A stretch of 37,381 bases of DNA from an uncultured Actinomycetes bacterium (lineage in GTDB: Bacteria > Actinomycetota > Actinomycetes > Nanopelagicales > Nanopelagicaceae): positions 1 through 37,381 of the forward strand of contig CAIXPV010000167.1 of NCBI GenBank assembly GCA_903921405.1. Reading direction: 5' to 3'. The position numbers and the translations under genes were made by a program. The notes below the pieces were generated by a model that was given only the letters and a program-made list of their open reading frames with translations, was not told the origin of the DNA and did not search any database. This document shows, piece after piece, positions 1 to 37,381 of the stretch (positions within the stretch are counted from its first letter, which is position 1; each line of letters starts with the position of its first letter).

Positions 1-1
1 G

Positions 2-793
2 GGCGCATCATCGCCTCGACGTGAACTCGATGCATGGCAAGACTGGGCCAAGGCTCGTGGTGCTAAGGGGCTTGCATATATTTTGGTTAATGACGACGGA
101 ACATTGGGTGGACCAGTAGCAAAAAATCTCTCTGAATCTGAATGTGCTGGAATCGCAGCTGCAACAGGTGCAACACCGGGAGATGCAATATTTTTTGCTG
201 CTGGTGAAAGAGTCGCATCACAGAATTTATTGGGCGCTGTACGCCTTGAGGTTGGAAAGCGATGCGGTTTAATCCCGCCAGGTAAGTGGGAGTTCTTGTG
301 GGTTGTGGATGCGCCTATGTTTGAACCAACGGATAATGGTGGTTGGACTGCAGTTCACCATCCATTTACGGGACCCAAACCAGAGTTCGCAACGAGTTTT
401 GCAACAGATCCTGCCAACGCACTTGCTTATGCCTACGACATTGTTTTGAATGGCACTGAACTTGGTGGGGGTTCTATAAGAATTCACGATCGAAATATTC
501 AAAAGGATGTCTTCCGTGTCATTGGCTTAAGCGATGAAGAAGCTGCAAGTAAGTTTGGATTTCTACTTGAAGCTTTCAACTACGGGCCTCCTCCACACGG
601 TGGAATCGCACTTGGATTAGATCGCGTCTGCGCCTTGCTTACTGGTTCAGATTCAATTCGTGAGGTAATCGCATTTCCTAAGACTGCTAGTGGCGGTGAT
701 CCATTAACGGGTGCTCCAACTCCAATTACTCCAGCCCAACGAAAAGAGAGCGGCATTGATGGCGCCCCCAAGACTGGACCTCAGGTAGGCTAG
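2..793 (+). CDS. aspS: Aspartyl-tRNA synthetase, C-terminal part (5' end outside window)
   Basis: Frame stays open from base 2 through the listed ORF 83..793. Class II aaRS motif 3 '[16 protein letters not shown]' and typical C-terminus '[24 protein letters not shown]'. Confidence 0.96.
786..791 (+). promoter_or_regulatory. Putative -10 element (TAGGCT), 6 nt before the DUF948 gene ATG
   Basis: TAGGCT-agtcct-ATG. Confidence 0.45.
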
Positions 794-797
794 TCCT

Positions 798-1157
798 ATG
801 GGTCCTGGAGGAATCGCAACGATAATCGCAAGCTGCGGCTTGCTCATTATCGCCGTAGCAATTAGTTATGTAGTCATTCGAGTTGGCCGTTTCATCGATG
901 AGGCCAAAGTTTCGCTCAAGTCATTAACAGATGAGACAGCTCCGCTGATTGAGGAAGTTCATACGACTGTCTCGCTAGTTAATGGCCCGTTGAAGAGCCT
1001 TAATCGCATCACGAAAAATGCTGAAGATCTCTCCGACAAGGTCAACGATGCCACACATTCATTTTTGAGTAAGAACGGTTCAGCAGTAAAAGTTGCAGGA
1101 GCCCTCCTATCTGCCGCTTCTGCCAAGAAGGCTCGCGCCAAGAAGAAGGCTGAGTAA
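798..1157 (+). CDS. DUF948-domain (YtxG-like) small membrane protein
   Basis: N-terminal TM helix followed by 'VSLKSLTDETAPLIEEVHTTVSLVNGPLKSLNRITKNAEDLSDKV'; position between aspS and alaS is typical for Actinobacteria. Confidence 0.8.
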   Translation: MGPGGIATIIASCGLLIIAVAISYVVIRVGRFIDEAKVSLKSLTDETAPLIEEVHTTVSLVNGPLKSLNRITKNAEDLSDKVNDATHSFLSKNGSAVKVAGALLSAASAKKARAKKKAE

Positions 1158-1160
1158 TCT
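1155..1160 (+). promoter_or_regulatory. Putative -10 element (TAATCT), 6 nt before alaS GTG
   Basis: TAATCT-cacgct-GTG; first three bases are the stop codon of the DUF948 gene. Confidence 0.45.
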
Positions 1161-1166
1161 CACGCT

Positions 1167-3839
1167 GTGGAATCCGCCGAGATCCGTGCGCGCTGGCTGC
1201 GCTTCTTTGAATCAGATAACCGACAAGGGTTAACGCATACCGTTGTTCCTTCGGCATCCTTGATTGCTGATGATCCAAACTTATTGTTAGTCAACGCTGG
1301 CATGGTGCCCTTTAAACCGTATTTCTTAGGTGAAGTTACCCCGCCATTTAAGCGCGCAACATCGGTGCAAAAGTGTGTTCGCACCCTTGATATCGATGAG
1401 GTTGGTAAAACAACTCGACATGCGTCATTTTTTCAAATGTGTGGAAATTTCTCGTTTGGAGATTATTTCAAAGAGGGTGCGATATCCCTTGCATGGGAGT
1501 TGTTGACACGCGCTACCAACGATGGTGGATTTGGTTTTTCACCGGATAAGTTGTGGATCACCGTATTTTTAGATGATGATGAAGCAGCAGATATTTGGCA
1601 TAAGAAAATCGGAGTGCCTAAAGAGCGAATTCAGCGAATGGGTATGGGCGATAACTTTTGGTCTATGGGAGTTCCTGGCCCGTGTGGTCCTTGTTCAGAG
1701 ATTTATTACGATCGCGGGCCGGAATATGGAGCCGAAGGCGGACCAATCGCCGATGAAAACCGCTACATGGAAGTCTGGAACTTGGTTTTCATGCAGAATG
1801 AGCGTGGCGCTGGTAGTGGCAAAGATGACTTCCCTATCGTGGGCGAGCTTCCAGCTAAAAGTATTGATACCGGTCTTGGCCTAGAGCGCATGGCTGCATT
1901 GTTGCAGGGCGTGGAAAATATCTATGAGATCGATACAACGATGCAGATCCTAAAGAAGGCCTCGGAATTAACCGGAGTCGTATATGGAGCTTCAGAAAAA
2001 TCTGATGTATCACTTCGTGTCATCGCCGATCATGCGCGAACTTCGGCAATGCTCATCGGTGATGGAGTTACTCCTGGCAATGAAGGCCGCGGTTACGTAC
2101 TTCGTAGAATGATGCGACGCACTATTCGTAATATGCGCCTTCTTGGTTCGATGGATCCCATCATGTCAGAACTAACCGTGGCGGCGATCGGTGCAATGGG
2201 TCCACAGTATCCAGAGCTCATTAGTGATAGTCCGCGAATTCTCAGCGTGAGCGTTTCTGAGGAAGAAAGTTTTTTGCAGACACTTAAAAGCGGAACAACT
2301 ATCTTTGATGTTGCTAGTGCTGGGTTAAAGAAAGCGAAGAGCAATGTGTTGCCTGGTGCTGATGCATTCAAACTCCATGACACATATGGATTCCCATTTG
2401 ATCTAACGTTAGAAATGGCTCGTGAAGAAGGCTTAGAAGTCGACGAAGACGGTTTTAGACGTTTAATGAAGGAACAAAAGGATCGCGCAAAGGCTGATTC
2501 TCGTGCTAAGAAGAGTGGGCATGCAGATGTCAGCATTTATCGAAGCGTCGCCGATAAAAATGGAAAATCCGAATTTATTGGCTATACACATACAACGAGC
2601 GAATCCACTATTTCAGCCCTTGTTGTTGATGGTTTGTTAGTTGCAACTGCCCAAGAAGGCGACGAGGTTGAAGTTATCTTGGACCGTACGCCTTTCTACT
2701 CAGAAGGTGGCGGACAGCTTGCCGATGGCGGTGTCATTACATTAAGTAACGGTACAAACATCGAGATCGATGATGTGCAGACGCCGGTTCCCGGAGTTTT
2801 CGTGCATCGAGGCAGAGTTGTTCAAGGCGCAGCTGAAACAGGCCAGCAAGCATGTGCTGCTATAGATATTGAACGCCGCAATGCAATCTCTCGTGCTCAC
2901 ACCGCTACGCATATGGTCCATAAGGCTTTTCGTGAAATTCTAGGAGAGACTGCGACGCAAGCCGGCTCAGAGAATTCTCCAGGACGTTTTCGCTTTGATT
3001 TTCCTTCAACGGGCGCAGTGCCTACTTCGGTTATCAATGATGTTGAAGCACGCGTTAACTCTTTATTGCTAGATGATTTGTTAGTTCATGCCGAAGTAAT
3101 GACGCAGGCACAAGCCAAAGAGATCGGCGCTATGGCTTTGTTTGGCGAAAAGTATGGCGACCAGGTACGAGTAGTCAGCGTTGGAGATTGGGCACGCGAA
3201 CTCTGCGGCGGTACGCACGTATCTCGCTCCGGTCAATTAGGTGTTGTAAAGCTCCTTAGCGAATCATCGATTGGAGCTGGAGTTCGTCGTATCGAGGCAC
3301 TCGTCGGTGCCGATGCTTATAAATTCTTGGCACGCGAACATATTTTACTGAACTCTTTGACTGAAATTATCAAGGGTGCTCGTACAGAAGAGTTGCCGGA
3401 GCGAATATCTGATCTACTTAATAGGATTAAAGAGATCGAGAAAGAGCTAGCGACAGTTCGTTCCAATCAAGCTTTTGCTCAAATAGGCGAGATAGCTAAA
3501 TCAGCTATTGAAATCAATGGAGTAAGTGCAACACTTGCAATTCTCAGCGATGGAATATCTGGTGATGATCTACGAAAGATTGCATTGGAGCTGCGCGGCA
3601 AAGCTTCACATTCGGTTGTGGCATTGATTAGCGTCAATGATGGAAAGCCAGTGTTGGTCGCCGCAGTCAGTGATGCAGCGCGCGAGCTGGGAATTAAGGC
3701 CGGAGCATTGGTAAAGATTGGCTCTGGTGTCTTAGGCGGCGGCGGTGGCGGCAAGGATGATTTCGCCCAAGGTGGGGGAAGCAATCCTGACAAGGCCAAA
3801 GAGTCTCTTGCTGCAATTTCGCAATCAATACAGGGATAA
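1167..3839 (+). CDS. alaS: Alanyl-tRNA synthetase
   Basis: 890 aa, GTG start; '[11 protein letters not shown]' and 'CGGTHV' editing/zinc motifs; C-terminal glycine-rich '[15 protein letters not shown]'. Confidence 0.98.
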
Positions 3840-3847
3840 TCGCTCCC

Positions 3848-4270
3848 ATGCAACGTGGTCGCCGATTGGCTTTTGACTACGGAGATGTTCGAATTGGCGT
3901 TGCCGTCTGTGATCCTGATGGCATCCTTGCATCTCCGGTAACGACGTTAAAGGTCGGTGCCAAAGATCTAGCGAAGCAGTTACAACGCTTATGCCAAGAG
4001 TATGAACCCATAACGATTTACGTTGGAAAGCCTTCGCATATGGATGGTTCCAGTGGAAGTGCAGTGCAAAAGGCAAATGCTTTCGGCGAATTACTTGCCA
4101 CAATCTGTGACACTCCGATTGTTTTTATTGATGAGCGCATGTCTACGGTAAGTGCGGCCAAGAACATGCGCCAATCTGGGGTGTCGGCAAGAGATGCCAA
4201 ATCTCGTATCGATCAAGCTGCAGCGGTAGCGATTCTAGAGTTTGCCTTATCGATTGAGAAGAATCGATGA
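3848..4270 (+). CDS. ruvX: Holliday junction resolvase-like protein RuvX/YqgF
   Basis: 'RRLAFDYGDVRIGVAVCDPDG...PIVFIDERMSTVSA...KSRIDQAAAVAILEFAL' YqgF signature. Confidence 0.95.
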   Translation: MQRGRRLAFDYGDVRIGVAVCDPDGILASPVTTLKVGAKDLAKQLQRLCQEYEPITIYVGKPSHMDGSSGSAVQKANAFGELLATICDTPIVFIDERMSTVSAAKNMRQSGVSARDAKSRIDQAAAVAILEFALSIEKNR

Positions 4271-5286
4271 TTAAGTTGCGACCAGTTGCACTGGCCTTAG
4301 TCTTTATCGTGTTACTTACCTACGGCCTACACGTGGTGCGCGTGAGTAATAACGCCGCTCCAAATTTTCAGATCCGACAGATTCTTGAATCAGATGCAGA
4401 GGTAACTGTTGAGATTCCTGTTGGGGCTACGGGAAGTGACATCGCAGCAATTCTCTTTAAAGCAGGGGTAGTGAAATCTTCGATCGCATATTTTAGATTG
4501 GCAGTCACGGATACACGATCACAGAAAGTCTCTCCTGGTGGTCACAGACTCACACTAAAAATTGCCGCCTCGCAGGCGTTGGATCAACTTCTTGACTCTT
4601 CACGAATCCCTAATCTCATTACAGTCTTTGAGGGGGAGTGGAACTCTGAGATCGTGCGCTCTCTTCGCACTTTTGGATTTACCAACAAAGAGATATCTGA
4701 TGCATTTAACAATATTGTTTTGCCATCTGGTTTTACTAACTCTGAAGGCTTGCTTTTCCCCGCCCTCTATAACTTTCCATTAAATACCGATGCACAACAT
4801 ATTCTTCAGGCCATGGTAAATCGTTTTCAGGCAGAGAAAATTGGGCAGGAGATTTTGACCGCGAGCGGTACATTTAAAGCCTCAGAGTTATTGACAATGG
4901 CCTCCATTGTTCAAGCCGAGGGCGATTCGGCGGATTTCACTAAGGTTTCACGCGTCATTCGCAATCGCTTAGCGTTAGGTATGCCTTTACAGATGGACTC
5001 AACAGTTCACTATGTGAAGGGAGTGCGCGGACAGATTTTCTTAAGTACATCATCAACGCTGATTGCATCTGCCTACAACACCTATAAGCACTATGGATTA
5101 CCCCCAACTCCTATTGGAAACCCTGGAGCATCGGCAATGCAGGCTGCACTTCATCCAGCTGGTGGTGATTGGCTTTTCTTTATTACCGTTGCTCCGGGCG
5201 ATACACGTTTTACTCGCTCTAATGACCAGTTCGTGGAATGGAAATTCCTGTACGAGAAGAATCGAAAGGCTGGTGCTTTCAATTGA
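4267..5286 (+). CDS. mltG: Endolytic murein transglycosylase MltG (YceG-like)
   Basis: N-terminal TM segment; 'LTMASIVQAEGDSADFTKVSRVIRNRLALGMPLQMDSTVHY' and 'SAYNTYKHYGLPPTPIGNPGASAMQAALHP'. Confidence 0.95.
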   Translation: MIKLRPVALALVFIVLLTYGLHVVRVSNNAAPNFQIRQILESDAEVTVEIPVGATGSDIAAILFKAGVVKSSIAYFRLAVTDTRSQKVSPGGHRLTLKIAASQALDQLLDSSRIPNLITVFEGEWNSEIVRSLRTFGFTNKEISDAFNNIVLPSGFTNSEGLLFPALYNFPLNTDAQHILQAMVNRFQAEKIGQEILTASGTFKASELLTMASIVQAEGDSADFTKVSRVIRNRLALGMPLQMDSTVHYVKGVRGQIFLSTSSTLIASAYNTYKHYGLPPTPIGNPGASAMQAALHPAGGDWLFFITVAPGDTRFTRSNDQFVEWKFLYEKNRKAGAFN

Positions 5287-6101
5287 TAAAGGCGGCCGTT
5301 CTTGGTTCACCCATTGCTCATTCACTAAGCCCACTCCTACATCAACTTGCATATCGAGAGTTAGCAGTTGACGGTGAATACACCGCCATAGAAGTTTCTT
5401 CGGGTGGTCTTCAAGGATTTCTAAACACGTTAGATGACTCCTGGACTGGTTTTTCTCTCACAATGCCCCTGAAGGAAGAAGTTGTAGGGATAGCCGATGT
5501 TGTTAGCGATTTGAGTTCTAGGATCGCCAGCGCCAACACCTTGGTCCGCCGTGATGGACGGTGGGAGGCATCGACAACGGATGTTTCAGGATTTTCTTAC
5601 GCACTTCAATCACATGGAGTGAGCGTTTCAGGGGATGTCTTAATCATCGGATCGGGTGCGACTGCACGAGCGGCTGCTGCTGCATGTGATGGATTAGCAT
5701 CCCGAATCACTGTTATGGCTCGGTCTATGCATAACGCGCCTTCGATCTCCAACTGCGTAGAAGAATCTGATTTAGATTTCGTTCCATGGCACACGAGCGG
5801 AGTTATTGCATCAGCAGATCTCATTGTGTGTACTACTCCGTCAGGTGCAGCGGACTCGCTAGTTGACCTTTTTCCGATTAATCCAAACTCGGTATTCTTC
5901 GATGTTCTCTATAACCCATGGCCAACATTGGCGTTATCTGCCTGGGCTGCAACTGGTGGTCAGGTCATCGATGGATTAGATCTTTTGATACATCAGGCGA
6001 TTGCGCAGGTAGAAATATTTTCTGGATTAAGCGTTGATCGAGCGGCGATGAGCTTGCGTATGCGTGAAGCCGCGCTTTCTCACCTGACCTCATCCACATA
6101 G
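5283..6101 (+). CDS. aroE: Shikimate dehydrogenase
   Basis: 'AAVLGSPIAHSLSPLLHQLAY' and 'VLIIGSGATARAAAAA'. A TTG start at 5283 overlapping the mltG stop is more likely than the listed 5238 ATG, because the extra N-terminus is not family-like. Confidence 0.93.
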   Translation: MIKAAVLGSPIAHSLSPLLHQLAYRELAVDGEYTAIEVSSGGLQGFLNTLDDSWTGFSLTMPLKEEVVGIADVVSDLSSRIASANTLVRRDGRWEASTTDVSGFSYALQSHGVSVSGDVLIIGSGATARAAAAACDGLASRITVMARSMHNAPSISNCVEESDLDFVPWHTSGVIASADLIVCTTPSGAADSLVDLFPINPNSVFFDVLYNPWPTLALSAWAATGGQVIDGLDLLIHQAIAQVEIFSGLSVDRAAMSLRMREAALSHLTSST

Positions 6102-6127
6102 CAGTTCGCTTCTTTGTAGCTGGGCTC

Positions 6128-6133
6128 TAGCCT
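6128..6133 (+). promoter_or_regulatory. Putative -10 element (TAGCCT), 6 nt before the prepilin peptidase ATG
   Basis: TAGCCT-ttatgg-ATG, with TTCGCT 17 nt upstream. Confidence 0.5.
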
Positions 6134-6139
6134 TTATGG

Positions 6140-6589
6140 ATGTTTGCGATATACCTATGTGCCATTCCAATGTGTATCGCCGATTGCAAAAGCCATCGGA
6201 TTCCCAATATCTATTTGATGGTGATGTTCTATGTAATCTGTTGTGAACGCGTCTTTAGGGGAGTCGGATCCATTGAATTTCTAACACTATGCGCACTCTC
6301 ATTAGTTGGCCTCAATGTCATCATGAGAATTGGAATGGGAGATGTAAAACTCATCTTTTTGATCTGTTTAGCTTTGAACTTAGACAGATTTAGCCAACTC
6401 TTAACCCTTCTGACTGCCGTTTCTCTGGTGGCTTTGGCGACAATAGTGCTCCATTCGGTACGTGCGGGTCAGATTCCGGTGACCATTGCATTGGCTCCAT
6501 CAATATTTATCGGTACATGGCTGTATTTGGGCGCGAGAAACACTCCACTTCTGCAAGAATACGCAGATGCGTTGGTTAACAGCTGGTGA
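6140..6589 (+). CDS. Short type IV prepilin peptidase (A24 / TadV-CpaA-like, no methylase domain)
   Basis: 149 aa; both aspartate motifs present: '[12 protein letters not shown]' and 'GMGDVKL'; multiple TM segments. Confidence 0.82.
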
Positions 6590-7748
6590 GTCACATGGCC
6601 AAGCCCTCAGTGCGATTATTGAAGGAATCCCCGCCAGCGTCGAGATAACAACTGCCGATATCAATCACCACTTGCAGCGTCGTCGATTGGGCGCAGGCCG
6701 TGGTGCACGTCAGAGTTTTGAGGCTGATGCAGTAACGATTCTTGGTGGAGTCCGACATGGTCTGACACAAGGTGGGCCAATTGCAATTAACATTGATAAT
6801 TCGGAATGGCCGAAGTGGGAAAAAATTATGTCGGCCGATCCTGTGCCTTTAGAAGAGATCGCACATCTTGCACGTAATGCGCCACTTACCAGGCCTCGTC
6901 CGGGTCATGCCGATTTAGTTGGAATGCAAAAATACGATTTAGATGATGCACGTCCGATTTTAGAGCGAGCCAGTGCGCGAGAAACAGCGGCACGTGTGGC
7001 ACTTGGAGCGGTCGCACGAAACTTTTTACAACAAAGTGTTGGGATTTCAATTCTTAGCCACGTATTGTCAATCGGCACTGCTCGAGTGCCAGATGATCGA
7101 CCTCTTCCTTTGTACGAAGACATGAAGCGCATTGATGACGATCCTGTTCGTTGCGCAGATCAAGAGACAAGTGAGCACATGCAGGCTGAGATTGAAAAGG
7201 CTCATTCAGATGGCGACACTTTGGGCGGAGTCGTTGAAGTCTTGGCGTACAACATGCCACCTGGTTTGGGATCGCATGTTCACTGGGATCGTCGCCTCGA
7301 TGCTCGTTTAGCGGGTGCTTTGATGGGAATTCAAGCGATTAAGGGCGTGGAGCTTGGTGATGGATTTGCAACAGCCACTCGCCGAGGGTCACAGGCCCAC
7401 GATGAAATTGAAAAGGCGAGTGATGGTCGAATCGTCAGACGTACAGATAGAGCAGGCGGCACCGAAGGCGGTATGTCTAACGGAGAAATATTGCGTGTGC
7501 GAGCTGCCATGAAGCCGATCTCTACAGTGCCAAAAGCTTTAGATACGATCGACGTTTCAACGGGCGAGGCTGCAAAGGCGATCAATCAGCGATCAGATGT
7601 CTGTGCAGTTCCTGCAGCTGGAGTAGTTGCAGAGGCTATGGTCGCACTTGTTCTGGCGCAAGCTGTTCTTGAGAAGTTTGGTGGAGACTCCGTCGGTGAG
7701 ACGCGACGCAATTTTGAAAGTTACATGTTGAATTTAAATTTCAAGTAG
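6567..7748 (+). CDS. aroC: Chorismate synthase
   Basis: '[23 protein letters not shown]', '[16 protein letters not shown]', '[12 protein letters not shown]'. True start is ATG 6567, not the listed 6486; it overlaps the prepilin peptidase gene by 23 bp. Confidence 0.97.
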
Positions 7749-7758
7749 GGAATAGACA

Positions 7759-8262
7759 ATGCCTTCCTATATTTTGATAGGCCCACCAGGTGCCGGTAAG
7801 AGCACTGTAGGTAAGGCCCTGGCTAGACATTTAGGAGTTTCATTTGTAGACACAGATCAGGTTGTTGAATCCCAGTGCGAAATGAAGATTTCCGATATTT
7901 TCATCACTAAAGGTGAGAGCTTCTTTAGAGATCAAGAGTTTGAAGCGCTGCAGAAATGTTTGAGTATTCCTGATTGTGTACTTTCTCTAGGAGGAGGAGC
8001 GCCAATTCCAGAGCGCGCTCAAGAATTGCTACTCAATGTTGACGCGCATATCGTTTTTCTCGATGTTTCATTAGCAATAGCTGCGGCTCGAGTTGGTTTT
8101 AATCGTGATCGGCCGCTGTTGTTGGGCAACCCTCGCGCACAATGGCAGGAACTCAACGAAATACGTCGTCCCATATATGAAAAATTAGCGACAGCGGTAG
8201 TTAAGGTCGATGGTGCCAGTGTTAAAGAGCTTATTGCGCAGATTGTTGAGGTTTCTTCATGA
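7759..8262 (+). CDS. aroK: Shikimate kinase
   Basis: P-loop 'GPPGAGKSTVGKALARHLGVSFVDTD', 'GESFFRDQEFEAL', 'LSLGGGAP'. Confidence 0.97.
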   Translation: MPSYILIGPPGAGKSTVGKALARHLGVSFVDTDQVVESQCEMKISDIFITKGESFFRDQEFEALQKCLSIPDCVLSLGGGAPIPERAQELLLNVDAHIVFLDVSLAIAAARVGFNRDRPLLLGNPRAQWQELNEIRRPIYEKLATAVVKVDGASVKELIAQIVEVSS

Positions 8263-9314
8263 CGACGATTCAGGTTAATGCCGAACATACGTATAACGTA
8301 GTTATCGGGTGCGAATGGAAAAGCGAGTTGCTGGCTCTGACTAAGAATCGCTCACGAGTCGCCGTAATCTACTCAACTGCGATGCGCGAAATGATTCGAT
8401 TCGATGCCAACGCTGAGGCTGAATTTCACTTCTTTGAAGTCAGCGATGGTGAGAGTGCCAAAAATGTATCGACCCTGTCTTCTTTGTGGAATTGGCTTGG
8501 TGCAGCTGGTTTCACGCGCTCAGATGTGATCGTGGGCATCGGCGGTGGCGCAATCACAGATCTGTCGGGATTTGCTGCGGCTACATGGCTCCGAGGTATC
8601 GATTGGATTGCTATTCCAACCAGTGTTGCAGGAATGGTAGATGCATCGGTTGGAGGCAAGACCGGCATCAACAGTGATTATGGCAAGAACTTGATTGGCG
8701 CCTTTCACTCACCAATCTCGGTTTTGATCGACCTTGATTGGTTGCCGACACTATCTGATCGCGACTTTTCTGCCGGAATGGCCGAAGTAATTAAATCTGG
8801 GTTTATTAAAGACGGTGAAATTCTGACGACCCTTGCTGGTAATTCACTGACGACCCTGCGATCAAATCTATCGATGGTCTCCAACTTGATTGCCCGTTCG
8901 GTGCACGTTAAAGCCGATGTCGTGGGGGAGGATTTCAAGGAGAGTTTTGCACGAGAAGTTCTTAACTACGGTCATACGTTGGGTCATGCCATTGAGATTC
9001 ATTCACATTATTCTCTGCGCCACGGAGAAGCGGTTTCCATAGGTTTGGTTTACGCTGCTGAATTAGCACACGCACGAGGGCTTCTGTCTGAGCAAACTCT
9101 CAACCAACATCGCGAACTCCTTACCGCTTTGATGCTGCCAATTTCATATGATGCCTCGGCCTGGCCAGCGCTATGGCCGCTTTTGGCATTAGATAAGAAG
9201 ACTCGAGGCGCCCAGTTGAGATTTGTAGTCATCGATGCCATCGGGTCAACACTTCGACTTGAAGATCTCAACGAGAGTGAACTTCGAAGTGCTTATGAGA
9301 GAATCAGCGCATGA
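8259..9314 (+). CDS. aroB: 3-dehydroquinate synthase
   Basis: 'GIGGGAITDLSGFAAATWLRGIDWIAIPTSVAGMVDASVGGKTGINSDYGKNLIGAFHSP', 'NYGHTLGHAIE'. Confidence 0.98.
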   Translation: MTTIQVNAEHTYNVVIGCEWKSELLALTKNRSRVAVIYSTAMREMIRFDANAEAEFHFFEVSDGESAKNVSTLSSLWNWLGAAGFTRSDVIVGIGGGAITDLSGFAAATWLRGIDWIAIPTSVAGMVDASVGGKTGINSDYGKNLIGAFHSPISVLIDLDWLPTLSDRDFSAGMAEVIKSGFIKDGEILTTLAGNSLTTLRSNLSMVSNLIARSVHVKADVVGEDFKESFAREVLNYGHTLGHAIEIHSHYSLRHGEAVSIGLVYAAELAHARGLLSEQTLNQHRELLTALMLPISYDASAWPALWPLLALDKKTRGAQLRFVVIDAIGSTLRLEDLNESELRSAYERISA

Positions 9315-9751
9315 AGATTTTAGTGATCAACGGGCCTAATCTTGCTCGGCTGGATATTAGAGACTCATCTATTTATGGGGATCTAAATTACGGTGAGCTT
9401 AAGAGTTTGATTGAAAGCGCTGCTACAACTCATGGCTTAGTTGCAGATGTTCGCCAAAGTGATGATGAGGCAACAATCATTGGTTGGCTACACGAGGCCG
9501 CAGATTCAAACACCCCAGTGATTATTAATCCAGCTGCTTTTACCCATTATTCATATGCGATACGCGATGCAGCGGAGTTATTAAAGGCTCCCTTGATAGA
9601 GGTTCACTTATCTAATCCCATGGCCCGCGAAGAGTTTCGACACACGTCTGTAATCTCTGGCGTAGCCAATGGAACGATCGGTGGTTTTGGACCGAATTCA
9701 TATGTCTTGGCGTTAATCGCCATGAAGAACCTGCTCAGTGGGGCGAACTGA
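9311..9751 (+). CDS. aroQ: Type II 3-dehydroquinate dehydratase
   Basis: 'ILVINGPNLARL...IYGDL', 'IINPAAFTHYSYAIRDA', 'PLIEVHLSN', 'REEFRHTS'. Confidence 0.92.
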   Translation: MKILVINGPNLARLDIRDSSIYGDLNYGELKSLIESAATTHGLVADVRQSDDEATIIGWLHEAADSNTPVIINPAAFTHYSYAIRDAAELLKAPLIEVHLSNPMAREEFRHTSVISGVANGTIGGFGPNSYVLALIAMKNLLSGAN

Positions 9752-9834
9752 GCACTCACTTTTAGCGGGTATCCTTACCCTCTTGCCATCACAATCGATG
9801 GCCGAATAACCACCGAAGCGACTGGAGTTCTACC

Positions 9835-10395
9835 GTGGCAACAACTGCTGATTTAAAGAATGGCATCACCTTAGATATTGAAGGCCAACTATGGAATGTC
9901 GTTGAGTTTCAGCATGTGAAGCCAGGTAAGGGACCAGCATTTGTTCGTACTAAGTTGAAATCAGTATTAACTGGCAAAGTTATTGATCGTACTTTTAACT
10001 CCGGCGTTAAGATTGATATTGAGATCTTAGAAAAGCGCGATATGCAGTACTTGTACAAAGAGGGCGAAGATTTCGTATTCATGGACTCCAAAACATTTGA
10101 TCAAATGACAATTTCTGAAGCTACGGTCGGCGACATGGCCAACTACATGCTGGAAAATACCGATGCCGTGGTTGCCGTGCATGAAGGCAATCCTCTATAT
10201 ATCGAACTTGCCGCGTCAGTGCCTCTAAAGATCACTTACACAGAGCCAGGAATTCAAGGCGATCGATCATCGGGTGGAACTAAACCAGCAACTGTCGAGA
10301 CTGGAATTGAGATTCAAGTCCCACTTTTCATTAAGCAGGATGAAGTTGTTATGGTTGATACGCGCGATGGGTCATACCAAGGTCGCGCTAACTAG
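9835..10395 (+). CDS. efp: Elongation factor P
   Basis: '[42 protein letters not shown]'; GTG start with upstream GGAG. Confidence 0.98.
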
Positions 10396-10817
10396 TGTCT
10401 GCACGTAGTAAGGCTCGAAAAGCAGCGCTGGATTTATTGTACGAAGCAGATATTCGTGGAACTAATGCTCTAGAGACTCTGACTCTTCGAGATGTTGTTG
10501 AAGAAGGCCCAGATGCTCGACCAATTCGTGAGTACACGAAGGATCTCATAGTAGGAATTAGTGCTCACTATCGAAAGATCGATGAGCTTATTACTACGTA
10601 TGCTCAAGGCTGGGATATGGATCGCCTACCTGCCGTAGATAGAAATATTTTGCGACTCGGTATTTACGAGATTCTCTGGGGCGCCGATATTCCAGATGCA
10701 GTGGCAATCGATGAGGCTTTGGATCTTGCCCGCGAACTCTCAACCGATGATTCTGCTGGTTTTATTCACGGAGTTTTAGGTCGTATCGCATCTATTAAAG
10801 AGAGTTTATCTATCTAG
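10395..10817 (+). CDS. nusB: Transcription antitermination factor NusB
   Basis: 'ARSKARKAALDLLYEADIRG', 'VDRNILRLGIYEILWGADIPDAVAIDEALDLARELSTDDSAGFIHGVLGRI'. Confidence 0.97.
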   Translation: MSARSKARKAALDLLYEADIRGTNALETLTLRDVVEEGPDARPIREYTKDLIVGISAHYRKIDELITTYAQGWDMDRLPAVDRNILRLGIYEILWGADIPDAVAIDEALDLARELSTDDSAGFIHGVLGRIASIKESLSI

Positions 10818-11303
10818 TTGAATTAGCAGTTCATTTCTTTCTAAAAGCCCCACAAGAGCATCAGTAGGAGCTCCAACAGTAATTGCAACCAGATTGAGAT
10901 CATCACTACGCAGTGAAAGTACTTCGCCATGCCAATCATTTCGCTTGCGAACAATTCCAGAAACGAATGTAATCAGCGCGCGAAGTTGATCGGAATCATC
11001 AAGCATCTGGGCCTTATCTGTTACTAGAAAACGCAGTCTGCGCAGATCAATCACGATAGCCCTGGACGCCCCTATAGTGGGATCAGGTTCTGATAAGAGG
11101 TAATTAAGTGGCACCTCATAAAAAGCGGCAATTTGAATCGCCTTACTAACGCTTAAAGCACGATCGCCACGTTCATACGAGCCAAGCACCACTGCAGGTA
11201 TCTGCCCTTTGCTGCGCAGTTGAACTTCACGTAGAGATAGAGATCGCTCAAGGCGAAGAGTTCGCAGTCGAGCAGAGATCGAATGTGTTGTGGGAGTGTT
11301 CAT
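10806..11303 (-). CDS. bldD: BldD-family transcriptional regulator (XRE N-terminal domain plus c-di-GMP-binding C-terminal domain)
   Basis: 'ISARLRTLRLERSLSLREVQLRSKGQIPAVVLGSYERGDRALSVSKAIQIAAFYEVPLNYLL' plus C-terminal 'RNDWHGEVLSLRSDDL'. Located between nusB and pyrR as in Streptomyces. Start reset from listed 11450 to ATG at 11303. Confidence 0.9.
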   Translation of the reverse strand: MNTPTTHSISARLRTLRLERSLSLREVQLRSKGQIPAVVLGSYERGDRALSVSKAIQIAAFYEVPLNYLLSEPDPTIGASRAIVIDLRRLRFLVTDKAQMLDDSDQLRALITFVSGIVRKRNDWHGEVLSLRSDDLNLVAITVGAPTDALVGLLERNELLIQLDR

Positions 11304-11310
11304 AGTGAGC

Positions 11311-11316
11311 AGGGTA
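11311..11316 (-). promoter_or_regulatory. Putative -10 element of bldD (TACCCT, 7 nt from ATG)
   Basis: Reverse complement TACCCT-GCTCACT-ATG. Confidence 0.35.
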
Positions 11317-11395
11317 GGGGCGCAATTTGCTAGCCCGAGAGTTATCCACAGTTTAGGCAGGTGGATGGTATGCTCACGCCTGCATCCTTTAACGA

Positions 11396-11420
11396 CCCAT
11401 CCTGAGAGATGGGGAAGGAG
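11396..11420 (+). promoter_or_regulatory. PyrR-binding RNA hairpin overlapping the pyrR Shine-Dalgarno (translational repression type)
   Basis: CCCAT-CCTGAGAG-ATGGG-GAAGGAG: 5-bp stem with the PyrR loop consensus (CCnGAGAG), directly followed by the AAGGAG ribosome-binding site of pyrR. Confidence 0.75.
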
Positions 11421-11428
11421 ATTTACGT

Positions 11429-11962
11429 ATGAGCGTTGCCCTGTCCGCATCGGATATATCGCGTGCGTTGATTCGTATTTCCCATGAGATTCTTGAGAAG
11501 AATCAAGGAGCTAGTAATTTAACGCTGTTGGGGATTCCCACTCGCGGAGCCCACCTTGCTAGCCGTATAGCCCAATCTATTGCCAGCATAGAGGGGTGTG
11601 AAGTTCCAGTCGGAATGCTCGATATCACGATGCATCGTGATGACTTACGCATTCGCCCCCTTCGCGCGATCATGTCCACCTCGATTCCTCGGGAAGGCAT
11701 TGAAGGCCGTGATGTGATCCTTATCGATGATGTCTTGTTTTCAGGACGAACTATTCGAGCAGCCCTTGATGCTTTAGGAGAAATTGGGCGACCTCGTTCA
11801 GTTCAATTGGCAGTCCTAGTTGATCGTGGGCATAGAGAACTTCCTATTCGCGCCGACTTTGTTGGCAAGAATCTACCCACATCGCCTTCTCAATCAGTGC
11901 GAGTGCGCCTGACGGAGATCGATGGAGCCGATGAGGTTCTCATAGAAGGTGAGTCACACTGA
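11429..11962 (+). CDS. pyrR: Bifunctional pyr operon regulator / uracil phosphoribosyltransferase PyrR
   Basis: PRPP motif '[22 protein letters not shown]', '[14 protein letters not shown]', '[13 protein letters not shown]'. Confidence 0.97.
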
Positions 11963-12912
11963 TGCGTCACTTACTCTCGATTAGTGATCTAAGCGCGCAC
12001 GATGCAATCGTGATTCTAGATACTGCCGCAGAACTTGAAAGAGTCAGCGATGGGCAAGTTAAGAAGCTGCCGACACTTCGCGGACGCACTATCGTAAATC
12101 TCTTTGCTGAAGATTCAACCCGCACACGAATTTCCTTTGAAGCAGCAGCAAAGCGCTTGTCAGCAGATGTTATAAATTTCTCCGCAAAAGGATCGAGCAT
12201 AAGCAAAGGTGAATCGCTGAAAGATACAGCTATGACTTTACAAGCTATGGGCGCCGATGCGGTCGTAATTCGACACAGTGCATCTGGTGCACCACAACGA
12301 TTAGCAGATTCGCAATGGATGACAGGTAGTGTCATTAACGCTGGAGATGGAACGCATGAACATCCTAGTCAAGCGCTGCTCGATGCCTTCACGATTCGCA
12401 AACACTTAGGGAAAGGCGGCTCTAACTTAGCTGGTATTAAAGTGGCAATTGTTGGCGATGTTTTGCACTCCCGAGTAGCGCGCTCTAATGTCTTGTTGTT
12501 AACCCTTTTAGGCGCTCATGTCACATTAGTGGCCCCACCTACGTTACTTCCTGTTGGCGTTGAAAGTTGGCCAGTTAACATCTCCTACAATTTTGATGAT
12601 GTTGTTGCAGGCGTGGATGTTGTAATGATGTTGCGTGTCCAACAGGAGCGTATGAGCGATCTGTTTTTCCCTAACGCGCGGGAGTATTCGCGTTACTTTG
12701 GTTTGAATTTGCAGCGTTTAGCGAAGATGCAGCCACATGCCATCATCATGCACCCGGGTCCAATGAATCGTGGGCTTGAGATCGCGGCTGAAGTTGCTGA
12801 TAGTGCTCGCTCTGTAATTGTTGAACAAGTTGCAAATGGCGTCAGTGTTCGAATGGCAATTCTCTATGTCTTATTAGCTGGAGCACCACTGGAATCGGAG
12901 TCAAAATTATGA
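11962..12912 (+). CDS. pyrB: Aspartate carbamoyltransferase catalytic subunit
   Basis: '[19 protein letters not shown]', '[17 protein letters not shown]', '[11 protein letters not shown]'. Confidence 0.98.
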
Positions 12913-14201
12913 CATCAAGTAAATTCCTGCTCAAAGGCGGTGCTCTGCCTGATGGAACGCTGCACGATATTGTGATTGAAGGCGAACTAATCACCACGGT
13001 TCACGCTGGGATTTCTGATCCACAAGCTACGGTTATCGATGCTACGGGCTGTGTGATCCTGCCTGGTTTAGTCGATCTTCATACGCATCTGCGCCAACCT
13101 GGTCGAGAAGATGCCGAAACCGTCGAATCGGCATCGCGAGCTGGAGCTAAGGGCGGCTTTACCGCACTTTCAGCAATGGCTAACACGTCACCAGTTGCCG
13201 ATAATGCTGGAGTTGTAGAGCAGGTGTATCGCTTAGGACAAGAGGCGGGCTTATTGGATGTTTTTCCAATCGGTGCTGTAACCCAAGGTTTAAAGGGTGA
13301 AGCCTTATCTGAGATTGGAGCAATGGCTGATTCTGTTGCTCGTGTTCGAGTATTTAGCGATGATGGAATGTGTGTATTCGATCCACTAGTTATGCGTCGC
13401 GCCCTTGAATATATTAAGAAGTTCAATGGAGTTATTGCACAGCATGCACAAGAGCCACGTCTTACTGTTGGCGCCCAGATGAATGAAGGTGAAATTTCAG
13501 CTCGTTTAGGTTTACGGGGATGGCCAGCGATTGCTGAAGAGGCGATTATCGCGCGCGATGTATTGCTTACTGATCATGTTCAATCACGTCTTCACGTGTG
13601 TCACGTTACAACTGCCGGGGGAGTAGAGATTATTCGCTGGGCTAAAGCACGGGGAATTAACGTCACTGCTGAAGTTACTCCTCATCATCTTCTTTTAACT
13701 GATGATTTATCCTGTTCGTATGATCCTGTGTTTAAAGTTAATCCACCGCTTCGCACCGAAAAAGATATTCATGCCTTGCGGGAAGCGTTAGCTGACGGAA
13801 CAATCGATATCGTTGCAACAGATCACGCACCCCACACCATGGAATCAAAAGAATGCGAATGGCAAGAGGCATCATTTGGAATGTTGGGACTAGAGACCGC
13901 GTTATCAATTGTTCAAAAGACCATGGTTGACACTGGCTTAATGAAATGGCAGGACGTGGCAGATCGCATGTCCAAAGCACCAGCAACTATTGGTGGTTAC
14001 GATCAGCAAGGACAAGGTATTGCACCAGGTAATTTTGCTAATTTAACGGTTGTTAATCCTTCGCAGACATGGACTGTCGATCGCGACTTAGTGCAATCAC
14101 GCAGTCGCAACACTCCATTTCATGGTTATCAGTTGCCAGGCGTGCTAACGCATACGTTCTACAAAGGAAAAGCCACGCTTCTCAATGGGGTGGTTGCTTA
14201 A
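12909..14201 (+). CDS. pyrC: Dihydroorotase
   Basis: '[33 protein letters not shown]', '[16 protein letters not shown]'. Confidence 0.97.
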
Positions 14202-15317
14202 GTGTGCACTGCATTCCTAGTACTAGATGATGGCAGAACTTTCGAAGGTAAGTCTTGGGGAGCGCAAGGTCGCACATTTGGCGAGGCGGTATTTCAGACT
14301 GGAATGACAGGATATCAAGAGACTTTGACGGACCCTTCGTATCATAAGCAGGTTGTCATTATGACGGCTCCGCATATCGGAAACACTGGGTTTAATTCGC
14401 ACGATAATGAATCAGAGAAGATTTGGGTTTCTGGTTTTGTAGTAAGAAATCCTTCTCAGCTCGTGTCGAATTGGCGAAGTGAGAATGATTTAGAGTCCGA
14501 GCTTGTGTCTCAGAATATTGTTGGTTTACAAGGCATCGATACCAGAGCGCTTACTCGTCATCTTCGAGATAGAGGGGCGATGCGCGTCGGCATTTTTTCT
14601 GGATTAGATTTAACTCGAGAAGAAATGGTTATAGAGGTACGTAAAAGTTCACAAATGTCTGGCTCTTTTTTAGTTGCCGATGTCTCAACTGATAGTCCTT
14701 ATGTGGTAGCTGCAAAAGGTGACAAGAAATTTGTTGTTGCCGCCCTTGATCTCGGCATTAAATCTGCAACTCCGCGCGCTTTGTCAGAGCGCGGGGTCGA
14801 AGTTCACGTCCTGCCATTTAATACAAGTGCAGAAGATATTATCGCTCTAAATCCGGATGGTGTTTTTATATCTAATGGCCCTGGCGATCCTGCAACTATG
14901 ATTGATGTAATAGAGGTCGTCCGTCAGATTCTTGCCAAAGCGATACCTATATTCGGAATTTGTTTTGGTCATCAGATTCTAGGCAGAGCGTTGGGTTTTG
15001 AAACCTACAAGCTGGCATTTGGCCACCGTGGAATTAATCAGCCAGTCATCGATAAAAGCACAGGTAAAGTTGAGATAACTTCGCATAATCATGGCTTTGC
15101 ATTGGCGGCCCCAACCGACTCCGAATTCACTACAGTGTTTGGACGCGGAGAAGTTACTCATGTTTGCCTCAACGATGGGGTTGTTGAAGGACTGCGTCTG
15201 ATTGATCAACCAGCCTTTTCAGTGCAGTATCACCCAGAAGCTGCTGCCGGGCCTCATGATGCGGCCTACCTCTTCGACCGTTTCGTAGATTTAATGTCTA
15301 AGAAGGTGAGCAAGTAA
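14202..15317 (+). CDS. carA: Carbamoyl phosphate synthase small subunit
   Basis: '[19 protein letters not shown]', '[17 protein letters not shown]', '[15 protein letters not shown]'; GTG start. Confidence 0.98.
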
Positions 15318-18300
15318 TGCCGCGCGATACCTCGATTAAGAGCGTTTTGGTTATTGGAAGTGGACCAATTGTTATAGGTCAAGCCTGCGAGTTTGATTAT
15401 TCTGGTACGCAAGCGTGTCGTGTTTTGCGTGAAGAGGGTATTCGAGTGATTTTAGTGAACTCAAATCCCGCGACGATTATGACCGATCCTGAGTTTGCTG
15501 ATGCCACATACATAGAGCCAATCACTCCTGAAGTTATCGAAAAAATCATAGCGCACGAAAAACCAGATGCAGTGCTTGCAACTTTAGGCGGGCAAACAGC
15601 GTTGAACGCAGCGATAGGACTTTTTGAACGAGGTACCTTAGCTAAGTATGGAGTTAAATTAATTGGTGCAGATGTTGGTGCGATTCAGCGCGGTGAAAAT
15701 CGTGAACTCTTCAGAGGCATCGTAGAAAAAGTTGGCGGTGAATCAGCACTGTCAATCGTTTGCCACACTATGGATGAAATTATCGCTGCAGTAGAAACTT
15801 TGCAATACCCAGTCGTTATTCGCCCATCATTTACTATGGGTGGACTAGGTTCTGGAATCGCTTTTGATGAAGATCAGTTGCGACAAATTGCTGGTGCAGG
15901 ATTGCGTCATAGTCCAACGTCAGAGGTTTTACTGGAAGAGTCGATTATTGGTTGGAAAGAGTACGAGCTCGAAGTTATGCGTGATCATAAGGACAACGTC
16001 GTTATTGTCTGCAGTATCGAGAACGTAGATCCCATGGGCGTGCATACAGGTGACTCGATTACTGTGGCGCCAGCTATGACGTTAACCGATGTCGAGTATC
16101 AAAGACTTCGAGATCTCTCATTGCAGATTATCCGTGAAGTTGGCGTTGAAACAGGGGGTTGCAACATCCAATTTGCAGTAAATCCTGCTAATGGTCGGAT
16201 TATCGTTATTGAAATGAATCCCCGAGTATCGCGCTCGAGTGCATTGGCATCAAAGGCGACAGGTTTTCCAATTGCCAAGATCGCCACAAAATTAGCTATT
16301 GGCTACACGTTGGATGAGATTAATAACGACATCACTAAGGTAACACCGGCCTCGTTTGAGCCAACTCTTGATTATGTTGTCGTTAAGATGCCACGTTTTG
16401 CATTTGAAAAATTTGCCGATGCAGATCCACGCCTGACTACAACAATGAAGAGCGTCGGAGAGGCTATGGCTATCGGCAGGTCATTTTCTGAAGCGCTCAT
16501 GAAGGCCTTGCGTTCACTTGAGCGCAAGGAAGCAATCTTTACATGGCCAGAGATAACACCAACTCAGAAAGATCAGTTATTGCTTTCGATCGCAATACCA
16601 ACTGAATATCGTCTGCAACAGGTTCAACGCGCTTTGTGGGCAGGGGCCTCCATCGATGAAGTTTTCACGGCCTGTAAAATAGATCCTTGGTATCTTCGCC
16701 AAATTCAGATAATTAATGAGCAAGCTCAAGAGATATCAATGCCTGGTGACCTTACGGCGCAGTTGCTAAAGACAGCTAAATCAAATGGTTTTTCGGATGC
16801 CCAAATTGCTTCGCTGAGGGGAGTCAGTGAGGATGAAGTTCGACGCATCCGACATCATTTCTCTATTCGTCCAGTGTATAAAACCGTGGATACATGTGCA
16901 GCCGAGTTCGAAGCGTTTACTCCGTATCATTATTCTTCATATGAAGAAGAGACAGAGGTTCGACCACGAACGGTACCTGCAGTAATCATTCTTGGTAGCG
17001 GACCTAATCGCATCGGTCAAGGAATCGAATTTGACTACTCCTGTGTGCATGCATCATTCGCGCTTCGCGAAGCCGGATATGAAACAATTATGATTAACTG
17101 CAATCCCGAGACTGTTTCCACCGACTATGACACAAGTAATCGACTCTATTTTGAGCCATTGACCTTAGAAGATGTCTTGGAAGTTATTCATGCTGAAACT
17201 CAAGCCGGTCCTTTACTGGGAGTAATTACCCAACTTGGCGGTCAGACTCCGCTTGGTTTGGCAGCAGGTCTCAAGGCCAACGGTGTGACCATCCTAGGCA
17301 CTAGCCCGGAGGCGATAAATTTAGCTGAAGAGCGTGGAGCATTTGGAAATATTCTCCATGAACAGAATTTAACCGCGCCTGAATTTGGAATGGCTGCATC
17401 AGAGCTTGAAGCCATCACGATTGCAACTCGTATTGGGTACCCAGTCTTGGTCCGCCCATCCTTTGTATTAGGTGGACGTGGCATGGAGATTGTTTACGAT
17501 GATCAATCACTTGCAGGCTTTATTTCTAGAGCCACCGATATCACACCTGATCACCCAGTATTGGTAGATCGCTTCCTAGATAGCGCTATAGAAATCGACG
17601 TAGATGCACTCTATGACGGCAACGATTTATTTCTTGGTGGCGTTATGGAACACATAGAAGAGGCCGGAATTCATAGTGGGGATAGCGCATGCGTTCTGCC
17701 ATCTATGACGGTGACAGCAGAGGCGTTAATTGAAATTAAAGAAGCAACGTTAAAGATTGCCAGTGGAGTTGGAGTACGAGGACTCATTAATATCCAATTC
17801 GCAATTGCAGATTCAAAACTCTATGTTCTTGAAGCGAATCCACGAGCCTCCCGTACAGTGCCATTTGTTAGCAAGGCAACAGGTGTGCCCTTGGCTAAAG
17901 CTGCAGCACGAATCTCCCTTGGAAGTTCGATTGCAGAACTTCGTACAGAGGGTTTATTACCAGCAAGTGGTGATGGACAAGCGCGAGGAATCTCAGTCAA
18001 AGAGGCCGTTCTTCCATGGAATCGCTTCCGACGAAGCGATGGTCGTGGAGTTGACGCGGTGCTAGGTCCGGAGATGCGCTCCACTGGAGAAGTTATGGGT
18101 ATTTCACCCACTTTTGGCGAGAGCTATGCCAAGTCGCAGATCCAAGCTTTCGGTCCATTACCAAAGAGCGGAACGGTCTTTATATCTCTTGCCGATAAGA
18201 ACAAGGCTCAAGGAGTTGATGCTGCAGCTGGGCTTTTGGCGCTGGGATTTAGAGTTTTAGCAACTCAAGGAACTGCACAGTTTCTTCTCGAGCATGGAGT

Positions 18301-18577
18301 AACGTCGATCACTGTGCGAAAGAACTCTGAAGGAACAGGGCCAATGGGTGAGCGCACTATCGTTGACATGATTAACGCCGGTGATATCGATCTAGTTATT
18401 AATACGCCGGTTGGTCGTGGAACGCGCCACGATGGGTGGGCGATTCGAACTGCGGCGGTCCAGCGCTCGATTCCAATTATCACAACAACTGCGGGCTTTA
18501 ATGCAGCCGTTGAAGGAATTCGTTTCTTGCAATCTCAAGAGCTATCCATTAAATCGCTACAAGAATGGCTGGCGTGA
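15317..18577 (+). CDS. carB: Carbamoyl phosphate synthase large subunit
   Basis: 1086 aa; '[32 protein letters not shown]' and internal duplicate '[32 protein letters not shown]'. Confidence 0.99.
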
Positions 18578-18578
18578 C

Positions 18579-19415
18579 ATGGCTGAGATTAATAAGAATG
18601 CACAACAACTGAAGGCGATTTTGGTCAGCAATAAGCGTGTAGGTCAATACCATCAACTCATTGTAAATATTGGCGATGTAGCAAATCTCTGTAAGCCAGG
18701 AAACTTCGTTGCCATCAATGTTGGAGGAGATACCTCACGTATGGTTTTGCGCCGTGCGTTTGCAATTTCACGAGTCTCAACGAATTCAATTTCTGGCGGA
18801 ACAATGGAGTTAATTGTTGCACCTCACGGGCAAGGTAGCTCCTGGTTATGTTCCCAGAATGAGGGATCGGTTTTAGATGTCGTTGTCCCTCTCGGCACTG
18901 CCTTTGGCATTCCCACCGAGCCAGTGCAAGTGCTCTTAGTAGGCGGTGGATATGGTTCAGCGCCGCTTTTTGGTTTAGCAGAAGTTCTCAACGCACGAGG
19001 ATGCCGCGTGGATATGCTGTTGGGTGCAAGTACTGCCTCCAAAATCTATGCTCCGATGGAGGGAAAGCGCGCAGTAAATTCGCTACGTATTTATACAGAA
19101 GATGGAACTATGGGTCAGACCGGCAGAGTGACCGATCCAATAAAGGCGTTAGTCGATGATTTGAATATCGCGGTCATCTATTCGTGCGGGCCAATGGCGA
19201 TGTTGTCGGCGATTGATTCGATTACTCGAGGCACTGAGGTTGTCCATCAGTGCGCAGTAGAAGAGTCAATGGCCTGTGGAATCGGAATCTGCATGACGTG
19301 CGTACTGCCTACGATGGATAGCGATGGCAATATCGCCATGCTGCGCTCCTGCATAGACGGACCAGTCATGGATGGCGAAAATGTCATGTGGGATAAGGTC
19401 GGGAAGAGTTTATGA
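18579..19415 (+). CDS. pyrK: Dihydroorotate dehydrogenase electron-transfer subunit (PyrK, FAD/2Fe-2S)
   Basis: Start reset to ATG 18579 ('MAEINKNAQQLKAILVSN'). 'RAFAISRVS', 'VQVLLVGGGYGSAPLFGLAEVL', cysteine motif 'ESMACGIGICMTCVLP...RSCIDGPV'. Confidence 0.93.
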   Translation: MAEINKNAQQLKAILVSNKRVGQYHQLIVNIGDVANLCKPGNFVAINVGGDTSRMVLRRAFAISRVSTNSISGGTMELIVAPHGQGSSWLCSQNEGSVLDVVVPLGTAFGIPTEPVQVLLVGGGYGSAPLFGLAEVLNARGCRVDMLLGASTASKIYAPMEGKRAVNSLRIYTEDGTMGQTGRVTDPIKALVDDLNIAVIYSCGPMAMLSAIDSITRGTEVVHQCAVEESMACGIGICMTCVLPTMDSDGNIAMLRSCIDGPVMDGENVMWDKVGKSL

Positions 19416-20359
19416 GTGCCTTGGATTTCTCAACTACATTGGCAAATGCGTGGTTTCCTTCACCTGTTTTTACTGCAAGCGGATGTGCGAGTTCGGGTCG
19501 AGAGTTAGCACAGTTTTTTGATCTACATTCAATTGGTGGAGTTGTTACCAAATCAGTCATGACAAAGGCCAGATACGGCCGTCCAACACCACGAATGGCT
19601 GAGACGCCGAGTGGAATGCTTAATTCAATAGGCTTACAAGGTCCTGGCATTGATGCCTTTATCGCTAAAGATATTCCATATCTTATTGAACAAAAGGCGC
19701 GAATCATTGTCTCGATTGCGGGGGAGACCGTAGAAGAGTACTCAACCCTTGCTCGCAAGTTGCGCGGAGTCTCAGGAATAAGTGCCATCGAAGTAAATAT
19801 TTCTTGTCCTAATGTTGAAAATAGAGGTTTAGTTTTTGCTTGCGACCCCGATGCATCTCGACGCGTCATTGATGGCGTTCGACGCACAATCGGCGGAGAG
19901 CTTCCTATCATCGCCAAACTCTCCCCAGATGTAACTGACTTGGTTGCAATTGCACGTTCTGTGGTCGATGCTGGCGCCGATGCAGTTGCACTCATAAATA
20001 CAGTACTTGGGATGGTCATCAATTTAGACACGATGCGCCCACACCTTGGCGGAAAGACTGGTGGTTTGTCTGGTCCGGCGATTAGACCAATAGCAGTTCG
20101 TGCGATCTATCAAGTTCACGCTGCGCTACCCAATGTTCCAATCTTAGGAATGGGTGGAGTAGCAAGTGGTCGCGATGCACTCGAGATGATTGCTGCAGGT
20201 GCCAGTGGAGTCTCTGTTGGTACGGCCAGTTTTGGAAATCCGAATGCAATTCCTACTATTCAGGGTGAGCTAAGAGATCTACTTATTGCAAAAGGATTTA
20301 CTTCACTTCGCGATGCAATTGGTTTTGCACACAGAACGGAGCCTTCTGATGTCGAATAA
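19412..20359 (+). CDS. pyrD: Dihydroorotate dehydrogenase, class 1B catalytic subunit
   Basis: 'SPVFTASGCASSGRELAQFFDLHSIGGVVTKSVM', 'IEVNISCPNV', 'INTVLGMVINLDTMRP', 'PILGMGGVASGRDALEMIAAGASGVSVGTA'; overlaps pyrK. Confidence 0.96.
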   Translation: MSALDFSTTLANAWFPSPVFTASGCASSGRELAQFFDLHSIGGVVTKSVMTKARYGRPTPRMAETPSGMLNSIGLQGPGIDAFIAKDIPYLIEQKARIIVSIAGETVEEYSTLARKLRGVSGISAIEVNISCPNVENRGLVFACDPDASRRVIDGVRRTIGGELPIIAKLSPDVTDLVAIARSVVDAGADAVALINTVLGMVINLDTMRPHLGGKTGGLSGPAIRPIAVRAIYQVHAALPNVPILGMGGVASGRDALEMIAAGASGVSVGTASFGNPNAIPTIQGELRDLLIAKGFTSLRDAIGFAHRTEPSDVE

Positions 20360-21053
20360 AGCGCCGATAGTTCTTGCGGTAGATACATCTGATCTAGAAA
20401 CTGCGATTAGTTGGGTTAAAGCTACTGACGATGTCGTCTCTGTCTATAAATTGGGCCTTGAGTTCTTCTTAACATTTGGAGCCGAAGGAGTTAAGGCAAT
20501 AACTAGCATCACAAATGCAGATATTTTCTTAGATTTAAAACTCCATGACATCGCACATACGGTTGCCGGGGCCTCTCAAGCAATCTCTGGTCTTCGTCCC
20601 AAATTCTTAACCGTTCATGCCTCTGGTGGTTCGAGCATGATCCGTGCAGCTGTCGATGCCTTGCCCGCTACATATGTAACTGGCGTGACGATTCTGACGT
20701 CGCTATCAGAAAAAGATGTTGCAGATATTGGTTTCAGGAACAGTGCCTTAGATAGCGCAGTTGGTTTAGCCGTTCTTGCGACATCAGCTGGTGCTCGCGC
20801 AATCGTTTGTTCACCGTTAGAAATCTTAGCGATTCGTCAAGCAGTTGGTAATGATGTCACCATTATTACTCCTGGAGTAAGGCCCGCTGATAGTTCATCC
20901 TTAGATGATCAAGTCCGAACAATGACCCCTCGAGAGGCCATTGACCGCGGTGCTGATTTAGTGGTTATTGGTCGGCCTATTACGCAGTATTGGCAGCACG
21001 GTGCTGATGCAATGCGTAATCGCGCGATTGAGATAGCCCAGCAGATTCTATAA
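20349..21053 (+). CDS. pyrF: Orotidine-5'-phosphate decarboxylase
   Basis: Start reset to ATG 20349 ('MSNKAPIVLAVDTSDLETA'); 'IFLDLKLHDIAHTVAGA', 'IITPGVRPA', 'GADLVVIGRPI'. Confidence 0.96.
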   Translation: MSNKAPIVLAVDTSDLETAISWVKATDDVVSVYKLGLEFFLTFGAEGVKAITSITNADIFLDLKLHDIAHTVAGASQAISGLRPKFLTVHASGGSSMIRAAVDALPATYVTGVTILTSLSEKDVADIGFRNSALDSAVGLAVLATSAGARAIVCSPLEILAIRQAVGNDVTIITPGVRPADSSSLDDQVRTMTPREAIDRGADLVVIGRPITQYWQHGADAMRNRAIEIAQQIL

Positions 21054-21070
21054 ATATTAACTGAGTGCAC

Positions 21071-21076
21071 TAGATT
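21071..21076 (+). promoter_or_regulatory. Putative -10 element (TAGATT), 6 nt before the mIHF-Gmk ATG
   Basis: TAGATT-tagccc-ATG. Confidence 0.5.
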
Positions 21077-21082
21077 TAGCCC

Positions 21083-21955
21083 ATGGGAGCACCTCCGCAG
21101 TTAACACCGCAGCAGCGAGCGATGGCCCTAGATAAGGCCGCTCAATCACGAAAGCGTCGTGCCGAAGTAAAAAATAAGATAAAGAGTGGTGAGTTTTCTA
21201 TTGATACAGTTCTGGAGATTGCGGCTAATGAAGAAAGTGTTGGCAGAATGCGAGTTAGAGAGCTCTTAGAGGCTCTGTCTGGTGTTGGAAAAGTAAGGGC
21301 AACCTCGCTCATGGAGCGATTAAATATTTCACCTACGCGTAGGATTCAGGGCTTGGGTCGTCATCAATTAAAACAGTTACGACATGAGTTTATGAAATCT
21401 ACACATGCAGTTGAACCCGGCAAACTCTTAGTGCTTTCTGGTCCTGGGGGAGTTGGCAAAAGTACGGTAGCTAGTACGTTACGAGCATCTGGTGATTTTT
21501 GGGTGAGTGTTTCGGCGACAACTAGATCTCCTCGAGGCAATGAACACGACGGTGTCGATTACTTCTTTATTTCAGATGAGGAGTTTTCGCGAAGAATTAA
21601 AGATGATGAGTTTCTAGAGTGGGCGCAGTTTGCTGGAAGTCGCTATGGAACCCCACGATCTGCAGTAGAAGAGGCGCTCTTAAAGGGAAGAAATGTTCTG
21701 CTAGAGATTGAGATCGATGGAGCACGACAGGTTAAAGCCCATCTGCCGCAATCGCTCTTAGTGTTTTTAGAGCCCCCATCCTGGGAAGAGCTCGTCTCAA
21801 GATTAGAGGGTCGTGGAACTGATGGCCCAGAACGTAGAGCCGAGCGCCTGGCCCTTGCTCAGGAGGAGCTTGCAGCAGCCTCATTCTTCGATATCGTGAT
21901 CGTCAATGACCAGGTCGAACGGGTAGTACAACAACTGATAGGATTGATATCTTGA
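21083..21955 (+). CDS. gmk: Fusion protein: actinobacterial integration host factor (mIHF) N-terminus plus guanylate kinase C-terminus
   Basis: 290 aa single ORF. aa 1-103 resemble mIHF ('PQLTPQQRAMALDKAAQSRKRRAEVKNKIKSGE...RVRELLEALSGVGKVRATSLMERLNISPTRRIQGLGRHQLKQL'). aa ~110-290 are Gmk ('EPGKLLVLSGPGGVGKSTVASTL...VSATTRSPRGNEHDGVDYFFIS...LEIEIDGARQVK...RGTDGPERRAERLALAQEEL'). Confidence 0.9.
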   Translation: MGAPPQLTPQQRAMALDKAAQSRKRRAEVKNKIKSGEFSIDTVLEIAANEESVGRMRVRELLEALSGVGKVRATSLMERLNISPTRRIQGLGRHQLKQLRHEFMKSTHAVEPGKLLVLSGPGGVGKSTVASTLRASGDFWVSVSATTRSPRGNEHDGVDYFFISDEEFSRRIKDDEFLEWAQFAGSRYGTPRSAVEEALLKGRNVLLEIEIDGARQVKAHLPQSLLVFLEPPSWEELVSRLEGRGTDGPERRAERLALAQEELAAASFFDIVIVNDQVERVVQQLIGLIS

Positions 21956-21983
21956 CCAAAACAGCGTATGAGCGGGGATAACT

Positions 21984-22232
21984 ATGGATGGCATCACAAA
22001 TCCACCTATTGACGAACTTCTAGAGAAGAGTGGCTCCAAGTACAGCCTGGTTCTCTATGCTGCAAAGCGTGCTCGTCAGATCAACGCCTATTATTCACAA
22101 CTTGGCGAGGGACTTCTTGAATATGTCGGTCCGCTAGTTGAGACCCATGTTCATGAAAAGCCGCTATCAATCGCCCTTCGTGAGATTAATGAAGGTTTAT
22201 TAACGATCGAAAATCTCGAACCAACGGCTTAA
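21984..22232 (+). CDS. rpoZ: DNA-directed RNA polymerase omega subunit
   Basis: '[66 protein letters not shown]'. Confidence 0.96.
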
Positions 22233-22247
22233 AGCTTTCTGCTCACA

Positions 22248-23432
22248 ATGTCTGCTACCGGCCGTGAAGTAATACTCGGTGTTGGGGCAGGGATTGCGGC
22301 GTATAAATCCGCCGACCTTGTGCGTCGACTCCAAGATCGCGGTTATCACGTGCGAGTTGTTCCAACCCCTGCATCCTTAAATTTTGTTGGGGCCTCGACG
22401 TGGGAAGCGCTGACTGGACGTCCGGTTCGCACCCAGGTTTGGGAAGATGTTCACGAAGGTGCACATATTTCTCTAGCTCATGACAGCGATTTCTTTCTAA
22501 TTGCACCAGCAACAGCAGATCTGATTGCTCGTATAGCAACTGGCCGTGCAGATGATCTTTTAACTAATTTAGTTTTAGCAAGTGATGCACCAAAAATGGT
22601 TATCCCAGCGATGCATTCACATATGTGGAATGACCCAGCTACTAAGGCCAACGTTGAAACTCTACGATCTCGAGGCTTTGTTGTATTAGAGCCTGATACA
22701 GGTCGACTAGCTGGTAATGACTCTGGCCCAGGAAGATTCCCTGAAACTAATCGCATCATTGAAGAGTTTGATTCAATGACTGGGCATAAGCGTGATCTTG
22801 TTGGTCGAAGAGTTCTGGTTACTGCTGGAGGTACACGCGAAGCGATCGATCCCGTGCGCTATATCGGAAATAGGTCCTCTGGCAAGCAAGGTTTGGCGCT
22901 AGCACGTGCAGCTGCGATGCGCGGAGCCGATGTGCACTTAATTGCCGCCAATATGGATACATCGGCCATTCATGGAATAACGGTCAGTAATGTTGAGAGC
23001 GCCCTTGATATGCGAGAAGTCCTCAAAGATCAGTTCGCTTCGTGTGATGTCTTAATCATGTGTGCCGCAGTAGCAGATGCAAGGCCCACCCAAAAGCTCA
23101 ATGAAAAGATTAAGAAGGCCTCTTTCACATCCATAGAATTAGAGACAAACCCTGACTTGTTAGCAGAAATATCGACTACTAAAACGAATCAGGTGATAAT
23201 CGGCTTTGCCGCTGAGACTTCCGACCATATCGAATCGGCGCGATCAAAGATGCAGGCAAAGGGCCTAGATGTTATTTATGTTAATGACGTTAGCGGCGGT
23301 GCAATATTCGGAAAGGATGTTACACACGGTACAATCCTGCTAAGAAATGGTGAGGATATAGCGCTCAAGGAAGTCTCCAAAGACGCTCTCGCAGAAATAC
23401 TCCTTGATCACGCCATCCGGCAGTTAGGTTAA
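22248..23432 (+). CDS. coaBC: Bifunctional phosphopantothenoylcysteine decarboxylase / phosphopantothenate-cysteine ligase
   Basis: '[39 protein letters not shown]', '[27 protein letters not shown]', 'VIIGFAAET'. Confidence 0.97.
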
Positions 23433-23437
23433 AACTT

Positions 23438-24628
23438 ATGTCACAGCGCCTCTTTACTTCAGAATCAGTTACCGAAGGACATCCTGACAAGATTGCAGAT
23501 GCGATCTCAGATGCAGTTCTTGATTCACTGCTTTCACAGGATATAAAAAGCCGAGTTGCCGTCGAAACCTTGATCACCACCGGCCAAGTACATGTTGCTG
23601 GTGAAGTTACCACTGATGGCTACGCCGATGTAAATACTATTGTTCGAGATACCGTTCTCAATATCGGCTATGACTCATCAGATAAAGGCTTTGATGGAAA
23701 TAGTTGCGGAGTTTCCATCTCTATTGGTCAGCAGTCACAAGATATAGCGCAGGGCGTGGATGATGCATACGAGCACCGTGTCTCATCAGGTATTGATCCA
23801 TTAGACCTGCAAGGCGCTGGAGATCAAGGCTTGATGTTTGGTTACGCCTGCGATGACACAAAAGAGCTAATGCCACTTCCTATTTGGTTGGCACATGCCT
23901 TGGCGGCGCAACTGTCAAAGGTACGCAAATCAGGCCAGCTTGCATATCTGCGACCTGATGGAAAAACTCAAGTAACGATTGAATATGATGGCGATCGTGC
24001 AGTAGCACTCAACACTGTCGTTATATCTAGCCAGCACAGCGAAGATGTAGATGTGGTGAAGGTTCTAACTCCAGAGATTATTGAGTACGTGATTAATCCA
24101 ATTTTATCGACGATTGATCTGCCTAAAAATAACCTCACAACACTCATAAATCCAACGGGCCGTTTTGTTATTGGCGGCCCAATGGGGGATGCGGGTTTAA
24201 CGGGTCGTAAAATAATCGTTGATACATACGGTGGAATGGCACGACATGGCGGGGGAGCCTTTAGCGGTAAAGATCCATCAAAGGTCGATCGCTCTGCTGC
24301 TTATGCCATGCGTTGGGTAGCAAAAAATGTAGTGGCAGCCGGGCTAGCGCGACGCTGTGAAGTACAAGTTGCTTACGCAATCGGCAAAGCTCAACCAGTC
24401 GGTCTTTTTGTGGAGACGTTTGGTACTGAGAGCGTGCCTGTTCAAAAGATTCAAGATGCAGTGCTTGCAACCTTTGATCTTCGGCCAGCTGCGATTATTC
24501 GGGATTTGGAACTTTTGCGTCCTATATATTCTTTAACAAGTGCCTATGGACACTTCGGTCGAGAGCTGCCTGAGTTTGCATGGGAACGAACAGATCGCGT
24601 CGATGCCTTACAAAAGGCGATTAAGTAG
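23438..24628 (+). CDS. metK: S-adenosylmethionine synthetase
   Basis: '[26 protein letters not shown]', '[12 protein letters not shown]', '[22 protein letters not shown]'. Confidence 0.99.
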
Positions 24629-24631
24629 AAC

Positions 24632-26518
24632 GTGGCCACGCCGCGTTTATTTCGTCTTAAGGCCGAGGTAGTTGCACGGCCCCGAGGCGAAGCGGCGAAG
24701 ATTCTTCCTTTTGCCAGAATCTGGGTGGATACAGGTGTATTTCACTTAGATGCACCATTTGATTATGCCGTTCCAGAAGAGCTTGACGATGTTATCGCTA
24801 CTGGAATACGCGTACAGGTTCCATTTGGAAATCGTGAAGTAGAAGGAATCGTCATTGAGCGATGTGCAGAATCACAAACCTCCGGACGAATACGTCACAT
24901 AACTAAAGCTCTGTCCCCTCATCCGGTAGCAACTTCGAAGTCTCTTACTCTCATACATGAGGTTGCTGTTCGTTGGGCCAGTAATACCTTTGATGTTATT
25001 CGTTTGGCGATCCCACCCCGTGTTGCATCAGTCGATAAAATATTTTCTGCTACAGATTCGCAAGAAAATAGCGATTTACAGTTCGATGCACCTAGCTCCT
25101 TCGTTGCCTTTGACCCCTATGAGAACCCTGCCAAGCAAGTAGTCGCTCTTATTGCGGATGGGTACAAAAAAGGATCGGTTCTATTAGTAGCACCGGATGA
25201 ACGTGATCTCGACCAGATATGTGCGTTTCTAGAATCTCAACACTTAAGTTATCTTCGCCTTGATAGTTCACTGCCCAGAGCGCAGAGGTATAGCAACTAT
25301 TTGCACGCTCTTCACACATCTCATTGCATAGTTCTTGGCGCACGTAGTGCCATATTTACACCTGTCGCAGGGCTACGGACGATAATTGTATATAAAGAAA
25401 GCTCCCATGAACATTATGAACAACGCTCACCCGGCTTCAACGTTCGAGACATTGCCGGTTTGCGCAGAGGTTTGGAGAGTTTAGAGATTGTTTATACGGG
25501 ATATGTGCCATCTATGGAGCTCTCGTTGTTAATAGATAATAAAACTCTTCACTTTATCAATCATGCGCACAGATTAAACGTTAAGTCATTCTCGAGCGAA
25601 GATGGCACTCTACTTCCAGGGCGAATATTCACTGAAATTCGTAAAGCTCTAAGCCGCGGTCCCGTGCTCTTTCTAGTACCCCGTAAAGGTTATGGAAATG
25701 CGCTTTTATGCGCCCATTGCAAGAATCTAGCTCAGTGCGCATGTGGAGGTCGCCTGATAGTTGGATCAAAGAGTTCACCACCTGTATGCACAGTGTGCTC
25801 ATCAGTTTTTTACGATTGGTCTTGTTCGTGGTGTAACCGACAAAAACCATATATTGCCGGCAGAGGTATTGAACGAGCAGGCGAAGAGATATCGCGTGCA
25901 TTTAGTGGCTTCCCTTTGATTCTCTCCTACGGCGATGTCATAAAACCCTCTGTCAGTAATCTTCCATCGCTAGTTCTAGCAACCCCAGGTGCTGCACCAC
26001 ATTGTGAAGGTGGGTACAGCGCTGTTGCATTATTGGAGGGCATTAACTTCTTTTCTCACCCAGACTTACGAGCTCAAGAGCGCGCCCGAGAACTTTTCTT
26101 TGAGACTGCGGCGATGATTGATGCAAAGGGCTCTGTGCTTGTATCGATTCCTGATGCACATCCAGTCACTGCTGCACTTACTCAATGGAATCCGGGCGTC
26201 ATGATTCGACGAGAACTAGAGGAACGAAAGGAAGTTGGTCTACCTCCATTTGTCCACTGCATTCTTATAACCGCTCCTATTGCCGAAAGTACTCAACTAG
26301 CCAATGGGTTGAGAAAGTCCATTGCCGATTCGAGATTACCAACATCACTTAAGATTTTGGGACCTACACCAGTGCAGAAGGATCAAGCAAAGATCATGCT
26401 TTATGTTGACGATAATGGGCTGTCTCAAGTAAGCGCATTTGTTCATGAGTTGCAACGTCGACGAAGTATCGCTAAAAAGCAACTTCTGAGCATGCGAGTA
26501 GATCCATATTCTTTCTAG
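24632..26518 (+). CDS. priA: PriA-like primosomal protein N', helicase-degenerate
   Basis: N-terminal 'FARIWVDTGVFHLDAPFDYAVPEEL'; eight zinc-ligand cysteines ('CAHCKNLAQCACGG...PVCTVCSSVFYDWSCSWC'); 'REVGLPPF'-like 'ERKEVGLPPFVHCI'. No Walker A GxGKT. Confidence 0.88.
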   Translation: MATPRLFRLKAEVVARPRGEAAKILPFARIWVDTGVFHLDAPFDYAVPEELDDVIATGIRVQVPFGNREVEGIVIERCAESQTSGRIRHITKALSPHPVATSKSLTLIHEVAVRWASNTFDVIRLAIPPRVASVDKIFSATDSQENSDLQFDAPSSFVAFDPYENPAKQVVALIADGYKKGSVLLVAPDERDLDQICAFLESQHLSYLRLDSSLPRAQRYSNYLHALHTSHCIVLGARSAIFTPVAGLRTIIVYKESSHEHYEQRSPGFNVRDIAGLRRGLESLEIVYTGYVPSMELSLLIDNKTLHFINHAHRLNVKSFSSEDGTLLPGRIFTEIRKALSRGPVLFLVPRKGYGNALLCAHCKNLAQCACGGRLIVGSKSSPPVCTVCSSVFYDWSCSWCNRQKPYIAGRGIERAGEEISRAFSGFPLILSYGDVIKPSVSNLPSLVLATPGAAPHCEGGYSAVALLEGINFFSHPDLRAQERARELFFETAAMIDAKGSVLVSIPDAHPVTAALTQWNPGVMIRRELEERKEVGLPPFVHCILITAPIAESTQLANGLRKSIADSRLPTSLKILGPTPVQKDQAKIMLYVDDNGLSQVSAFVHELQRRRSIAKKQLLSMRVDPYSF

Positions 26519-26526
26519 GCCTTTGG

Positions 26527-26532
26527 TAGGAT
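26527..26532 (+). promoter_or_regulatory. Putative -10 element (TAGGAT), 6 nt before def ATG
   Basis: TAGGAT-tacaca-ATG. Confidence 0.5.
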
Positions 26533-26538
26533 TACACA

Positions 26539-27099
26539 ATGTCCATTCAAGAGATTCGACTTTTTGGCGATCCGGTTCTTGTTACTCCGGCAGCTCTTGT
26601 GGTGGATTTTGATAAAGAGTTGCGTAATTTAGTCGCAGACCTTACGCAAACAATGTTAGAGGCTCCTGGAGCAGGTTTGGCAGCGCCTCAAATAGGCGTG
26701 GCGCTTCGGGTTTTTACTTGGAATGTTGATGATGAATTAGGCCACCTGGTGAACCCTGTTTTGGTTCTGGGCGATGAGATTCAAGAGGGTGACGAGGGCT
26801 GTCTTTCTTTCCCAGATATGAGCTATCCAACGCCGCGAGCTATGCGCGCCGTTGCTCAGGGTTTCAATATGTTTGGAGAGCAAATCTCCGTGGATGGTAC
26901 AGAGTTTCTGGCTCGAGCATTGCAGCATGAAACAGATCATCTTGATGGCATTCTCTTTATTGATCGAATGCTTCCTGGCGATCGCAAAGCGGCCATGAAA
27001 GAGATTCGTGAATCGGACTGGTTTAACGAGGCTGCACAAATCGGTCAAAATATTCAAATTAAAGAGTCACCGCATAATATTTTCGGACGGAACACCTAA
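26539..27099 (+). CDS. def: Peptide deformylase
   Basis: Three canonical motifs: 'GAGLAAPQIGV', 'EGCLSFP', 'QHETDHLDG'. Confidence 0.98.
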   Translation: MSIQEIRLFGDPVLVTPAALVVDFDKELRNLVADLTQTMLEAPGAGLAAPQIGVALRVFTWNVDDELGHLVNPVLVLGDEIQEGDEGCLSFPDMSYPTPRAMRAVAQGFNMFGEQISVDGTEFLARALQHETDHLDGILFIDRMLPGDRKAAMKEIRESDWFNEAAQIGQNIQIKESPHNIFGRNT

Positions 27100-28010
27100 T
27101 GCGTATTGGAGTAGCAGCTACTCCACAGGTTGCAATACCGACGCTTGATTGGCTACTTACGACTGACCACGAACTTGCACTCGTGATTACGCAGCCAGAC
27201 AAACCTGCTGGCCGTGGACGCGAGCTCAAGCAATCGCCTGTAAGTGAGTGGGCAGGCATTCATGGGGTAACCACTCTCAAACCTGAATCATCTGCCAGCC
27301 TGGTCGAACATCTTGAATCATTAGATTTAGTCATAACTATCGGCTACGGCGTCATACTTCCTGAGAGCATTTTGAAACTTCCAAAGTTTGGTTTTATCAA
27401 CCTACATTTCTCTTTGCTTCCGGCCTACCGTGGTGCAGCGCCAGTGCAACGCGCAATTGAAAATGGCGAAGAAGTAACCGGGCTAACTGTTTTTCAATTA
27501 GATAAAGGTATGGATACTGGACCAGTATTCACCTCGATGGCTGTGAACATAGAGCCGCAATGGCGTTCCCACGAAGCTCTTGAACATTTAGCGCAGTTGG
27601 GTCCTGTAGCAATCTCATCGTCACTCGAGTCGATATCGCTAGGAGTCAAACCGCAGGCTCAAGCCGGTCAAGCAACAATGGCACCTAAGATTTCTAAGGC
27701 CGAGGCAGAGATCAATTGGTGTCACAATAATCGCACTATTGTCAATAAGATTCGGGCTTTTTATCCCGCGCCTTGTGCCTGGACATTATGGAATGGTACT
27801 GCCGTTAAAATCACCAACGCTCGTATTCATGACGCTATTGAAGAACTAGAACCTGGTCAGGTTCTTTTCCACAACAAAAAGCTTCTAGTTGGTGCAGAAA
27901 ATAGCTGCGCCGTTGAACTTGTCTCTGTTATTCCATCAGGTAAGAACGAGATGGCGGCTGCTGATTGGGCTCGTGGGGCACACCTGCATGGTGGTGAATA
28001 TTTTGGTTGA
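27099..28010 (+). CDS. fmt: Methionyl-tRNA formyltransferase
   Basis: 'VITQPDKPAGRGRELKQSPV', 'GFINLHFSLLPAYRGAAPVQRAIENGEEVTGLTVFQLDKGMDTGPVF'. Confidence 0.98.
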   Translation: MRIGVAATPQVAIPTLDWLLTTDHELALVITQPDKPAGRGRELKQSPVSEWAGIHGVTTLKPESSASLVEHLESLDLVITIGYGVILPESILKLPKFGFINLHFSLLPAYRGAAPVQRAIENGEEVTGLTVFQLDKGMDTGPVFTSMAVNIEPQWRSHEALEHLAQLGPVAISSSLESISLGVKPQAQAGQATMAPKISKAEAEINWCHNNRTIVNKIRAFYPAPCAWTLWNGTAVKITNARIHDAIEELEPGQVLFHNKKLLVGAENSCAVELVSVIPSGKNEMAAADWARGAHLHGGEYFG

Positions 28011-29355
28011 GGCACGTAGAAACACTTTTAAATCACCTAAACCAGATGCACCACGATTACTGGCATTTGATCTCTTAACAGAGGTAAATAGAAACGAGGG
28101 TTACTCAAATTTACTCTTACCCGCCGCCTTATCGGCTAGTAATCTTGACGATAGAGACCGAAATCTAGTTACCGAATTACTGTATGGAACCATTCGAATG
28201 CAGGGAAAACACGATTGGGTCTTATCCCAACTTAGTGACCGTCCTTGGAGTGAAGTAGATTCTGGGATTGTGGACCTATGCAGACTAGGTGTCCACCAAA
28301 TCCACGAGATGCGAATCCCGGATCATGCTGCAGTGGCGGCGACCGTTGAAGTTGCACGAAAGCGAGTGGGCGAATCAAAGGCCAGTTTTGTTAATGCGCT
28401 CTTACGCGGAGTAACTAGAAAAAGCATTGATGATTGGTTTGCGCCGCTTAGGGAGATAGAAGATCCTGTAACACGAATGTCTATTCAATATTCACATCCA
28501 GAATGGATCATCTCTGCTTATTTTGATCTACTCAAAGACTGGGATGAAGTCGAAGCCGCACTCTTGATCAATAATGTTCCCGCGACTCCAACCCTTGTTG
28601 CGTGGCCAGGTTATTCAACGCGAGAGGAACTTGTTGAGTGCGGTGCCACACCGACGTCGTACTCACTGTTCGGTGCCAATTTCAAAGGCAACCCTGGTTC
28701 ACTTGAACTCATTCGTCATCGTAAAGCCGGTGTGCAGGACGAAGGCTCTCAACTCGTTGCTACCGTGTTTGCGCACGTTGCTAAAGGTAAAAAATGGCTA
28801 GACATCTGTGCTGGTCCGGGTGGTAAAGCGGCACTTCTTTCTAGCATTGCAACAACTCGCGATATTTCATTTACCGCTAATGAGGTGTCGCCAGCGCGAG
28901 CTGAACTGGTTAAACGAGTTGTCCATGGAGCACAAGTCTGGTGCGGTGATGGTCGTGATATTGCAACTCATGGAGAAAACTTTGATGCGATTCTTCTGGA
29001 TGCACCGTGCACTGGGTTAGGAGCCCTTCGCCGACGTCCTGAGGTTCGTTGGCGACGTACGTTAAAAGATTTACGTGCCCTGACTGAACTACAACGTGAA
29101 CTCATTGAAGCCTCTATTGGATCACTCAATGTTGGGGGAGTACTCGGTTATGCAACGTGTTCGCCTCATCTTGCTGAGACTACCGTTCAAGTAAAAGATA
29201 TTGTAAAAAAGCACCCCGAGTTCGAACTCTTAGACATCTCTCCATTCCTTCCCGAAAATCTAATCAATGCCACAAGGGATGGAGCTATGTCACTATGGAC
29301 ACATCGCCATGGAACTGATGCCATGTTCTTAGCCATTTTCGTGAAGAAAAGTTAA
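27988..29355 (+). CDS. rsmB: 16S rRNA (cytosine-967-C5)-methyltransferase RsmB (Sun)
   Basis: NusB-like N-terminal domain then 'WLDICAGPGGKAALLSS', 'ILLDAPCTGLGALRRRPEVRWR', 'GVLGYATCSPHLAET'. Exact start uncertain (ATG 27988 or TTG 28003); the listed 27889 is too long. Confidence 0.93.
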   Translation: MVVNILVEARRNTFKSPKPDAPRLLAFDLLTEVNRNEGYSNLLLPAALSASNLDDRDRNLVTELLYGTIRMQGKHDWVLSQLSDRPWSEVDSGIVDLCRLGVHQIHEMRIPDHAAVAATVEVARKRVGESKASFVNALLRGVTRKSIDDWFAPLREIEDPVTRMSIQYSHPEWIISAYFDLLKDWDEVEAALLINNVPATPTLVAWPGYSTREELVECGATPTSYSLFGANFKGNPGSLELIRHRKAGVQDEGSQLVATVFAHVAKGKKWLDICAGPGGKAALLSSIATTRDISFTANEVSPARAELVKRVVHGAQVWCGDGRDIATHGENFDAILLDAPCTGLGALRRRPEVRWRRTLKDLRALTELQRELIEASIGSLNVGGVLGYATCSPHLAETTVQVKDIVKKHPEFELLDISPFLPENLINATRDGAMSLWTHRHGTDAMFLAIFVKKS

Positions 29356-29358
29356 TAT
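29353..29358 (+). promoter_or_regulatory. Putative -10 element (TAATAT), 6 nt before rpe ATG
   Basis: TAATAT-agattc-ATG; first three bases are the rsmB stop codon. Confidence 0.5.
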
Positions 29359-29364
29359 AGATTC

Positions 29365-30030
29365 ATGAGTCGAGAAATACGAATTACGCCAAGCATCCTC
29401 AATGCGGATTTTTCGCATTTGGATCAAGAAATTCAACGAATTGCTGGCGCATCAGATCTATTGCATTTGGATGTCATGGATAACATTTTCGTTCCTAACT
29501 TTACGTTTGACTTTGCGAGAAGCGAAGAGATTATTGCTAGCTCTCCAATTCCTGTAGATGCGCATTTGATGGTCGCCGATGTTGATTTAATTGCCCCTGC
29601 TTACGCTGAAGCAGGTTGTGCAAGCGTCACAATTCATGTTGAGGCGACCTCGGATATACGTGCCACGGCAAGAGCTATACGTCGTGCAGGGTCTAGATGT
29701 GGCCTTGGAATTAAACCTGGAACTTCGATAGATGACTATGTCAATTACGTCGATGATATAGATATGTTTTTAATTATGACCGTCGAACCTGGATTTGGCG
29801 GGCAAAAATTTATGTATGACATGATGGAAAAGGTGAGTAGAACTCGAATGATTATTGGAGATCGCCCAATCTGGTTACAAGTAGATGGCGGAGTCTCACT
29901 CGAAACGATAAGCGCGGCAGCCGAGGCCGGCGCCGATACCTTTGTTGCAGGAAGTGCCGTATTTAACGCAGATGATCCAGCGGCGATGATCGATTCATTA
30001 CGCAAACTCGCCATTGCTGTGGCAGACTAA
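29365..30030 (+). CDS. rpe: Ribulose-phosphate 3-epimerase
   Basis: 'ITPSILNADFSHLDQEIQRI', 'LLHLDVMDNIFVPNFTF', 'VEPGFGGQKFM', 'VDGGVSLETISAAAEAGADTFVAGSAVF'. Confidence 0.98.
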   Translation: MSREIRITPSILNADFSHLDQEIQRIAGASDLLHLDVMDNIFVPNFTFDFARSEEIIASSPIPVDAHLMVADVDLIAPAYAEAGCASVTIHVEATSDIRATARAIRRAGSRCGLGIKPGTSIDDYVNYVDDIDMFLIMTVEPGFGGQKFMYDMMEKVSRTRMIIGDRPIWLQVDGGVSLETISAAAEAGADTFVAGSAVFNADDPAAMIDSLRKLAIAVAD

Positions 30031-30039
30031 CCCCTAAGT

Positions 30040-30159
30040 TGTTCCGGGGGTCGGTGATAATTCCGAACCGGCGGTAAAGTCCGCGACCCGATCACATCCA
30101 GTGATCGGTTGATTTGGTGAAACTCCAAAACCGACAGTTAAAGTCTGGATAAAGGGACA
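30040..30159 (+). ncRNA. FMN riboswitch (RFN element) upstream of ribM
   Basis: Canonical conserved strings: 'GGGTCGGTGATAATTCCGAACCGGCGGTAAAGTCCGCGACCC...GTTGATTTGGTGAAACTCCAAAACCGACAGTTAAAGTCTGGATAAAGGGA'. P1 pairing of 30041-30045 (GTTCC) with 30154-30158 (GGGAC). Confidence 0.97.
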
Positions 30160-30163
30160 TGTG

Positions 30164-30186
30164 GATGTATGCAGGGTGCATACATC
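30164..30186 (+). promoter_or_regulatory. Perfect 10-bp hairpin immediately downstream of the FMN aptamer (probable expression platform)
   Basis: GATGTATGCA-GGG-TGCATACATC. Confidence 0.75.
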
Positions 30187-30196
30187 TGCGCTGTTG

Positions 30197-30223
30197 CTTC
30201 CTGGAGCTTTTTTTCCTAGGGAG
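30197..30223 (+). promoter_or_regulatory. Possible Shine-Dalgarno-sequestering hairpin of ribM
   Basis: CTTCCT (30197-30202) can pair with AGGGAG (30218-30223) of the ribM ribosome-binding site. Confidence 0.45.
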
Positions 30224-30232
30224 GATCAACTT

Positions 30233-30922
30233 TTGAATATCATCACATGGCTTTTTGAGGCAACACTACATTTTGGTTCAAAATCAATTGCAGTACGAGA
30301 AGTGATCGGTGGCAGTCTCGGTTTAACAAGTGCCATTCTGGGTGCGCGCAGGCATATGTGGGCTTGGCCAGTAGGAATTCTTGGCGATGGCCTTCTTTTC
30401 ACGGTCTTTCTAGGTGCAGTCTTTGCCTACGGTGATCAACCATCTGCAAACTTTTATGGTCAAGCAAGTCGTAACCTCTTACTTATTATCGTTAGCGCCT
30501 ACGGTTGGATTCGTTGGTCTGCACATAAGAAGGCAAACGTGGGAAGTAAATCTCCAGTGGATCCTCGATGGACAACTGCTAAAGAGCGACTGATTCTCGT
30601 ACCCGTTATTGCGATCTTTTTTCTTTCCTCCATGCAAATATTTAAAGCTTTGGGCGAATCTGGAAGCTGGTTGCTTGTTGATACGTGGATCTTTACAGGA
30701 ACCGCGCTAGCAACGTATGGAATGAGTCGGGGCTATGTTGAGTTTTGGTTGGTCTGGATCGCAGTAGATCTGGTCGGCGTTCCTTTTGCTTTCAAAAATG
30801 GCTACTACCCAACAGGTACGCTCTACGCCATCTACTTACCATTCGTTGTATGGGGTTTTATCTCATGGTTAAGGATCTCTCGTAATCAGGAAAATGGTCT
30901 GCCTCAAGGGGTGAGAGCCTAG
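30233..30922 (+). CDS. ribM: PnuC/RibM-family transporter, probable riboflavin importer
   Basis: 'LNIITWLFEATLHFGSKSIAVREVIGGSLGLTSAILGARRHMWAWPVGILGDGLLFTVFLGA' PnuC-like with several TM helices. TTG start at 30233 preceded by GGGAGG; the listed start 30161 lies inside the riboswitch leader. Confidence 0.9.
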   Translation: MNIITWLFEATLHFGSKSIAVREVIGGSLGLTSAILGARRHMWAWPVGILGDGLLFTVFLGAVFAYGDQPSANFYGQASRNLLLIIVSAYGWIRWSAHKKANVGSKSPVDPRWTTAKERLILVPVIAIFFLSSMQIFKALGESGSWLLVDTWIFTGTALATYGMSRGYVEFWLVWIAVDLVGVPFAFKNGYYPTGTLYAIYLPFVVWGFISWLRISRNQENGLPQGVRA

Positions 30923-30928
30923 TAAACT
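30923..30928 (+). promoter_or_regulatory. Putative -10 element (TAAACT), 6 nt before hisE ATG
   Basis: TAAACT-ggtcta-ATG. Confidence 0.5.
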
Positions 30929-30934
30929 GGTCTA

Positions 30935-31198
30935 ATGAAATCCTTTGACTCACTGTGGATCGAACTGGCAGAGAAAGCACAAACGCGACCTGAAGGCTCT
31001 GGAACGGTAGCAGCTTTAGATGCCGGAATTCACTCGATTGGGAAAAAGATTCTTGAAGAGGCCGGGGAGGTTTGGCTTGCCGCCGAACATGAATCCGACG
31101 CAGCGTTATCGGAGGAGATAAGTCAGTTGATTTATCATCTTCAAACTTTGATGCTTGCACGTGGTTTAACTCCCAACGATATCTATAAGTTTCTTTAG
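30935..31198 (+). CDS. hisE: Phosphoribosyl-ATP pyrophosphatase
   Basis: '[50 protein letters not shown]'. Confidence 0.96.
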
Positions 31199-31210
31199 AA
31201 AGCAGGAGAC

Positions 31211-32056
31211 ATGTTGCGCATTGCAGTTCCTAATAAGGGATCTTTAGCAGAAGACTCAATTTCGATTCTCAAAGAAGCTGGATACAAGCAACGCACGGAT
31301 TCGCGCGATCTGGTGTTGGTAGATACCGATAACTCAGTGGAGTTCTATTACTTGCGTCCACGAGATATTGCAATCTATGTTGGAACTGGCGAACTTGAAG
31401 CAGGTATCACTGGACGAGATTTACTTATAGATTCAGGCGCTAAAGCTACCGAGTTGATGAACCTTAATTTTGGGGGCTCTACTTTTCGCTTTGCTGCACC
31501 ATCTGATCGCACATGGAATCTCTCGGATATTGCTGGCAAGCGAGTGGCGACGGCTTATCCAGGCCTAGTGGCTTCGCACTTAGCATCTCTTGGAATCACT
31601 GCAGATGTAGTCAGGCTCGATGGAGCTGTAGAAAGCAGTGTCAGACTCGGTGTTGCCGATCTAATCGCAGACGTAGTGAGCACTGGTAATACCCTTCGCC
31701 AAGCAGGCTTAGCTGTTTTTGCAGATCCAATTTTGACTAGTGAAGCCATAGTTATCTCGCGTAACGGTGCAAAGATACCTGCTGAGCTTGAGATTCTGAT
31801 TCGTCGATTGCAAGGAGTTGTTACCGCCAGACAGTATGTACTTCTCGATTACGATATTCCTACAGTGAGTGTTGAAATCGCTTGTGCAATCACTCCAGGT
31901 TTAGAGTCACCAACTATCTCTCCACTGCAGCGCCCTGATTGGGTAGCGGTGCGTGCCATGGTGTTGCGTAAAGATACAAATAGAGTCATGGATGAATTGT
32001 GGGCAGTTGGTGCGCGTGGAATTCTAGTTACTGATATTCACGCCTGCCGGCTTTAA
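31211..32056 (+). CDS. hisG: ATP phosphoribosyltransferase (long form)
   Basis: 'LRIAVPNKGSLAEDSISILKEAGY', 'GITGRDLLIDSGAK', 'DLIADVVSTGNTLRQAGL', C-terminal regulatory domain; AGGAG ribosome-binding site. Confidence 0.98.
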   Translation: MLRIAVPNKGSLAEDSISILKEAGYKQRTDSRDLVLVDTDNSVEFYYLRPRDIAIYVGTGELEAGITGRDLLIDSGAKATELMNLNFGGSTFRFAAPSDRTWNLSDIAGKRVATAYPGLVASHLASLGITADVVRLDGAVESSVRLGVADLIADVVSTGNTLRQAGLAVFADPILTSEAIVISRNGAKIPAELEILIRRLQGVVTARQYVLLDYDIPTVSVEIACAITPGLESPTISPLQRPDWVAVRAMVLRKDTNRVMDELWAVGARGILVTDIHACRL

Positions 32057-33261
32057 TCTTCTATAACTTCGCGGGGAATTCCTAGTAGATAGAGAACTGA
32101 CTCAAGATTGCAATCGCTGAGTGAACTATCGGCAGCAGCTTTAAGGGCAGGTTTTGCATTAAAAGCTATACCGAGGCCAGCTGCCGCAATCATGTCGAGG
32201 TCATTTGCACCATCACCAATTGCAACAGTCTGTTCCATAGTCAACGATTCAAGTCCAGCGAACTCTCGAAGTGCATCTGCCTTTGCCGCTCTATCAATGA
32301 TTGGTCCGATTACCTGTCCAGTCAACACCCCATCTACAATCTCTAACGTGTTGGCTTTATAATGTTTAATTTCTAAATCCGCTAGTAATGGCGCAATTAC
32401 GTTGATGAAACCACCAGATACAACTGAAACACTGTGACCGAGTCTGTGCAGAGTGTGAACAAGAGTCTTTGCACCAGGTGTCAATGAGATCTCACTTTGG
32501 ACATCTGTTATTGCAGACTCGGATAAACCCTTAAGGAGTAACACTCTGGCTTTGAGCGATTGCGAAAAATCTAAATCTCCACGCATGGCAGAGTCAGTAA
32601 TCTCTTTTACTTGATCGCCAACACCGGCTTTTATTGCTAGCAAGTCAATAACTTCTTGTTGAATCAAGGTTGAATCAACGTCGAGCTGAACTAGCTTTCG
32701 AGAATAATGCACCAAGCCGCCTGGCTGTACAGCAATATCTATACTCTGCTCGGCCGATATAGAGGCAAGGGCGCTTGTGAGAGCGCTGTGATTAACATCT
32801 GAAACCACCATCTCAATCGCAGTAAGGGGGTCAGAGGCTGTCCGCGAGATCTTTTCTATATTACCGCCCAGATTATTTATCGATTCACAGATCAAGGCAA
32901 TATCGTGCGGCAGCATTTTAGAACTTATAGCGATGACACGGACTAAACCTTTTTTTGCAGCAATCGTGTCAGCAGTCGATGGTGAAAAAAGTGTTGCAAT
33001 ATCAACCCCTAACCCTTCAGCACAGGCCAGGAGATCGGCTTCGATTGCTTTCTCGTGTGCTGGATTCAGAGTAATAAGCACGGTGAGTATCAGACGACTG
33101 CTAATAACTACCTGCTCTATATCTAATACGGTGATCGAAAAAGGAGCTAACGCTAGAAATAAGGCCTGGCTAATACCGGGTTTATCCACGCCGCTAAGCA
33201 GGATTAATCCAGTGAACTGTTCTTTAGGAGTCATAAGACTGGGGAGTTTATCGCGAATCAC
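32053..33261 (-). CDS. serB: Phosphoserine phosphatase SerB with N-terminal ACT domains (SerB2-like)
   Basis: HAD motif 'LVQLDVDSTLIQQEVIDLLA', 'VSVVSGGFINVIAPLL', 'VAIGDGANDLDMIAAAGLGIAFNAKP'; ~190 aa N-terminal ACT-like region. GTG start at 33261 or ATG 33234. Confidence 0.95.
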   Translation of the reverse strand: MIRDKLPSLMTPKEQFTGLILLSGVDKPGISQALFLALAPFSITVLDIEQVVISSRLILTVLITLNPAHEKAIEADLLACAEGLGVDIATLFSPSTADTIAAKKGLVRVIAISSKMLPHDIALICESINNLGGNIEKISRTASDPLTAIEMVVSDVNHSALTSALASISAEQSIDIAVQPGGLVHYSRKLVQLDVDSTLIQQEVIDLLAIKAGVGDQVKEITDSAMRGDLDFSQSLKARVLLLKGLSESAITDVQSEISLTPGAKTLVHTLHRLGHSVSVVSGGFINVIAPLLADLEIKHYKANTLEIVDGVLTGQVIGPIIDRAAKADALREFAGLESLTMEQTVAIGDGANDLDMIAAAGLGIAFNAKPALKAAADSSLSDCNLESVLYLLGIPREVIED

Positions 33262-33320
33262 TGGGCATATTTAGGCAAAATCGCCTCACGCAAAGCAACT
33301 ACCCAGTATCTTCATGCCCT

Positions 33321-34112
33321 ATGACGAGTACATCTGTGTTGAACATCAGCGATGTCACTGTCTCGCGGGGTGGCAAGACGATCCTAGGACCTTTGAGTTT
33401 TGTGATTATGCCGGGGGAGCGATGGGTAATTCTTGGTCCAAATGGCGCCGGCAAATCGACCTTGCTACAGGTGTTAGGGACAAAGATATTCCCAGCTACA
33501 GGCACCGTCACCGTCTTAGGCAAACAGATGGGACGCGTAGATCTTTTTGAGCTACGTACACGTATCGGCACATGCGGTGCTCTTACTAATGAAGAGATTC
33601 CCTACTACGAAAAAGTTCGAGATGTAGTTCTAACTGCAGCCTATGCAATTTCAGGACGATGGAATGAAGTATATGATTTATGGGATGAGTCACGTGCCAT
33701 GGCCTTGCTCACGACCTTCGGCGTTCGTGAGTTAGGAGATCGTTACTACGGAACTCTCAGTGAGGGCGAACGCAAACGAGTTCAGATTGCACGGGCGCTG
33801 ATGACTGACCCGGAGTTGCTTTTGTTGGATGAGCCTGCAGGAGGATTAGATGTCGGTGGTCGCGAAGACCTTCTTCGACGATTTGCCGAATTCTCACATG
33901 ACCCACTGTCCCCAGCGACAATTTTAGTCACACACCATATTGAAGAGATCCCAGTTGGTACAACACATGCACTGTTGATCAAAGATGGCTTAGTGGCCGT
34001 CTCCGGACCAGTCTCAGCAGTTATTACATCCGAACACGTATCTGCCGTTTTTGAAACATCCATCGAGGTTTCATTTGAATCGGGTCGATTCTTTGCGCGT
34101 GCAACGTTGTAG
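33321..34112 (+). CDS. ABC transporter ATP-binding protein (no permease nearby)
   Basis: Walker A 'GPNGAGKSTLL', signature 'LSEGERKRVQIARAL', Walker B 'LLLLDEPAGGLD', H-loop 'LVTHHIEEI'. Confidence 0.95.
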   Translation: MTSTSVLNISDVTVSRGGKTILGPLSFVIMPGERWVILGPNGAGKSTLLQVLGTKIFPATGTVTVLGKQMGRVDLFELRTRIGTCGALTNEEIPYYEKVRDVVLTAAYAISGRWNEVYDLWDESRAMALLTTFGVRELGDRYYGTLSEGERKRVQIARALMTDPELLLLDEPAGGLDVGGREDLLRRFAEFSHDPLSPATILVTHHIEEIPVGTTHALLIKDGLVAVSGPVSAVITSEHVSAVFETSIEVSFESGRFFARATL

Positions 34113-34116
34113 TTAA

Positions 34117-34752
34117 ATGTCATTGTTTCAACAAATGCATCCGCAGTGGCAGGTTGCACTAGATCACCTTAGGACCGATATCGATTCCATTGATTCAATG
34201 ATCGATCACAACAAAGTCACGCCAGAGTATTCCAATATCATGCGAGTCTTTTCTCAACCGATTAGTCGAGTTAAAGTAGTAATAATCGGTCAGGATCCAT
34301 ACCCAGGAATTGGGCAAGCTCAAGGTCTGGCTTTTTCAGTTAACTCTAGTGTGCTGCCGGCATCGCTGCGAAATATCTTCAAGGAACTCAGCGATGATTT
34401 ACAAACCCCGATACGCACACATGGAGATTTATCTGACTGGCACGATCAGGGAGTATTTCTACTTAATCGCATATTAACGACAAATCCTGGTTCATCTCTT
34501 GCGCACCAGAGCTTGGGGTGGCAGAAGATAACAAATGAAGCGGCACAAATCTTAGGTCAACTCAACGTTGTAGGTATCTTCTGGGGTAAAACGGCGCAAG
34601 AGTTAAAACACTACTTTGATCCCAGTTTAATTATTCAATCAGTACACCCAAGTCCACTCTCTGCCTATCGAGGATTCTTTGGCTCTAAACCCTTTTCGCG
34701 AACTAACTCGCTACTGATATCTAAGGGTGAAACTCAAATTATTTGGACATAG
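34117..34752 (+). CDS. ung: Uracil-DNA glycosylase family 1
   Basis: 'VVIIGQDPYPGIGQAQGLAFSV', 'LLNRILTTNPGSSLAHQSLGW', 'HPSPLSAYRGFFGSKPFSRTN'. Confidence 0.97.
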   Translation: MSLFQQMHPQWQVALDHLRTDIDSIDSMIDHNKVTPEYSNIMRVFSQPISRVKVVIIGQDPYPGIGQAQGLAFSVNSSVLPASLRNIFKELSDDLQTPIRTHGDLSDWHDQGVFLLNRILTTNPGSSLAHQSLGWQKITNEAAQILGQLNVVGIFWGKTAQELKHYFDPSLIIQSVHPSPLSAYRGFFGSKPFSRTNSLLISKGETQIIWT

Positions 34753-34754
34753 TC

Positions 34755-34784
34755 ATGGCCCCGCATAAACATATGCAGGGCCAT
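34755..34784. terminator. Bidirectional stem-loop between convergent ung and NCS2 permease
   Basis: ATGGCCC-c-GCATA-AACA-TATGC-a-GGGCCAT: 12 bp with one mismatch and a 4-nt loop; no strong U-tract. Confidence 0.7.
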
Positions 34785-34799
34785 AACTATTGTAAGGAG

Positions 34800-36236
34800 T
34801 TAACCTATCCAGGCGTTAATTGGAGAAGATAGGAAATAGATCATAAATAATCCAGAAACAAGTAGAAGCAAAGGATGAATATCCTTGCGACGACCTTGTA
34901 CTAAACGAATTACAACGTGCGAAACAAATCCAGCACCAATACCCACTGAAATATTGTAGGTAAATGGCATCAGAATAATCGTTAAGAATGATGGAATTGC
35001 GATTCCGTAATCATCCCAATCAATATTCTTGATTTGTGTCATCATTAAGAAGCCTACAATCACCAACGCTGGAGTCGCTGCCTCATACGGAATAACTGCC
35101 ACAAGTGGAGCTAGGAAAGTAGTCAGTAAGAAGAGAACTCCGGTTACCACTGATGCAAGACCAGTGCGTGCTCCTTCTCCAACTCCTGCCGCTGATTCAA
35201 TGTAACTGGTATTAGATGAGATGCTTCCAGCGCCACCAGCAACGGCTGCTAATGAGTCAACTAAAAGGATGCGATCATTGTTTGGAATATCGCCATTCTT
35301 ATCAATTAAGCCAGCTTCATGACCGATGGCAGTAACTGTGCCAACAGTGTCAAAGAAGTCAGACAACATGAGAGTAAAGATAAAGAGAATTCCGGAAATC
35401 AACGAGATTCGATCAAATGAACCTAGGAGGTTGAATTGACCAAATAGACCAAAGTCAGGCTTGCCAACGATGTCGGATGGAATAGCTGGAACGTTTAGTC
35501 CCCAACCCTTCGCATTAACCGCACCTGTTGCACCATTAAAGTTCGGTCCGATTTTAAAGGCAGATTCAACGGCAATTGCGGCAACAGTTGCTGCAGCGAT
35601 TCCAATAAGAAGTGCGCCCTTGATCTTTTTTACCATCAAGGCGATTGTCAAGAAAAGACCAAATGCGAAGATGATAATTGGCCACCCAACTAATGTTCCG
35701 TTATCACCAAGGGTGACAGGAACGGGACCTGAACCGGTTTTACGTACGAAGCCGGCATCAACCAGACCAATGAGTGCGATAAATAGACCGATTCCAACTG
35801 AGATAGCAATCTTAAGTTGTGCTGGTACTGCCTTAAATACGGCAGTTCTAAATCCAGTTAAAACGAGGATGGTAATAATAAGACCTTCAATTACCACTAG
35901 ACCCATTGCATCTGCCCAAGACATCTTCGATGCGATTCCTACTGCAACGAAAGTATTGAGGCCAAGTCCTGTGGCAAGGGCTAATGGATAGTTACCAACT
36001 ACTCCCATAAGGATCGTCAGTATTCCTGCCATCAGCGCCGTCATGGCTGCAACTGCTGCCAAGTTTGGTGCATCTCCGCCGCCAAGGAACTTTCCATCGC
36101 CATCTTTTGCAAGGCCGATGATCAACGGATTAAGAGCCACGATGTATGCCATTGTGAAAAATGTGACGAAACCGCCACGAACTTCACGAGCTACGGTTGA
36201 CCCACGTTCTGTGATTTTAAAATATGAATCGAGCAT
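34800..36236 (-). CDS. NCS2 family (AzgA-like) purine/hypoxanthine permease
   Basis: 'LDSYFKITERGSTVAREVRGGFVTFFTMAYIVALNPLI', 'FDTVGTVTAIGHEAGLID', 'SSNTSYIESAAGVGEGARTGLASVVTG'. Start reset to ATG 36236 with AAGGGA upstream. Confidence 0.95.
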   Translation of the reverse strand: MLDSYFKITERGSTVAREVRGGFVTFFTMAYIVALNPLIIGLAKDGDGKFLGGGDAPNLAAVAAMTALMAGILTILMGVVGNYPLALATGLGLNTFVAVGIASKMSWADAMGLVVIEGLIITILVLTGFRTAVFKAVPAQLKIAISVGIGLFIALIGLVDAGFVRKTGSGPVPVTLGDNGTLVGWPIIIFAFGLFLTIALMVKKIKGALLIGIAAATVAAIAVESAFKIGPNFNGATGAVNAKGWGLNVPAIPSDIVGKPDFGLFGQFNLLGSFDRISLISGILFIFTLMLSDFFDTVGTVTAIGHEAGLIDKNGDIPNNDRILLVDSLAAVAGGAGSISSNTSYIESAAGVGEGARTGLASVVTGVLFLLTTFLAPLVAVIPYEAATPALVIVGFLMMTQIKNIDWDDYGIAIPSFLTIILMPFTYNISVGIGAGFVSHVVIRLVQGRRKDIHPLLLLVSGLFMIYFLSSPINAWIG

Positions 36237-36336
36237 GGATGATCCCTTTCTGTTTTGGTATCGGGGGTGTTTACGACCCCGTGTACGAACATTCGGCATG
36301 TACAAAGCCGAGGGAAGATAAGTAGGAGGTTATCGG

Positions 36337-37005
36337 CTACTTAGCGGTATACCGAGACACCACACCTAGAGCGACGGCGATAGATTGCCCGATCAATCCA
36401 GCGAAAAGCAAGGTTCCAAGGCCTACATTTCCTCCTAAGAGGGCTCCTAATACGACAACGCTGCTCTCAATGGCAAATCTCACTCGGCCAACCCGAACCC
36501 CTGTGCGACGGTGAAGTGCGGTCATGAGGCCATCTCTGGGTCCTGGTCCGAGTCCACAGGTGATGTACAAACTGGTGGCAATGCCCACGGCACCTACTCC
36601 AACTAGAGAGTAGATGATCCCTACAAAGTAGTTGTGCTGTAGTGGAATCACCGAGACACCGATTTGAATTGCAACGGCAATAACAAGAATATTTGAAATT
36701 GTTCCAAAGCCAGGTTTTTCTCGCAGTGGAATCCATGCCAACAAGACAACGGTACTCAAAATTAAAGTCGACCACCCCATGGTTATGTCTGCGCGACGTG
36801 CTACTCCCTGAGCTAAAACCGACCATGGGGCATTTCCAATATTTCCTTGAATCAGCAATGAATCACCTATGCCAAAGATAAAGAGTCCGCCGAAAAGAAT
36901 CATTACTCGATTCAGTGAAAGATCCCAACGGCCATTGGCTGTCCAGGGTGTCTTAGGAACGCTCTTGTGGGGTCGGAAGAACTCCATGATCGAATTGGTA
37001 GACAT
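36337..37005 (-). CDS. YczE/YitT-like integral membrane protein
   Basis: 'GDSLLIQGNIGNAPWSVLAQGVARRADITMGWSTLILS', 'LYITCGLGPGPRDGLMTALHRRTGVRVGRVRFAIE'. Confidence 0.87.
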   Translation of the reverse strand: MSTNSIMEFFRPHKSVPKTPWTANGRWDLSLNRVMILFGGLFIFGIGDSLLIQGNIGNAPWSVLAQGVARRADITMGWSTLILSTVVLLAWIPLREKPGFGTISNILVIAVAIQIGVSVIPLQHNYFVGIIYSLVGVGAVGIATSLYITCGLGPGPRDGLMTALHRRTGVRVGRVRFAIESSVVVLGALLGGNVGLGTLLFAGLIGQSIAVALGVVSRYTAK

Positions 37006-37011
37006 CAGGGG

Positions 37012-37017
37012 AGTCTA
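37012..37017 (-). promoter_or_regulatory. Putative -10 element (TAGACT), 6 nt before the YczE-like ATG
   Basis: Reverse complement TAGACT-CCCCTG-ATG. Confidence 0.5.
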
Positions 37018-37032
37018 ACCCACTTCATGATG

Positions 37033-37061
37033 TTGCGCCGATAATCAAATCTGCGTAGCCT
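37033..37061 (+). promoter_or_regulatory. Putative promoter of the DUF554 gene (TTGCGC-N17-TAGCCT), 6 nt before ATG
   Basis: -35-like TTGCGC 37033-37038, 17-nt spacer, -10-like TAGCCT 37056-37061, gcaaca, ATG 37068. Confidence 0.6.
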
Positions 37062-37067
37062 GCAACA

Positions 37068-37381
37068 ATGTTTCCGGGAATTGGCACTGTAATTAATGTT
37101 GTAACGATCATCGCTGGAGCATCAATCGGTGTTTTAGTTGGCAATCGCATGTCGATCAAGACGCGCATATTGCTCACCGACGTTTTAGGACTTGTAACAC
37201 TTCTAGGAGCAGCATCTGCTCTCATGGCCATGTGGTCGTCGAGATTTAACTTAGCTTTTCCCAAAGGCTGGCCGCTGCTTGTTGTTCTTGGTTCACTTCT
37301 CATTGGAGGTCTAGCCGGATCTGCTTTGCAGTTAGAGGATAAGTTGGACACGTTGGGGGAGACTCTTCGCCGGCGTTTTAA
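37068..37381 (+). CDS. DUF554 (YqgA-like) membrane protein, N-terminal part, truncated by window end
   Basis: Open frame to window end: 'MFPGIGTVINVVTIIAGASIGVLVGNRMSIKTRILLTDVLGLVTLLGAASALMAMW...PLLVVLGSLLIGGLAGSALQLEDKLDTLGETLRRRF'. Not in the supplied ORF list, presumably because it has no stop. Confidence 0.88.
   Translation, partial: MFPGIGTVINVVTIIAGASIGVLVGNRMSIKTRILLTDVLGLVTLLGAASALMAMWSSRFNLAFPKGWPLLVVLGSLLIGGLAGSALQLEDKLDTLGETLRRRF

Follow-up and report, generated by a model that had tools for sequence, protein, structure and literature searches.

A nucleoid protein and a guanylate kinase encoded as one protein in freshwater Planktophila and other actinobacteria

In the tiny freshwater bacterium considered here, the nucleoid protein mIHF and guanylate kinase (Gmk) are fused, where normally there are two neighbouring genes, and the locus raises the question of whether the two are made as a single protein, how such a gene arose and what the joining may do. 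The window, by which we mean the whole stretch of 37,381 nucleotides that was analysed (contig CAIXPV010000167.1, assembly GCA_903921405.1), holds a single 290-aa frame without an internal stop, in which a complete actinobacterial IHF domain is followed by a complete guanylate kinase (Table 1). The models used were NF041260 and PF22525 for actinobacterial IHF and TIGR03263 and PF00625 for guanylate kinase. NCBIfam actino_IHF matched residues 5–103 at 123.1 bits against a cut-off of 60 (profile positions 3–101 of 102), and guanyl_kin (TIGR03263) matched residues 113–288 at 214.9 bits against a cut-off of 160.45 (positions 1–177 of 180). With the Pfam models, H2TH_5 covered residues 33–103 (85.9 versus a cut-off of 27) and Guanylate_kin covered residues 114–286 (151.3 versus 25.2). 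The description of IHF as a small protein of about 105 residues that stands alone does not fit here, since IHF domain and kinase share one frame; NCBI places the actino_IHF model in the class 'equivalog_domain', which allows for a domain inside a longer protein. The fusion gene is the sole match to either family in its 94%-complete genome, a draft of 193 contigs. Upstream of it lie the pyrimidine genes carB, pyrD and pyrF, and downstream rpoZ, coaBC, metK and priA.

Table 1. Coordinates of the fusion gene, its parts and adjoining features in the window.
Feature	Position	Strand	Evidence
mIHF-Gmk fusion gene, 290 aa + stop	21083..21955	+	open frame; both families above cut-offs; 40/40 genus genomes alike
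N-terminal actinobacterial IHF (S13-like H2TH) domain, residues 1–103	21083..21391	+	actino_IHF 123 bits; sIHF/mIHF alignment; dN/dS about 0.04
Hinge/linker, residues 104–112, starting with internal Met104 (ATG 21392)	21392..21418	+	pLDDT 62; variable length and sequence among relatives
C-terminal guanylate kinase domain, residues 113–290	21419..21952	+	guanyl_kin 215 bits; invariant motifs; M. tuberculosis Gmk match
Putative -10 box TAGATT, leaderless promoter of fusion	21071..21076	+	TAnnnT position recurring in related loci
rpoZ, next gene downstream	21984..22232	+	ORF list; position kept in 58/58 loci compared

Each of the 40 Planktophila genomes sampled, many of them single-contig, has the same open two-domain frame, and the junction was likewise open in the complete chromosomes of strain IMCC19121 (CP015605), Ca. 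Planktophila lacus (NZ_CP016769) and Ca. P. versatilis (NZ_CP016774). In the Planktophila loci that were inspected, the junction varied in length only by whole codons. Between close relatives compared in pairs, dN/dS was about 0.04 in the IHF part, 0.03 in the kinase and 0.07 in the linker, which are rough figures with synonymous sites near saturation; judged by these ratios, both halves are shown to be under purifying selection. A preliminary description of this DNA had claimed an uninterrupted 290-aa frame, a true gene fusion and an adjoining rpoZ, and each of these was borne out. Its statement that mIHF and gmk are adjacent but separate elsewhere agrees with most other actinobacteria sampled. 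As for a stop codon between the domains in relatives, which it had named as evidence that would speak against a fusion, none was found in the 40 Planktophila genomes, although more distant genera, described below, do contain one.

In the kinase half, the P-loop GPGGVGKST occupies residues 120–128, and across 39 fused proteins the P-loop is invariant together with T146, T147, R148, R151, E154, Y160, E179, Y188, T190, E208, R240, R244 and R255; the roles of single motif residues of this kind are general knowledge of the guanylate kinase family. The predicted structure of this half has the guanylate kinase fold and matches 1z8f and 1znw at E about 1e-21. Because no other gmk match was found in the 94%-complete genome, the fusion is likely to have guanylate kinase activity, that is, to phosphorylate GMP. 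mIHF is known to bind and bend DNA non-specifically (PMC3724605), and full-length similarity together with purifying selection suggests that the IHF half does the same. AlphaFold predicted two confident domains (mean pLDDT 91.7) joined by a hinge block at residues 101–110 with a pLDDT of 62, and the overall pTM was 0.62; with this pTM and the low-confidence hinge, the model gives no defined packing of the two domains against each other.

The start of the fusion appears to carry its own promoter. Of 104 loci, 71 have a TAnnnT motif that ends exactly 6 nt ahead of the ATG of the fusion and 77 have one within 4–8 nt of it, compared with 11 expected from shuffling, a contrast that is overstated because the loci are related. 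The corresponding box in the window lies inside the pyrimidine/rpoZ gene cluster. Most starts in M. tuberculosis have a TANNNT -10 motif centred 7–12 bp upstream, and leaderless genes are numerous there (PMC3898074). Given that spacing and a motif 6 nt before the ATG, the fusion message is probably leaderless, beginning at the start codon itself.

Whether one protein or two are made turns on the junction. When 104 distinct fused frames were compared at the place from which a separate kinase might be translated, 59 lacked an ATG and 19 lacked ATG, GTG and TTG alike, so that in many fused relatives the fusion is the only form in which the kinase can be produced. The window does have such an ATG, Met104, at the exact end of the IHF family match; in the subclade to which the window belongs, 32 fused frames share it, and beyond this group few do. 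If translation began at Met104, or if the hinge were cut by proteolysis, free Gmk would exist beside the fusion and the two proteins would act largely apart. The position and retention of the codon are in keeping with this, as are the leader-poor starts that are common in this operon and the purine-rich, SD-like sequence ahead of Met104 in a few subclade members, which reaches -10.4 kcal/mol. On the other hand, the SD strength before this ATG in the window, -2.2 kcal/mol, is not strong when set against the mean of -2.8 for internal ATGs; no TAnnnT was found 4–8 nt upstream of it, nor before Met104 in any of the 32 relatives checked. The preliminary description had pointed to the lack of an SD and of a TAnnnT at this site, and both observations are correct, but little weight can be put on the missing SD: the starts of the fusion itself (-2.2 kcal/mol) and of coaBC (-0.5) are likewise without a strong SD, and the SD is thus a poor guide to starts in this operon. 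A minor internal product from Met104 may be made in the window's own subclade. That the two activities are largely separated in this way we consider unlikely, given the many fused relatives without a junction ATG and the 19 without any usable start, in which the kinase works as a fusion.

The distribution of the architecture was followed in 201 genomes of Nanopelagicaceae, in the stronger matches listed from a class-wide scan of 297 genomes, and in 80 genomes of family f31. Within Nanopelagicaceae the two genes are fused in genera g1–g5, g7–g9, g12, g14 and g16 and split in g6, g10, g11, g13, g15 and g17; an in-frame stop separates the IHF and Gmk parts in g15 and in part of g17. Among the matches listed from the class scan, fused frames occurred only in Nanopelagicaceae, family f31 and genus g89 of family f29, and none was found among the matches listed for about 136 genomes sampled from other classes of the phylum. 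Family f31 appears to be Microbacteriaceae, on the basis of a Microbacterium record, annotated 'guanylate kinase', that is 77% identical over 99% to an f31 protein, and of the neighbour-gene tree, where it lies beside Sediminivirga. The fusion was present in 77 of its 80 sampled genomes, and both family cut-offs were passed by five f31/f29 proteins as well as by L093, which groups with f31. A search of related genomes for the two-domain architecture, as the preliminary description had proposed, therefore found it in Nanopelagicaceae, in Microbacteriaceae and in g89.

Several loci in this sample deserve mention in their own right. A 927,303-base Microbacteriaceae genome carries the fusion (G479:C1:448331-449218) with a divergent IHF half that scores 57.8 bits, just below the family cut-off. 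In three other Microbacteriaceae genomes of 1.4–2.1 Mb (G475, G477 and G530; loci L236, L237 and L238), Gmk stands alone, and no convincing actino_IHF match was found elsewhere in these genomes; in L238 an Ala/Pro/Thr-rich stretch lies in frame ahead of the kinase. Five further actinomycetes (G253 and G398 of family f29, G303, G311 and G204) contain gmk, but the family model recognises actino_IHF clearly in none of them and gave not a single match in G253 and G398. It seems that this supposedly near-universal nucleoid protein has been lost several times. Some database records are unusual in other respects. The core genes gmk, rpoZ, metK and priA sit on a Microbacterium 'plasmid' record (L222; NZ_CP072877.1, 433717–446610), which is perhaps a mis-split chromosome; its pyrF is annotated in two parts, and two Fic-family genes separate gmk from rpoZ. 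Five MAG records whose titles name 'Streptomyces griseus' or 'Bifidobacterium breve' (L031, L049, L054, L072 and L075) have this locus, 65–93% identical to the window; the titles look like mislabels for freshwater actinobacteria. The DUF370 family includes the DNA-binding protein RemA. A DUF370 gene lies directly 5′ of gmk-rpoZ-priA in Pusillibacter faecalis of the Clostridia (L223, NZ_AP023421.1), in the slot that mIHF holds in actinobacteria.

To place the fused and unfused lineages, a FastTree tree was built from seven neighbouring genes, with ihf and gmk excluded. Unfused lineages separate three fused groups in this tree, and at least three independent fusions are therefore the simplest account. 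In the basal Nanopelagicaceae genera g6, g15, g10 and g13 the two genes are separate; for the genera branching above these, one fusion with later fission in g11 and g17 would explain the pattern about as well as three fusions. The fused proteins of genus g9 (L121 and L180) have a much longer linker, which in L121 contains a Met, as if an intergenic stretch including the old gmk start were read through, and they possibly reflect a separate fusion event. Fusion of six other neighbour pairs was never seen in the same set of loci, and on this ground we rejected the idea that fusion is a general habit of the operon.

We favour, at a probability of roughly 0.75, a stop-loss fusion of two essential genes of one operon, giving a bifunctional protein with a flexible hinge, fixed 1:1 production and a kinase tethered to the nucleoid. 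According to this proposal, the stop codon between adjacent mihF and gmk genes was lost, so that one gene would encode one protein. The N-terminal IHF domain would bind DNA, the C-terminal guanylate kinase would convert GMP and ATP to GDP and ADP, and a short flexible hinge would connect the two. A single, probably leaderless message would yield IHF and Gmk in a 1:1 ratio, the IHF half would carry the kinase on DNA and so place Gmk on the nucleoid, and each half would keep its ancestral job without strong cross-talk. By comparison with M. tuberculosis, the fixed 1:1 output would have to raise Gmk or lower IHF (PMC6155035). We infer both activities, the nucleoid location and the absence of allostery; the placement of Gmk on the nucleoid would follow from its attachment to a DNA-binding domain. 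When mihF was deleted in M. tuberculosis, gmk and rpoZ had to be supplied because of polar effects (PMC6155035), which indicates that mihF, gmk and rpoZ form one operon. The essential IHF of M. smegmatis still works when EGFP is attached to its C-terminal end (PMC10028186), showing that IHF tolerates a passenger of kinase-like size. Since the IHF-Gmk pair, alone among the neighbour pairs compared in the operon, was fused recurrently, the joining itself could have been selected, something that simple tethering explains only loosely.

That recurrence is one point in favour of a regulatory link between the halves, in which binding of GMP, ATP or ppGpp, or dimerisation of the kinase, would alter DNA binding or bridging by IHF, or DNA would alter the kinase. 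The same pair was fused at least three times independently and none of the six other neighbour pairs was; moreover, some bacterial guanylate kinases are dimeric and controlled by (p)ppGpp through the dimer interface (PMC6783271), and dimerisation would provide two DNA-binding arms. However, the linker, the least conserved part of the protein, differs freely among relatives in both its sequence and its length, AlphaFold gave no defined domain packing, Gmk occurs without IHF in three genomes of Microbacteriaceae, and some Nanopelagicaceae genera are split, all of which make coupling of this kind decidedly improbable. Allosteric influence of one half on the other is in fact unsupported, given the freely varying linkers and the three genomes with Gmk alone. 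The same observations, with the lack of a defined domain arrangement in the model, tell against the earlier suggestion that nucleoid binding responds to nucleotides. The fullest version of this idea, a nucleotide-sensing nucleoid protein in which the kinase half, on dimerising or when occupied by guanine nucleotides or (p)ppGpp, would alter DNA binding or bridging by IHF and in which this advantage would explain the three or more fusions, we regard as very doubtful. Finally, an assembly error or frameshift that wrongly joined two genes, which the preliminary description had listed as a danger at the junction and for which a fragmented draft of 193 contigs could speak, can be dismissed together with chance, because independent Planktophila genomes (40/40, many single-contig) and complete chromosomes share the open frame and dN/dS is low on both sides of the junction.

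We return, then, to a tethered bifunctional protein as the preferred reading. The recurrent fusion of this pair, and of none of the other pairs compared, offers a natural test of whether GTP synthesis gains from being located on DNA, for which the unfused sister genera serve as controls. The architecture is certainly already in databases under a kinase name, as one annotated record attests; there, the kinase-only name hides a nucleoid protein, and counts based on stand-alone genes would miss fused IHF. We found no paper describing an mIHF-Gmk fusion, and with subscription literature mostly out of reach the term 'undescribed' is provisional.

Compared with known systems, the IHF half matches Streptomyces sIHF (SCO1480, PDB 4itq) and mycobacterial mIHF (PDB 6tob) over their full length, through fusion residues 4–103 and 2–103, respectively, and belongs to the same family, but sIHF and mIHF are stand-alone proteins of about 105 residues with no kinase in the chain. 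The best structural match to the kinase half is M. tuberculosis Gmk (Rv1389, PDB 1znw and 1s4q), with 45% identity over about 180 residues; unlike the fusion, it is encoded by a separate gene with its own start and has no IHF domain. The gene order is that of the mycobacterial mihF-gmk-rpoZ operon, whereas in the mycobacterium-like genome of family f4 (L140) mihF and gmk are parted by a stop codon. The architecture itself recurs in the 'guanylate kinase' of about 300 aa in Microbacteriaceae (for example WP_223172673.1, Microbacterium sp.), which is also an IHF-Gmk protein but differs in its separate origin on the neighbour-gene tree, its more divergent IHF part and its annotation only as a guanylate kinase.
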